This document shows, in pieces, positions 1 through 52,602 of a stretch of DNA of 52,602 nucleotides. The stretch is from contig JAAYKD010000090.1 in the NCBI GenBank assembly GCA_012522585.1, forward strand, positions 1 through 52,602, in the 5' to 3' direction. The notes beneath the pieces are model-generated. The model was given only the letters and a program-made list of their open reading frames with translations. It searched no databases and was not told where the DNA came from. The first letter of the stretch is position 1. Each line of letters begins with the position of its first letter. This DNA comes from Bacillota bacterium. GTDB taxonomy: Bacteria; Bacillota; JAAYKD01. Made by a program: the position numbers and the translations under genes.

Positions 1-205
1 TGACACTGATTAACATGAGTTGTCTGACAAATAATGGCTAGTTGGGTGGGTCAAATTCAAGTAAAGATCTAGTTGTTAAGGCAGATGTATGGGCACAACA
101 AATGCAGATAAGTAAGTAGCACAAATTTGAGTCTACAAAAACATATAATTAATATCTAGAGCCATCCTGATTATAATTTTCATAAGTAACCAGTTTTAAA
201 ACCAT

Positions 206-243
206 AAAAAAAGCCCCTGCTGAAAAATTGCAGGGGCTTTTTT
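206..243. terminator. Bidirectional rho-independent terminator
   Basis: A perfect 10-bp stem (211-220 with 230-239, arm AAGCCCCTGC) closes a 9-nt loop. It is flanked by an A-run on the left and a T-run on the right, so it can act in either direction. On the minus strand it would end the trhP/mltG transcript after a 3' UTR of about 270 nt. Confidence 0.85.
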
Positions 244-283
244 ATGTTTAATATCCAGTTGTACTATTATGTTGGCTGCTAAA

Positions 284-494
284 CAGGCAGCATTTTCTTT
301 GTGCTCAGCAATAGAAAACCATAATTTTTGGCAAGCAGAAGTGCAATTAGGTTAATTGTCAACACAGTTTTATTTAGTTTGTTTTTAAGCAGGCAGCATT
401 TTTATCGTACTCAGCAATAGAAAACACAATTTTTGACAAGCAGAAGCGCAATTAGGTTAATCGACAACATAGTTCTATTTGGTTTGTTTTTAAG
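284..494. repeat. Two tandem ~105-bp direct repeats
   Basis: Copy 1 (about 284-389) and copy 2 (about 390-494) share long identical blocks, for example CAGGCAGCATTTT, CTCAGCAATAGAAAAC, and GCAATTAGGTTAAT. A third, degenerate start (AAGCAGGTCAG, about 492 onward) runs into the end of the U32 gene. The copies lie between its stop codon and the terminator, so on the minus strand they would be transcribed as 3' UTR. I see no ORF or clear hairpin in the unit, and the role is unknown. Confidence 0.85.
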
Positions 495-508
495 CAGGTC
501 AGTTTGAT

Positions 509-1723
509 TTAGGTAGTCAGCTTTCTAAGCAAGCTGTGTTGTTTTATTGGCTTGGCTAAGGGTATTTGCACCTTCATCAAGGGGTGGGGAGCTACTTCTA
601 TCGCTTCTCCTTCTTGGTTATACATCTCTTTTACTTCAAAGTGATATAGTTCAAAGCCTGGGCTCAGTATTTCCAATTTGTCGCCAACTTTAAAATTGTT
701 GCGCTGTTGAATGTAGAGCATATTGTCTTTATAGTCTTCGACTATCCCGACAAATTCAATTTCTCGGCTGGTGGCTTTACCGCTATAGTCCATTATTTCT
801 TCACCGGGCTTACCAAAATAAAAACCGGTGCTCAGCTCTCTGGTGCCGGCTTTTTTAATTTCTTCTAGCCATCTTGAGTCAAATTCAAAGTCAGCTGGGT
901 CGGCAAAGTAGCTGTCTATAGCTTTTCTATAGGCCGCTACAACAGTTGCCACATAGTGTAGGCTCTTCATCCTACCTTCTATTTTAAGGCCGTCTAAGCC
1001 CAATTCCAGCACTTCAGGCATATGTTCTATCATCGACAAGTCTTTCGAGTAAAAGATGTAAGTGCCCTCTTGGGTCTCCTCCATAGGGAAGTATTCCCCT
1101 TCTCTTCTTCTTTCGGCTACAGCAAAGGGCCAACGGCAAACTTGAGCACAGTCCCCTTGGTTAGCATTGCGTCCGGTCATAAAGTTAGAGATCAGGCAGC
1201 GTCCCGAGTAAGCCATACACATAGCTCCGTGGATAAATACTTCCAACTCGGCTGTGCTGTGTTTTCTAAAATCTTTCAGCTCTTCTAAGCTCAGTTCTCT
1301 GGCTAAAATCAAGCGGCTGATGCCTTGCTCCTGCCAAAAGTTAGCGGAAATATAGTTTACTGTATTGGCTTGGGTGCTCAAATGGTATTCCAAATCAGGA
1401 GCATGTTCTTTGGCCAAGACTAAAACGCCAGGGTCAGAAATTATCAGGGCATCGGGCTTCAGTTCGTTTAAGGCTTGCAAATACTCGGGCAAGCCTTCCA
1501 AACCATCGTTATGGGGCATAGCATTGACCGTTATATAAACTTTTTTACCTCGCTCATGGGCAAAGGCTATACCTTCTTTCAGTTCATCTTCACTGAAGTT
1601 ACCGGCTCGTTCTCTCAAGCCATAGCGCATACCGCCGGCATAGACAGCGTCAGCGCCATAAGTCAAAGCATATTTTAGTTTTTCTAAATCTCCGGCTGGG
1701 GCTAATAGTTCAGGTTTTTTCAT
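509..1723 (-). CDS. trhP: U32 peptidase family protein, probable tRNA hydroxylation protein (TrhP-like)
   Basis: 404 aa. The U32 family signature is clear at residues 161-179 (EVFIHGAMCMAYSGRCLIS), with further cysteines at 192 and 196 (GDCAQVC) consistent with an Fe-S site. Characterised bacterial members (RlhA, TrhP) take part in prephenate-dependent RNA hydroxylation rather than proteolysis; which RNA is modified here is inferred. The gene lies 3 bp after mltG, as the TrhP homologues yrrN/yrrO lie in the yrrL cluster of Bacillus, which favours TrhP over RlhA. A Shine-Dalgarno GGAGAG overlaps the end of mltG, suggesting translational coupling. Confidence 0.8.
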   Translation of the reverse strand: MKKPELLAPAGDLEKLKYALTYGADAVYAGGMRYGLRERAGNFSEDELKEGIAFAHERGKKVYITVNAMPHNDGLEGLPEYLQALNELKPDALIISDPGVLVLAKEHAPDLEYHLSTQANTVNYISANFWQEQGISRLILARELSLEELKDFRKHSTAELEVFIHGAMCMAYSGRCLISNFMTGRNANQGDCAQVCRWPFAVAERRREGEYFPMEETQEGTYIFYSKDLSMIEHMPEVLELGLDGLKIEGRMKSLHYVATVVAAYRKAIDSYFADPADFEFDSRWLEEIKKAGTRELSTGFYFGKPGEEIMDYSGKATSREIEFVGIVEDYKDNMLYIQQRNNFKVGDKLEILSPGFELYHFEVKEMYNQEGEAIEVAPHPLMKVQIPLAKPIKQHSLLRKLTT

Positions 1724-1726
1724 TTT

Positions 1727-2698
1727 TTACTCTCCATAAAACAGATTTGACCAGTATTCGTGTTCTTCATAGGTCTCACTAAACTTGTGGGTGCCGTCTG
1801 GGGCTGCCACAAAATAAAAATAATCGCTCTGCTCAGGGTAAATAACAGCCTCTAAAGCTGCTTGGCCTGGGTTGCTGACCGGGCCCGGTGGCAAACCATT
1901 GTGCATGTAAGTGTTATAAGGTGAATCTAGGGCTATATCCTCTAAACTCAACACTAGTTTGTCTTGTTTTAACACATAATTAACGGTTGCACAAGATTGC
2001 AGAGCCATATCTATATTCAAGCGGTTTAAAAACACCCCTGCCACCAAATTTATTTCATGGTCCAGCTGCGATTCCTTTTCCACTATAGAAGCCAAAATCA
2101 CGTGTTCTTCTTGGCTGTAGGGGAAATCAGAAGGTATTTCCAATTGGTTGTAAATCAGGTCAAATTGATTCAATAGCATTCCTATTATAGCATCGGCTTC
2201 CATATCGAAATCGAGATAATAGGTTTCCGGAAAGAGATAGCCTTCCAGCTTATACTCAACCCCTTCTGCCATATCCTGGTCGTTATATTCCTGCAAAGCT
2301 TGCAAAAACTCAGCCTTGCTCATCAAGCCTGTATCTTCCACATATTCAGCAATATGTTCGGCAGTCGAGCCTTCGGGTATGGTCAAGGGCAAATAGTTTA
2401 AAGAAATTTGCCCGGTATAGATATCTTCCAAGATGCTCATCATGCTCTGGCCCGGTTCAAATCTATAATGGCCGGAATAATAATTGTTGCTCTTGCCTGT
2501 GGCCATTCCTATTAACTGCCAAATTAAACTCGATTTGATCATACCTTGCTCTTCCAGCTCACTGCCAATTTCCTTAAAGCTCATGCCTGATACAACTTCA
2601 AAACTGGCTTCCTCTTCCAATTGGCCTTGGTTAGAGACCAGAAAAACTCCGCTTAAGATGAAGATAATCAAAATAATTAGAATGAGTAATTTTTTCAT
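1727..2698 (-). CDS. mltG: Endolytic murein transglycosylase MltG (YceG family)
   Basis: About 323 aa. An N-terminal membrane anchor (residues about 4-22) is followed by the YceG/MltG domain. The catalytic glutamate region ASIVEKES and the downstream block NGLPPGPVSNPGQ typical of the family are present. The enzyme cleaves nascent glycan strands at the outer face of the membrane and releases 1,6-anhydro ends. The reading frame is open further upstream to 2761, but the ATG at 2698 has a strong ribosome site (AAAGGAG, about 5 nt spacing) and starts directly with MKKLLILII, so I use it. Neighbours match the Bacillus yrzB-yrrL order. Confidence 0.93.
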   Translation of the reverse strand: MKKLLILIILIIFILSGVFLVSNQGQLEEEASFEVVSGMSFKEIGSELEEQGMIKSSLIWQLIGMATGKSNNYYSGHYRFEPGQSMMSILEDIYTGQISLNYLPLTIPEGSTAEHIAEYVEDTGLMSKAEFLQALQEYNDQDMAEGVEYKLEGYLFPETYYLDFDMEADAIIGMLLNQFDLIYNQLEIPSDFPYSQEEHVILASIVEKESQLDHEINLVAGVFLNRLNIDMALQSCATVNYVLKQDKLVLSLEDIALDSPYNTYMHNGLPPGPVSNPGQAALEAVIYPEQSDYFYFVAAPDGTHKFSETYEEHEYWSNLFYGE

Positions 2699-2742
2699 AG
2701 CAGCTCCTTTCCCTTTTTCTTCTTGGTCTTGGATATTAAAGA

Positions 2743-2769
2743 AGTCCGATTTGTCTATCAAATCGGACT
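2743..2769 (-). terminator. Hairpin between the DUF1292 gene and mltG
   Basis: 10-bp inverted repeat AGTCCGATTT/AAATCGGACT with a 7-nt loop. On the minus strand it is followed by a short U-rich tail (TTCTTTAAT). It probably acts as a weak terminator or attenuator that lowers mltG expression relative to the upstream gene. Confidence 0.55.
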
Positions 2770-2793
2770 CTTAACAGGGTCTATGCTAAAAAA

Positions 2794-3108
2794 TTATTCG
2801 TCTATTTCTTCTTCGTCGTCTTCTTCTTCGACTAATTCTTCCCAAGCAGCAACGACGGCATTCCACTCATCTTCGTCGATGATGTCGACCAAAACGTCTT
2901 CGTCGTTTTCGTCGGTTTCAATACGCAAGATGATGGCTTCGTCTTCTTCGTCACCGTCTAATGGGAATAAAACTGCATATTCCTTTTCTTCAACTTCTAA
3001 AATTTCGATCAATTCAAATTCGTGTTCTTCACCGTCGTCATCGACTAGAGTTACAACTTCAATGTCAAGATCTTCAAACTCATGGTCATGTGTATTTTTT
3101 TCTGGCAT
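2794..3108 (-). CDS. DUF1292 family protein (YrzB-like)
   Basis: About 104 aa, extremely acidic, with the DUF1292 core (VTLVDDDGEEHEFELIEILE, then EYAVLFPLD) and a long Glu/Asp C-terminal tail. The function of the family is unknown. In Bacillus the homologue yrzB sits between ruvX (yrrK) and mltG (yrrL), as here apart from an inserted small gene. A GTG at 3120 would add four residues but has no ribosome site; the ATG at 3108 follows AAAGG at about 11 nt. Predicted soluble and cytoplasmic. Confidence 0.9.
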   Translation of the reverse strand: MPEKNTHDHEFEDLDIEVVTLVDDDGEEHEFELIEILEVEEKEYAVLFPLDGDEEDEAIILRIETDENDEDVLVDIIDEDEWNAVVAAWEELVEEEDDEEEIDE

Positions 3109-3232
3109 TTCTTTCAGCACCTTTCACTATCATAGCATAAATTCGATTATCAAATCGAATGAAGAAATTATAACACGCCAGTTTCTTTTAGTCAATTGAA
3201 AAATGCTCAAGGCAGGGTTAAATTCAGTTTAA

Positions 3233-3304
3233 ACAAAAAAATAAAACCCTCTTGAGAAATGCTATATTTTTCAGCATTTTAATCGAAGAGAGTTTGGGTT
3301 TTAT
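3233..3304 (-). terminator. Rho-independent terminator after the small glycine-zipper gene
   Basis: Long stem: ATAAAACCC (3241-3249) pairs with GGGTTTTAT (3296-3304), continued by CTCTT/AAGAG and an inner AAATGCT/AGCATTT hairpin. On the minus strand it is followed by a run of seven T. It would end transcription of the 57-aa gene, so the DUF1292 gene probably has its own promoter in 3109-3232. Confidence 0.8.
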
Positions 3305-3337
3305 TGAGCATAAATTCTTTTGATTTTGGGAGAACCT

Positions 3338-3511
3338 TCAAGATTTGTTCTTTCTATCGAGGATGCTGCCAATAGCAACTCCCCAAATCAAGCCTAAGCT
3401 TATGCCCAGAGATATATTGTCAAAGACTATTCCCAAAGATGTCCCTAAAGCTAGACCTATAGCCATAAAAGTGCCAAGGTTTTTATTATTACCATCTTTT
3501 TGCTTGCTCAA
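3338..3511 (-). CDS. Small glycine-zipper membrane protein, 57 aa
   Basis: 57-aa ORF with a TTG start preceded by an excellent ribosome site (GGAGGAG, 6 nt spacing). A charged N-terminus (SKQKDGNNKN) is followed by about 40 small/hydrophobic residues in which glycine recurs in a zipper rhythm (AIGLALGTSLGIVF, then SLGISLGLIWGVAIGSI), and it ends DRKNKS. This suggests two short membrane helices packing through glycine faces. Similar short glycine-zipper proteins are common and uncharacterised in Bacillota. It lies between ruvX and DUF1292 and is followed by its own strong terminator. Function unknown. Confidence 0.75.
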   Translation of the reverse strand: MSKQKDGNNKNLGTFMAIGLALGTSLGIVFDNISLGISLGLIWGVAIGSILDRKNKS

Positions 3512-3684
3512 TTTCTACTCCTCCAAAATTCAAGGTCTGTGTAGGTCTTTATTGGCTAAGGCTATGTTTTTCAGTGAATTGTTTACTCTTCCTCTCATTG
3601 AGTTTAGTTAAAAATGAGGAGTATATAATCGAGATTATTTGATAAAAGTGAGTGCAGTTTTATAGATTAATTAGCTGCTACATT

Positions 3685-4152
3685 TTAAGAATTTAAAGCT
3701 TCATCTTCCTGGTCATTCAAGCTATTCCCAACCTGTTGTGCATCCAAATAGGATTGCAAGATTACAGCTGCAGCAATTTTATCGATGATCTGCCGCCTTT
3801 TCTTTCTTCTGGCGCCCCCTTCGATCAGGGCTCTTTCTGCACTTTTTGTGCTCAAACGCTCATCCCACATTATTATGGGAAGCCCAGATTGTTCTTTTAA
3901 AATTTCGGCAAAGTCTAAGCTGTACTGAGCTTGCGGGCCCAGAGTATTGTTCATGTTCTTGGGCAGCCCAATGATTATTTTCTTTACCTGATAATAGTCA
4001 AATAGTTCTAGCAATTGCTTTAAATCGTCTTCCAGCCTTTTTCGCCTTATCACCTTGAGCCCAGTAGCTGTCCAACCCAGAGGGTCAGAAACAGCCACAC
4101 CTATGGTATGGCTGCCTACATCAAGACCAATTATTCTCTTTGACTCCATCAT
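3685..4152 (-). CDS. ruvX: Pre-16S rRNA nuclease, Holliday junction resolvase-like (YqgF/RuvX)
   Basis: 155 aa, the usual length. Family motifs in order: GLDVGSHTIGVAVSD at the N-terminus (first catalytic Asp), IIGLPKNMNNTLGPQA, WDERLST, and the C-terminal RRQIIDKIAAAVILQSYLD with the last acidic residue. It has an RNase H-like fold and takes part in maturation of 16S rRNA 5' ends. The start overlaps the ireB stop by 4 bp (ATGA), so the pair is translationally coupled. The C-terminal tail after YLD is acidic and probably flexible. Confidence 0.93.
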   Translation of the reverse strand: MMESKRIIGLDVGSHTIGVAVSDPLGWTATGLKVIRRKRLEDDLKQLLELFDYYQVKKIIIGLPKNMNNTLGPQAQYSLDFAEILKEQSGLPIIMWDERLSTKSAERALIEGGARRKKRRQIIDKIAAAVILQSYLDAQQVGNSLNDQEDEALNS

Positions 4153-4424
4153 TCTTGGCTTTCTTCTTCTTTCGATTTCAGATAATAGCGAACCAATTCT
4201 TCCAAAACTTCATCACGGTTGACGGTACGAATCAAATTACGGGCCCCCTTATGGCTGGTTATATAAGCCGGATCACCCGATAAAATATAGCCTACAATTT
4301 GGTCGATAGGGCTATAATTTCTTTCTTTGAGAGCCTCTGTCACTTCCGCCAGTATGCGATGAATGCTTTCCGGCTCTTTATCCATGCCACGAAAGCGCAT
4401 AGTCTGATTATTTATGGAACTCAT
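4149..4424 (-). CDS. ireB: IreB family regulatory phosphoprotein (DUF965/UPF0297)
   Basis: 91 aa with the conserved family sequence (NYSPIDQIVGYILSGDPAYI, then ARNLIRTVNRDEVLEELVRYYL). In Enterococcus IreB is a substrate of the PASTA kinase IreK and restrains its cephalosporin-resistance output. A PASTA kinase and its phosphatase are encoded at 18.6-21.2 kb, so a working circuit is plausible. Several N-terminal Ser/Thr (SSINNQT) could be phosphorylated. The usual upstream neighbour alaS is absent. A TATAAT-like -10 (4466-4471) lies about 40 nt upstream, but I see no good -35. Confidence 0.92.
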   Translation of the reverse strand: MSSINNQTMRFRGMDKEPESIHRILAEVTEALKERNYSPIDQIVGYILSGDPAYITSHKGARNLIRTVNRDEVLEELVRYYLKSKEEESQE

Positions 4425-4543
4425 ACTGTTCTACCTCCCAAATATTAGCTGTCTTTTTAGTGTCGATTATAACTGTCATTGGTCATTTCCATATTATTAA
4501 GTCTAAATCCTGCTGAAAAACAGATAGAAATATTTCTTTTCCT

Positions 4544-5779
4544 TTACATTTCTAGGGGCAAATTCTGTAAAATCTCCTTTAAGGCCAATTTTACATGTTC
4601 GTAAGTCAAGCCACCTTGAATATAAGCGGTGTAGGGTTCTCTGATCGGGGCATCGGCGCTCAATTCAATAGAGGACCCTTGAATAAAAGCTCCCGCTGCC
4701 ATGATTACCGGGTGTTCGTAGCCGGGCATTGCCCAGGGTTCCAAATGTAAATGGGAATCTATGGGGGAAACTCTCTGCACGCTGCGACAGAATTCGATTA
4801 AAGTCTCAGAGTCTTGAAAGCGAATGGCTTGAATGACATCGCTTCTTCTTTCGTCGAATTTCGGCGAGACTTCAAAGCCCAGTTGAGCCATCACGGCTGC
4901 TACCAGGTGCATTCCCTTTAAGCTTTGGCTGACTATATGAGGAGCTAAAAACAAACCCTGAAACATTAGGCGCTGACTGTCGCCAAAAGCAGGTCCCATT
5001 TCCAAGCCTAAGCCAGGGGCTGTCATAATGGCAGCTGCATTTTCTACTAACTCTTCAATTCCGGCAATATAACCACCGCCGCTGGCCAAGCCGCCACCGG
5101 GGTTTTTGATCAGAGAGCCGGCTAAAAGGTCTGCTCCAATATGGCCAGGTTCCAGGGTCTCGGTAAATTCACCGTAGCAATTGTCCACCATGACCAAAAC
5201 TTTTGGGTTAATTTCTTTGACCTTTTCAATTATTTCCTGCATTTCAACTATATTTAAAGAATCTCTCCACTCATAACCTCTGGACCTTTGAATGAAGACA
5301 GCCTGAATATCCTCTTTTAAAGCTGCTTCTATTAAAGCACCTCGGTCTTGAGCTTTGAAGATATCTATCTCCTTATATTTAACACCTTGAGAAGCTAAGT
5401 TTTTAGGAGCAGTGCCCTCAATGCCTATGACCTGACGCAGAGTATCATAGGGGCTTCCGGTCAGGCTCAAAAGGGTCTGGCCTGGGTCCAAAAGCGCTCG
5501 CAGGGCTGTGGCTAAGGCATGGGTACCTGAGATAAACTGAGAGCGCACCAGTGCTGCCTCAGTTCCCATCACTTTGGCATATATTTTATCTAAAATATCC
5601 CTTCCTTGGTTGGCGTAACCATAGCCTGTGGAAGCTTGCAAATGCAATTCCGATACTCTTTCGGCTCTAAAAGCATTGAGCACCCTTTCCTGGTTGAAAA
5701 GAGAGTTTTGATCAATTCCTTTAAATAGTGCTGAAAGTCTTTCTTCACTTTGGGCAATCAATTCTTCTATATTTTTCAT
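4544..5779 (-). CDS. PLP-dependent methionine gamma-lyase-like protein (YnbB family, COG4100)
   Basis: 411 aa, fold type I PLP enzyme. The PLP lysine lies in [19 protein letters not shown], and the substrate-side block [19 protein letters not shown] is typical of the family once labelled aluminium resistance protein or cystathionine beta-lyase-like. The true substrate is unknown; a C-S lyase activity is an inference from the fold. The start overlaps the hflX stop by 4 bp (ATGA). The hflX-ynbB pairing occurs in Bacillus, so this is a conserved two-gene unit. Confidence 0.88.
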
Positions 5780-7047
5780 CGAGTCTCTTCCGTCTCCAAT
5801 TCTCTTTGCAGATAATGATAATAGGCCTTTTTGCTTTCCAGCAAAAATTTAGTTCCCTTCTCCCCTTCTTCTCTTTCCAAAACTCTGGTCCGCTTATAAA
5901 TAAAGGGTAAGAGTTCACTTTTCTGGTAAGGAACAAAGATATTGTAAATCTTTTCATCGATGGCCAACATGTCAGTCACAATCTCGAGCAATTCTTCTTT
6001 GCCCAATTGCTCTGCTACTGAAACCGCTACTGAGCCTACATGCAGATTTAAAATGCGTTCGACTAAGCTGGGTTCGACTAAATCTATTTTATTGAAGACC
6101 TTGATAATCGGCTGTTCCAATTTCAGTTCATAGAGCAATTCTTCAGTAGTTTTAATATGTTCCTGATAATTATCGTCTGATAGGTCGATTACATGGAGCA
6201 AGACATCGGCATCGTCCAGCTCAGCTAAGGTAGACCTAAAAGCGGCAATTAAAGCCGGTGGTAAATCGTGAATAAAGCCTACAGTATCGCTTAAAAGAAC
6301 TTCTCTTTTCTCGTCTATTTTAAACATTCTGGTTACCGAATCCAAAGTGGCAAAGAGCTTATCTTCGGCCAATTCATCGCTACCGCAAAGCCAATTGAGC
6401 AAACTGCTTTTACCTGCATTTGTATAGCCAACCAAAGAGACCAAAGGCAGCCCACTTCTGATTCTGGCTCCTTTTGTTACTTCTCTCTTCTTACCGATCA
6501 GATCTATTTCTTTTTCCAAATAGGCGATTCGAGTCCTTATTACCCTTCTGTCAGCTTCCAGTTTGCTCTCACCCGGGCCTCTGGTTCCTATTCCTCCGCC
6601 CAATCTTGAGAGCAATTTACCCATACCCATCAATCGAGGCAAATTGTATTTGAGCTGAGCCAATTCAACCTGAAGCTTACCTTCAGCACTTCTGGCTCGG
6701 CCGGCAAAGATGTCTAAGATCAGCTGGTTTCTATCGAGAATTCTGGCATCCGTCAAATCGCTTAAATTTCGCATTTGCGAAGGGGTCAAAGAATCATCGA
6801 AGACGATCAAGTCGGCTTCCAGCTCTTCAGCTAGCATCGCTACTTCTTCGGCTTTACCTTTGCCCAAATAAAAGGCGACATCGGGTTTTACTCGCTTTTG
6901 TTTAACAATACTCAAAACTTCAGCACCGGCTGTTTCGGCCAGAGCTGTCAATTCTTTTAAGCTTTCATCAATATCCCTTTTTGTTGTCACTGCTTCTACA
7001 GCGACCAGTATTGCCTTTTCACCATTGTTTTCTATATGTTCAGTCAA
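5776..7047 (-). CDS. hflX: GTPase HflX
   Basis: 423 aa. The N-terminal HflX domain contains [10 protein letters not shown]; the glycine-rich linker [15 protein letters not shown] is followed by a GTPase domain with G1 GYTNAGKSS (207-215), G3 DTVGF (254-258) and G4 NKID (319-322). HflX binds 70S/50S ribosomes and splits stalled ribosomes, notably under heat or antibiotic stress. It starts with TTG; AAGGG lies 8 nt upstream, and the nearby ATG is followed by a stop. A good promoter lies 56 nt or more upstream. Confidence 0.95.
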
Positions 7048-7102
7048 TTATACATCCCTTTCTGTTTAATATAATTGTTCTTAATATAACAGGTCCTCTT
7101 TA

Positions 7103-7131
7103 ATTATAAGCCCTAGCTGCAATTTGAGCAA
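7103..7131 (-). promoter_or_regulatory. Sigma-A-type promoter for hflX
   Basis: Reading the minus strand: TTGCTC, 17-nt spacer, TATAAT. It lies between the terminator of the upstream MATE gene and the hflX start, which fits an independent hflX-ynbB transcript. Confidence 0.75.
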
Positions 7132-7144
7132 CATGGTCATAAAT

Positions 7145-7183
7145 TAAAAAATACTCGGACTCCAAAAAAGGTAAGTCCGAGTA
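7145..7183 (-). terminator. Rho-independent terminator after the MATE gene
   Basis: 10-bp perfect stem TACTCGGACT/AGTCCGAGTA (7152-7161 with 7174-7183), 12-nt loop. On the minus strand it is followed by TTTTTAATTT. It sits about 37 bp after the MATE stop codon and upstream of the hflX promoter. Confidence 0.85.
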
Positions 7184-7219
7184 GTTAGTAATATTCTTTT
7201 TAATGTCGTAAAATCGATT

Positions 7220-8641
7220 TTATATTTTTGTCTCTTTCCATTTACCGGTTTTGAAGCGGTATAAAATAATTGAAGAACGAGCCACTTGGTCGATGGCCAT
7301 AGCGATCCAAGCACCGATTAAGCCAAAGCCCATTTTTTGAACTAAGATATAAGACAACAAAACTCTAAAGCCCCAAACACCTATGATAGTTGAGTAAAGA
7401 GGCCATTTTGTGTCTCCGGCTCCTCTTAGAGCCCCTGCTAAAACGAACTGAGTCGATTGAGCCGGTTGGACAAGGGCTATAATTCTGAGAGCAATTGCTG
7501 CTTGAGTTAAGACTTCTATTTCGTTTGAATACAACAATGAAACCTGTTTGCCGAAGAAGAATAGGAAGAAAGCGACCACACCCGAGATCATCATGGCGAG
7601 TTTATGGGCTGAGTTAGCTAGAACTTCAGCATGGTCAGGCTTTTTAGCACCTAGACTTCGCCCGACTAAGGATGTGGCAGCCATGGCAAAACCCATTCCC
7701 GTCGTAAAGGATAAGCTGGTTATATTGAGACCAACTTGGTGAGCTGCATAGGTGACTGTACCTAAACCAGAAACTGTTCTGGTAAAGAACATCATACCGG
7801 CTCGCATGACGAATTGCTCGATGGCAGAAGGGATACCGACTCTAGTCACCCTGGCTGCAATATCCCAGTTAAAGCGAAAACGCTCTTTAAAGCTGACTGT
7901 AATGCGCTTGCCAGGCACTAAAACTAAGGTTAAAGCTAAGACTGCACCGACTAAACGGGAAAAGGCTGTAGCCAAACCGGCACCGGTGACTCCCAACCTG
8001 GGGAAGAACCAAATACCGTTGATCAAAACGAAGTTACCTACTAAGTTGACTATATTGACCACCATATTGTTGGCCATAGGCGATTTTGTATCGCCGGCAC
8101 CTCTGACCATTGAGTTAACACTCATCTGAATCGTATTAAAGATCATACTTATTGATACTATTCTGAAATAGCCCATGGCATGAGCCATGGTGTCCTGCTC
8201 AGCCCCCATGAACAATAATATCTCTTCAGCAAAAAAGAACAGGATGGCTGAGGTTATTATCCCCATCAAGCCGACTAGGACCAGGGTTTGTCTGGCTGTC
8301 TCATTTGCTTCCTTATACTCAGTGGCGCCAATATGACGAGCTACCACTGCTGTAGTTCCTACGTTCAGGGCCATAAAAAGAGCCATGGAGAACATCATGG
8401 GTTGGTTACTCAAACCTACTGCTGCAATTGCAGCCGAACCAATTCGTCCGACCATGATCATGTCGGCCATACCAATCAAGCTCATCATTACATTTTCGGC
8501 TAAAGCAGGGGCGGCCAATTTTAATACTTCTCTGTTTGCTTCCTTGGGAGAGATTGTATCTTGAAGCAAAAATGACTGATCGTAAATGTCATTTTGCTCT
8601 GCTTTCTTATTTTGTTTTAATCTTTTATCTGTTTGACTCAT
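7220..8641 (-). CDS. MATE family multidrug/toxin efflux transporter
   Basis: 473 aa, polytopic, about 12 membrane helices in two homologous halves typical of MatE. Family motifs include LAAPALAENVMMSLIGMADMIMVGRIG in the first half and GIPSAIEQFVMRAGMMFF in the second. It probably exports cationic compounds in exchange for Na+ or H+; the substrate cannot be read from sequence. Ribosome site GGAG lies 7 nt before ATG. It appears as a single gene with its own terminator, downstream of DUF1177. Confidence 0.92.
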   Translation of the reverse strand: MSQTDKRLKQNKKAEQNDIYDQSFLLQDTISPKEANREVLKLAAPALAENVMMSLIGMADMIMVGRIGSAAIAAVGLSNQPMMFSMALFMALNVGTTAVVARHIGATEYKEANETARQTLVLVGLMGIITSAILFFFAEEILLFMGAEQDTMAHAMGYFRIVSISMIFNTIQMSVNSMVRGAGDTKSPMANNMVVNIVNLVGNFVLINGIWFFPRLGVTGAGLATAFSRLVGAVLALTLVLVPGKRITVSFKERFRFNWDIAARVTRVGIPSAIEQFVMRAGMMFFTRTVSGLGTVTYAAHQVGLNITSLSFTTGMGFAMAATSLVGRSLGAKKPDHAEVLANSAHKLAMMISGVVAFFLFFFGKQVSLLYSNEIEVLTQAAIALRIIALVQPAQSTQFVLAGALRGAGDTKWPLYSTIIGVWGFRVLLSYILVQKMGFGLIGAWIAMAIDQVARSSIILYRFKTGKWKETKI

Positions 8642-8767
8642 AGCAAGGCTCCATTTCTAAATTGATTTACACTACAAATATTTCCACACTCGTAAGAACA
8701 ATTCCTACTCATTTTTAGCTTGTTTTAGTTGTAATCTGTATGTTAGACCTGTCGGTGAAATTTATCC

Positions 8768-9697
8768 CTATAAATTCTTTAAATGTTCCATCTTTCCGTA
8801 TCTATGCAAAATTTTATCGTATTCTTCCCGATTATAAAATTTACAGGTGTTTTCACTGAAGGCCTTGGCTACTTCCAAACAGAACCGGCCTGCTACTTCT
8901 AAATCTATTTGATGAGTGGCACCGGTGGCGCAGCCGGGGACGGCTGTTTCTGTGGTTATAGCTACCCCAACAACCGGCACATCTGCAGCGATTGCCGGCT
9001 GCATGATGCTGTTGACATGATAGATATCGTTTCCATAAGGGGTGATATCCTGCATGGTTATAGGCAAGACACTGGCTCTCCTACCGCTGGTCCATTCCAT
9101 TAGAGATATTAAGTCTTCGCTGATCCGCAAAATCCAACCGTTTAAAACTGTGGCAGTTATGGCAAAGCCTTTATGATTCAAAACCCGATTGCCTTTGGTT
9201 GTATCGACTGAAAGAATGGCATCCATGTTTTCATCGACTTCATATCGGTTCATGGTGGCCATGTCCACGGGCGAGCCCATAAAAGGCACAGGGTCATGGG
9301 GTTTAGTCGGAGCGTTAGGAGCGATATGAGTTGTAATGATCACATCACCTAAAAGCTGGTCGCCTTTCTTTTGCATTTGAATCAGCTTTAAGGCCACAGC
9401 CAAAACCGTCAAGGCACCATCAGCATCGGAAACCAGGCCAATCCTTTCAGGTCTGGCACCAATGCCCCCCAGTCTGCCAATCAGACCTAGGGTTTTTGCC
9501 TTGCCACCTTTGCTTTTGCCTTGACTTCCCGGAATCACTATTTTAACAAAATCGGTCTGCCCTTTTTCACCTAAAATAGTTTTACTAAAACCTAAACCCT
9601 TTTCTAAACCTTGGGCTTCTAAAAAGCATATTACCTCTTGGCCGGTAATTTTAGCGCTATCCAAAAGATCGTGAACAATCATAATTTGTTTTAACAT
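8768..9697 (-). CDS. DUF1177 domain-containing protein
   Basis: 309 aa and apparently complete. I recognise the DUF1177 family by GLIGRLGGIGARPERIGLVSDADGA, HDPVPFMGSPVDMATMNRYEVD, VDTTKGNR and the tail CATGATHQIDLEVAGRFC. No biochemical function is established for the family. Conserved His, Asp, Cys and Glu residues around THIAPNAPTKPHDPVP and GCATGATHQID look like an active or metal site. It is predicted cytoplasmic. No obvious operon partner is present: yraN precedes by 25 bp in the transcription direction and MATE follows after 126 bp. Confidence 0.88.
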   Translation of the reverse strand: MLKQIMIVHDLLDSAKITGQEVICFLEAQGLEKGLGFSKTILGEKGQTDFVKIVIPGSQGKSKGGKAKTLGLIGRLGGIGARPERIGLVSDADGALTVLAVALKLIQMQKKGDQLLGDVIITTHIAPNAPTKPHDPVPFMGSPVDMATMNRYEVDENMDAILSVDTTKGNRVLNHKGFAITATVLNGWILRISEDLISLMEWTSGRRASVLPITMQDITPYGNDIYHVNSIMQPAIAADVPVVGVAITTETAVPGCATGATHQIDLEVAGRFCLEVAKAFSENTCKFYNREEYDKILHRYGKMEHLKNL

Positions 9698-9722
9698 AAT
9701 ATCTCCTGCTTCTATAAATCAA

Positions 9723-10097
9723 TTAGACATAGGCATTTTTATAATGGTCTAAAGAAACGACTCTTTCTTTTCTTTTATCCAGTAAAATAGAAATGATATC
9801 GAAGCGATAAGCAGGCTCTTGATAGAATTTGTTCTGGATATAGAACAATGCCATCAGCCTATACTTCTGCTTCTTTTTAGCTCCAACCGAAAGATAAGCT
9901 TCACCATAAGCGAAGCTGCTGCGAGCCTTGACTTCTACGAAGACAATCTCATTATTCTTTTCAGCAATAATATCAATTTCTCCCATGGGTGTCAAAAAAT
10001 TACGTTCTCGAATGATATAATCATTATTTTCCAAGTAATTTATGGCTTCATTTTCGCCGTATCTTCCCAAACTCTTTCGGTCTTTCATTTTTTTCAC
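9723..10097 (-). CDS. yraN: YraN family protein (UPF0102, endonuclease-like)
   Basis: 124 aa. Conserved GRYGENEAINYLENNDYII, GEIDIIA and IVFVEVKAR give the E-D-EVK pattern of restriction-endonuclease-like folds. The family is widespread and its role unproved, probably DNA or RNA processing. It starts with GTG overlapping the rnhB stop by 4 bp (GTGA); an in-frame ATG three codons later is a possible alternative. The rbgA-rnhB-yraN order is common in clostridia. Confidence 0.9.
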   Translation of the reverse strand: MKKMKDRKSLGRYGENEAINYLENNDYIIRERNFLTPMGEIDIIAEKNNEIVFVEVKARSSFAYGEAYLSVGAKKKQKYRLMALFYIQNKFYQEPAYRFDIISILLDKRKERVVSLDHYKNAYV

Positions 10098-10717
10098 CGG
10101 TCATTTCTATGTTTATTTAAAGTTCTTAAAAACTTTTGTCGGTGTTGGGGGCAAATTCCATGTTCGAAGATTGCCTGGTAATGAGCTTTGGTCGGATAGC
10201 CTTTGTGTCTGGCAAAACCATAATCAGGATACTCTTGATCCAATTCCACCATTAAATTATCTCTGTGAACTTTGGCTAGAATTGAAGCTGCAGCTATCGA
10301 TTTGACTCTGGCATCTCCAGAGACTATGGCCATTTGCTCGCCCTGCCAAAAGTCAAGATGCCAAGCATCGACCAAGAGCAGATCAGGCTTAATAGCTAAG
10401 TTATTGACCGCCCTTTCCATAGCCAGATAGACTGCCTGACGTATATTCAAACGGTCTATTTCTGCAGCTGTACTGCTGGCTACAGCCCAAATTGTCTGAC
10501 TGGTGATCTCTTCATAGAGTTTCTGCCTCTTTTTCGGGCTGATTTTCTTGGAATCATCCCAAGCTTCCATGATTTCAGGCTGGTCCCAGAGCTCTTGGGG
10601 AATGATCACAGCAGCAGCCACACAAGGACCTGCCAGTGGACCAGAACCTGCTTCGTCTAGGCCGGCTATATATCTATGACCAAGTTGGATTTTTTCTCTT
10701 TCAATATTTAAAAACAT
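10094..10717 (-). CDS. rnhB: Ribonuclease HII
   Basis: 207 aa. RNase HII motifs: GLDEAGSGPLAGPCVAAAV (residues 19-37, with Asp21 and Glu22), DSKKISPKKR, LLVDAWHL and SIAAASILAKVHRD. It removes ribonucleotides from DNA and RNA primers. Odd point: the usual DEAGRG reads DEAGSG here, Ser25 in place of the Arg of the GRG motif that contacts the RNA-DNA junction; the codon TCT at 10643-10645 is unambiguous. The acidic catalytic residues look intact, so activity is likely but specificity may differ. It overlaps yraN by 4 bp. Confidence 0.92.
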   Translation of the reverse strand: MFLNIEREKIQLGHRYIAGLDEAGSGPLAGPCVAAAVIIPQELWDQPEIMEAWDDSKKISPKKRQKLYEEITSQTIWAVASSTAAEIDRLNIRQAVYLAMERAVNNLAIKPDLLLVDAWHLDFWQGEQMAIVSGDARVKSIAAASILAKVHRDNLMVELDQEYPDYGFARHKGYPTKAHYQAIFEHGICPQHRQKFLRTLNKHRNDR

Positions 10718-10753
10718 CTGAGCATGTCCTTTTTAATCAATCTGAATTTCGAT

Positions 10754-11620
10754 CTATTCGCCTTTTGGTGGTTTTTCCAAGCTGATTTTGCCTAAGCGAC
10801 CACCTCTGAATTCATCTAAGAGAACCTGGGAGGTGCGCAGAGTATCTATTTTTTCGCCGGTCAGCAAAAAGCCTCTCTTTTCACCTATAGTCAGAATCAA
10901 ATTATCTCCCTTGTTGGGCAAGGGTTCGCTCAAGCCATAACGATTGATTAAAGCTGAGGGGTAATTTTCCCCCAGCCAAAGGGCCAAATACCTGGCCACT
11001 TCTTCCAGATCAAAAACACTATCGGAAATAGCTCCTGTTGCGGCTAATTTTTTCCCTACATTTTGATCTTGGATTTTGGGCATGAGAATTCCGGGCATAT
11101 CCAAAAGATCCATATCACCTCTGATTTTGACCCATTGGCTCTTCCTGGTCAGGCCAGGTTTATCTTGAGTAGCTGCTTTTTTACGACCGATCAACCGATT
11201 TATCAAAGATGATTTGCCCACATTGGGTATTCCCACCGTCATCAAACGGACCGGTCGGGCTCTTCTGCCTCGGCGCTGCCACCTCTCTAAGGCTTCACTG
11301 GCCAAGGGTTTGACCAATTGGGGCAAGGCTCTTAAACCCGCTCCGGTAGTTCCGGAAACGGCCAGGGCTTGTTCTCCTTGACTGGCAAACCATTGCAACC
11401 ATAAATCAGTCACACTTGGGTCAGCCAGGTCGGCTTTGTTCAAGAGTATCAGTCGGGGCTTCTGCTTGGTAATTTTTTCAATTTCAGGATTTCTACTGGC
11501 CAAAGGAAGACGAGCATCGACTAATTCTAAAACCACATCAACCATATCGATTTGGTTTTCGACCTGCCTCTTCCCCTTTTCCATATGGCCGGGATACCAG
11601 TTAATATGTGACCTATTCAT
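10754..11620 (-). CDS. rbgA: Ribosome biogenesis GTPase RbgA (YlqF)
   Basis: 288 aa from the ATG at 11620. Circularly permuted GTPase: G4 LLNKADLAD comes first, then G1 GIPNVGKSSLINRL and G3 DMPGIL. The N-terminal INWYPGHMEKGKRQ is the family hallmark. It acts late in 50S subunit assembly. The frame opens with a TTG at 11626, but GAGAGG is spaced 8 nt from the ATG at 11620, which gives the normal MNRSHINWYPGHM start. It lies 13 bp after lepB and is followed by rnhB. Confidence 0.95.
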   Translation of the reverse strand: MNRSHINWYPGHMEKGKRQVENQIDMVDVVLELVDARLPLASRNPEIEKITKQKPRLILLNKADLADPSVTDLWLQWFASQGEQALAVSGTTGAGLRALPQLVKPLASEALERWQRRGRRARPVRLMTVGIPNVGKSSLINRLIGRKKAATQDKPGLTRKSQWVKIRGDMDLLDMPGILMPKIQDQNVGKKLAATGAISDSVFDLEEVARYLALWLGENYPSALINRYGLSEPLPNKGDNLILTIGEKRGFLLTGEKIDTLRTSQVLLDEFRGGRLGKISLEKPPKGE

Positions 11621-11633
11621 TGTCAAATCCTCT

Positions 11634-12149
11634 CTATTGTAAAACTCGCCAACGACTGATCGGCCAAAACACGGCTATGACCCGCCCGCGAATATTCTCC
11701 TTTGGTATTGTGCCCATGACTTTATCACGGCTATCCAAACTGACCGCCCTGTTATCACCTAAGACAAAATAATGGTCTTTTTCAATAATTGTTGCCGGCA
11801 TCGATTGCTGTAAGGAAAAAGATCCTAAATATTCTTCTTCCAATTCCTGGCCGTCAATAAAAACCCGACCTTGCTCGATGCTTATTTCTTCACCGGGCAA
11901 ACCAATAATGCGCTTGGCAAAGATTCTTCGAGGGTCGCTGGACAAGGAAAAAATGATGATGTCATGGCGTTTTACTTCCCCTAATTTATAGGAAATAATG
12001 CGTTCTCTGTTGATCAAAGTAGGCATCATAGTAGAACCGTCGATGGCTAAAAATTCAACCACGTAGTTGCGCAAAAACAGAGCGAAAAGAACTGCCAGAG
12101 CTAAAACTCCAACCCATTCTAAGATATTCCGTTTTAATGATTTTTCCAC
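11634..12149 (-). CDS. lepB: Signal peptidase I with Thr in place of the Ser nucleophile
   Basis: 171 aa from the GTG at 12149. One N-terminal membrane helix (about residues 9-30) is followed by the S26 domain. The box with the nucleophile reads IDGSTMMPTL, where the family has G-x-S-M-x-P-T-L; the residue aligned with the catalytic Ser is Thr (codon ACT, 12030-12032). The general-base Lys is present in FAKRIIGLPGEEI, as are GDNR and SLDSR. The GTG at 12158 lies within the ribosome site GGGGAGGTG, so the next GTG, spaced 8 nt from GGAGG, is the likely start. Whether it is active cannot be decided from sequence. Confidence 0.88.
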   Translation of the reverse strand: MEKSLKRNILEWVGVLALAVLFALFLRNYVVEFLAIDGSTMMPTLINRERIISYKLGEVKRHDIIIFSLSSDPRRIFAKRIIGLPGEEISIEQGRVFIDGQELEEEYLGSFSLQQSMPATIIEKDHYFVLGDNRAVSLDSRDKVMGTIPKENIRGRVIAVFWPISRWRVLQ

Positions 12150-12180
12150 TTTGCCCACCTCCCCAAACTATCTTTACAAA

Positions 12181-12256
12181 AAAACAAAAACCGCCTGCAA
12201 ACTTTCACTGACTTAAGAGCAGATTGCTTTTAAATCTCAAGCTTGAAATGCGGTTT
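12181..12256 (-). terminator. Terminator after rplS
   Basis: On the minus strand AAACCGC (12256-12250) pairs with GCGGTTT (12194-12188) around a long loop, followed by TTGTTTTTTT. It lies just past the rplS stop and separates the ylxM-rplS operon from lepB. Confidence 0.65.
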
Positions 12257-12265
12257 GTTTGTTTT

Positions 12266-12613
12266 TTAGCGTAACTCTTTAACTCGAGTTGCTGCTCTAC
12301 CGATGCGGTCGCGCATGTAGTAGAGACGAGCTCTTCTGACTTTACCTCTACGAAGAACTTCAATTCTATCTACGCGGGGTGAGTGCAGAGGAAAAACTCT
12401 TTCTACACCAATTCCGTAAGAAATCTTTCTGACTGTGAAGGATTCTCTGGTACCGCTGCCCTGTCGAGCTATAACCAGGCCTTCAAAGATCTGGATTCTT
12501 TCTTTTCCGCCTTCGACAACTTTAGCATGAACTCTGATTGTATCTCCGACTTTAAACGGAGTCAGGTCATCACGCAACATTTCTCTTTCCAATTCCACAA
12601 TTGTGGGATGCAT
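12266..12613 (-). CDS. rplS: 50S ribosomal protein L19
   Basis: 115 aa. Typical L19 sequence: [32 protein letters not shown], then [22 protein letters not shown] and [14 protein letters not shown]. It lies at the 30S-50S interface. The frame extends to 12631, but the ATG at 12613 ([10 protein letters not shown]) has AGGGG 8 nt upstream and matches the family N-terminus. A separate promoter and a likely L19 leader precede it, so it can be expressed apart from trmD. Confidence 0.97.
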
Positions 12614-12631
12614 AATTATTTCCCCTTTCAT

Positions 12632-12681
12632 CTTAGGTGTTCATACTCGTTTTAACTCGACAGCGGACCACCCGTTTATAA
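12632..12681 (-). ncRNA. Possible L19 leader (autoregulatory element) upstream of rplS
   Basis: Between the rplS promoter and the ribosome site the minus strand contains GTGGTCCGCTG and then GAACACCTAAG, which resembles the small L19 leader known in Bacillota. I judge this by recalled sequence resemblance and position only; a covariance-model search would settle it. If real, ribosomal protein L19 would repress its own synthesis. Confidence 0.5.
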
Positions 12682-12688
12682 CATTAGA

Positions 12689-12717
12689 ACTATAACACAA
12701 AAGACTGAAACTGACAA
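12689..12717 (-). promoter_or_regulatory. Sigma-A-type promoter upstream of rplS
   Basis: Minus strand: TTGTCA, 17-nt spacer, TATAGT. It lies in the 116-bp gap between trmD and rplS, just upstream of the putative L19 leader. Confidence 0.72.
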
Positions 12718-12729
12718 GTATATAAAAGA

Positions 12730-13485
12730 TTAATTTTGTCGTTTTTTGCTCTCTTCGCTTAAAACTTCTTTGAGAAGTTCTCTTTCTTTCTTGTCAAAAT
12801 TCTTTTTTCTCAGCAATTCAGGCCGCAGTCTATAAGTCAAGCGCAGAGACTCCTTCTGACGCCATTTTTCTATTTCTTTGTGATTACCGGAAAGCAGAAC
12901 ATCAGGAACTTTGACGCCCTTAAATTCCGCCGGCCTGGTGTAATGGGGATGCTCCAATAGCCCATCCATAAAACTGTCCTTCTGGCTGGACTCACTATCA
13001 CCTAAGGCATCAGGAAGCAATCTGATCAGACCGTCGATCAGCACCATAGCAGGAATTTCTCCCCCGGTTAAAACATAATCACCGATGGAGATTTCTGCAT
13101 CTACAAAGCTATCGATAATCCTTTGATCAAGGCCTTCGTAGTGGCCACAGATTAAAAGAATATGATTTTTCTTTTCGGCTAGATCGTTCAGATGCTTTTG
13201 CTTCAGGGGTTGACCCTTAGGGCTTAAATAGATGGTATAGGGCTTATTTTCTCCTAGATAGCCCATTTTTTCAAAAAACACAGCAAAGGGTTCGATTTGC
13301 ATGAGCATGCCGGCCCCGCCGCCAAAGGGATAATCATCTACCTGGCGGTGAGTATTCAAACTGTAGCCTCTCAGATTATGATAGATCAATTGAACTTTTT
13401 TTTCGTCCACAGCTCTTTTGATGATGCTCTGGGCGAAAACCGAGTCGAACATCTCCGGAAAAAGAGTCAGCACTTCAATTTTCAT
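12730..13485 (-). CDS. trmD: tRNA (guanine37-N1)-methyltransferase
   Basis: 251 aa. SPOUT trefoil-knot motifs: YLSPKGQPL, LICGHYEGLDQRI, SIGDYVLTGGEIPAM and LLEHPHYTRPAEFKG with LSGNHKEIEKWR. It methylates G37 next to the anticodon with SAM and prevents frameshifting. The ATG at 13485 gives MKIEVLTLFPEMF; a GTG three codons earlier is part of the ribosome site AGGTG. It lies 9 bp after rimM in the rpsP-khpA-ylqD-rimM-trmD operon. Confidence 0.97.
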   Translation of the reverse strand: MKIEVLTLFPEMFDSVFAQSIIKRAVDEKKVQLIYHNLRGYSLNTHRQVDDYPFGGGAGMLMQIEPFAVFFEKMGYLGENKPYTIYLSPKGQPLKQKHLNDLAEKKNHILLICGHYEGLDQRIIDSFVDAEISIGDYVLTGGEIPAMVLIDGLIRLLPDALGDSESSQKDSFMDGLLEHPHYTRPAEFKGVKVPDVLLSGNHKEIEKWRQKESLRLTYRLRPELLRKKNFDKKERELLKEVLSEESKKRQN

Positions 13486-13494
13486 CTTTGGCAC

Positions 13495-14034
13495 CTACAT
13501 TCCAGCCAGCAATTTTACCAACAAGTGGCCTTGTTCTAAATCTGTTTGCAGAATTACTTGGTCGATCACAGGTAGAAGTAGCTCTCCCTTACAATCAGGC
13601 AAGAGCTCCCGGCCTTTGGCATTTAAATTTACCACATAAACATCGTTGGCTCCGGGCTGTAGAATCTCCACTACCTGACCGATTTTAAGGCCGTCCTCAA
13701 GCACCACTTCTAAACCGATGATCTGATGGAAATAATATCTTCCTTCAGGCAAAGGCATCAATTGCTCTTCGGCAATCAAAAGATCTCCTCTAATATAGGG
13801 CAAGGCTTCGTTTAAATTGGCAAATTCAGCGAATTTAATGATACACAGGCCTTTAAACCAGCGGCATTTTTCCGGGTGTAAGATTTTCATTTCACCTTTT
13901 TTGTTTTTGACCCAGATGGGCTCCGGAGAAGAAAAGCGTTCAGGAAAATCTGTCAAGGATTTTACCTTGACTTCACCTCTGATACCATGACCGGAAATGA
14001 TCTTACCGACTAAAAAATATTTTTCCTTTTCCAT
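13495..14034 (-). CDS. rimM: Ribosome maturation factor RimM
   Basis: 179 aa. N-terminal RimM beta-barrel (VGKIISGHGIRGEVKVKSLTDFPERF) and C-terminal PRC barrel (YYFHQIIGLEV, then VVEILQPGANDVYVV, ELLLPVIDQVI). It assists 16S 3' domain folding through S19. The ATG at 14034 (MEKEKYFLVG) has AGAGG at 8 nt; upstream extension to 14067 would overlap ylqD and lacks a ribosome site. It is followed directly by trmD. Confidence 0.95.
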   Translation of the reverse strand: MEKEKYFLVGKIISGHGIRGEVKVKSLTDFPERFSSPEPIWVKNKKGEMKILHPEKCRWFKGLCIIKFAEFANLNEALPYIRGDLLIAEEQLMPLPEGRYYFHQIIGLEVVLEDGLKIGQVVEILQPGANDVYVVNLNAKGRELLPDCKGELLLPVIDQVILQTDLEQGHLLVKLLAGM

Positions 14035-14038
14035 AAAG

Positions 14039-14437
14039 TTAACCTCTGATTTCCTTGATGATGCCATCCTCGATGATTATTTCAGGATTGGTTTTAGCTT
14101 GCCAATTGTCACCCGGCTCAATTTTAACCAAGCCGTTGATTTGAGAATGAACGATTTCGCTGTCCATTTGAAAACCTTCGCTTTCCTTCCGATTGGCCAG
14201 AAGATGCTCTTTCATCATGACTAAATTCTCAATTTCTTGCTCAATTGCTTTTAATTTTCCTTCGACAAAATCACCGGATTTTAAGGCTAAACCTTTTTTA
14301 ATCACCATTGCTTCATAGTCGAGACGATTGAGCTGGCTTTCTATATCCCTAAGCTTTTGTTCAATTTCTCGGAAAAGGTTTTGCAAAAAAAGCTCAGTCA
14401 CCACTATTTTAATGGTAATTGGCACTTGTATTTCCAT
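14039..14437 (-). CDS. ylqD: YlqD family protein
   Basis: 132 aa. N-terminal hydrophobic strand-like segment MEIQVPITIKIVVTE, a charged helical middle likely to be coiled coil (LFREIEQKLRDIESQLNRLD through LKAIEQEIENL), and a short C-terminal domain (LVKIEPGDNW, IIIEDGIIKEIRG). The family has no established function. Position between khpA (ylqC) and rimM is the same as in Bacillus, which supports the call. Stop and rimM start are 4 bp apart. Confidence 0.85.
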   Translation of the reverse strand: MEIQVPITIKIVVTELFLQNLFREIEQKLRDIESQLNRLDYEAMVIKKGLALKSGDFVEGKLKAIEQEIENLVMMKEHLLANRKESEGFQMDSEIVHSQINGLVKIEPGDNWQAKTNPEIIIEDGIIKEIRG

Positions 14438-14460
14438 GATTTAACCTCTCTTTTTATAAC

Positions 14461-14506
14461 AAAAGGAACTCAAAAGCATTTATCTTGAGACAAATTCTAG
14501 AGTTCC
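14461..14506 (-). terminator. Hairpin between khpA and ylqD
   Basis: GGAACTC (14465-14471) pairs with GAGTTCC (14500-14506); on the minus strand the stem is followed by TTTTGTTAT. An overlapping CTCAA/TTGAG pairing is also possible. It is probably a partial terminator that sets the ratio of rpsP/khpA to downstream genes. Confidence 0.5.
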
Positions 14507-14518
14507 AATGATTTTGTT

Positions 14519-14755
14519 TTATATGCTATCAACGATATCCAGCTGAATGCGTTTTTTAGTGCGTCCGCCTGCAGCTTTTAACATTGTTCGCATAGCCTTG
14601 GCGATCCGGCCTTGATGACCGATGACTCGGCCCATATCTTCGGGAGCTACATTCAAGCGATAGACCAATCTATCTTCAACTTCGCTCTCCTCTATGATGA
14701 CCTGATCGGGGTTTTCCACCAATGCTTTAGCCATTACTTCAATGAATTCTTTCAT
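14519..14755 (-). CDS. khpA: KH-domain RNA-binding protein KhpA (YlqC)
   Basis: 78 aa, a single KH domain with the GxxG loop in VIGHQGRIAKAMRTML. KhpA pairs with KhpB/EloR in Streptococcus and binds many RNAs, with effects on cell elongation and division. Ribosome site AGGAGAAGG precedes ATG. It lies between rpsP and ylqD as in most Bacillota. Confidence 0.94.
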   Translation of the reverse strand: MKEFIEVMAKALVENPDQVIIEESEVEDRLVYRLNVAPEDMGRVIGHQGRIAKAMRTMLKAAGGRTKKRIQLDIVDSI

Positions 14756-14778
14756 TACCTTCTCCTAGTTTACCTAAA

Positions 14779-15024
14779 TCAGTCGATGATTTCAGCCAGC
14801 TTAAAAATAGCTTTAACTCGATCTGAACACTGAGCTCCTTTGCTCATCCACTCTTTTGCCCTATCCTCTTTGATTTTTACGGTTACGGGATCAGTAGTAG
14901 GATCATAATAACCGATTTCCTCGATAAAGCGACCATCGCGCGGGGATTTTGAATCTGCTACTACAACTCTATAAAAAGGTGCTTTTTTAGCCCCCATACG
15001 ACGTAAACGGATTTTTGTTGCCAT
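14779..15024 (-). CDS. rpsP: 30S ribosomal protein S16
   Basis: 81 aa. Typical S16: [42 protein letters not shown]. Strong ribosome site AAAGGAGGGCG before ATG. It sits 59 bp after ffh; order ylxM-ffh-rpsP-khpA is conserved. Confidence 0.98.
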
Positions 15025-15083
15025 AATATACGCCCTCCTTTCAATTTATAAGTGATATGTGAAAACGCTCTCTTAAATTGGAA

Positions 15084-16424
15084 TTAAAACTTTATTCCTC
15101 TGAAAAGATTGCGCGATTTCCTGCTAGATTGACCTCTTTGAGTCATTCCGCTCATCTGCTTCATCAGCTTCTTGGTCTGTTGAAAATCCTTGATCAGGCG
15201 GTTTACGTCCTGAACTCTGGTGCCACTGCCTTGGGCTATGCGCCGGCGTCTGCTGGCGTTGAGTATTTCAGGCCTTCTTCTCTCCTGCATGGTCATCGAT
15301 TGAATGATTGCTTCCATGCGTTTCATGCCGTCTGTATCAATATCATCTTCTGAAATATCCGGCATACCCGGAATCATCTTGACCAGTTGACTCAAAGGGC
15401 CCATTTTTTTGATCTGCTGCATATTTTTTAAGAAATCGTCCAAATCAAGCTCATTGCGTCGCATCTTAGCTTCAAGGGTTTTGGCATCTTCCAAATCCAC
15501 ATGTTCCTGAGCTTTTTCAATCAAGGTCAAGACGTCTCCCATGCCTAAAATTCTTTGCGCCAGTCGATCGGGATAGAATGGTTCTAGAGTATCCAGTTTT
15601 TCACCGGCACTGATGAACTTGATCGGTTTGCCGGTAACCGCTTTGATACTCAAAGCTGCACCGCCTCTTGTATCACCATCCATTTTCGTTAGGATAATGC
15701 CATCAATACCAATTTGGCTGTTAAAGCTATCTGCTACATTGACAGCATCCTGACCTGTCATGGCGTCAACAAGCAGGAGTATTTCATGAGGCTTAGCCTC
15801 TTCTTTGATTTCAATCAGTTCAGACATCATTTCGTCGTCAATATGCAAACGCCCGGCAGTATCCAATAAGACCGTGTCTCTGCCTTGAGATAAGGCCTGA
15901 TCGATGCCTTTTAAGGCTATTTCAGCCGGATCCCCCTGACCCATGTCGAAAACTGGTATATTGAGCTGACGACCCACCACATGGAGCTGCTCAATAGCAG
16001 CAGGGCGATAGACGTCGCAAGCTACCAAGAGAGGCTTTTTACCACTTTTTCTCAGGTAATTTGCCAGTTTTCCCGTGGCTGTAGTCTTACCTGCACCCTG
16101 TAAGCCGACCAACATGATGACTGTAGGAATTTTTGAGGAAACGGTTAGCTTAGATTGGGTGCCGCCGATCATCTCGACTAATTCGTCATAAACTATTTTT
16201 ACCACTTGCTGGCCCGGAGTTAAAGATTCTAAAATATCGCTGCCTAAAGCCTTTTCTTTGACTTTATTGATGAAATCTCGGGTAACTCTGAAATTAACGT
16301 CTGCTTCCAAAAGAGCCAAGCGCACTTCCCGCATTGCTTCGTTAATATCATTTTCAGTTAATCTACCTTTTCCTCGCAGCTTTTTAAAAGTATTTTGTAA
16401 TTTTTCTGATAGATTTTCAAACAT
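15084..16424 (-). CDS. ffh: Signal recognition particle protein Ffh (SRP54)
   Basis: 446 aa. N domain helix bundle, then the SRP GTPase: G1 VGLQGAGKTTATGKLA, DVYRPAAIEQL, G3 DTAGRLHID, G4 TKMDGDTRGGAALS. The C-terminal M domain has the methionine-rich signal-peptide groove and RNA-binding helix (SRRRRIAQGSGTRVQDVN). It delivers nascent membrane proteins to FtsY and SecYEG. The SRP RNA gene is not in this window. It lies 19 bp after ylxM. Confidence 0.97.
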   Translation of the reverse strand: MFENLSEKLQNTFKKLRGKGRLTENDINEAMREVRLALLEADVNFRVTRDFINKVKEKALGSDILESLTPGQQVVKIVYDELVEMIGGTQSKLTVSSKIPTVIMLVGLQGAGKTTATGKLANYLRKSGKKPLLVACDVYRPAAIEQLHVVGRQLNIPVFDMGQGDPAEIALKGIDQALSQGRDTVLLDTAGRLHIDDEMMSELIEIKEEAKPHEILLLVDAMTGQDAVNVADSFNSQIGIDGIILTKMDGDTRGGAALSIKAVTGKPIKFISAGEKLDTLEPFYPDRLAQRILGMGDVLTLIEKAQEHVDLEDAKTLEAKMRRNELDLDDFLKNMQQIKKMGPLSQLVKMIPGMPDISEDDIDTDGMKRMEAIIQSMTMQERRRPEILNASRRRRIAQGSGTRVQDVNRLIKDFQQTKKLMKQMSGMTQRGQSSRKSRNLFRGIKF

Positions 16425-16443
16425 ATTCTCAACCCTTAAGTCT

Positions 16444-16797
16444 TTAATTCTCGTCGAACTTCTGCATAATTTGAGTTATCTCCGCCGTTATGGTCGGTGG
16501 CAGATAAGCTGAAAGCCGACGTAATTTTTCCTGTAGCTCTGTCATGATGGTCCGGTGCTTCTGATTTTTTTCAATTAGTCTTAAAGCCTTCTCGGTTTTC
16601 TCCATCTGATTGATGCTACGCTGTAAGGAATCATGGACGCCTTGTCTTGTTATCTTCATATGATTGGCAACTTCTTGCAGACTTAAATCTTCCCGATAGT
16701 AATAAACCAGCATATCCTGCTGTCTTTTATTGAAAAGAGGTAAATAATAATCTATGAGATTGTTGATTCTCTCAGTTTTAGCCAACATATCTTCCAT
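16444..16797 (-). CDS. ylxM: YlxM family DNA-binding protein (UPF0122)
   Basis: 117 aa. Sigma-factor region 4-like helix-turn-helix: FNKRQQDMLVYYYREDLSLQEVANHMKITRQGVHDSLQR, then a C-terminal helix. It is always linked to ffh and may regulate or assist SRP. The ATG at 16797 follows AAGGGGTGG; an open frame to 16839 has no ribosome site. A promoter lies 41 nt upstream, so ylxM is the first gene of the ylxM-rplS operon. Confidence 0.93.
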   Translation of the reverse strand: MEDMLAKTERINNLIDYYLPLFNKRQQDMLVYYYREDLSLQEVANHMKITRQGVHDSLQRSINQMEKTEKALRLIEKNQKHRTIMTELQEKLRRLSAYLPPTITAEITQIMQKFDEN

Positions 16798-16837
16798 GTA
16801 AACCACCCCTTTATCAGAGTCAAATGCTCTGCTTGAC

Positions 16838-16867
16838 ATCTTAACACAAATCCATATTAGCTGTCAA
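16838..16867 (-). promoter_or_regulatory. Promoter of the ylxM-ffh-rpsP operon
   Basis: Minus strand: consensus TTGACA, 18-nt spacer, TAAGAT. It lies just downstream of the bidirectional terminator (16899-16934) and upstream of ylxM. Confidence 0.68.
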
Positions 16868-16898
16868 CACTATTTCTTGATAGCCTTTAGATTATACA

Positions 16899-16934
16899 AA
16901 AAAATACCCGAGCAATGCAGCTTGGGTATTTTTT
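16899..16934. terminator. Bidirectional terminator after rpe
   Basis: 14-bp stem with one imperfect pair (AAAAAATACCCGAG with CTTGGGTATTTTTT) and an 8-nt loop, A-run on one side and T-run on the other. It ends the long yicC-rpe operon in the minus direction. Confidence 0.85.
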
Positions 16935-16942
16935 AATTTTCT

Positions 16943-17051
16943 CTATGCTCTTCCCTTTAACAAATTGATCGTCTCTGACCAATTTTGAGAATTGAAGATG
17001 GCTGAGCCTGCGACTAGAACATCAGCTCCTGCTTTTCTAATTTCAGCAGCA
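16943..17051 (-). pseudogene. Duplicated 3' end of rpe (gene fragment)
   Basis: A 101-bp block (16951-17051) matches the end of rpe (17074-17174) at 98 positions, by eye; similarity continues weakly to 16941. The offset is 123 bp, a multiple of three, so the copy is in the same frame as rpe: after the rpe TGA, 40 sense codons follow before TAG (16943-16945). The copy encodes GAAEIRKAGADVLVAGSAIF and the rest of the Rpe C-terminus, ending KGRA instead of KGKE. It has no start codon or ribosome site of its own. Probably a decayed tandem duplication. Confidence 0.88.
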
Positions 17052-17065
17052 CCTAAAGATTCTCC

Positions 17066-17716
17066 TCATTCTTTTCCCTTCAGCAAATTGATCGTCTCTG
17101 ACCAATTTTGAGAATTGAAGATGGCTGAGCCTGCGACTAGAACATCGGCTCCTGCTTTTCTAATTTCAGCAGCATTGTCAATATTGACCCCGCCATCTAC
17201 TTCAATTAAGACATCGAGATTATTGGCCTCGATTTTTTCCTTGAGCTGGGCAATTTTTATGAGAGTTGAGGGAATAAACTTTTGCCCACCAAAACCAGGA
17301 TTTACTGACATCAACATGACCTGATCCAATTCCGGCAAGAGGTAATCAAGGTGACTTAAGGGGGAATGCGGGTTTAAAGCTACTCCAGCTTTCAAACCCA
17401 AGCCCTTGATCTGAGCGATCACTCGCTGCAAATGGGCTTGGCCTTCAGCATGAACTACCAAAATATCGGCTCCGGCCTGGGCAAAGTCCTCGATATAACG
17501 CTCAGGTCTTTCAATCATCAAATGGACATCCAAGGGCCTGTTGACCCTGCCTTTTAAGGCTTTTAAGACGGGCAAGCCAAAACTGATGTTAGGAACGAAA
17601 TTGCCGTCCATAACATCGAAATGAATCCAGTCGGCTCCGGCTTCTACAACTTTATTAACATCTCTGAGAAGATAGCCAAAATCGGCTGAAAGTATGGAAG
17701 GTGCGATTAATGTCAT
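17066..17716 (-). CDS. rpe: Ribulose-phosphate 3-epimerase
   Basis: 216 aa, complete TIM barrel. Metal/catalytic motifs: HFDVMDGNFVPNISFG, DVHLMIERP, VMLMSVNPGFGGQKFI and IEVDGGVN. It interconverts ribulose 5-phosphate and xylulose 5-phosphate in the pentose phosphate pathway. The start overlaps the rsgA stop by 4 bp (ATGA). The 3' end is tandemly duplicated just downstream. Confidence 0.97.
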   Translation of the reverse strand: MTLIAPSILSADFGYLLRDVNKVVEAGADWIHFDVMDGNFVPNISFGLPVLKALKGRVNRPLDVHLMIERPERYIEDFAQAGADILVVHAEGQAHLQRVIAQIKGLGLKAGVALNPHSPLSHLDYLLPELDQVMLMSVNPGFGGQKFIPSTLIKIAQLKEKIEANNLDVLIEVDGGVNIDNAAEIRKAGADVLVAGSAIFNSQNWSETINLLKGKE

Positions 17717-18579
17717 GAGTATTGCCCCCGTTTATATTCTTTCATATCAGCCAGAAAGCTGAGATAAAATTCGAATCTGGCTGGACTGATTTTCTTAGCA
17801 TCGACCAATTCTTGGACCGCACATCCAGGTTCGCCTTCGTGCAGGCAAGAGGTGAATTTACATCTATTTAGAGCCGGTCGTAATTCGGGAAAATGCTGAG
17901 CCAAATCTATCGGCTCCACCTTAGGTGTGTCCAAGAGGTAAAAGCCCGGCGTATCGGCAACCAAGCCCCGATCCCAGTCTCCATAGAGCTGGGTATGTCT
18001 GGTGGTATGGCGGCCTCTTTGGATCTTTTCACTGAGCTCCCCTGTTTCCAGTTCATACTCACTATAAAGAGCATTGAGAATACTGGATTTCCCCACTCCT
18101 GAAGGGCCGGCAAAGACTGAGATTTTGCCTTTTAGCTGGCTTTTTAAACCATCTAAGCCCAATCCCTCCAAAGCCGAGATGAGAAATGTCTTATAACCGG
18201 CTAGCTCGTATTCAGCGGCCAGTTCTTGTCCTAATTTTTCGTCAATCAAATCCATTTTCTGTAAAACTATGATGTTTTCAATATTTTCAAGCTCACCCTG
18301 CAAGAGCATCTTTTCTAAGAGCTCCCGATGTAAGGGAGGCGAAACCAAGGTAAAGATCAAAACCTGTTGCTCTACATTGGCTAAAGGAGGTCTGACCAAG
18401 CTGTTCTTTCTTGGTAAAACTTCTTCAATAACGTTTTCTTGACTGTACTTAACCCAATCTCCAACAAAAATACCTGAGGCTTTATGCCTTCCTCTACTTT
18501 GTACCGTAACATGTTCGCCCTCTTTGTTTAAGAGCTCATAAAGGCCTCCGATTCCCTTGGTGACTATGGCTTTTTTCAT
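17713..18579 (-). CDS. rsgA: Small ribosomal subunit biogenesis GTPase RsgA
   Basis: 288 aa. N-terminal OB fold, then a circularly permuted GTPase (G4-type VLQKMDLID before G1 GPSGVGKSSILNAL and G3 DTPGF), and a C-terminal zinc motif RCKFTSCLHEGEPGC (C-x4-C-x-H-x5-C). It checks late 30S assembly. Ribosome site GGAGG lies 4 nt before ATG. It lies between prkC and rpe as in Bacillus. Confidence 0.97.
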   Translation of the reverse strand: MKKAIVTKGIGGLYELLNKEGEHVTVQSRGRHKASGIFVGDWVKYSQENVIEEVLPRKNSLVRPPLANVEQQVLIFTLVSPPLHRELLEKMLLQGELENIENIIVLQKMDLIDEKLGQELAAEYELAGYKTFLISALEGLGLDGLKSQLKGKISVFAGPSGVGKSSILNALYSEYELETGELSEKIQRGRHTTRHTQLYGDWDRGLVADTPGFYLLDTPKVEPIDLAQHFPELRPALNRCKFTSCLHEGEPGCAVQELVDAKKISPARFEFYLSFLADMKEYKRGQYS

Positions 18580-18587
18580 AAAACCTC

Positions 18588-20405
18588 CTAAAATTTTCTG
18601 GAACTTTCCAATCTTCCGTTTCGGTAGATTTCCACCGTGGCAGGAGAAACAATGGGGAATTCTAACTCCAAGGGTTGTTCTCCTTTGAGGTGGGTTCCTT
18701 CATAAACTACTCTGATTGGATAAGTGGCATATTTATCAGTGACCAAAACTTTAATCAAACTCTCTTCATGATCATCAAAGCTAATTGTAATTGTAGCCGT
18801 TTGAGCTCCTTCGTTTCTGGTTATGGAAACAGAAGTGCCAATATCAACTTCCGAATCAGCTCCAGGTTGCTGAGCAGTTACCGTATTCTGCGGCAGGGAA
18901 AGATCGCTGGTCGGAACTATTTCACCTAAGGTAAGACCTTTGGCTTCCAAGGCTTTTTGGGCTTCCTCTATGCTCAAACCGAAGACATCAGGTACCTTGA
19001 CCTTTTGTTTGCCTGCTGAAACTGTCAGAGTGATCTCAGTGCCCAGAGGAACTCTTTTATAGGATTCAGGTTCTTGACTGATCACCTGACCTTCCTCCAC
19101 CGTGGAATTCAAGACTTTGACAACCCTGACCTCAAAACCATCATTTTGCAATTGGGCAATAGCTTCTCTTTCCTTATTGCCAACCAGTAAGGGTACTTGT
19201 TTCATTTCCAAGCCTCTGCTGACCGTCAAATTGACGATTCTTCCTTCTCGGACTTCTGAATTGGCGGTGGGAGTTTGTTTTAAGATTATCCCTTCGGCTT
19301 TATCCTTGTCGTAAATGCTTTCCAGTATTTGATAATTCAAATTGCGCTCATCTAAAATTGCGACGGCGTCGCTCAAAGATTTACCGGTCAAATCTGGCAC
19401 CAAAACGGAATCTCCGCTACTGCTAAAGAGAATACGGTTGATGCCAATGCCTGCCAGTAAGAGTACCAACAAAATGAAGGCAGCTAAAACACCTCGACGC
19501 ATCCAGATAACCTTCTTTCGTCTCAGCTCTGCTTTTTCTATAGAAGTCAGTGGCTTGACTTTACGGGGTCGATTCTCCACTGGGAAAATCCCTGCTTTTT
19601 GGATATTCTCTAAATCTTCCAAGAGGAGTTCAGCGCTTTCATAGCGATCCTCAGGAGCTTTTTCCAAAAGTTTTTCGATGATTGCTTCGATTTCAGGAGG
19701 CAGATCCGGACAATAATCCAATATAGGATCCGGTTCCTCTTGAATATGTTTCAAGGCCAATTCAACTGGGTTTTCTCCGCTAAAAGGAGGTTGGCCGCTC
19801 AACATTTCGTAGATGACTGCTCCCAGAGAATATAGATCAGATTGCTCGTTGATTTGAACCCCTTGAGCTTGCTCCGGAGAAAAATAATGAACCGAACCGA
19901 CAATCGCTCTGGTGTGGATCAGGGTATCATCGTTGACTGTCAGAGCAATGCCAAAATCCGTCAGTTTGAGCTTGCCCTCTTCGTTGATGATCATATTGTG
20001 AGGCTTCAGATCCCGATGGATGACCCCGTGGCCATGAGCATGAACTAAAGCTCTGGTAATTTGAATAGCATATTCCACCGCTTGCTCGTAGCTCATGGGG
20101 CCTTGGTCGATGACCAAATCAAGGGTCTGACCGTGGACGAACTCCATGATGATGTAATAAGGTGGATAATTGACCTGAACATCATAGGTAGCGACCAGAT
20201 TTGGGTGATTTAAGCGCTGGACTGATTCAGCTTCTCTTCTAAAACGCCTTAAAAAATCTTCGTCATTGACGTATTCGTCACGCAAGACCTTGACTGCTAC
20301 TTCTCGATTTAATTTTAAATCCATAGCCTTATAAACAACGGACATGCCGCCACTGCCTACCGGCTCAATAATTTCATAACGTTCTTTTAAAATTTGACCT
20401 ATCAT
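18588..20405 (-). CDS. prkC: PASTA-domain Ser/Thr protein kinase PrkC
   Basis: 605 aa. Hanks-type kinase at residues 1-270: glycine loop GSGGMS (17-22), Lys39, HRD (130-132), DFG (150-152). One membrane helix at about 305-326; three PASTA repeats outside (about 334-397, 401-464, 469-531); then a C-terminal beta-rich segment of about 70 residues. PASTA domains sense muropeptide or lipid II, and the kinase controls cell-wall metabolism. The start overlaps prpC by 4 bp. IreB at 4.1-4.4 kb is a likely substrate by analogy with Enterococcus. Confidence 0.97.
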   Translation of the reverse strand: MIGQILKERYEIIEPVGSGGMSVVYKAMDLKLNREVAVKVLRDEYVNDEDFLRRFRREAESVQRLNHPNLVATYDVQVNYPPYYIIMEFVHGQTLDLVIDQGPMSYEQAVEYAIQITRALVHAHGHGVIHRDLKPHNMIINEEGKLKLTDFGIALTVNDDTLIHTRAIVGSVHYFSPEQAQGVQINEQSDLYSLGAVIYEMLSGQPPFSGENPVELALKHIQEEPDPILDYCPDLPPEIEAIIEKLLEKAPEDRYESAELLLEDLENIQKAGIFPVENRPRKVKPLTSIEKAELRRKKVIWMRRGVLAAFILLVLLLAGIGINRILFSSSGDSVLVPDLTGKSLSDAVAILDERNLNYQILESIYDKDKAEGIILKQTPTANSEVREGRIVNLTVSRGLEMKQVPLLVGNKEREAIAQLQNDGFEVRVVKVLNSTVEEGQVISQEPESYKRVPLGTEITLTVSAGKQKVKVPDVFGLSIEEAQKALEAKGLTLGEIVPTSDLSLPQNTVTAQQPGADSEVDIGTSVSITRNEGAQTATITISFDDHEESLIKVLVTDKYATYPIRVVYEGTHLKGEQPLELEFPIVSPATVEIYRNGRLESSRKF

Positions 20406-21175
20406 GCTTGTTCACCCACCTCGACGTATTTGGCCAGGACAACGGTTATATTATCCTCGCCACCTCTTGAATTAGCTAAATCAACAAGCTCTTGAGCCGT
20501 TTCTTGTGGGTCCTCCATATTTGCCAGATAAGTTATAAGTTCACTGTCCTCGACTAAATTATAAAGACCATCGCTGCACAAAAGTAAAACCGAATCATGG
20601 GTCAATTCCAAGATTTTCAGCTCCGGTGCCAGCTTAGCATCATAACCTAAGCTTTGGATTAAAATATTGCGGTTAGGGTGAGTTTTAGCTTCTTCTTTGC
20701 TTATTTTACCACTGCGCAAAAGTTCTCCGGCCCAGGAATGGTCTCCGGAAATCTGAAAAAGGTTTTCGCCGTTATAATGATAAAACCTACTGTCCCCAAT
20801 ATGCAGCATAAAGAGCAAGCGATCCTTTTCCAAAACTGCCGTTAAAGTGGTTCCCATGGAATCATAACGGATATCCTGGCTAGCTGCATCCAAGATCTTC
20901 TCATTTAAATAAAAAGCCAAATCCTTTAAAGCCTGGGGCCAGAAGAGCAGATCATCCTGATAATCTTCAGCTAATTTTTCTTCAATCCATTCAACCGAAA
21001 GCTGAATAGCCATTTTACTGGCCGTATCCCCACCCAGATAACCTCCGATGCCATCGGCTACTGCCAGGAAATATAATGAATTTTTGTTTTCTAGGCGACC
21101 TGCATAAAAACTATCCTGATTATTTGCTCGTACCTGACCTCGGTGGGTGGACGAACCATATTTCAATACAATCAT
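20402..21175 (-). CDS. prpC: PP2C-type protein phosphatase PrpC (Stp)
   Basis: 257 aa. PPM phosphatase motifs: RANNQDSF, AVADGIGGYLGGD, GTTLTAVL, HIGDSRFYHY, LLLCSDGLYNLV and GGEDNITVVL, covering the metal-binding aspartates. It opposes PrkC by dephosphorylating the kinase and its targets. It overlaps prkC by 4 bp (ATGA), fixing the stoichiometry. Confidence 0.96.
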   Translation of the reverse strand: MIVLKYGSSTHRGQVRANNQDSFYAGRLENKNSLYFLAVADGIGGYLGGDTASKMAIQLSVEWIEEKLAEDYQDDLLFWPQALKDLAFYLNEKILDAASQDIRYDSMGTTLTAVLEKDRLLFMLHIGDSRFYHYNGENLFQISGDHSWAGELLRSGKISKEEAKTHPNRNILIQSLGYDAKLAPELKILELTHDSVLLLCSDGLYNLVEDSELITYLANMEDPQETAQELVDLANSRGGEDNITVVLAKYVEVGEQA

Positions 21176-21191
21176 AGTTTCAAATCCCTTT

Positions 21192-22229
21192 CTACAAGAA
21201 TTTCCCTCTCAGCTGACCGCAGGCAGCATCAATATCCGTGCCCATTTCTCTTCTGATTGTGGTTTCAATACCCTGATCATTTAAAATTTGAGCGAATTTA
21301 TTTATCTTTTCCTTGGAACTGCGTCTCAAATTATTGCCTTCGATGGGGTTCAAAGGAATTAAATTGACCATGGCCAGCATACCTTTGATTTTCTGGGCCA
21401 ATTCCAGAGCATCTTTTTCTCTGTCATTGACTCCGTCGATCAGATTGTATTCAAAGGTCAGCCGTCTCCTAGTCTGATCTGTATAATCTCTCAAGGCTTT
21501 GAGCAAATCATCGATGGGATAGCGTTTAGCGATGGGCATGATCTGGCTGCGCAATTTATCGTTGGGAGCATGCAAGCTGATGGATAGATTGATGGGTAAA
21601 TCTTCTTTTTGCAAGAGGCGTATTTGAGGAATCAGGCCACAAGTGGAAATACTGATATGTCTGTAGCCGATACCAAGACCCCAAGCTGCATTGGCTCTTT
21701 TGATAAATTTAATCATTTCAGAATAATTATCCAAAGGTTCTCCCATACCCATTAAAACCAGATGGCTGATTCTAGTTCCGTCAATTTGATCACGCAATTG
21801 TAAGACCTGAGCCATCATCTCACCGGCAGTTAAATTCCTTTTAAACCCTGCCTGACCGGTGGCACAGAAGGTGCAGCCCATTTTACAACCCACCTGAGTT
21901 GAAACACAGACTGAATTGCCATAGCTATATTGCATTAAAACCGTTTCGATAATTTCTCCGTCTTGAAGCTCCAAAAGTGCTTTTTTAACCGGATCTCTTT
22001 TTGATTCTGCCAGGCTATATAGATTAGGCATGCCGATTTTCGTCTGTTCAGCCAGCTTTTCCCTTAAAGCAAGGGAAAAATTAGTCATCTCAGCAAAATC
22101 GAAGACACCTTTTTTGTAGATCCAATCGGCTAATTGTCGAGCTCTGAATTTTGATTCGCCTAAGGCAACCATGGTGGCTTCCATTTCCTCTAAATCCAGC
22201 TCCAGCCAATCCTTAAAATTTTCTGTCAT
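21192..22229 (-). CDS. rlmN: Dual-specificity 23S rRNA/tRNA adenine-C2 methyltransferase RlmN
   Basis: 345 aa. Radical SAM CxxxCxxC in VGCKMGCTFCATGQAGFKRNL, and the C-terminal catalytic cysteine in GTDIDAACGQLRG. It methylates A2503 of 23S rRNA and A37 of some tRNAs and needs a [4Fe-4S] cluster. Operon with rsmB upstream (7 bp) and prpC downstream (16 bp). Confidence 0.97.
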   Translation of the reverse strand: MTENFKDWLELDLEEMEATMVALGESKFRARQLADWIYKKGVFDFAEMTNFSLALREKLAEQTKIGMPNLYSLAESKRDPVKKALLELQDGEIIETVLMQYSYGNSVCVSTQVGCKMGCTFCATGQAGFKRNLTAGEMMAQVLQLRDQIDGTRISHLVLMGMGEPLDNYSEMIKFIKRANAAWGLGIGYRHISISTCGLIPQIRLLQKEDLPINLSISLHAPNDKLRSQIMPIAKRYPIDDLLKALRDYTDQTRRRLTFEYNLIDGVNDREKDALELAQKIKGMLAMVNLIPLNPIEGNNLRRSSKEKINKFAQILNDQGIETTIRREMGTDIDAACGQLRGKFL

Positions 22230-22236
22230 ATTATCC

Positions 22237-23565
22237 TCATTTCAACTTTGTCAGCAAAGCCATAAAAAAGCCGTCTCCGCCGCTTAAATTGGGCAAAAGA
22301 TTAAACTGACCAGAACTTTTTTCTAGGCCTTGAAGAGTAGGCACAGAAAAAGGCAATAGCTTGGCTTTGGGTTCATTTTCTAAAAACCATTGAATATTCT
22401 TTTCGTTTTCTTCCCACTCCAAGGAGCAAGTGCTATAGAGCAGATGGCCTCCCGGTTTTAAATTTTTAAAACCACTTTCTAAGAGTTCTTTTTGCAATTG
22501 GCTCAGCTCTAGAATTTGTTGGTAGGATTTCTTCCACCTGGCATCTGGTTTGCGACCTAAAACACCGGTGCCGCTGCAGGGGGCATCCAAAAGAATTTTA
22601 TCATAGGGTTCTGCCAACCATTTTGTGGCATCTTGAAGGTAAGGTTTTGTATTTTCTACTCCCAGAGTTTGTAAATTTCTCTTTAAAGCTCTGAAACGCC
22701 CGGGGTGCAATTCAAGAGCATGAATTTCACCTTGGTAGCCCATGAGAGCAGCCAAATGGCTGGTTTTTCCTCCCGGAGCTGCACACATATCCAAAACCCT
22801 TTCATCTGGCTTGGGTTTGATAATATCTACTATCAGCATGGTTCCTAGATCCTGCAAGTTGAGCCAACCCAATTGGAAAAATTTATTAAAATCAGACAAA
22901 CTGCCCGAAAGGATATAGGCCGTTTCATTGAGCTCACTTTTTTCGTAAAGCAAGCCCTTCTGTTCCAGCTCTGCTTCCAATTCTGCGGCTGTAACTTTTA
23001 GAGTATTGAGGCGAGCGTAGACTCTGGGCTGTTCTTGATTGATCTTTAAAAAAGCTTCCGTTGTCTCGGGACCATATCTTTTCAGCCAGCGCTGAATCAT
23101 CCAAAGAGGATGGGAGTATTCTATGGATAAATGGCCTGTCAGGCCTTTTTTGCTTTTTATGGAAAAACCCTCGTGAGCTGCTGCCCGGCGCAAAACAGCG
23201 TTGGTCAAACCGGTTGCTTTTCTTTCTTCCTTTTTGATCAGTTCGACAGTTTCCATGACGGCAGCATGGGGAGGAATTCCATCTAAAAAATGGATTTGAT
23301 ACAAGCCTAGACGCAAAGCAGTCTGGACTTTCAAGGAAAGGCTGTTAAAAGGTCTATTCACCCATTTTTGCAGAAAAAAATCCAAGTAAAGGCGGTTCTT
23401 TAAAACTCCATTGACTAATTCACTGAACAAGGGACGCTCAATTGGAGCAAGCCCCTTTTCTCTCATCATTTCCTGAACTAAAGGGCTTAAAAAAGCACCT
23501 TCTTCGACTCGTAAGAGCACCTGAAAGGCTGCTTGACGAGCATTCATCTTTACAGATTTTGACAT
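22237..23565 (-). CDS. rsmB: 16S rRNA cytosine-967 C5-methyltransferase RsmB
   Basis: 442 aa. N-terminal NusB-like domain (ARQAAFQVLLRVEEGAFLSP), linker, and C-terminal SAM methyltransferase with DMCAAPGGKTSHLA, LDAPCSGTGVLGRKPD and YSTCSLEWEENE (both catalytic cysteines). It modifies C967 in helix 31. It lies 1 bp after fmt and 7 bp before rlmN. Confidence 0.96.
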   Translation of the reverse strand: MSKSVKMNARQAAFQVLLRVEEGAFLSPLVQEMMREKGLAPIERPLFSELVNGVLKNRLYLDFFLQKWVNRPFNSLSLKVQTALRLGLYQIHFLDGIPPHAAVMETVELIKKEERKATGLTNAVLRRAAAHEGFSIKSKKGLTGHLSIEYSHPLWMIQRWLKRYGPETTEAFLKINQEQPRVYARLNTLKVTAAELEAELEQKGLLYEKSELNETAYILSGSLSDFNKFFQLGWLNLQDLGTMLIVDIIKPKPDERVLDMCAAPGGKTSHLAALMGYQGEIHALELHPGRFRALKRNLQTLGVENTKPYLQDATKWLAEPYDKILLDAPCSGTGVLGRKPDARWKKSYQQILELSQLQKELLESGFKNLKPGGHLLYSTCSLEWEENEKNIQWFLENEPKAKLLPFSVPTLQGLEKSSGQFNLLPNLSGGDGFFMALLTKLK

Positions 23566-23566
23566 C

Positions 23567-24529
23567 TTAGTTTTCCTTTAATTTATTGGTCAAAAGAGTG
23601 CCCAGGGCAATGGGGTTACCTCTTAAAAAGACATCATAATCCATTGCTCTCTTGCCGGCAGGTTGTACTTTCTCCAAGGCTAAAACACCTTGAGCACAGG
23701 CTACGTGCAAACCATCCTGATCGGCTTTGATAATTTCACCTGGAATGCCCTTTTTGGCATTTTCATCGATAACTCTGACTTGCCAGATTTTCAGCAATTT
23801 CCCCTCCAGATGAACTATAGCTCCAGGCATGGGGCTCAATCCTCTGATCTGGTCCTTTAGTTCTTCGGCCCTATGATTGAAATCTATTTCTTGGTCAGTT
23901 CGCTCTATATGAGGTGCGTAGGTGACCATTTTTTCATCTTGAGCTTGAGGCCTGATTTTACCTTGAATAAAAGCTTCCATAGTTTGTAGCATGACTCGAG
24001 CTGCCAACTCTTTTAACCGAGCGTAAACAGAACCATAATCTTCATATTCGCCAATCTCTATTCTCTCCTGCAGGAGAATGTCTCCTCCATCCAATTCATC
24101 GATCATAAACATGGAAGTTATGCCGGTTTTCTTTTCCCCGGCAAAGATCGCTCTTTGAATCGGAGCACTGCCTCTATATTTGGGCAATAAGGAGGCGTGT
24201 AAATTGAAGGCAGCAATTTTAGCCCCTTGAATTATCTCCTGAGGCAAGAGCAGTCCGTAGGCTGCTGTGATGATGAAATCTGGTTGATAGGAGAGGACTT
24301 CTTCTTGAATTTCTGCTTCAAGCAGGCTTTCAGGTTGAAACATTTTTAAACCCAGGCTCTCAGCCAGTTTTTTAACCGGAGGAGCCTGTACTCTCAGCCC
24401 TCTTCCGCTTTGTCGGTCAGGTTGCGACATGACCAAAACAACTTCATATTCTGGATCTGCCGCCAAAGCTTCTAGGCAAGGCAGAGCAAAATCAGGGGTG
24501 CCCATGAATATAACTCTGTGCTTTTTCAT
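23567..24529 (-). CDS. fmt: Methionyl-tRNA formyltransferase
   Basis: 320 aa. N-terminal transformylase domain: FMGTPDFALPCLEAL, FNLHASLLPKYRGSAPIQ with catalytic Asn/His, and LDGGDILLQ with the catalytic Asp; then the C-terminal tRNA-binding domain. It formylates initiator Met-tRNA; its partner def lies immediately upstream. Ribosome site AAGGGGG. Confidence 0.97.
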   Translation of the reverse strand: MKKHRVIFMGTPDFALPCLEALAADPEYEVVLVMSQPDRQSGRGLRVQAPPVKKLAESLGLKMFQPESLLEAEIQEEVLSYQPDFIITAAYGLLLPQEIIQGAKIAAFNLHASLLPKYRGSAPIQRAIFAGEKKTGITSMFMIDELDGGDILLQERIEIGEYEDYGSVYARLKELAARVMLQTMEAFIQGKIRPQAQDEKMVTYAPHIERTDQEIDFNHRAEELKDQIRGLSPMPGAIVHLEGKLLKIWQVRVIDENAKKGIPGEIIKADQDGLHVACAQGVLALEKVQPAGKRAMDYDVFLRGNPIALGTLLTNKLKEN

Positions 24530-24554
24530 CCGTTTTTACCCCCTTTAATTGAGT

Positions 24555-25055
24555 TCAATCTTTAAGCGCCACTTGGTCGCTCACAGACTCTTCTTCTTCA
24601 GCTTCCGGGTCAGTAAATCTGATTATCTTATCGATAAATACTTCTCCATTAACATGGTCAATTTCATGTTGGAAAATAACCGCCAAACGCCCCTCAGCAT
24701 CTATTGCTACTTCTTCTCCTTGAGGGTTCAAGGCCTTTACTTTGATAATCTTGCTTCTTTTGACTTCGCCCCAGACGCCGGGGAAGCTCAAGCATCCCTC
24801 TTCAGTGACAATCTCCCCTTCTCTTTCCATAATTTCAGGGTTGATCAATTGATAGAGGGTGTCCTGCCATTGCACAACGATGACTTTTCTCGAGATGCCC
24901 ACCTGAGGAGCTGCTAAACCCACTCCATTATGATAGTGCATGGTTTCAACCATATCCTCCAAAAGCCTCAAGGTGCCTGCGGTAATTTTTTTAATCGGCG
25001 CTGCCGGTTTTCTTAAAACCTCAGCATCGTTATATCGTAAAAATCTAATAGCCAT
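24555..25055 (-). CDS. def: Peptide deformylase
   Basis: 166 aa. Three metalloenzyme motifs: GVGLAAPQV, EGCLSFPGVWG (metal Cys) and QHEIDHVNGEVF (two metal His and the catalytic Glu). It removes the formyl group that Fmt adds. It lies between priA and fmt. The C-terminus ends in an acidic tail of about 15 residues after the core. Confidence 0.96.
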   Translation of the reverse strand: MAIRFLRYNDAEVLRKPAAPIKKITAGTLRLLEDMVETMHYHNGVGLAAPQVGISRKVIVVQWQDTLYQLINPEIMEREGEIVTEEGCLSFPGVWGEVKRSKIIKVKALNPQGEEVAIDAEGRLAVIFQHEIDHVNGEVFIDKIIRFTDPEAEEEESVSDQVALKD

Positions 25056-25082
25056 CTCTAACTCCTAATCTAGTAAATAATC

Positions 25083-27452
25083 TTAAAGATACATGGGGTC
25101 TAGCATTACACTCAGAATAAGCCCATCTGGGCGGGCCAAAGCTTCTTTGATTAAGGAAACTTCAGAGGCCAAGATGACCCTATTGGGTGCATTTATAATC
25201 AAACTGAAACGATATCTATCCTGAACTTTAAATATTCTGGCTTTTTTCACCGGGAATGTTTCTATTTTATCGGTGAATTTCTGTTTAAAGTTCAAAAGAA
25301 AGGTTTCAGCAATATTTTCATCTTGATGGGCAGCTACGATCAAAGCTAAATGACCGAAAGGAGGCAATCTCAGCTTCTTTCTATACTCTATTTCTCTTTG
25401 ATAAAACTTGACGTAATCTTGTTTTAAGGCTGCCTGTAAAACTGGATTTTCTGGGTCATAGCTTTGGAAAAAGACTCTGCCTTTTTCTTCTTGTCTGCCG
25501 GCTCGACCTGCAACTTGAACCAAGAGGGAGAAGGCTCTCTCCGCTCCAAAAGGGTCTTCATTGAAGAGCAGGGTATCGGCCGCTATGACTCCCACTGTGG
25601 TGACATTAGGGAAATCAAAACCTTTGGCAACCATCTGGGTGCCGACTAAAATTGCAGCTTGATTTTTTTCTAATTGTTCGATAATTTCTCTTTGTCTGCC
25701 TTTGACTCTGGTCGAATCGGCATCCATCCGCATGACTTTGACATCGGGAAAATGTTTTTTACATTCTTCCACAATTTTCTCTGTTCCGATACCGAAAAAA
25801 CGAAAATAGGAAGAGGAACAACTGGGGCAATTCTTAGGCAAGCTGATGCTATAGCCACAATAATGACAGCGTAAATCATCTTGCTGGTGTTCACGGTGGA
25901 GAACCAAAGGAAGTTCGCAATCGGGGCAGGTCATGACAAAGCCGCAAGAACGGCACAAGATCATCCTGTGAAAGCCTCGGCGATTATGAAAAATTATAAC
26001 CTGCTGATCCTTTTCTAGGCTAAGGTTGATGCTCTCTGCTAGGGCTTGACTAAAAATGCTGCGATTTCCTAAGCGCAATTCTTCCCGCATATCGATGATC
26101 TTCGTTTGGGGTAAGGTAGCCTCTCCGATTCGCTTACTCAAATGCAGGAGGGTAAAGGTCCCGGCTTGGGCCAAATAATAGGTCGTAATGGAAGGGGTAG
26201 CACTGCCCATTAGCAAGAGGGCCTTATGCTCTCTGGAGCGAATTATGGCGACTTCCCTGGTATGGTATTTAGGGTCTTCTTCCTGTTGATAAGTACTTTC
26301 GTGCTCTTCATCTAAAATTATTATGCCAATTTTTTTAACCGGGGCAAAAATTCCCGATCTGGCCCCTAAAAGTATGGCCTTTTCGCCCTTCTTTAAACGT
26401 TGCCAGATTTGAGCTCGTTCTCCATGGCTCAAAGCGCTGTGCCAGAGCAAGACCATTTCGCCAAAGCGACGACGAAAGCGTTCGACCATCTGCACCGTCA
26501 AGGAAATTTCCGGGACTAAGACGATGGCGCTCTGCCCTTTCTCCAAAACTTTGGCAATCGCCTGAAAGTATAATTCGGTCTTACCACTGCCGGTTATCCC
26601 GTGTAACAAAACCGGTTTCGGATTGGACGAATTTAAGGCATCCTTGATTACCCTAAAGGCTTTTTCCTGTTCTTCCGTCAAAACAAACTTTGATCTAATC
26701 TGAGCATCTTTTTCTGGCTCAACATAGACTAAAAAACCCTGATCCTTCATTTTTTTTAAATAAGTACTTCTATATTCCGGCCAAGTTTTCAGCTCAGCTT
26801 CATCGATCAATTCTCCTGCATCCAGAATCCTCTGCCAAAGGAGCATGATGCCCCCCCGACCAGGCTTTTCATCCCTTTTTTCTGCCTTTAAAGGGCGATA
26901 TTCCCTGATAGCAGGGCCTCTAAAACCCTCAGTCAAAACGATTAGTTTTAAATCTTTTAAAGAGTTGAGGAGTTTGCGACCGAACAAATTAACAAAAACC
27001 CCTTCATCAACGGGGCTACGCCTTTGCTCCAACCAAAAGAGGGCGTCTTTTAATTCTTCTTGGTCTTCCACTTTAGCCAAAACTTCTTCATAATCGTCGA
27101 CTAATTGGTAGCGTCTTAAAACGCGCGACTTGACCGAAGCCGGTAAAATCGCTCGCAAAGCCTGAGACCAAGTGCAAAGGTAGCGCTTGCTCAGCCAATC
27201 TATCAAGTTCAGCTGTTCTTGATTCAAGGAAGGTCCGTCAGTGTCCAAAATTTGTAAGATATCCCTGACCTGGAAATCAGGTTTTTCTTTGATCTCGGCG
27301 ACTACGATTCCTCTAACCACCCGCCTTTGCAAGGGTACAGCGACTAAAGAGCCGATGCCAATTTTACTTTTAAGAGCTTCAGGTACAGAATAAGTCAAGC
27401 CGCTTTCCAAAGCAGCCATCACTCTATCCAATTTTACCAGAGCGTATTTCAT
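25083..27452 (-). CDS. priA: Primosomal replication restart helicase PriA
   Basis: 789 aa. N-terminal 3'-DNA-binding domain, Walker A LLHGITGSGKTELYF, Walker B DEEH, two zinc sites (CRSCGFVMTCPDC and CHYCGY...CPSC), and helicase C-terminal motifs (VGTQMVAKGFDFPNV, QVAGRAGRQEEKG). It reloads the replisome at collapsed forks. In Bacillus coaBC lies between rpoZ and priA; here only 50 bp separate them. Confidence 0.97.
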   Translation of the reverse strand: MKYALVKLDRVMAALESGLTYSVPEALKSKIGIGSLVAVPLQRRVVRGIVVAEIKEKPDFQVRDILQILDTDGPSLNQEQLNLIDWLSKRYLCTWSQALRAILPASVKSRVLRRYQLVDDYEEVLAKVEDQEELKDALFWLEQRRSPVDEGVFVNLFGRKLLNSLKDLKLIVLTEGFRGPAIREYRPLKAEKRDEKPGRGGIMLLWQRILDAGELIDEAELKTWPEYRSTYLKKMKDQGFLVYVEPEKDAQIRSKFVLTEEQEKAFRVIKDALNSSNPKPVLLHGITGSGKTELYFQAIAKVLEKGQSAIVLVPEISLTVQMVERFRRRFGEMVLLWHSALSHGERAQIWQRLKKGEKAILLGARSGIFAPVKKIGIIILDEEHESTYQQEEDPKYHTREVAIIRSREHKALLLMGSATPSITTYYLAQAGTFTLLHLSKRIGEATLPQTKIIDMREELRLGNRSIFSQALAESINLSLEKDQQVIIFHNRRGFHRMILCRSCGFVMTCPDCELPLVLHREHQQDDLRCHYCGYSISLPKNCPSCSSSYFRFFGIGTEKIVEECKKHFPDVKVMRMDADSTRVKGRQREIIEQLEKNQAAILVGTQMVAKGFDFPNVTTVGVIAADTLLFNEDPFGAERAFSLLVQVAGRAGRQEEKGRVFFQSYDPENPVLQAALKQDYVKFYQREIEYRKKLRLPPFGHLALIVAAHQDENIAETFLLNFKQKFTDKIETFPVKKARIFKVQDRYRFSLIINAPNRVILASEVSLIKEALARPDGLILSVMLDPMYL

Positions 27453-27502
27453 CTAGATGGCACCTGATCTCTTTTGATTATTATCCATGCTGTTTTTAAT
27501 CC

Positions 27503-27706
27503 CTAGCTTTTTTTGCTTTTGCTTTTAATCCGCTTGAACTTGAGCTTTCCTGCCATCAGTTCATCGTAGGCCATGATCAAAGGTTTTTCCTTCAAATCCT
27601 TATCGCCATTGATTAAAATCTCTCGGGCTCTCTTGGCAGTGACTATAACGCCGGTATATTTATCGTTGACATGCTTAAAAATTTCATCTGAGGGGATTCT
27701 ACTCAT
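27503..27706 (-). CDS. rpoZ: RNA polymerase omega subunit
   Basis: 67 aa. Conserved VTAKRAREILINGD and KPLIMAYDELMAGKLKFK. It stabilises the beta' subunit. Ribosome site AAGGAG, overlapping the end of gmk, is 10 nt before ATG. It ends in a basic Lys/Ser tail. Confidence 0.94.
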   Translation of the reverse strand: MSRIPSDEIFKHVNDKYTGVIVTAKRAREILINGDKDLKEKPLIMAYDELMAGKLKFKRIKSKSKKS

Positions 27707-27711
27707 CTTTT

Positions 27712-28335
27712 TTATTCTCCTTCTTCAGTTTCTGCCATGTGTTGGAAAATTTCCAAATCCAGCATTCTCTCTCTTTTATGTTTTTCCGCTAACAAAATAG
27801 CTTCCATCTGATTGACGGCTTCACTAACCGTGTCGTTAACTACAACATAATCATACATATTGACTACTGCCAATTCTTTTTTAGCAATTCTTGTTCGCTC
27901 TTCTATCTCTGCTTGAGATTCTGAGCCTCTGCCGATCAATCTATCCTGTAAATCTTTGAACTCAGGCGGTACTAAGAAGATAAAAACTCCGTCGATACCT
28001 GAGGCTTTGACCTGAGCGGCTCCTTGAACTTCGATTTTTAAGATGACCGATATTCCTTGGGCCAATTGTTCCTCAACAAAAGCTTTAGGAGTGCCATAAT
28101 AATGGCCTGCATAGACGACATTTTCTAAAAAGCCTCCGGCATTTAGTCTTTCTTTAAACTCTTCTTTAGTCAAGAAAAAATAATTTTTCCCGTCTATTTC
28201 ATAATCCCTTTTGGGTCTGGTGGTTGTGGAAACAGAATAACTTAAATCTGGCACCTTCTCCAAAAGAGCTTCACAGACTGTGTCCTTGCCAGCTCCGGCT
28301 GGGGCTGAAAGAATAAGTAAAACTCCTCGTTTCAT
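27712..28335 (-). CDS. gmk: Guanylate kinase
   Basis: 207 aa. P-loop LSAPAGAGKDTV, the GMP-binding block SVSTTTRPKRDYEIDGKNYFFLT, and EVQGAAQVK. It phosphorylates GMP to GDP. The Ala-Pro-Ala and Asp in the P-loop are minor variants (Escherichia also has SAP). It lies 3 bp after remA. Confidence 0.96.
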   Translation of the reverse strand: MKRGVLLILSAPAGAGKDTVCEALLEKVPDLSYSVSTTTRPKRDYEIDGKNYFFLTKEEFKERLNAGGFLENVVYAGHYYGTPKAFVEEQLAQGISVILKIEVQGAAQVKASGIDGVFIFLVPPEFKDLQDRLIGRGSESQAEIEERTRIAKKELAVVNMYDYVVVNDTVSEAVNQMEAILLAEKHKRERMLDLEIFQHMAETEEGE

Positions 28336-28338
28336 CCC

Positions 28339-28605
28339 TTAATCATCCTCCTCAACTTCGTCACGAGTCGACCATCTGGCAGCTATTGTTTCCGGCTGAA
28401 CTGCCGACAAAATGATATGACCACTATCGGCGACGATGACCGAACGGGTCCTCCTACCGTGTGTAGCGTCAACAATAATACCCTTTTCTTTAGCTTCTTG
28501 AACGATGCGCTTGATTGGATTGGCTTCCGGACTGACAATGCTGATAATCCGACCTGAGGCAACGAAATTGCCAAAACCGATGTTGATAAGCCTGCTGTGT
28601 AACAT
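28339..28605 (-). CDS. remA: RemA family regulator (DUF370)
   Basis: 88 aa from the ATG at 28605 ([20 protein letters not shown]). Conserved [13 protein letters not shown] and [32 protein letters not shown]. In Bacillus RemA is a DNA-binding ring protein needed for biofilm matrix gene expression; in other Bacillota the targets are unknown. The frame opens at 28674 inside yicC, but AGAGG before 28605 and the family N-terminus decide the start. Confidence 0.95.
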
Positions 28606-28615
28606 AAAGCACCTC

Positions 28616-29497
28616 TTATTCGATATTCTGTACTTGCTCGCGGATTTTTTCCAATTCTGACTTGATTTCAACAACCTGATTACTTATCTCCAAATCGTTG
28701 GATTTAGAACCGATGGTGTTTATTTCTCTGTTCAATTCCTGTAAGAGGAAATCCAATTTACGACCGATGCTCTCATCTTCTTTATCTAAGAGCTTTTTCA
28801 ATTCGTTGATATGGCCTTCTAAACGGACCAGCTCTTCAGTAATATCGCTGCGGTTGGCCATAATCGCTACTTCCATGAGCAAGCGATTTTCATCCAATTG
28901 AAGATTATCCATGAGTTCTGAAATTCGTTCTTTCAGCCTCTGCTCTTCCAGCTTAGCCAGTTCAGGTGCTCTTTGTTCGATTTGACCGTGCAGCCTTTCA
29001 ATCTCAGTTATTCTGAAGAGAATATCCTCTTTCAGGTGCTGACCCTCGTTTTGCCGCATGATCTTCAAATCGCTCAAAGCCTTGATTAGATATGGTTCTA
29101 AATTCTGCCAAATTATATCTGGGCTTTCCATCTGATTTTGAACACTGATCACATCAGGCAGATTCAAAACATGGCCTAATCTCATTGATTCCTTGAGCTC
29201 CAAAGTATCAGCCAATTCATCCAAGCTGTTTTGATAGGCTAAAGCCAGGGCTTTGTTGACCCTGACCTCGTAGGCTTCCTCGGCGGTGTGATAATACTGA
29301 ATATAAACCTCGGCTCGGCCTCTGATTATATACTTACTGACCACTTGTCTGATTCTCTGTTCCAGTGCGTTGAGTTCCTTGGGCATACGGATGACGAAAT
29401 CAAAATAGCGATTGTTGACAGTTTTGATTTCCACCAAAATTCTGTATTTCTCATCGGAAAATTCGCTGCGACCAAATCCGGTCATGGAAACTGGCAT
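28616..29497 (-). CDS. yicC: YicC/YloC family endoribonuclease
   Basis: 293 aa. N-terminal [25 protein letters not shown] and the C-terminal DUF1732 block ([35 protein letters not shown]). Family members are Mg/Mn-dependent endoribonucleases involved in RNA turnover. First gene of the yicC-remA-gmk-rpoZ-priA-...-rpe operon. Ribosome site AGAGGGG. Confidence 0.95.
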
Positions 29498-29736
29498 AAT
29501 AAAACCCCTCTTTGCACATTTTAATCCTTGATTACTTACATTTCGCCGTTGGACCTTATTTTCCTCTAATCCTTTAAGCTCAGCCTCTTTATCAAATAAG
29601 GAAATTCAATGTTAAATTTATGCTTTTCTACTTATTCCTCAAGTTTGAATTTTAGATTACTCTAGGTGTTATCTAGAGTTTATAAATTTTCGCTCTGTAA
29701 AAGAGTGAGCTTACCTAGATTTTCAATCCTAACACT
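29498..29736 (-). other. Intergenic region rqcH-yicC
   Basis: 239 bp without a gene. It holds a 7-bp hairpin ACTCTAG/CTAGAGT (29659-29679), possibly a weak rqcH terminator, and a candidate promoter for yicC (TTGAGG, 16 nt, TAAATT around 29600-29640). Neither is strong. Confidence 0.4.
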
Positions 29737-31467
29737 TTATTCCTCAACTTCAAAATCAGCGGGAGCTCGTGGTGCTACATAAAGGGTTCGAAAATTCGTA
29801 TAATGGACGGCTCCAGGCTTGGCTCCCTTATACTTTTTCAGATGCCGCCTTTGAGTATAAGCAACAGAAACATAGGAGTTGTCCCTTTCCTTGCTATAAA
29901 AAGCTGCGATTGCTGCTGCCTTCTCAAAGAGAGTCTCGGATAAATCCTTTTGGTGAACTACCACATGGGAGCCGGCACTGTCCTTGACATGAAACCACCA
30001 ATCATTGGGCTGGGCCAATTGCATGATCAGATAATCATTTTGAGTATTGTTGCGGCCAATGGAAACTCTGGTGCCTTCAAGGGTTATTTGCAGAGGCTGG
30101 GCAACAAAGCTAGTTTTTACTTCTTTTCTCTTCCCTCTCGTCTGTTTGCTTCCGGATTTTTTGGCTTCTGTTTTTTTAATTAGATTCTGCTTTTTCAGTT
30201 CTTCTTCGATTTCCATTAAAAATTCCAAATCTTCAGCCATGGCAATTGCAACTAAAACAGTATCTAAATAGTCTACCTCTTTTTTTGACAGATCCAATTG
30301 TTCGGCGATCAGCTTTTGTCCCTTTTTAGCTTTACTATAACGACGGAAATAATTTTGGGCATTTTGCTGGAGATTAAAGCGAATATCCAAGGGTATATTG
30401 ATCAGCTTCAATTCCGGGTCGTAAAAATTGACGACGCTTATTTCGTTAGAACGAACCTCCGGTTCCACACTGTTTTTTAAGAGCTCACCCCAAATTCGCA
30501 GATGTTCCGAGTCTATACTGGCACTTAAATCTTCTTCTAGAGCGAAAAGTTTTCTTCTGGCTTTGGCCAAAGCGTTGTTGACAATTGTTTCCAAGGAATG
30601 CTTCTTGCTTTGATATTTTCTTTTAGTCTCCAAGCTTTCGTAGTATGCGTCTAAAACTCGGCTGGCCTGATCCCAGGAAGTGCTGGAACCAGAAAAATCC
30701 AAGGGCATGATCTGACCTTCTGTTAAGAAGAGTTGCCCTCTTTTTCTTATCTCTACTGCTCGAGCTAAAAGAAACTTTAAATCGGCTTTATTAGCTTCAG
30801 ACAGAGCTGCCACCGGAAAATCCAAGGGTAGTTCCAAGGCTTTGATAATTGCTTCTGAACTGGTTCTGCCAATTCCGTCGATATTATCACGTAACCAGCG
30901 AGCTAGTGATTGCTTTGAATTTTCATTTAAACTTGCATAATTTAAATTTTCTAGATCCTGCTTGTTCTGAGGCGGTGGTCCTAGGTATTCCAAATTAGGC
31001 AGGATTTCTCTGTACCTGTTCTGCCAGGAATGGACATGCTTATAACTATCAACAATCCACCTTTCCTGATTGAGCAAAATCAGATTGCTATGCCTGCCCA
31101 TCAACTCGGCCACCAAATAGAATCTTTTTAATTCTCCAAATTCGTCTAAATTGACCAATTGAAATTCCAACAATCGTTCCACTCCGGGCTGTTCTACCTT
31201 GACAAACCTGGCTCCTTGCAGACGATTGCGCAATAATTGGGTGAATCCAAGGGGCCTGGGTAAATTTTTAAAATTGCCTTCGCTCAAATGAACCCGAGCA
31301 GTTTCTGGGTTTAAAGAGATCAAGACTTTGAAATTCCTGTTTCTTTTGCGAAAATGAAAGGTAAAATCTCCATTCTCCCTTTGGTAGATTCGATCAATTC
31401 TCGATTCAATCAATTGCTCATTTAATTCCTCAGCAACAGCTCTGATAGCCCAACCTTCCAAAGCCAA
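29737..31467 (-). CDS. rqcH: Ribosome quality control protein RqcH (NFACT/FbpA family)
   Basis: 576 aa from a TTG at 31467. NFACT-N domain with AELMGRHSNLILLN, helix-hairpin-helix region (DGIGRTSSEAI), central coiled coil, and the NFACT-R domain (NDWWFHVKDSAGSHVVV, then YKGAKPGAVHYTNFRTLYVAP). It binds stalled 50S subunits and adds alanine tails that mark incomplete peptides. The frame opens with GTG at 31476 directly against AAAGG; the TTG gives MALEGWAIRA, matching the family N-terminus, with AAGGGTG at 6 nt. Confidence 0.94.
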   Translation of the reverse strand: MALEGWAIRAVAEELNEQLIESRIDRIYQRENGDFTFHFRKRNRNFKVLISLNPETARVHLSEGNFKNLPRPLGFTQLLRNRLQGARFVKVEQPGVERLLEFQLVNLDEFGELKRFYLVAELMGRHSNLILLNQERWIVDSYKHVHSWQNRYREILPNLEYLGPPPQNKQDLENLNYASLNENSKQSLARWLRDNIDGIGRTSSEAIIKALELPLDFPVAALSEANKADLKFLLARAVEIRKRGQLFLTEGQIMPLDFSGSSTSWDQASRVLDAYYESLETKRKYQSKKHSLETIVNNALAKARRKLFALEEDLSASIDSEHLRIWGELLKNSVEPEVRSNEISVVNFYDPELKLINIPLDIRFNLQQNAQNYFRRYSKAKKGQKLIAEQLDLSKKEVDYLDTVLVAIAMAEDLEFLMEIEEELKKQNLIKKTEAKKSGSKQTRGKRKEVKTSFVAQPLQITLEGTRVSIGRNNTQNDYLIMQLAQPNDWWFHVKDSAGSHVVVHQKDLSETLFEKAAAIAAFYSKERDNSYVSVAYTQRRHLKKYKGAKPGAVHYTNFRTLYVAPRAPADFEVEE

Positions 31468-31483
31468 ATAAATCACCCTTTCA

Positions 31484-31523
31484 TGGAAAAAAAGGTCTTA
31501 AGCTAAATTAGGCTTAAGACCTT
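31484..31523 (-). terminator. Strong terminator after oadB
   Basis: Perfect 12-bp stem AAGGTCTTAAGC/GCTTAAGACCTT (31492-31503 with 31512-31523), 8-nt loop, followed on the minus strand by seven T. Its tail ends only about 20 nt before the rqcH start. Confidence 0.93.
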
Positions 31524-31540
31524 GTAAATTTTATGATTTT

Positions 31541-32659
31541 CTAGCCGAATAAGGCCAAAAGAACTCCGGCTGCTACGGCTGAACCGATGACACCTGCAAC
31601 GTTTGGTCCCATTGCATGCATCAAAAGGAAGTTGCTTGGGTTTTCCTCTTGTCCGACAACCTGAGAAACTCGAGCTGCCATGGGAACTGCCGAAACACCG
31701 GCCGAACCGATCAGAGGATTGACTTTTTTACCCGACAATTGATACATGACTTTACCTAAAACGACACCACTAGCCGTACCAAAGCCGAAAGCTACCAAAC
31801 CTAAAGCGATGATGAACAAGGTTTGAGGTGCTAGGAAGATTTCCCCATTGGCGGTTGCACCAACTGAAACTCCCAAGAAAATCGTGACAATATTCATCAA
31901 TTCGTTTTGAGCTGTTTTGGACAATCTATCCGTCACACCAGATTCTTTAAACAGGTTACCCAACATCAACATACCGATTAAAGCGGCAGCGCTGGGTAAA
32001 ATCAAGCTGACTACGATGGTGACGGCGATGGGGAAAATAACTTTTTCAGTTTTAGTTACTTCTCTCAATTGATCCATCACAACGGATCTTTCTTCCTTCG
32101 AAGTCAAAGCTTTCATGATGGGAGGCTGGATGATAGGTACCAAAGCCATATAGGAATAGGCTGCTACTGCAATCGGTCCTAAGAGCTCAGGAGCCAATTT
32201 TGAAGCCGTATAGATGGCTGTCGGACCGTCTGCTCCACCGATGATTCCAATTGAACCGGCTTGAGCAGGAGTAAATCCTAAGAAAAGCGCACCGATGAAG
32301 GTGGCGAATATACCAAATTGAGCTGCTGCTCCTAAAAGGAATGTTCTGGGATTAGCGATTAAAGGACCAAAGTCGGTCATGGCTCCTACCCCCATGAAAA
32401 TCAGAGGTGGATAGATGCCTAATTTGACTCCCTGATATAAATAGGAAATCAAACCGCCTTCATCCATTAAGCCGGCACCGGGTAAGTTGGCCAATAACAT
32501 GCCAAAACCTATGGGAATTAGCAAGAGAGGTTCGTATCCTTTGCGAACAGCCAAATAAAGCAAGATACAAGCAACCACGATCATCACGATATGCTGCCAG
32601 GTCATAGCAAAAAAACCGGTACTACGGATAAACTCACCAATAGAACCTAAAATATCCAT
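31541..32659 (-). CDS. oadB: Sodium ion-translocating decarboxylase beta subunit
   Basis: 372 aa, polytopic membrane protein of the OadB/MmdB/GcdB family. Conserved [34 protein letters not shown] (the Na+-site Asp) and [20 protein letters not shown]. The subunit couples decarboxylation of biotin-bound carboxylate to Na+ export. Alpha, gamma and biotin-carrier subunits are not in the window, so the parent complex (oxaloacetate, methylmalonyl-CoA or glutaconyl-CoA) cannot be named; the oadB symbol denotes the family. Own promoter, AGGAGG ribosome site and terminator make it a single-gene unit. Confidence 0.92.
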
Positions 32660-32699
32660 AAATGAACCTCCTAGTTATTTAAATCTAATAAAATGATAA

Positions 32700-32751
32700 G
32701 GTCCAATTACAATTGGACTGGTAAACCATGGCCAGATCAACTAATTGGACC
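32700..32751 (-). repeat. Three GGTCCAATT half-sites in the oadB leader
   Basis: On the minus strand: GGTCCAATT (32751-32743), AGTCCAATT (32719-32711) and its inverse AATTGGACC (32708-32700). The last two form an 18-bp palindrome with a 2-bp centre. The first two are direct repeats 32 bp apart, about three helical turns. The first site begins about 5 nt after the predicted transcription start, so they could be a repressor operator array. In RNA, site 1 or site 2 can pair with site 3, giving mutually exclusive hairpins. Confidence 0.75.
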
Positions 32752-32762
32752 ATAGCATGAAC

Positions 32763-32791
32763 ATTATACCCGTAAAATTCAAATTTGGCAA
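32763..32791 (-). promoter_or_regulatory. Promoter of oadB
   Basis: Minus strand: TTGCCA, 17-nt spacer, TATAAT. Transcription would start near 32756, giving a leader of about 97 nt that contains the GGTCCAATT repeats. Confidence 0.82.
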
Positions 32792-32942
32792 CCGCCCTCA
32801 AGCTTTGAATTTTCAACGAAATTTAAAGCCATCTACAAGAAACGACTCAAGAAAACCGTTTAACAATTATTATATCATTATTAATACAACATAGCAGATA
32901 TTTTTGAAAATATGTTTCGTTTAGTAGGTTTTTGAATAATAC

Positions 32943-33464
32943 TTATTTTTTATAGAGTATGACACAATCATCCCTATCTTTTTCGTCTAAATAGACTCTT
33001 ATCTGCTCGTCTTTAGCTGTGGGCACGTTTTTGCCTACAAAATCAGCACGAATTGGCAACTCTCGATGACCCCGATCGATTAAAACAGCCAATTGAATCG
33101 CCTCAGGTCGTCCCATATGCATGACACCATCCAAGGCTGCTCTGACCGATCTGCCCGTATGCAGAACATCATCGATCAGAATGACCGTTCGGCCTTTTAA
33201 GTCGTAGGGTTTCAAATCGTCTTTGACCCCTTTCTTTTTTTCATCGTCACGAAAAGGTGAGATGTCCAAAGCCATATAATCTACCTGGCTTTGTTCCACT
33301 TCTTCCATGACCTGAGCCAGACGACGCATGAAAGGCAAGCCTTTTTGTAAAACTCCAATCAGCAAAAGCTCCGAGCTTCCACCATTCTTTTCTAAAATTT
33401 CATAAGTCAAACGCCTTATGGTCCGAGCCAATTGCTCTTTATCCATCAATAAAGTCGAGCTCAC
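32943..33464 (-). CDS. pyrR: Bifunctional pyr operon regulator/uracil phosphoribosyltransferase PyrR
   Basis: 173 aa. PRPP-binding motif VILIDDVLHTGRSVRAALD, plus the family regions RTIRRLTYEI and DISPFRDD. PyrR binds pyr mRNA in the presence of UMP and promotes attenuation. GTG start with GAGGAG about 9 nt upstream; the gene overlaps the rluD end by 26 bp. The lspA-rluD-pyrR order matches Bacillus, but no pyr biosynthesis gene follows, so any regulated genes lie elsewhere. Confidence 0.95.
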   Translation of the reverse strand: MSSTLLMDKEQLARTIRRLTYEILEKNGGSSELLLIGVLQKGLPFMRRLAQVMEEVEQSQVDYMALDISPFRDDEKKKGVKDDLKPYDLKGRTVILIDDVLHTGRSVRAALDGVMHMGRPEAIQLAVLIDRGHRELPIRADFVGKNVPTAKDEQIRVYLDEKDRDDCVILYKK

Positions 33465-34410
33465 CTATTTCAACTCCTCTATCCCAATCATATCCTAAAT
33501 TATTTAAACAATGCATGAATTCTTGCGGCGGCTGAACCCTAAATTCCATCCAACGATGGTCTTGAGGATGGTAAAAGGCTAAGGCATAGGCATGCAGTGC
33601 CTGACCTTCCAGAGGCCAAGGAGACTCTCTGTTACCGTAGACCATATCCCCGATAATCGGGTGTTTATAATAAGCCATATGAACTCTGATCTGATGAGTT
33701 CGGCCTGTGCGCAATTGCACTTTTAAAAAGTCTGTATTGGCGTAGGCTTGAATCACCTGAAAATCAGTTTGAGCTTTTTTACCCATAGGCACGACCCACA
33801 TCTTCTGTCTGTTTTTCGGATGGCGGCCAATGGGCGCGTCGATCAGTCCGGCCAGACTGGGCCAATTGCCCCAGGTCAGAGTCAGATAGAGCCTCTTGAC
33901 CTTTTGCTCTTTGAGCTGTTGGCTTAAGGAAAAAGCTGCCACATCGCTTTTAGCGACGACCATCAAGCCACTGGTATCCTTATCTAAACGGTGGACTATT
34001 CCGGGGCGAAAAACTCCACTGATCCCGGGCCAATTATCCTGATAGGCCAGGAGCCCATTGACTAAGGTCCCGGTCCAATTGCCCGGAGCCGGATGGACAA
34101 CCAAGCTTTTCGGCTTGTTGACTACCAATAAGTCCTCATCTTCGTAGATGATATCCAAATCCATGGGTTCCGGCAAAAGCTCCAACTCTTCGCTTTCCGG
34201 CACCTCCAGGAGAATTCGTTCATTGCCCTTCAATCTGTAGCTGGCAGGTCTTAAATAGTCGGCACAGGTAATCATCCTGTCGGCGATTAGTTTTTGCACA
34301 TAAGTTCTGCTGATGCCTGCTTTTTGGCTCAGCCATTTATCTAAACGCTGACCTTTATCCTCGGCTTGCGCTTGAAAGACTAATATTTCCTGTTCATCTT
34401 TGTTAATCAC
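33439..34410 (-). CDS. rluD: 23S rRNA pseudouridine synthase, RluD/RluA family
   Basis: 323 aa. N-terminal S4 domain (GQRLDKWLSQKAGISRTYVQKLI) and RluA-type catalytic domain with GIVHRLDKDTSGLMVVAK containing the catalytic Asp. GTG start overlaps the lspA stop (GTGA) and has AAAGGAGGT 5 nt upstream. In Bacillus the same gene is ylyB. The exact target uridines are inferred from family membership. Confidence 0.93.
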   Translation of the reverse strand: MINKDEQEILVFQAQAEDKGQRLDKWLSQKAGISRTYVQKLIADRMITCADYLRPASYRLKGNERILLEVPESEELELLPEPMDLDIIYEDEDLLVVNKPKSLVVHPAPGNWTGTLVNGLLAYQDNWPGISGVFRPGIVHRLDKDTSGLMVVAKSDVAAFSLSQQLKEQKVKRLYLTLTWGNWPSLAGLIDAPIGRHPKNRQKMWVVPMGKKAQTDFQVIQAYANTDFLKVQLRTGRTHQIRVHMAYYKHPIIGDMVYGNRESPWPLEGQALHAYALAFYHPQDHRWMEFRVQPPQEFMHCLNNLGYDWDRGVEIGELDFIDG

Positions 34411-34859
34411 TGATGACCTCCTTTTACCAACTCAGAAACCAAGAGCAGGACCATCAAAAAGACTCCTAAGGTCAGGGCTGAGTCAGCAAGATTAAATACT
34501 GGGAATTTGAAGAAACCAAATTCTAGAAAATCAATTACGTAACCATATAAAAGTCGGTCAATCAAATTGCCACAAGTACCGCCTAAAATGAGACCGTAGA
34601 TCAGTCTCATAACATTGTTATCTTCTATTATCTTATTTCTACCTAGAATCAGAAAAACAACTGCCAGGCTGGAAAGTGCAGTCAAGAGAAAACGCTGCCC
34701 CGTCAAAATGCTGAAGGCCGCACCTGTGTTCTTGGTATAATGGAGATTCAATAGTTTAGGCCAAAACTCCTGAGAAACTCCATAGGGTAAATTTTCTTTA
34801 ACCCAAATTTTACTGAAAAAATCTAAGATTATTACGACTATTGCTAAAATTATTTCCAA
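34407..34859 (-). CDS. lspA: Lipoprotein signal peptidase (SPase II)
   Basis: 150 aa, four membrane helices. Conserved DFFSKIWVKENLP, NTGAAFSIL, GNLIDRLLYGYVIDFLEF and FNLADSALTLGV carry the two catalytic aspartates. It cleaves prolipoproteins after lipid addition. First gene of lspA-rluD-pyrR. Confidence 0.96.
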   Translation of the reverse strand: MEIILAIVVIILDFFSKIWVKENLPYGVSQEFWPKLLNLHYTKNTGAAFSILTGQRFLLTALSSLAVVFLILGRNKIIEDNNVMRLIYGLILGGTCGNLIDRLLYGYVIDFLEFGFFKFPVFNLADSALTLGVFLMVLLLVSELVKGGHQ

Positions 34860-34882
34860 AACTGCACCTCACAATAAAGAAA

Positions 34883-34899
34883 CCCCGTTTTTTACGGGG
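34883..34899 (-). terminator. Terminator after the aspartate-racemase-family gene
   Basis: GC-rich stem CCCCGT/ACGGGG with a 5-nt loop, 20 bp past the stop codon; on the minus strand it is followed by TTTCTTTATT. It precedes lspA by only about 20 nt. Confidence 0.75.
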
Positions 34900-34918
34900 C
34901 TTACGACTCAAGAAAAAT

Positions 34919-35635
34919 CTATTTAGCCTTGCCTAAGGCAATAATTTCTTTGGCTAAAACTATGGTGGGATCAATAACCGGAACACTCAAACTGCCTTCT
35001 TTTAGAACCATAGAAATTTCAGTGCAGCCGGTCAAAATGACATCAGCCCCGGCTAAAATCAGATTTTCGGCTACTTCTTTAACCGTTCGTTCCGGCTCAG
35101 CTTTGAGCCCTGCTTTGATTTGATAGATGCTGTTTTGCACCCGAGCCTGTTGCTCATCCGTTGCCGGTATAATCACTTCACAACCATAGCCAGCTATTAT
35201 ATTTTGATAGAGGCCAATTTTTACAGCTGCTGTGGTTGCCAAAAGTCCAATTTTTTTAGTTTCCGGGTAAAGATTGCAGATCTGCTCTACTGCTAATTTG
35301 GGCATGTGTAAAACTGGAATATTTACTGCTTTTTCCACGAAGGAATAAAAATAATGGGCTGTATTACAAGCAATTGCTAAAAGATCTGCTCCGCCTTTTT
35401 CTAAATTCCGGGCCATTTCGGCCATCACAGGGCCGGGATTTTCTCCATTGTTGAAAATAGCCTCGATTCTATCGGGAATCTTTCCGTTGGAATCGATTAA
35501 GAGCCGCAAATGTTCTTGATCTGTGGTTGCTTCTGTATTTTGAATGATCTTTAAAAATAAATCCACTGTAGCTTCCGGGCCCATGCCCCCAATTATACCT
35601 ATAACCTTATCTTCCTTAGCTTCAATTCCTTTCAT
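34919..35635 (-). CDS. Aspartate/glutamate racemase family protein
   Basis: 238 aa. Asp/Glu/hydantoin racemase superfamily: IGIIGGMGPEATVDLF at the N-terminus, catalytic Cys in LLAIACNTAHYFY and second Cys in VILTGCTEISMVL. Both nucleophiles are present, so racemase activity is likely; aspartate is the best guess from the GGMGPEAT subgroup. It may supply D-amino acid for the wall. Single-gene unit ending in its own terminator between divIVA and lspA. Confidence 0.88.
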   Translation of the reverse strand: MKGIEAKEDKVIGIIGGMGPEATVDLFLKIIQNTEATTDQEHLRLLIDSNGKIPDRIEAIFNNGENPGPVMAEMARNLEKGGADLLAIACNTAHYFYSFVEKAVNIPVLHMPKLAVEQICNLYPETKKIGLLATTAAVKIGLYQNIIAGYGCEVIIPATDEQQARVQNSIYQIKAGLKAEPERTVKEVAENLILAGADVILTGCTEISMVLKEGSLSVPVIDPTIVLAKEIIALGKAK

Positions 35636-35658
35636 AACATATTAAGCCTCTTTTCAAT

Positions 35659-36153
35659 TTAGTTTTTTAAATCAAACTTCCTGACATTGACACTTTCCTC
35701 TGATGGGAACTTCCATTCAGAGCTCTCTAATAGATCCAATTGGGCCTGTAAAATCGTCTTCAAGCGGGCTCGACAAACAGCAGCATCTTTGCGCACGGCG
35801 TCATGCTCAGCAACAATTTTCTGCGCTCTTTGCATGGCTTCATCGATGATCTGCTGAGCTTTAACCTCTGCTTCCCTGATGATCAATTCCCCTTCTCGAC
35901 GGGCATTCATCTTCAGAGTATCAGCCGATTCCTGAGCCACTACTAAAGTTTTTTTCAAGGTTTCTTCCATGCCGACAACAGTATCAGCTCTATCCACAGA
36001 AGATTGAACCTTTTCCTTTAAAGCAGTGTTCTCCCGGTACAGAGCCTCAAAATCCTTGATGACTTCATCTAAAAAAGCATCAACTTCAACTTCATCGTAG
36101 CCTCGTAAAGCTTTTTTAAATTCTTTATTATGAATATCCAAAGGTGTTAGCAT
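35659..36153 (-). CDS. divIVA: Cell division/polarity protein DivIVA
   Basis: 164 aa. Conserved membrane-binding N-terminus (MLTPLDIHNKEFKKALRGYDEVEVDAFLDEVIKDFE) then coiled coil (residues about 30-130). It marks curved membrane at division sites. It lies 34 bp after sepF; the ylmG and ylmH genes often found between them are absent. Confidence 0.95.
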   Translation of the reverse strand: MLTPLDIHNKEFKKALRGYDEVEVDAFLDEVIKDFEALYRENTALKEKVQSSVDRADTVVGMEETLKKTLVVAQESADTLKMNARREGELIIREAEVKAQQIIDEAMQRAQKIVAEHDAVRKDAAVCRARLKTILQAQLDLLESSEWKFPSEESVNVRKFDLKN

Positions 36154-36187
36154 AAGAATTCCCCCTTTAATTCAAGATTAATCGAAA

Positions 36188-36796
36188 CTAACCTTCTTCT
36201 CTGTTGCGAACTAGTGCATCTCGGGCTAAAAGAGCTTCTTTTAAATTGCTGGAGACATCGACATCACTGGGTGCTACCAAAAAGATATTGCCGCTAATTT
36301 TTTGCATACTGCCTTCTAAAGCGTAAGCAGCCCCGCAGACAAAATCCAGCATGGAGCGAGCTAAATCCCCGTCTAAGCCTTCTAGGGAGACAATTACCGG
36401 CCTTCTGGCCTTCATATGATCGACTAAGACCTGAACCTCTTCAAAATGATTGGGAGCATAGACGACGAGGCGATTAGTTTCTTGTTGGTTCATATAAACA
36501 TTTCCTTTCGATGGTATCGGAACAACATTGTCGTTCTTTGTTCTGACAGGATTTGGTTTGCTCTGAACATTGCTTGGAGCTTGACTTTGTTGCTGATTCA
36601 CCCAAGAGCCTTGCTCATTTTTAGCGTCTCTCTCCAAATCAACCCTATTGCTATGAACCACCGTAACACCCTCTTCATGAGGGTTACTTCTATCCAAATC
36701 TCTGGTCAGATCACTGCTTGTACTCAAAGTCCCATCTTCATATTCTTCATCGCCTAAACCGATAAATCTCCAAAACTTCTCCATAAAACCGGCCAT
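36188..36796 (-). CDS. sepF: Cell division protein SepF
   Basis: 202 aa. N-terminal amphipathic helix (MAGFMEKFWRFIGLGD), a disordered Gln/Asn/Ser-rich linker (about 25-95), and the C-terminal SepF domain (RLVVYAPNHFEEVQVLVDHM, VSLEGLDGDLARSMLDFVCGAAYALEG). It anchors FtsZ to the membrane and shapes the septum. AAGGAGG ribosome site. Confidence 0.95.
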   Translation of the reverse strand: MAGFMEKFWRFIGLGDEEYEDGTLSTSSDLTRDLDRSNPHEEGVTVVHSNRVDLERDAKNEQGSWVNQQQSQAPSNVQSKPNPVRTKNDNVVPIPSKGNVYMNQQETNRLVVYAPNHFEEVQVLVDHMKARRPVIVSLEGLDGDLARSMLDFVCGAAYALEGSMQKISGNIFLVAPSDVDVSSNLKEALLARDALVRNREEG

Positions 36797-36822
36797 TTTC
36801 AGATCCTCCTTAGCTTATTTCT

Positions 36823-37506
36823 TTATATATTCTCACGGGGGCCAAAAACTTTTGTTCCCAGCCGTATAATAGTAGCTCCTTCTTCGATTGCAATCTGATA
36901 ATCGTTGCTCATGCCCATGGATAGATGATCTAAGGGGGCATAATCCAAGTTTAAACCTTTTAATTCCTCTTGTTTTAACCTGAGAGCCTTAAAAACGGAA
37001 TGCAATTTTTCTTTATCTTGAGTAAAAGGAGCAATTGTCATCAAACCTCTGATCCTCAAGTTAGGATAATTGGCCAAATTTCTCAAGAAAACTTCGGCTT
37101 CATCTAGGCTCAAGCCTGCTTTACTCTCTTCTTGGGCAACATTGATCTCCAAGAGACAATCGATAATCTTCTCTTTGCTTCTCTTTTGTATTTCCTTAGC
37201 CAGAGAAGGACGGTCTAAGGAATGAATCATTTCAACATGGTCGATGATGCTTCTGACCTTGTTGCTCTGTAAGCTGCCAATAAAATGCCACTGCGCCGGT
37301 AAATCCCAGACCAGTTTACTCACCAATTCCTGAGCTTTATTCTCTCCAAAAGTGTTGATACCAGCTGCCAGAGCCTGTTCAATTCTCTCCTTTTCCACTG
37401 TTTTGGTCACAGCAAGGAGTAAAACATCCTCCCTTGGCCGATTGGCCTTTTGACATGCGGCCTCTATTTCTTTTTCTAAATTAGCTATGTTTTCTAAAAC
37501 TGACAA
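36823..37506 (-). CDS. yggS: PLP homeostasis protein (YggS/YlmE family)
   Basis: 227 aa. PLP lysine in LLAVTKTVEKERIEQAL; FGENKAQEL, WHFIGSLQSNKVR and SMGMSNDYQIAIEEGATIIRLGT are hallmarks. It buffers pyridoxal phosphate and has no catalytic activity on its own. TTG start with AAGGTGAG 9 nt upstream, overlapping the HlyD-like gene stop region. It sits before sepF as ylmE does in Bacillus. Confidence 0.94.
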   Translation of the reverse strand: MSVLENIANLEKEIEAACQKANRPREDVLLLAVTKTVEKERIEQALAAGINTFGENKAQELVSKLVWDLPAQWHFIGSLQSNKVRSIIDHVEMIHSLDRPSLAKEIQKRSKEKIIDCLLEINVAQEESKAGLSLDEAEVFLRNLANYPNLRIRGLMTIAPFTQDKEKLHSVFKALRLKQEELKGLNLDYAPLDHLSMGMSNDYQIAIEEGATIIRLGTKVFGPRENI

Positions 37507-37512
37507 TTGTTC

Positions 37513-38781
37513 TTACTCACCTTCTACTCTTATACCTTCCAAAGCGAAACGCGGATTCAAAATAATCTTAGCTTCAGAGCTCAAGCCGCTTATTAGCGCT
37601 TCTCCTTGTCTGTTCTGTAAAATATTTACCTGCTTAAAATGAGCCGTTTCATTTTCAACGACAAAGACACCGTCACTCCCTTGTTTTTGCACAAGCAGAT
37701 CTGAAGGAACTTTCATGCCCATTTCTTCTAAGATGACCAGCTCAAAGATTGGAAAGCGCTGGTCCAGAAGTTCAGGCAAAGGCAGATAAAATATATAGGT
37801 TAAAAGGACCTGCTCATCTTCTTGTTCTATTTGTAAAACTTCTGCTTCCACCAGGGATTCTTGCCCAAGCAAGAGTTTGACCCGATCTCCCTGAGCCAAG
37901 GACAAAACATCCTTTAAATCATAAAGACTGACACAGAGAATCGGTGTTTTGATCACTTTGGCAAAAGGTTTACCTGCTGCCAATTCCTCAGGCATTTTGA
38001 CTCTGGAAAGATAGTTAAAAGCCTCAAAATCCTTAACACTCATCTCAGGCAATTTAGATGTTGTCAGAATATTTTCATAACCATCGATGGAAAAGCTAAT
38101 CGTTCCAGAATAATTTGACTGGACAACCGTCGCTCCTGTTTTTAAAACATCTTTTAGAGCTTCTTCCTCTTCATCCCAAATTTCTGAATTGTACTCTACT
38201 TGAGCTTTTTCCTTTTGCAAATCTTCAATTTTCTCTTCTAGAGTCTCTATTCTCGAACTTAAGCGTTCTTTGGCCTCAGCATCATCTTTTAAAGCCTCTG
38301 TCTTCATCTGTTTTTCTATATCAGAAATCTCTTTTTCGATTTCTTTGACACTTTCATCATAAAAGGAAAGCCTGGAATTGTATTCTTCTAAATCCTTTTT
38401 TCTCAAATCAGCTAGCTCTGCAGTTTTTTTCTCATAGACCTTTAAAGAACTCAAATCATAGATCTCGGCTAAAGGATCGTTTACCTCGACCATAGTCAAG
38501 GGTTCAACTAAGGGTGACCAAGTTCCACTTTCCGGAGCAATCATCACCTCTTCGTCGATTAAAACAATGCCTTTGCTGATCACCGTCACTTTTACCTCTT
38601 CTTGCTGATAGCTTTGAAAGACTAATATTCGGCTGACCGTCTGACGATAGAGATGATAAACGCCAAAGGAAAGCCCGGCTACAACTATCAAAATTGAAAA
38701 TATGACCAATCTTCTCAAAAAGATTTTTCTTCTTTTCAAAATCTCAGCCCGGGATGCTTTCGCTCTTTTCTTTTTTTCCAT
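37513..38781 (-). CDS. HlyD-like membrane-fusion protein
   Basis: 422 aa. Basic N-terminus, one membrane helix (about 24-45), a lipoyl/barrel-sandwich half (VKVTVISKGIVLIDEEVMIAPESG), a coiled-coil hairpin (about 118-210, very rich in Lys/Glu), then a second beta domain. The plan is that of HlyD adaptors of export systems, with the bulk outside the cytoplasmic membrane. No transporter partner is encoded nearby. It is embedded in the nrdR-yggS-sepF run with 7-12 bp gaps, so a role in division or envelope assembly is plausible but unproved. Confidence 0.8.
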   Translation of the reverse strand: MEKKKRAKASRAEILKRRKIFLRRLVIFSILIVVAGLSFGVYHLYRQTVSRILVFQSYQQEEVKVTVISKGIVLIDEEVMIAPESGTWSPLVEPLTMVEVNDPLAEIYDLSSLKVYEKKTAELADLRKKDLEEYNSRLSFYDESVKEIEKEISDIEKQMKTEALKDDAEAKERLSSRIETLEEKIEDLQKEKAQVEYNSEIWDEEEEALKDVLKTGATVVQSNYSGTISFSIDGYENILTTSKLPEMSVKDFEAFNYLSRVKMPEELAAGKPFAKVIKTPILCVSLYDLKDVLSLAQGDRVKLLLGQESLVEAEVLQIEQEDEQVLLTYIFYLPLPELLDQRFPIFELVILEEMGMKVPSDLLVQKQGSDGVFVVENETAHFKQVNILQNRQGEALISGLSSEAKIILNPRFALEGIRVEGE

Positions 38782-38792
38782 TTTAATATTCC

Positions 38793-39257
38793 TTAAGGAT
38801 CATTTTCTTCTTCGCGAATTTTCTTCAACTCGTTCATAAAATGATCCAGATCTTCAAAATCACGATAAACACTGGCAAACCTGATATAAGCAACCGTGTC
38901 CAATTCCCTCAAACGCCTCATGATGGCTTCGCCGATATCCTTGCTTTCAATTTCGGCTTTGAGGTTGTTGCGCATCTCCAATTCCACGTCGGTGGCTATC
39001 TTCTGTAAGACCTCCACCGGGATTGGTCTCTTTTCGCAAGCTCTGACCAGGCCATTCATGATCTTGTTGCGGTCAAATTCCTGACGTCTTCCGTCTCTTT
39101 TAACCACCATCATCACAGCCTGTTCCACTTCTTCAAAAGTGGTGAAGCGCCTACTGCAAAAAACACATTCGCGACGGCGTCGGATAGCTTGCCCATCTTG
39201 AATAGGCCTGGAATCGACAACTCGACTATCATCAGCTTGGCAAAATGGACATTTCAT
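38793..39257 (-). CDS. nrdR: Transcriptional regulator NrdR
   Basis: 154 aa from the ATG at 39257 (MKCPFC). Zinc ribbon CPFC...CVFC (residues 3-34) and ATP-cone domain (VVKRDGRRQEFDRNKIMNGL). It represses ribonucleotide reductase genes when dATP is high. An ATG three codons earlier abuts the ribosome site AGAGGAG, so the later start is used. Downstream of ftsZ by about 70 bp. Confidence 0.96.
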   Translation of the reverse strand: MKCPFCQADDSRVVDSRPIQDGQAIRRRRECVFCSRRFTTFEEVEQAVMMVVKRDGRRQEFDRNKIMNGLVRACEKRPIPVEVLQKIATDVELEMRNNLKAEIESKDIGEAIMRRLRELDTVAYIRFASVYRDFEDLDHFMNELKKIREEENDP

Positions 39258-39328
39258 TTTTTTCATCTCCTCTGATCAGAAAAGCAAAACGATTGTCTAA
39301 AACTCAAATTAGCTCAATTTCGAGACCT

Positions 39329-40468
39329 CTAAGCTTCAGGTTCGGTAGGCTCTTCTTCCTTGGGCTGGTCCTCATCCTTCTTTTGTAAAAATGGAGGAAC
39401 ATTCAGACCAAATTGAACCTGCTCAGGTGGCCGTCCTTCAGCCCGTCTTTGTGCTCTTTCTCTTTCAGTTTGGAATTCATGAATTGCATGTTTATCAAAA
39501 TGAGGATTTTTAACTTCCTGCTCAAAGCCTGTAGCGACAACAGTAATTCTAATCTGGTCTTTCAAACGATCTTCAACTCGCACGCCCCAGATGATATTAC
39601 AATCAGGATCGACTGCTTCGGAGATCAAGGCTGCTGCTTCATCGGTTTCAAAGAGGGTTATATCTGGCCCACCGGCTATATCCAAGAGAACTCCCCTGGC
39701 ACCTTCGATAGACATTTCCAAAAGAGGTGAAGAAATAGCCATTTTGGCTGCTTGAACCGCTCTCGTATCCCCTTGACCATAACCGATGCCCATGATAGCG
39801 GAACCGGAATCCTTCATAATCGACTGAACGTCGGCAAAGTCCAAATTGATGATGGCCGGAACGATGATCAATTCGGAAATCCCCTGGACACCTTGTCTTA
39901 AAATTTCATCGACCATGCTGAAGGCTTCCAGCAAGGATGTTTTTTTATCGATGATTTTGGTCAAACGCTCATTGGGTATGATGATCAAAGAGTCGACCTT
40001 ATCTTTTAAACGCTCAATTCCCCCTTCGGCTTGGGCCGCTCTTTTGCGACCTTCAAAATTAAAGGGTTTGGTTACTACAGCAACGGTCAAAGCCCCTAAT
40101 TCCTTAGCCACTTCAGCTACGACTGAGGCTGCACCTGTGCCGGTTCCGCCACCCATCCCGGCTGTTAGGAAGACCATATCAGACCCTTTAAGGACCCGCT
40201 CCAGCTCTTCGCGGCTTTCTTCAGCTGCTTGATAACCAATCTGCGGATTGCCACCGGCTCCCTGTCCTCGGGTCAACTTGGTTCCTATCTGAAGCTTTTG
40301 ATCGGCCAAAGAATGAGCCAAAACTTGGCCGTCAGTATTGATGGCGATAAATTCGACTCCTTTTAAACCAGCAGATATCATCCGGTCGACAGCATTACTG
40401 CCACCTCCGCCGATTCCTACAACTTTGATTTTTGTAATTTCGTTCATATCGAACTTTGCTTCTAACAT
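39329..40468 (-). CDS. ftsZ: Cell division protein FtsZ
   Basis: 379 aa. Tubulin signature GGGTGTGAA, N-terminal [15 protein letters not shown]7 loop [11 protein letters not shown]; variable linker and C-terminal peptide [12 protein letters not shown] followed by an acidic tail. It forms the Z-ring. The promoter region is 70-120 nt upstream, and it heads the ftsZ-nrdR-hlyD-yggS-sepF-divIVA run. No ftsA or ftsQ precedes it. Confidence 0.98.
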
Positions 40469-40556
40469 AAAATCTTCTCCCCCGGCCTTTCTTTTAATTC
40501 CTTAATATTTTATTCATATAATTCACTTAGTTAAAGTTTCAAAAAACTACAAAATC

Positions 40557-40585
40557 GGATTATGAAATACTTCTATTATTGTCAA
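40557..40585 (-). promoter_or_regulatory. Candidate promoter of ftsZ
   Basis: Minus strand: perfect -35 TTGACA, 17-nt spacer, weak -10 TAATCC. A second candidate nearer the gene is TTGAAA, 16 nt, TATATG. The 159-bp gap between ftsZ and the fucosidase holds no gene. Confidence 0.5.
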
Positions 40586-40627
40586 CCCAATTCCTGCTTA
40601 AAATATCTTTTTCTCTTAAAAAAACTA

Positions 40628-41932
40628 TTATTTTGTATAGACTTTAACTACAGTGTCCACTGGATCGACCAGAGTAGCTTTTGAACCCAAACGAACGAAG
40701 GAAAGATCGGGATAATTGTTGGTAATCCAGTTTTTCTCAATCAGGAGCTCACTGCCATCGACCAGCAATCTCACCTTTTCTATTTGTTTTGGTTTTAAAC
40801 CGCTCAGTGGCAGGTAGCCGATGATCTCATCGAAGACATGATAATAGAGGGCTTTTCCTTTTTGCGTGATATAACCAAACTCAGGTTTATCTAAATCGGC
40901 CGGACCGGTAGCAATCACTGATTCTTGATTGTATTTCATCCAGGCGGCTATTTCCTCGAGGATCAGGGCTGATTCCTTGGGTATTTCCCCCAGAGCATTG
41001 GGACCTACATTGACCAAAAGGTTTCCCCCTTTGCTCACCGTCTCCACCAGCTTTCTGATGATCAGTTTGCTGCTTTTAAAATTATGATCATTGCTGACAT
41101 AGCCCCAATGATCGTTTAGAGTAATACAGGATTCCCAGAGAACTCTCTCCCCCTTGATATTGAAAATACCTTTGGGAGGAATGATTTGCTCGGGACTGAC
41201 GAAATCTCCTGAGGTTAAGCCAGGCTTAGCCTCGATTAAAGAGCCAAAACCCTCACCGCTTGCTTCCAAACGATTGTTGATAATGACCTGAGGTTGTAAT
41301 TGCCTGACTTGCTCGACCAGTTCTTGACCTTTAAAGGCCTGAGCATTTAAATCATCATAGGCAAAATCGAACCAAAGAATATCCAGTTGTCCGTAATTTG
41401 AAACCAATTCAAGTACTTGCTTGTGCATATAATCCAGGTAGGTATCAAAATCGTATTGATGATCTTTGAAATCAGGATTATCTCTCATAGGATGGTGACG
41501 ATCGCCAAAATGAGGATAATGATCGTGATGCCAATCGATGATGGAATAGTAGAGACCCACTTTGATGCCAACTTCCCTAAAGGCCTCTAAGACTTCTGCT
41601 ACAGCGTCCCGACCAAAAGGTGTTTTAGTAGATTTAAAATCAGTATAGGCAGAATCAAACAAACAGAAACCGTCATGATGTTTGGCTGTAAAAACAACAT
41701 ATTGAAAACCTGCAGCTTTAGCTTTTTTAGCCCAGAGACCAGGCTCAAAATTAGCAGCTGTAAATTCCTGGAAATAAGGCCGGTAGTCTTCTTTGCTAAT
41801 CCGTTCGTTAGAACGCAACCATTCTCCCCTAGCTGGAATAGCATAGAGGCCCCAATGAATAAACAGGCCGAATCGGGCTTTTTGATACCAAGCAGTTCTG
41901 GCTTGATAAGCACTCAGGTCAAAATTCTCCAT
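40628..41932 (-). CDS. Alpha-L-fucosidase (GH29), cytoplasmic
   Basis: 434 aa, no signal peptide. GH29 motifs: WYQKARFGLFIHWGLYAIP, FTAKHHDGFCLFDSAYTDF, LDILWFDFAYDD (nucleophile Asp in WFD) and WESCITLNDHWGY. It hydrolyses alpha-L-fucosides, presumably imported fucosylated oligosaccharides; a transporter is not in the window. The C-terminal 80 residues form a beta domain. Ribosome site GAGGTG. A hairpin terminator and a possible leader peptide lie just upstream, so expression may be attenuated. Confidence 0.92.
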   Translation of the reverse strand: MENFDLSAYQARTAWYQKARFGLFIHWGLYAIPARGEWLRSNERISKEDYRPYFQEFTAANFEPGLWAKKAKAAGFQYVVFTAKHHDGFCLFDSAYTDFKSTKTPFGRDAVAEVLEAFREVGIKVGLYYSIIDWHHDHYPHFGDRHHPMRDNPDFKDHQYDFDTYLDYMHKQVLELVSNYGQLDILWFDFAYDDLNAQAFKGQELVEQVRQLQPQVIINNRLEASGEGFGSLIEAKPGLTSGDFVSPEQIIPPKGIFNIKGERVLWESCITLNDHWGYVSNDHNFKSSKLIIRKLVETVSKGGNLLVNVGPNALGEIPKESALILEEIAAWMKYNQESVIATGPADLDKPEFGYITQKGKALYYHVFDEIIGYLPLSGLKPKQIEKVRLLVDGSELLIEKNWITNNYPDLSFVRLGSKATLVDPVDTVVKVYTK

Positions 41933-41947
41933 CTTAAATCACCTCAT

Positions 41948-41979
41948 TAAAAAGAGAATCAGAGATAATCTCTGATTCT
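41948..41979 (-). terminator. Terminator or attenuator upstream of the fucosidase gene
   Basis: Perfect 11-bp stem AGAATCAGAGA/TCTCTGATTCT (41955-41965 with 41969-41979) with a 3-nt loop, followed on the minus strand by CTTTTTAATG. It ends only a few nucleotides before the fucosidase ribosome site. Confidence 0.85.
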
Positions 41980-41998
41980 GTTTTAGTCTTTATTTTCT

Positions 41999-42058
41999 TT
42001 ACTTTTTCTTGCAAATAACTTTTCCCACAACTGTGAGAACAAATGGATTAAGATTCAC
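41999..42058 (-). CDS. Possible 19-aa leader peptide
   Basis: Short ORF, GTG start with a strong ribosome site GGAGG at 7 nt, sequence MNLNPFVLTVVGKVICKKK then TAA: a hydrophobic core and a triple-Lys end. It starts 20 bp after the stop of the 245-aa gene and ends 20 bp before an 11-bp terminator hairpin that precedes the fucosidase gene. It could be a leader peptide in an attenuation device, a small membrane peptide or a chance ORF; the ribosome site is the main evidence. Confidence 0.5.
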   Translation of the reverse strand: MNLNPFVLTVVGKVICKKK

Positions 42059-42078
42059 ATAAGTACCTCCAGAAATAT

Positions 42079-42816
42079 CTAGGAGCCGGCCAGACGATTG
42101 GCTTTAGCTCGAAGATAAGCATAAAAATGTTCGTTTTTTTCTTGTAAATCCTCTTGAGTCAATTTTTGCCAGAGGACCATGTCCTGAACCAGGGTTTCAC
42201 TGGCGTTTCTCCAGGTCATGTAACCGGTTGAACACTCAATATCGAGCCAGATCACTGCTGCATAGTCTAGCAGTTCGGCCTTATAATCGACCCCGTTTTT
42301 CAAACAGTAACTCTCATAGGTTTCAATCAGGTTTTCTCTTTCCAACATCCGAGCTTCATAGTAATCTACAGTGTGCTCATTGTAAGGTAACATGACCGAA
42401 GCAAAGCGCAGACCTAATTGCTCATCGGGAATATCTCTGGCTGCTCGTTCAATCAATTTTCGGCTCGTCTCAGCCCATAAAATCCAGGCATCACCGTCAG
42501 CCTCTATTTTCGGCATGGGTGGTAGATTCAACATATGACTAAAATGACTGGCTATTACATTGGATTTTAATTGCAGCCTTTCGCTGGGGCTTAAAATATA
42601 TGGCATCGCTTCAAATTCATCCAGTAGATATTGAACGATTTCATCACCGGTAGCTCGGACAGAAACAAAATCACTGGCTTCCAATTGAACTTCCCTTAAC
42701 ATTGCTTCCTTTTCGGAACAAGTTTGAGGCTGCCATCTCTGATCTAAGGCGGTGAAGTCTTTTTCAGCTAACGAATTACCTCGTTTTAATAATTTTCCCC
42801 TCAAGGAAGATTTCAT
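42079..42816 (-). CDS. Unrecognised 245-aa protein
   Basis: I do not recognise a family. It is predicted soluble, mostly alpha-helical and acidic overall, with no signal peptide or membrane segment. Trp-rich C-terminal half (AAVIWLDIECSTGYMTWRN, VLWQKLTQEDL) and a His/Glu cluster (NEHTVDYYEARMLERENLIETY) are notable. Good ribosome site AAAGGTGGTGG and normal codon use make it a real gene. It lies 126 bp after the kinase gene and upstream of the possible leader peptide. Confidence 0.75.
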   Translation of the reverse strand: MKSSLRGKLLKRGNSLAEKDFTALDQRWQPQTCSEKEAMLREVQLEASDFVSVRATGDEIVQYLLDEFEAMPYILSPSERLQLKSNVIASHFSHMLNLPPMPKIEADGDAWILWAETSRKLIERAARDIPDEQLGLRFASVMLPYNEHTVDYYEARMLERENLIETYESYCLKNGVDYKAELLDYAAVIWLDIECSTGYMTWRNASETLVQDMVLWQKLTQEDLQEKNEHFYAYLRAKANRLAGS

Positions 42817-42942
42817 TTAGCCACCACCTTTTAAAAATTTTTGCCTTTATTATCTTCTTGATAGTCAAGATGAAATCCTACTTAAAATTTATAAAGATAA
42901 TTTATTCTAAAGAAAAATTTAGAACTAAAATAAACCCCTAAA

Positions 42943-43518
42943 TCATGTTTTTATGATGAAATCCGCCCTCTTTTCCGTCTCAAAAGCGGAAAAATATGCG
43001 TTTTCTTTGGGTATCCACTCATCTATAAAGCGTTGGTAGAGAAATTGGCCATTTCGCTCTAAAATCCGTTTTTTCTGCATTTTATAATCTGTTTTAATAA
43101 ATATGCGAAAATCATAAGAATCAGCAAAAAGGGGATGCTGACTGTATGAGCCCTCAACGATATGAATTTTGTTGGGTTTAAAAAACTTAGGAGCAAGGAA
43201 ATCCCCGATTTGACAATCATAGGGTCGGTAAGAGAAATCTTGGTTAGTCAAGATCTGAGCCAGGACTTCTTTTTCAAAGCGCTCATAATCGACATTTCCC
43301 CCAACTTCCTCAAGGCGTTCAGGGGTCCTTTGTTCTGGGCGCAGAAAGAAATCATCCATCTGGTAAAGATTAGCCTTTAAATCGAGGGCCAATCTTTGAC
43401 CTAAGGTACTTTTACCGGCAGAACTGTTGCCATCAATGGCAATGATAAACAAATCAGAACTCTCTGACTTTTCTCTAATCCTGGTCAAAACTTGATTATA
43501 TACTCTTGCTTCGATCAT
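42943..43518 (-). CDS. Uridine-kinase-like P-loop kinase
   Basis: 191 aa. Walker A AIDGNSSAGKSTLGQRLA, the MDDFFLRPEQRTPERLEEVGG motif, NVDYERF, and HIVEGSYSQHP: the small family usually annotated as uridine kinase. True substrate unknown. The start overlaps the stop of the ECF S-component gene by one base (TAATG), so import and phosphorylation of the same solute is a reasonable guess. Confidence 0.82.
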   Translation of the reverse strand: MIEARVYNQVLTRIREKSESSDLFIIAIDGNSSAGKSTLGQRLALDLKANLYQMDDFFLRPEQRTPERLEEVGGNVDYERFEKEVLAQILTNQDFSYRPYDCQIGDFLAPKFFKPNKIHIVEGSYSQHPLFADSYDFRIFIKTDYKMQKKRILERNGQFLYQRFIDEWIPKENAYFSAFETEKRADFIIKT

Positions 43519-44054
43519 TATTTTCCTTCAAAAGTGAGTCTGGCTTTTTGTAAAAGCATGATCAAGGGAGGAATTATGATGATTTGTAAAATAATTCCGG
43601 GAATTGCATTGATAAAGGCTCCTGCCATAAAAGCAGTAAAAGTAAAGGCATTGCCCTTGGCTGCCAAAAGAAAATGAGAAGCTAGGCCCCAGACAACTCG
43701 GCCTAAAAGCATTGAGCTGATCAAGGAAACATAGATGTATTTCGGTTTTTTGGGCAAGAATTTATAGAGTAGACCGGTTAAGGCTCCATAAGCTGCCAAT
43801 TCAAAGGCCATGGCAGTGGCTGTAGGAAAGAGCGGGGGCATGGTATACATGATGCTACGCAACAAGGGAGTGATAAACCCTACTGCTAAACCATAATACC
43901 AACCACAGACGTAACCGCTGATTAAAACAGGTAAATGCATTGGCAAAAGCTTACTGCCGATACTGGGAATTTGTGCTGTAAAAAAGGGCATGATGATGCC
44001 CAAAGCTATGAGCAATCCAGAAAAGACTAAAAGTCGAATATTTCGTCCTTGCAT
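43518..44054 (-). CDS. ECF transporter S component
   Basis: 178 aa, about six membrane helices. Typical vitamin-type S-component sequence: PMHLPVLISGYVCGWYYGLAVGFITPLLRS, MPPLFPTATAMAFELAAYG, FINAIPGIILQIIIIPPLI. It needs the shared EcfA/A'/T module, which is not in this window. The substrate is not readable; the coupled kinase gene suggests a vitamin-like or nucleoside-like compound. AGGAGG ribosome site. No riboswitch fits in the short leader after the pgi terminator. Confidence 0.85.
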   Translation of the reverse strand: MQGRNIRLLVFSGLLIALGIIMPFFTAQIPSIGSKLLPMHLPVLISGYVCGWYYGLAVGFITPLLRSIMYTMPPLFPTATAMAFELAAYGALTGLLYKFLPKKPKYIYVSLISSMLLGRVVWGLASHFLLAAKGNAFTFTAFMAGAFINAIPGIILQIIIIPPLIMLLQKARLTFEGK

Positions 44055-44089
44055 TGATGAGCCTCCTAAAATAAAGATAGAATACTGAT

Positions 44090-44133
44090 AAAGAAAATTA
44101 CCTCACTGAAATAAATCAAAGTGAGGTAATTTT
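44090..44133 (-). terminator. Terminator after pgi
   Basis: 14-bp perfect stem AAAATTACCTCACT/AGTGAGGTAATTTT (44094-44107 with 44120-44133), 12-nt loop, followed on the minus strand by a U-rich tail (CTTTATC). About 52 bp past the pgi stop. Confidence 0.88.
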
Positions 44134-44185
44134 ATCATAGATATGAATTTCTTTCAAGGCGAATACGCAGGGATTTCCCTTAAAT

Positions 44186-45466
44186 TTAGTTCTTCAACAA
44201 TTTGTACATATTGCTCTTATAGGCTTCTACTCCCGGTTGATCAAAGGGATTGACACCGAGAATTTTACCGCTGAGGGCACAGGCCAACATGAAAAAGTAG
44301 GTCAAATAGCCTAGGCTGTATTCACTTAGCTCATCTAATTGGATGATCAAGTTTGCTACATTACCTTCAACATGGGCTTGTACCGTCCCTAAAAAGGCCT
44401 GATTTTGAACAAAGTTCATGGTCTTGCCCTCTAAATAGGATAAGCCATCATCGAAAAAACCAGTTGCTACATTTAAATCTGTTTTCTCGGTCTTGATATC
44501 CAAGACCGTTTCGAAAAAGATGGGGTTACCCTCCTGGACAAACTGACCTAAAGAATGGAGATCGGTGCTGTAGAGCAGGCTGACCGGCAGAAGACCCTTG
44601 CCTTCTTTACCTTCGCTCTCGGCGAAGAGCTGTTTGAACCACTCTGCCAACATTTTCAATCGAGGCTGATGGCTGACGAAAAGCTCAACAACTTTACCTT
44701 GCTGGTAAAAATAATGGCGAATGATGGCATAATTTAATGCGGCCTTGGCTGTGTTTTCAGCTCGGTCAAAATCATTCCTGGCTTGGGCTGCCCCTTTTAA
44801 GATTTTTTCAATCTGAAAACCAGCTACGGCTAAAGGCAACAAACCCACAGCTGTCAGGACCGAATAGCGCCCTCCTATATCGACAGGCACAGAGAAAGCA
44901 CTGATCTCGTTTTGCCCAGCCAGTTCTCTCAAAACTCCCTTTTCCGGGTCAGTGATTAAGAAAAGCCGTTCTAAAGCTACTGTCATACCATAGCGCTGGA
45001 CCAAGAGATTGAAAAGATATCTAAAGGCTAGGGCCGGCTCTAGAGTGGTGCCAGACTTGGAAATGACGCAAAGGCTGAAATCTTTATCCTGTAAATACTG
45101 ATTTAAACTTAGCAGGTATTCAGAACTCAGGTTATGGCCGGCAAAGACCAATTCTGTGTTTTCCTCTGATTTTTTAAAAGAAGGAGTCAGAGCATCGTAA
45201 AGGGCTTTGGCTCCCAAATAAGAGCCCCCTATGCCAATGACAACTAAAACTTTAGAATTGCTTCTGATTTGAGCCGCCGCAGCTTTTATATCTTCGATCA
45301 AGGCTTTGTGGTCCTTTAAAGGCCAATCAAACCAGCCCAGAGGTAGATTCTTGGCTGTTTTCGGGTCAAAAAGCCACTCGAGAGCTTCTATCCCTTGGCT
45401 ATCCGGACCTTGTTGCAATTTTTCTTGCAAATTACTGGGTAAATAGTCAAATTTTAAATTTAGCAT
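44186..45466 (-). CDS. pgi: Glucose-6-phosphate isomerase
   Basis: 426 aa. SIS-domain motifs: VIGIGGSYLGAKALYDAL, ISKSGTTLEPALAFR, DIGGRYSVLTAVGLLPLA, and the C-terminal GVEAYKSNMYKLL. It interconverts glucose 6-phosphate and fructose 6-phosphate. With phosphoglucomutase 5 kb upstream it covers entry into nucleotide-sugar synthesis for envelope polymers as well as glycolysis. Flanked by terminators on both sides. Confidence 0.97.
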   Translation of the reverse strand: MLNLKFDYLPSNLQEKLQQGPDSQGIEALEWLFDPKTAKNLPLGWFDWPLKDHKALIEDIKAAAAQIRSNSKVLVVIGIGGSYLGAKALYDALTPSFKKSEENTELVFAGHNLSSEYLLSLNQYLQDKDFSLCVISKSGTTLEPALAFRYLFNLLVQRYGMTVALERLFLITDPEKGVLRELAGQNEISAFSVPVDIGGRYSVLTAVGLLPLAVAGFQIEKILKGAAQARNDFDRAENTAKAALNYAIIRHYFYQQGKVVELFVSHQPRLKMLAEWFKQLFAESEGKEGKGLLPVSLLYSTDLHSLGQFVQEGNPIFFETVLDIKTEKTDLNVATGFFDDGLSYLEGKTMNFVQNQAFLGTVQAHVEGNVANLIIQLDELSEYSLGYLTYFFMLACALSGKILGVNPFDQPGVEAYKSNMYKLLKN

Positions 45467-45493
45467 ATAGACTCCTGATTTAATCTTGCCTAT

Positions 45494-45529
45494 GAAAAAA
45501 CCCCTTTAGCAAATGCAAAAGGGGTTTTT
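45494..45529. terminator. Terminator after the small SLH gene
   Basis: 12-bp stem AAAAACCCCTTT/AAAGGGGTTTTT, 10-nt loop, A- and T-runs on the two sides. In the minus direction it ends the SLH gene 16 bp past its stop. Confidence 0.88.
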
Positions 45530-45544
45530 AGTTTTAAAAATTAA

Positions 45545-46198
45545 TTACGCACCAATACCTAAAATACGGTCAACCAAGATTGAGATTTCAGCTTTGGTCA
45601 ACACACCGTTGGGCTGGAAGGTTCCATCTGGATAGCCTTTGAACAGACCTAATTCGCCTAATGCTTTGATGATGCCGCGATCGGTTGCTGTTACAGCAGA
45701 GTAATCACTAAAAGGATATTGAGAAGGAGCTGCAACTGGGTTAGATTTTACGCCTAAAGCGATTGCTAACATTCTGGCAACTTCAACACGTGTCATAGGC
45801 TCATCAATTTCTTTTGCCTCGGGAATTAAACCAACTTCTTTTGCTGCTTCTAAAGCTGCTTCTTCAGTGTCATCTTTTTGAGCAACGCCCAAAACTTTAG
45901 CAAAGATGGCTACGCCTGTGCCTGCATCTAAAGTAGCTTTTGGTTCTACATTGCCATTGGCATCGGGCTTGAGCAAGCCTTGCTCGAGTAAAACGGTGAC
46001 AGAACCTGCGAACCAATCGGTAGGCTTAACGTCTTGAACACCAGCATCGGCAAGTTCTTCTTCAATCTCAGTAACCGGCTTGTTAACACCAGGTGCTGTT
46101 TCGTCTGAGTAAACTGTACCTGTGACAGTATCAGCCAAAACTGTGAACTGTGATAAAACCAATACGGCTACCAAAAGGAAAGAAAGATATTTTCTCAT
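45545..46198 (-). CDS. Small S-layer homology (SLH) domain protein
   Basis: 217 aa with a Sec signal peptide (MRKYLSFLLVAVLVLSQFTVLA). Three SLH-like repeats: DWFAGSVTVLLEQGLLKPDANG (about 55-110), KEVGLIPEAKEIDEPMTRVEVARMLAIALG (about 115-150) and YPFSDYSAVTATDRGIIKALGELGLFKGYPDG (about 160-215, the best match). SLH domains bind pyruvylated secondary wall polymers. With no other domain it may be a wall coat protein or anchor. A strong promoter and strong ribosome site suggest high expression. Confidence 0.85.
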   Translation of the reverse strand: MRKYLSFLLVAVLVLSQFTVLADTVTGTVYSDETAPGVNKPVTEIEEELADAGVQDVKPTDWFAGSVTVLLEQGLLKPDANGNVEPKATLDAGTGVAIFAKVLGVAQKDDTEEAALEAAKEVGLIPEAKEIDEPMTRVEVARMLAIALGVKSNPVAAPSQYPFSDYSAVTATDRGIIKALGELGLFKGYPDGTFQPNGVLTKAEISILVDRILGIGA

Positions 46199-46223
46199 AA
46201 AATCAGCTCCCTAATTTTTTTCT

Positions 46224-46252
46224 ATTATAACCTGCTTATGCTGTTAAGTCAA
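46224..46252 (-). promoter_or_regulatory. Strong promoter of the small SLH gene
   Basis: Minus strand: TTGACT, 17-nt spacer, TATAAT. It lies in the 135-bp gap after the SLH-TPR gene and 26 bp upstream of the start codon. Confidence 0.85.
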
Positions 46253-46333
46253 CAGTATAAACAGAATTTTAATTAATTTAATTTTTAAATGTCTTTAATT
46301 GTGAATCAGCATAAACCCCTGTTTTTTGAATAA

Positions 46334-47701
46334 TCAGACATTATTCTTGATTGCCGCTTTCATTTCCCGATAATCGAGGCTAGATTCGACCAAACCCATC
46401 CAAGGAACCCCAATATACTTTTTGTTTTCAACAAAACGACCGGTCTCTTCATTGAGTAAGTAGAGCAGCCTGTCCCCTTCGTGTTTGAATTCATTGGACT
46501 CACGGGCTAATTTCAATAGTCTTTCAGCTTCCTCAAAGTTTTTCAAAGCCAAATTTGCTTTGCCTAAATAAAACTGAATGTGCAGATCGGCAGCCAGACT
46601 GAAATTTTCAGCCAGCTCAAGGCTTTCTGTCAAAACTTCCCGGCCTTCTTCTACTCTTGAATCCAAGAGATATTCAATACCTAAAGCGCTGCTGGCTCTG
46701 GCTAAATATCTGCCGGCCATTTTTTTATCATCGGCCAGCTCATATAGAGCCTTAGCCTGCCAATAAGCTTCTTCCTTTTCTCCTAAATCGAAGAGATGGA
46801 GCAGATACTGTTCCAGATATTGTGGGTTTTCAGGCTCTAATTCTAGAGCTTTCTCAATGGTTTCCTGACGTTTTTCCAGCCAGTAATTCTTATCCTTCTC
46901 TTCTCGGCTGGTCTTGATCATCCAAACATAAACTTCGCCTAAGCCATCGTAGAGTTCAGCCGATTCGGGTTTGAGCTCAATTGCCTTCAAATACAATTCA
47001 ATGGCCAAATCTACCTGACGCTTTTTATAAGCCTCAGCTGCATCCTTAGCATACTTTGCACCCAAATCCAGCAGGCCTTCAGTCTTCTCCTGATCAACTG
47101 CACCACTATCCACTAACTTTTCTAAAAGAATTTTAGCTTCCCCCTTTAAAGAGGTAAAGAGACTCTGATAGGAAATAGCTACGCAATGGTCCCGCAAGAA
47201 TTTATCTCCTACTGTCTCAGCATAAGCTTGGTCGATTAGAGCTATTTCTTCTGCTTTAATTTTAGCATCGGCCCAATAAAAATCCCCTTTGCTATCATCA
47301 TAACCTAAAGAACGGAGCACAAAGGTAAGAAAATGGGCTTCCGTAGTCTCGTCAGTGGAGCCAAATTCCTTATCGCTATAGCCTAAAGTCAGGCCATTGT
47401 GATAGGCGAAAGCTACATAATTTTTGCCCCAATTGGGCACATCTTCAAATGGTAAAGATAAATCGTTCTTTAAAGCTTCCTCTTCCAGACCGAGAAGACG
47501 GACTAACATGACCAGAGCTTCCAGTCTTGTGGGAGGCCGCTCCAGCTCAAAACCTAGATCGGTCCCTTTGAAAAGCCCTAATTCCCTTAAGACATTGGCC
47601 TCATTTTCGTAATGGATTTTGACATTGCTGCCCAGGACTGCGGAAGAAAATAAAAGACTTGCCAGTAAAATAGTAACGATCAGCCTCTGCGTAGTTTTCA
47701 T
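46334..47701 (-). CDS. Secreted SLH-TPR protein
   Basis: 455 aa. Signal peptide (about 1-24), SLH-like region (about 35-160: LRELGLFKG, PTRLEALVMLVRLLGL, PFEDVPNWGKNYVAFAYHNGLTLGYSD), a spacer, then TPR repeats (about 210-420). The C-terminal 220 residues resemble the C-terminal half of the O-antigen-ligase-type protein encoded just upstream, down to the ending DRLLYLLNEETG and WMGLVES (434-440). It is probably anchored to the wall polymer with the TPR domain exposed outside the membrane. A partner role with the ligase is inferred. Confidence 0.85.
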   Translation of the reverse strand: MKTTQRLIVTILLASLLFSSAVLGSNVKIHYENEANVLRELGLFKGTDLGFELERPPTRLEALVMLVRLLGLEEEALKNDLSLPFEDVPNWGKNYVAFAYHNGLTLGYSDKEFGSTDETTEAHFLTFVLRSLGYDDSKGDFYWADAKIKAEEIALIDQAYAETVGDKFLRDHCVAISYQSLFTSLKGEAKILLEKLVDSGAVDQEKTEGLLDLGAKYAKDAAEAYKKRQVDLAIELYLKAIELKPESAELYDGLGEVYVWMIKTSREEKDKNYWLEKRQETIEKALELEPENPQYLEQYLLHLFDLGEKEEAYWQAKALYELADDKKMAGRYLARASSALGIEYLLDSRVEEGREVLTESLELAENFSLAADLHIQFYLGKANLALKNFEEAERLLKLARESNEFKHEGDRLLYLLNEETGRFVENKKYIGVPWMGLVESSLDYREMKAAIKNNV

Positions 47702-47747
47702 TGATTCACCTCATAATAATTGTTTAACTTAATTAAAAGATACTCTA

Positions 47748-47780
47748 TAAAAGCAAGGAAAGCTAAACATTTTGCTTTCC
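47748..47780 (-). terminator. Hairpin after the ligase-TPR gene
   Basis: GGAAAGC/GCTTTCC stem (47757-47763 with 47774-47780), 10-nt loop, followed on the minus strand by TTGCTTTTAT. It is probably a partial terminator between the two TPR genes. Confidence 0.6.
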
Positions 47781-47784
47781 AGCC

Positions 47785-50058
47785 CTATTCAATGGGAAAA
47801 ACAGCCTTTTCATTGAGGCTCTTCAGAGTGCGATAAAGAGGAGTGGATTCTACCAAACCCATCCAGGCCAAGCCTTGGAATTTGTTGTTTTCCTCTTCCC
47901 TACCTTTGAGCTGATTGATCAAATATAACATTCTGTCAGCATCCATGCGCAAATTCAGGGAATGAGCAGCTGCTTCTGTCAAGAGAGCTTCAGCTGTATC
48001 CAATTTACCCAAAGCTAGAGCAGCCTGGCCGGCATAAAATATTATTGTTTTATTGGCTTCTAAATCTTCTCTTTCTATTAATTCAAGAGCTGCCAAAAAA
48101 CTCTCCTGAGCTTTTTTGTAATCTTCGTTTTTAACTTGAGCAAAAGCTGCTTCTACATAGCTTTTAGCTAATACTTCAAAATTACTCTTGACCAGCGGTT
48201 GCATTAAAACCAAATACTCCGCTCTTTCCTTAGCTTCCAGAGGCATATTAGCGCTGGAATAGACCTTAGCAGCTATCCGATTATAATAAGGATAATGAGG
48301 GTCTAGCTTTAAAGAACGCTCTGCTTGGACTACGGCCTTTTGTAGCCATTCTTGTTTTTCTGCTTCCAAGCGGCTAATATTGGCCATCCAAGTATATAAA
48401 TCGGCCAACTCAGCACGAGGCCCAGCGTGTAAGGGGTCGAGCCTGACTGCCTTTTCATAGGCCGTGATAGCCTGAACCGCTACAATCTGCTTTTTAGCCT
48501 TGGAGCCAACCTCGATTTGATTGGCGGCTAAGCTGAAAGGAACGCTGAAGAGGAAGGTCAACAAAACAACGGAAAAGGTTAAGATTTGCCACTGCTTTTT
48601 AAAATTAAAGGCTTCTCGGTTTAAATATTTATTTTTAGGGCCAAAAATCGAAGCCACTGCTGTTAAAGCAAAAAGTATATAGCCCATAGAACTGTAGCTC
48701 AAGTTAAAATCGATGGCTGAATGAGCACTCAAAGCCAAAAGAGAACAGAATAAAACTGCTGCCACGGTCTTTTTGTTTAGTTCCACTTCCCTTAAACGTC
48801 CGTAAAAATAATAGAACAGACCAAAAACAATGGTGCCAATAAAGCCTAAAATACCAAAGATACCAGCTTCGACGAAGACCTGCAGGTAGTGGTTGTGAAC
48901 TAAACGAGCGGCATAATAAACATTTTGCACACTCTGGTAGAGTGAAGCGAAACCGTAGCCACCATAGCCAATCAAAGGCCTTTTCTTGATTAAAGTCCAG
49001 GCTTCTCGAAAGAATTCGAAACGCATGACGACACTTTTAGTCTCAAGATTGATATCGTGCATCCGATCTAAGACGCCCTTGGGAACATTCAATTCGACAA
49101 AACGATTGATAGCTGTAATGATTACCTCGCCTTTTACTCCAGCGACGACGACTAAGATTATTCCCAATAGGAAGATCAGAGCCAGTTCTGTTCTCCTTCG
49201 GCGCTGAATCAGTCGCTGCAAATCGAAAAGGAAGAATAAAACCCCACTGAGTGCAGCCCCAAAGAGGAGTTGCAAGGAAGCAGGAGCCAAATCACTGTTG
49301 AAAGCCGCTGCGTTAAAGGGTTTCATTGTGATAATCATGGGCAAAGACATTGCTAAGATGGCAAGAAACCCCTTGAGTTTTGTGCCCAAAGGCATGACGA
49401 TTAAAAATATCAAGAAGATCATTGGTGGAAAGAGTAAGAAAACTCCTCTGGAGCTGGTAAAAAACAAAGCCATTAAAAGCACATGACCCAAAGCCGCTGC
49501 GCCAACCTTATAATAGGTCTTATTTTCCACTACCATGAAGTAGATCAGCATCAACAATATTAATAGGAAGTAAACAGCAGCTGTATTGGCATATTGTAGG
49601 GTTGAACCTATGCGATTTCCATTTATAGTGTCTTTCAAACCGGTAAAGACCTTTGTATACCCTGCCAATCCTAAAAAGGCGGCTAGGGAGCCTCCGAAAA
49701 TCAGGGGTAAAAAGAAAAACTTGACTAATTCCTGCTTTTTGTCATGAAAATAATCGCTTAAAACAAAAGCTATCAACATATAAACTATCAACTGCATGAC
49801 CATTTCAATGTTGCCTCTGGGATTTGCCGCCTTTGCAAAAGCTAAAAGATAAGCTAATAGCATAATTAAAGAGCTAAAAAATACTCCACCTGGTATTCTA
49901 AATTTTTCGCCTAAACGATATTTACTTATAAGATAAGCCCCACCCAAAAAGCTCAGGGCTGCAAAGGAAAGATACATTTCAAAAGGAAAAAACAATCCTC
50001 TAAATAAAGGGCTTATTGAAATGATTAAAACCATAAAAAAAACTAAATATTTTTTCAC
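47785..50058 (-). CDS. O-antigen ligase family membrane protein with C-terminal TPR domain
   Basis: 757 aa. Residues 1 to about 510 contain some 11-13 membrane helices with the Wzy/WaaL-type signature near RLVHNHYLQVFVEAGIFG. Residues 513-757 form a TPR domain outside the last helix, ending DRMLYLINQLKG and WMGLVES (732-738). Family members polymerise or ligate surface polysaccharide from undecaprenyl carriers; here the likely product is a wall polysaccharide. GTG start with GGGAGG, partly inside a small hairpin. The next gene encodes a secreted SLH protein with a related TPR domain. Confidence 0.87.
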   Translation of the reverse strand: MKKYLVFFMVLIISISPLFRGLFFPFEMYLSFAALSFLGGAYLISKYRLGEKFRIPGGVFFSSLIMLLAYLLAFAKAANPRGNIEMVMQLIVYMLIAFVLSDYFHDKKQELVKFFFLPLIFGGSLAAFLGLAGYTKVFTGLKDTINGNRIGSTLQYANTAAVYFLLILLMLIYFMVVENKTYYKVGAAALGHVLLMALFFTSSRGVFLLFPPMIFLIFLIVMPLGTKLKGFLAILAMSLPMIITMKPFNAAAFNSDLAPASLQLLFGAALSGVLFFLFDLQRLIQRRRRTELALIFLLGIILVVVAGVKGEVIITAINRFVELNVPKGVLDRMHDINLETKSVVMRFEFFREAWTLIKKRPLIGYGGYGFASLYQSVQNVYYAARLVHNHYLQVFVEAGIFGILGFIGTIVFGLFYYFYGRLREVELNKKTVAAVLFCSLLALSAHSAIDFNLSYSSMGYILFALTAVASIFGPKNKYLNREAFNFKKQWQILTFSVVLLTFLFSVPFSLAANQIEVGSKAKKQIVAVQAITAYEKAVRLDPLHAGPRAELADLYTWMANISRLEAEKQEWLQKAVVQAERSLKLDPHYPYYNRIAAKVYSSANMPLEAKERAEYLVLMQPLVKSNFEVLAKSYVEAAFAQVKNEDYKKAQESFLAALELIEREDLEANKTIIFYAGQAALALGKLDTAEALLTEAAAHSLNLRMDADRMLYLINQLKGREEENNKFQGLAWMGLVESTPLYRTLKSLNEKAVFPIE

Positions 50059-50062
50059 TTTT

Positions 50063-50108
50063 AAGCCTCCCTGGCTTCATAGTCTTTTATAGCCGAAAAA
50101 CAGCTATA
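50063..50108 (-). promoter_or_regulatory. Two hairpins at the ribosome site of the ligase gene
   Basis: On the minus strand TATAGC/GCTATA (loop 9 nt) is followed by AAGCC/GGCTT with loop AGGGA. The second stem partly overlaps the ribosome site GGGAGG, which could limit translation from the GTG at 50058. Confidence 0.4.
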
Positions 50109-50584
50109 TTCTTTTAATAATTCTCTGCTTTACCTATTGTCTCCTGCCCAAATTTAAATTAATTATTTAATTTATCCTATTATTTACAAAAGCTAATTAA
50201 GCAAAGGCGGAAAGGATTAAATCTTCTGCTTTTTGAAAATCTACCATATGAGAAACTATAGGATTCCAATCTAAACAAAAGCTAATGATTCTAAAGCAAA
50301 TTGAATTAAGTTCAGGCTTTAAGAAAATCAGTTAACGAATAAACATTGGATTTTAATTTTCATAAAAGCGGATTATCCCCAAGCTCAAATGTTGGAATCT
50401 GGTCACTTGTCAAAGCTTTCAGATAAATAAAAATTGAGTCCTACGTTGATTTGCATATTCATTGAATTCTCAAAACTAGAATACCTTAAATTCTAAAAGC
50501 AGATTTGTGAACGAGCAAAATTGACAAGAAAACCGAACCTTAGCCCGACAGCGAAATCACTTGACGGCCTTTACGGTTAAATCT

Positions 50585-50616
50585 AAAGGGCAAAGATTGC
50601 GTCTTCTTCGCCCTTT
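50585..50616 (-). terminator. Possible terminator after pgcA
   Basis: AAAGGGC/GCCCTTT stem with an inner AAGA/TCTT pairing, 23 bp beyond the pgcA stop. The U-tail is poor on the minus strand (TAGATTTAA) and better on the plus strand, so its direction is uncertain. Confidence 0.45.
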
Positions 50617-50638
50617 TCTATGGTTTTATTTATACTTT

Positions 50639-52381
50639 TTAAAAGCTTGCTTCAATTTTAACCAAGGCATCCTGCATCAGGGATTTTAGGAGCAATTCAG
50701 CTTTTTCTTCGCTTTTTTCCTTAACACCTATGTAAATCTTCAGTTTTGGCTCAGTTCCAGAAGGTCTGACTGCTATCCATGCCTCATTTTCCAAAAAGAA
50801 TTTGAGCACATTTTCATTGGGAAGATCAATTTTATCGTCTGTTTTCTGTAAAGACGAAACATTGACATATACTTGCCCCTCTAGGATATCCTCAATTCTT
50901 TCCACTTTTACTCCGGCGAATTCCACTGGAAGTTCAGCCCGCAAATCCACCATGGCTTTTTTGATCTTGGCTAAACCTTCTATACCTTCCAAGGTTAAAG
51001 ATTTTGTTTCGTCTAAATAATATCCATAATCTTCATAGATTTTATAGAGAAGATCATAAAGGCTCATACCTTGACTCTCGTAAAAAGCTGCCATTTCAGC
51101 CACCAGCATGGCAGTAACCACACCATCTTTGTCTCGGGCGTGAGTCCCTACTAAATAGCCATAACTCTCTTCATAACCCAATAAAAACTCATACTCTTTA
51201 GTCGATTCAAATTCTTTGATTTTTTCACCCATGTACTTAAAACCGGTAAGGGTCTTGATATTTTTCACATTTAAACTTGCCGCTATTTCCGCTCCTAAAT
51301 TGGCCGTCACGATTGTAGTGATTAAAAGGCCATTTTCGGGCAAGCGATTTAAATCCTTCAATCCATTGAGAAAATAATAGGTAAGGAGAAAACCTGTTTG
51401 GTTTCCGGTCAGAAGTAAATACTCGCCATTTCTATCAGGAATCATCACCCCTACCCTATCACTATCAGGGTCAGTGGCTAAAATTAACTTGGCCTTGACT
51501 TGTTTAGCCAGATCTAGAGCTAAATCAAAGGCTCTAGGATCTTCAGGATTGGGTGAAACTACGGTGGGAAATTCCGAATCAGGCTCTGCTTGCTCTTTGA
51601 CCAAATGAATATTGTTAAAGCCCAATCTCTGGAGCATGGTGCTCACAGGTATTTCACCGGTTCCATGTAAGGGCGTATAGACTAAAGGATAATCGGCTGC
51701 AATTTCCGCAATTTCCTTACTATATAGGGATTGTTTGAAGATAATATCGTAATAAGCCTGGTCCACATGGATGCCGGGATGGACAATCAAGCCCTGCTCT
51801 TTAGCTTTAGCAAGATCGTAAGAGGGCAAATCGTATGCTGTGATGGCTTCGATGGCTTTGGTGATGGCATCGGCTTGTTCGTTAGCTATCTGGGCCCCAT
51901 CCTGCCAAAAAACCTTGTATCCGTTGTATTGGGCTGGATTATGACTGGCTGTAACCATGATGCCGGCAATAGCCTTAAAATGCCTAACAGAAAAGGATAA
52001 TTGAGGTACAGGCCGCAATTTTTCATAGAGATAGACCTTAATACCTTGGCCTGCTAAAACAGAAGCTGCTTCTTGGGCAAACTCAGGTGAAAAACGACGA
52101 TTGTCGAAAGCAATGACCACTCCTTGGGCTTTAGCCTCTTCACCTAAGGAAACAATATAATTAGCCAAGCCTAAAGTGGCTCGACGCACCACATAGGTGT
52201 TCATTCTGTTAGTTCCTACACCTAAAATGCCTCGTAAGCCTGCTGTACCAAAGCTCAATCCTTTATAAAAGCGTTCTTCGATCTCTTGACTATCCTGAGC
52301 GATAGCTTTTAACTCTGCTTTCTCTGCTTCAGTTAAAAATTCACCTTGGAGCCATTGTAAATAAACATCTTTTGCCACCAT
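50639..52381 (-). CDS. pgcA: Alpha-phosphoglucomutase/phosphomannomutase
   Basis: 580 aa, the length of Bacillus PgcA. Motifs: substrate loop FGTAGLRGILGVGTNRMN, catalytic Ser in VTASHNPAQYNGYK, metal loop ATDPDSDRVGV, sugar loop GYEESYGYL, and phosphate loop RPSGTEPKLKIYI. It interconverts glucose 1- and 6-phosphate and feeds UDP-glucose for envelope glycans. ATG with GGGAGG; promoter 29 nt upstream. pgi and polysaccharide/SLH genes follow. Confidence 0.95.
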   Translation of the reverse strand: MVAKDVYLQWLQGEFLTEAEKAELKAIAQDSQEIEERFYKGLSFGTAGLRGILGVGTNRMNTYVVRRATLGLANYIVSLGEEAKAQGVVIAFDNRRFSPEFAQEAASVLAGQGIKVYLYEKLRPVPQLSFSVRHFKAIAGIMVTASHNPAQYNGYKVFWQDGAQIANEQADAITKAIEAITAYDLPSYDLAKAKEQGLIVHPGIHVDQAYYDIIFKQSLYSKEIAEIAADYPLVYTPLHGTGEIPVSTMLQRLGFNNIHLVKEQAEPDSEFPTVVSPNPEDPRAFDLALDLAKQVKAKLILATDPDSDRVGVMIPDRNGEYLLLTGNQTGFLLTYYFLNGLKDLNRLPENGLLITTIVTANLGAEIAASLNVKNIKTLTGFKYMGEKIKEFESTKEYEFLLGYEESYGYLVGTHARDKDGVVTAMLVAEMAAFYESQGMSLYDLLYKIYEDYGYYLDETKSLTLEGIEGLAKIKKAMVDLRAELPVEFAGVKVERIEDILEGQVYVNVSSLQKTDDKIDLPNENVLKFFLENEAWIAVRPSGTEPKLKIYIGVKEKSEEKAELLLKSLMQDALVKIEASF

Positions 52382-52409
52382 AATTAAACCTCCCTAAGAC
52401 ATTAAACCT

Positions 52410-52438
52410 ATTCTAAACTATCGTGCAGTAAAATACAA
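52410..52438 (-). promoter_or_regulatory. Promoter of pgcA
   Basis: Minus strand: TTGTAT, 17-nt spacer, TAGAAT. It ends 29 bp before the pgcA start. The remaining sequence to 52602 is AT-rich with no gene seen. Confidence 0.65.
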
Positions 52439-52602
52439 ACTTTTTAAAATCTTTTTTAACTCAGGCAAAAATTATAGGAAAACATAAATATTTTCTATAA
52501 AAAGGAAAACTAGGCTTCTTCAAGAATAAGGCAGTATACTGTATCTTCACTTTTTAGAAAAATGTTACTATCTTTGACCTTTTTAACTTAAGATTTGAAC
52601 AA

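Follow-up and report, generated by a model that had tools for sequence, protein, structure and literature searches.

In Paenibacillus alvei the predicted S-layer O-oligosaccharyltransferase WsfB consists of a Wzy_C domain and C-terminal TPR repeats, while WsaB of Geobacillus stearothermophilus lacks TPR and is adjoined by a separate TPR protein, WsaA (168 aa), which has been suggested to complement it (PMC2943079). Two other members of the Wzy/WaaL clan, WpaA and WpaB, affect S-layer assembly in Bacillus anthracis and have been proposed to polymerise and ligate the wall polymer, an activity that is predicted (PMC6030368).

We report on a locus in a 52,602 nucleotide stretch of DNA from a Bacillota bacterium (contig JAAYKD010000090.1; the whole stretch is referred to as the window) where a Wzy_C ligase gene is followed by a gene for an SLH protein. 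As in WsfB, the Wzy_C domain is combined with C-terminal TPR, and both hosts have SLH-anchored surface proteins. The locus differs from WsfB in that the adjacent SLH protein bears a paralogue of the TPR module and in that the window ORFs scanned did not include a surrounding S-layer glycan cluster. It resembles WsaB/WsaA in that a Wzy_C transferase is accompanied by a second, TPR-containing protein encoded beside it, but here the transferase has TPR of its own, and the description of WsaA is that of a TPR protein rather than an SLH protein. WpaA and WpaB are likewise Wzy/WaaL-clan membrane proteins in a bacterium having SLH-anchored S-layer proteins; they are however filed under PF13425, and the present ligase under PF04932.

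Gene order and parts of the locus

The features are listed in order of transcription.

50639-52381, minus strand: phosphoglucomutase (Pgm) gene, first in transcription order
50059-50638: gap of 580 bp between the Pgm and ligase genes, without any ORF of at least 80 aa and without Rfam match
47785..50058, minus strand: Wzy_C ligase/transferase with C-terminal TPR module (ORF; 757 aa, GTG start)
48838..49245, minus strand: Wzy_C domain of the ligase, residues 272-407 (Pfam E=2e-15)
48508..48591, minus strand: last hydrophobic helix of the ligase before the module, residues 490-517 (hydropathy scan)
47818..48537, minus strand: C-terminal TPR module, ligase copy, residues 508-747 (BLASTP, motifs, AF2 pLDDT 88.1)
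47845..47865, minus strand: WMGLVES tail segment, ligase copy (pattern match)
47702..47784, minus strand: spacer between the ligase and SLH-TPR genes (83 bp; hairpin and ribosome site)
46334..47701, minus strand: SLH-TPR protein, predicted secreted (ORF; 455 aa; Pfam SLH 22.4 bits, cut-off 20.8; TPR_11 7.8e-8)
47087..47701, minus strand: signal peptide and SLH anchor cassette of the SLH-TPR protein, residues ~1-205 (cassette homologues in many genomes)
46355..47071, minus strand: C-terminal TPR module, SLH copy, residues 211-449 (BLASTP E=2e-22; AF2 pLDDT 90.5, 13 helices)
46382..46402, minus strand: WMGLVES tail segment, SLH copy (pattern match; tail z=21)
45545..46198, minus strand: small second SLH protein, 217 aa, without TPR (Pfam SLH 5.8e-15), 3' of the SLH-TPR gene
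44186-45466, minus strand: phosphoglucose isomerase (Pgi) gene, after the small SLH gene

The spacer (47702-47784) holds a GGAAAGC/GCTTTCC hairpin plus a T-rich run, and an AGGTGA-type ribosome site 5' of the SLH-TPR gene. The hairpin, which was missed by the terminator scan because of its 10-nt loop, is together with the T-rich run a possible weak terminator, and it may limit co-transcription of the two genes. A promoter-like TTGACT-17-TATAAT sequence (46252-46224; score 11/12) is present 5' of the small SLH gene, which may be transcribed from its own promoter; sites of the TTGACT/TATAAT type are not more common in the stretch than in shuffled sequences. Rfam gave zero matches across the whole window. 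No glycosyltransferase was present among the window ORFs scanned, the pair being flanked by Pgm and Pgi, and an alpha-L-fucosidase gene (PF01120, E=5e-84) is located at 40628-41932 amid housekeeping genes.

Homology and distribution of the two C-terminal modules

A preliminary description of this DNA had the C-termini of the SLH protein and the ligase aligning along their length, and this was borne out by BLASTP: residues 211-449 of the SLH-TPR protein match residues 508-747 of the ligase with 33% identity over 241 aa, 3 gaps and E=2e-22. All the motifs that it listed are present in both copies, i.e. LYTWM/VYVWM, AL-L-P repeats, FY-G-A, DRLLYLLN/DRMLYLIN and WMGLVES, the last of which had been given as the ending of the proteins and is in fact followed by 15-19 further residues in both. 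The whole-module local score is 277 compared to a shuffled mean of 43 (sd 7.4; z=32), and the tail alone (47/51 aa) scores 114 against a shuffled mean of 21 (sd 4.4; z=21), the maximum of 1000 shuffles being 41. A set of 62 further ligase ORFs from relatives, compared by their C-termini, reached a maximum of 132 with the SLH copy of the module and 178 with the ligase copy, and 44 with either tail. The tail is outside the Pfam TPR matches. Identity in the tail (23/47) is higher than in the body (57/198; Fisher p=0.008), and this conservation suggests that the tail is under constraint. Identical residues have the same codon in 41 cases with 34 expected from codon usage (11 and 10, respectively, in the tail); recent gene conversion between the copies was rejected because the agreement is near that expectation. 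On the basis of the scores against shuffles and the 62 ligases, the two modules are diverged homologues beyond generic TPR, which is in keeping with the earlier proposal of one TPR scaffold on the enzyme and on the anchor.

AF2 models, each built with the other copy as the sole aligned sequence, gave a pLDDT of 90.5 and 13 helices for the SLH copy and 88.1 for the ligase copy, in which the order of the helices matches; around the tail the ligase-copy model is less sure (ten-residue block means of 84, 61 and 87). Consensus TPR proteins were the best Foldseek matches of both models in the PDB, and both modules are thus predicted to have the paired-helix TPR fold.

In its own genome the module is matched at E≤1 only by the SLH-TPR and ligase genes. 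It is absent from the other three genomes of the class (four genomes), two of which have a homologous ligase without it. Two scans of named-species genome contigs, seeded by short patterns and in the second scan by seeds excluding the tail, gave no relatives of the module. Comparing other ligases with their own neighbours for module likeness returned only ligase-ligase pairs, and none of the SLH proteins beside other ligases scanned by Pfam has TPR. The DNA pattern for WMGLVES is present in one of 399 genomes of the phylum, i.e. this one, at exactly these two genes, and no other gene pair carries the tail. The suggestion that WMGLVES is a new motif thus holds insofar as it is absent from unrelated proteins, but it is confined to two genes and was rejected as a general tail motif. 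The module pair has consequently been seen in one genome only.

The ligase, the SLH anchor and their genome setting

The ligase matches Wzy_C (PF04932) over residues 272-407 with 57.3 bits (curated cut-off 31.7), and a hydropathy scan gave 11 hydrophobic segments, i.e. a multi-spanning protein as required for Wzy_C. Its TPR matches come after the last of these segments, and a K/R-rich stretch is present just before the last helix (490-517), which together with this late helix suggests that the module is outside the membrane; the signal peptide of the SLH-TPR protein and the late transmembrane helix of the ligase fit with both modules being located there. It is the sole PF04932 match of its genome. 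Homologues were found in 83 of 200 phylum genomes (E≤1e-10), many of the alignments reaching the C-terminal region. The ligase itself is not unusual in type, C-terminally extended Wzy_C ligases being common in the phylum. The score for the exosortase-associated O-ligase model TIGR03097 was 40 bits versus a cut-off of 188, and PF13425, a model possibly not in the Pfam set used, was not listed for the ligase at E≤1. In another genome of the same family (G001) the only Wzy_C protein, at L137:7849-9258, is without the TPR extension, and its gene adjoins type IV pilus-like genes (pilin-like and GspF-like, by eye), which suggests a pilin glycosyltransferase.

In the SLH-TPR protein, Pfam places SLH at residues 84-122 (22.4 bits versus 20.8) and TPR from residue 225 onwards. 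Its hydrophobic N-terminus is by eye a signal peptide, and it therefore qualifies as an SLH-anchored protein; just one SLH domain passes the Pfam cut-off, and the cassette of ~205 aa is long enough for three. In 36 of 399 phylum genomes P0001 was matched at E≤1e-10, with cassettes 37-46% identical in the better matches. The N-terminal ~200 residues of these SLH proteins are alike whereas their C-termini differ from the TPR module, none matching it at E≤1; cassette carriers across the phylum (L100-L117) have unrelated C-termini, among them (by eye) HtrA/protease-, transglutaminase-, metallo-beta-lactamase- and clostripain-like ones. The first half of the SLH-TPR protein is, judging from these alignments, a widespread and swappable SLH anchor cassette, and the protein looks like a cassette that took up an old copy of the module of the ligase. 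That the module was originally that of the ligase is suggested because ligases with C-terminal extensions are common and the SLH cassette is promiscuous.

Of the 63 phylum ligases sampled, 15 have an SLH gene no more than 3 kb away, where ~4% would be expected from SLH density, in a sample that is phylogenetically clustered and not independent and with a rough null estimate. The SLH proteins scanned beside other ligases have fn3, invasin-like or subtilase domains, or no other named domain, and subtilase-SLH proteins adjoin Wzy_C ligases in three genomes (L070:11012-15313, L094:12532-15804 and L093:10094-13423). LpxC is absent from all four class genomes (G000-G003; G000 is 94% complete) while control genomes were positive, and LPS ligation is therefore unlikely; a WaaL-type LPS O-antigen ligase was rejected as the lipid A pathway lacks this enzyme. 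Elsewhere, not near the ligase/SLH-TPR pair, the genome encodes a CsaB equivalog (TIGR03609, 305 bits versus a cut-off of 213) with a TagA-family gene after it, and an SLH-binding wall polymer is likely because CsaB is present. In two other genomes (L040 and L089), csaB (TIGR03609), SLH protein genes and a Wzy_C-type ligase gene are close together.

Possible functions of the paired modules

Our preferred reading, to which we assign a probability of roughly 0.4, is that of a WsfB-like transferase/ligase whose dedicated partner or acceptor is anchored in the wall, the modules being old paralogues. A duplicate of the TPR module of the ligase would have been fused to the swappable wall-anchor cassette. 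The ligase would be located in the cytoplasmic membrane, its TPR facing outwards, and would use a lipid-linked glycan either for O-oligosaccharyl transfer to a surface protein or for ligation onto a surface polymer; its external TPR would recruit the partner, and the wall-held SLH-TPR protein would be that partner or acceptor, the same module binding either the ligase or the same client. By analogy with WsfB and WsaB (PMC2943079), the most likely role of the ligase is that of a surface glycan transferase. Also speaking for this reading are the homology beyond TPR, the confinement of the module to the pair, the matching helix order of the two AF2 models, the excess of SLH genes near sampled ligases, the absence of LpxC, the presence of CsaB and the stronger conservation of the tail. 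Against this, the Wzy_C domain alone cannot separate transferase, ligase and polymerase, a glycosyltransferase cluster was not seen beside the pair, the partner being in one genome only deprives it of support from co-inheritance, the spacer hairpin may limit co-transcription, and a single SLH domain of the partner is above the Pfam cut-off.

Less probable is that the ligase, like WpaA/WpaB, is a polymerase or ligase of the SLH-bound secondary cell wall polymer with the SLH-TPR protein serving as holder or spacer of the growing polymer at the docking sites. This is near the idea in the preliminary description that the pair places a polymer where SLH proteins dock, which is possible, although protein O-glycosylation by WsfB-type transferases would be a closer precedent. 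Its being the only PF04932 protein of the genome, CsaB and the TagA-like enzyme elsewhere in that genome, the grouping of csaB with SLH and Wzy_C-type ligase genes in two others and the effect of WpaA/WpaB on S-layer assembly in B. anthracis (PMC6030368) all point this way, but PF13425, to which WpaA/WpaB belong, was not listed at E≤1, csaB is not near the pair, and the published precedent that does carry TPR is the O-oligosaccharyltransferase WsfB.

It is slightly less likely still that tandem duplication and domain shuffling left the shared module behind as a relic, the proteins now working independently and the second copy being a generic surface-protein TPR. TPR modules readily duplicate, the pair is confined to one genome, identity is down to 33% and codon agreement is near expectation (41 versus 34), all of which would agree with a relic; the tail beyond the TPR body is however more conserved than the body, the two genes have stayed side by side, and SLH genes next to ligases recur in the phylum. 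That generic TPR consensus alone would explain the likeness, without specific common ancestry, is very improbable and was rejected, for although the Pfam families called on the two C-termini are all generic TPR ones, the own-genome search gave just two matches, the module score is far above those of all 62 other ligases and the tail, outside the Pfam TPR matches, reaches z=21 alone.

Within the preferred reading of a WsfB-like enzyme with a wall-anchored partner, a more speculative and rather improbable extension is that transferase and acceptor recognise each other via their paralogous TPR modules, with the WMGLVES tail as a C-terminal lock, i.e. that domain duplication produced a self-matching pair. 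To our knowledge, the way in which bacterial Wzy_C-TPR O-glycosyltransferases choose their surface-protein targets has yet to be settled, and what their TPR region does is conjectural. The same module on a ligase and on its wall-anchored neighbour would provide a direct two-protein test of whether the module recruits the acceptor.
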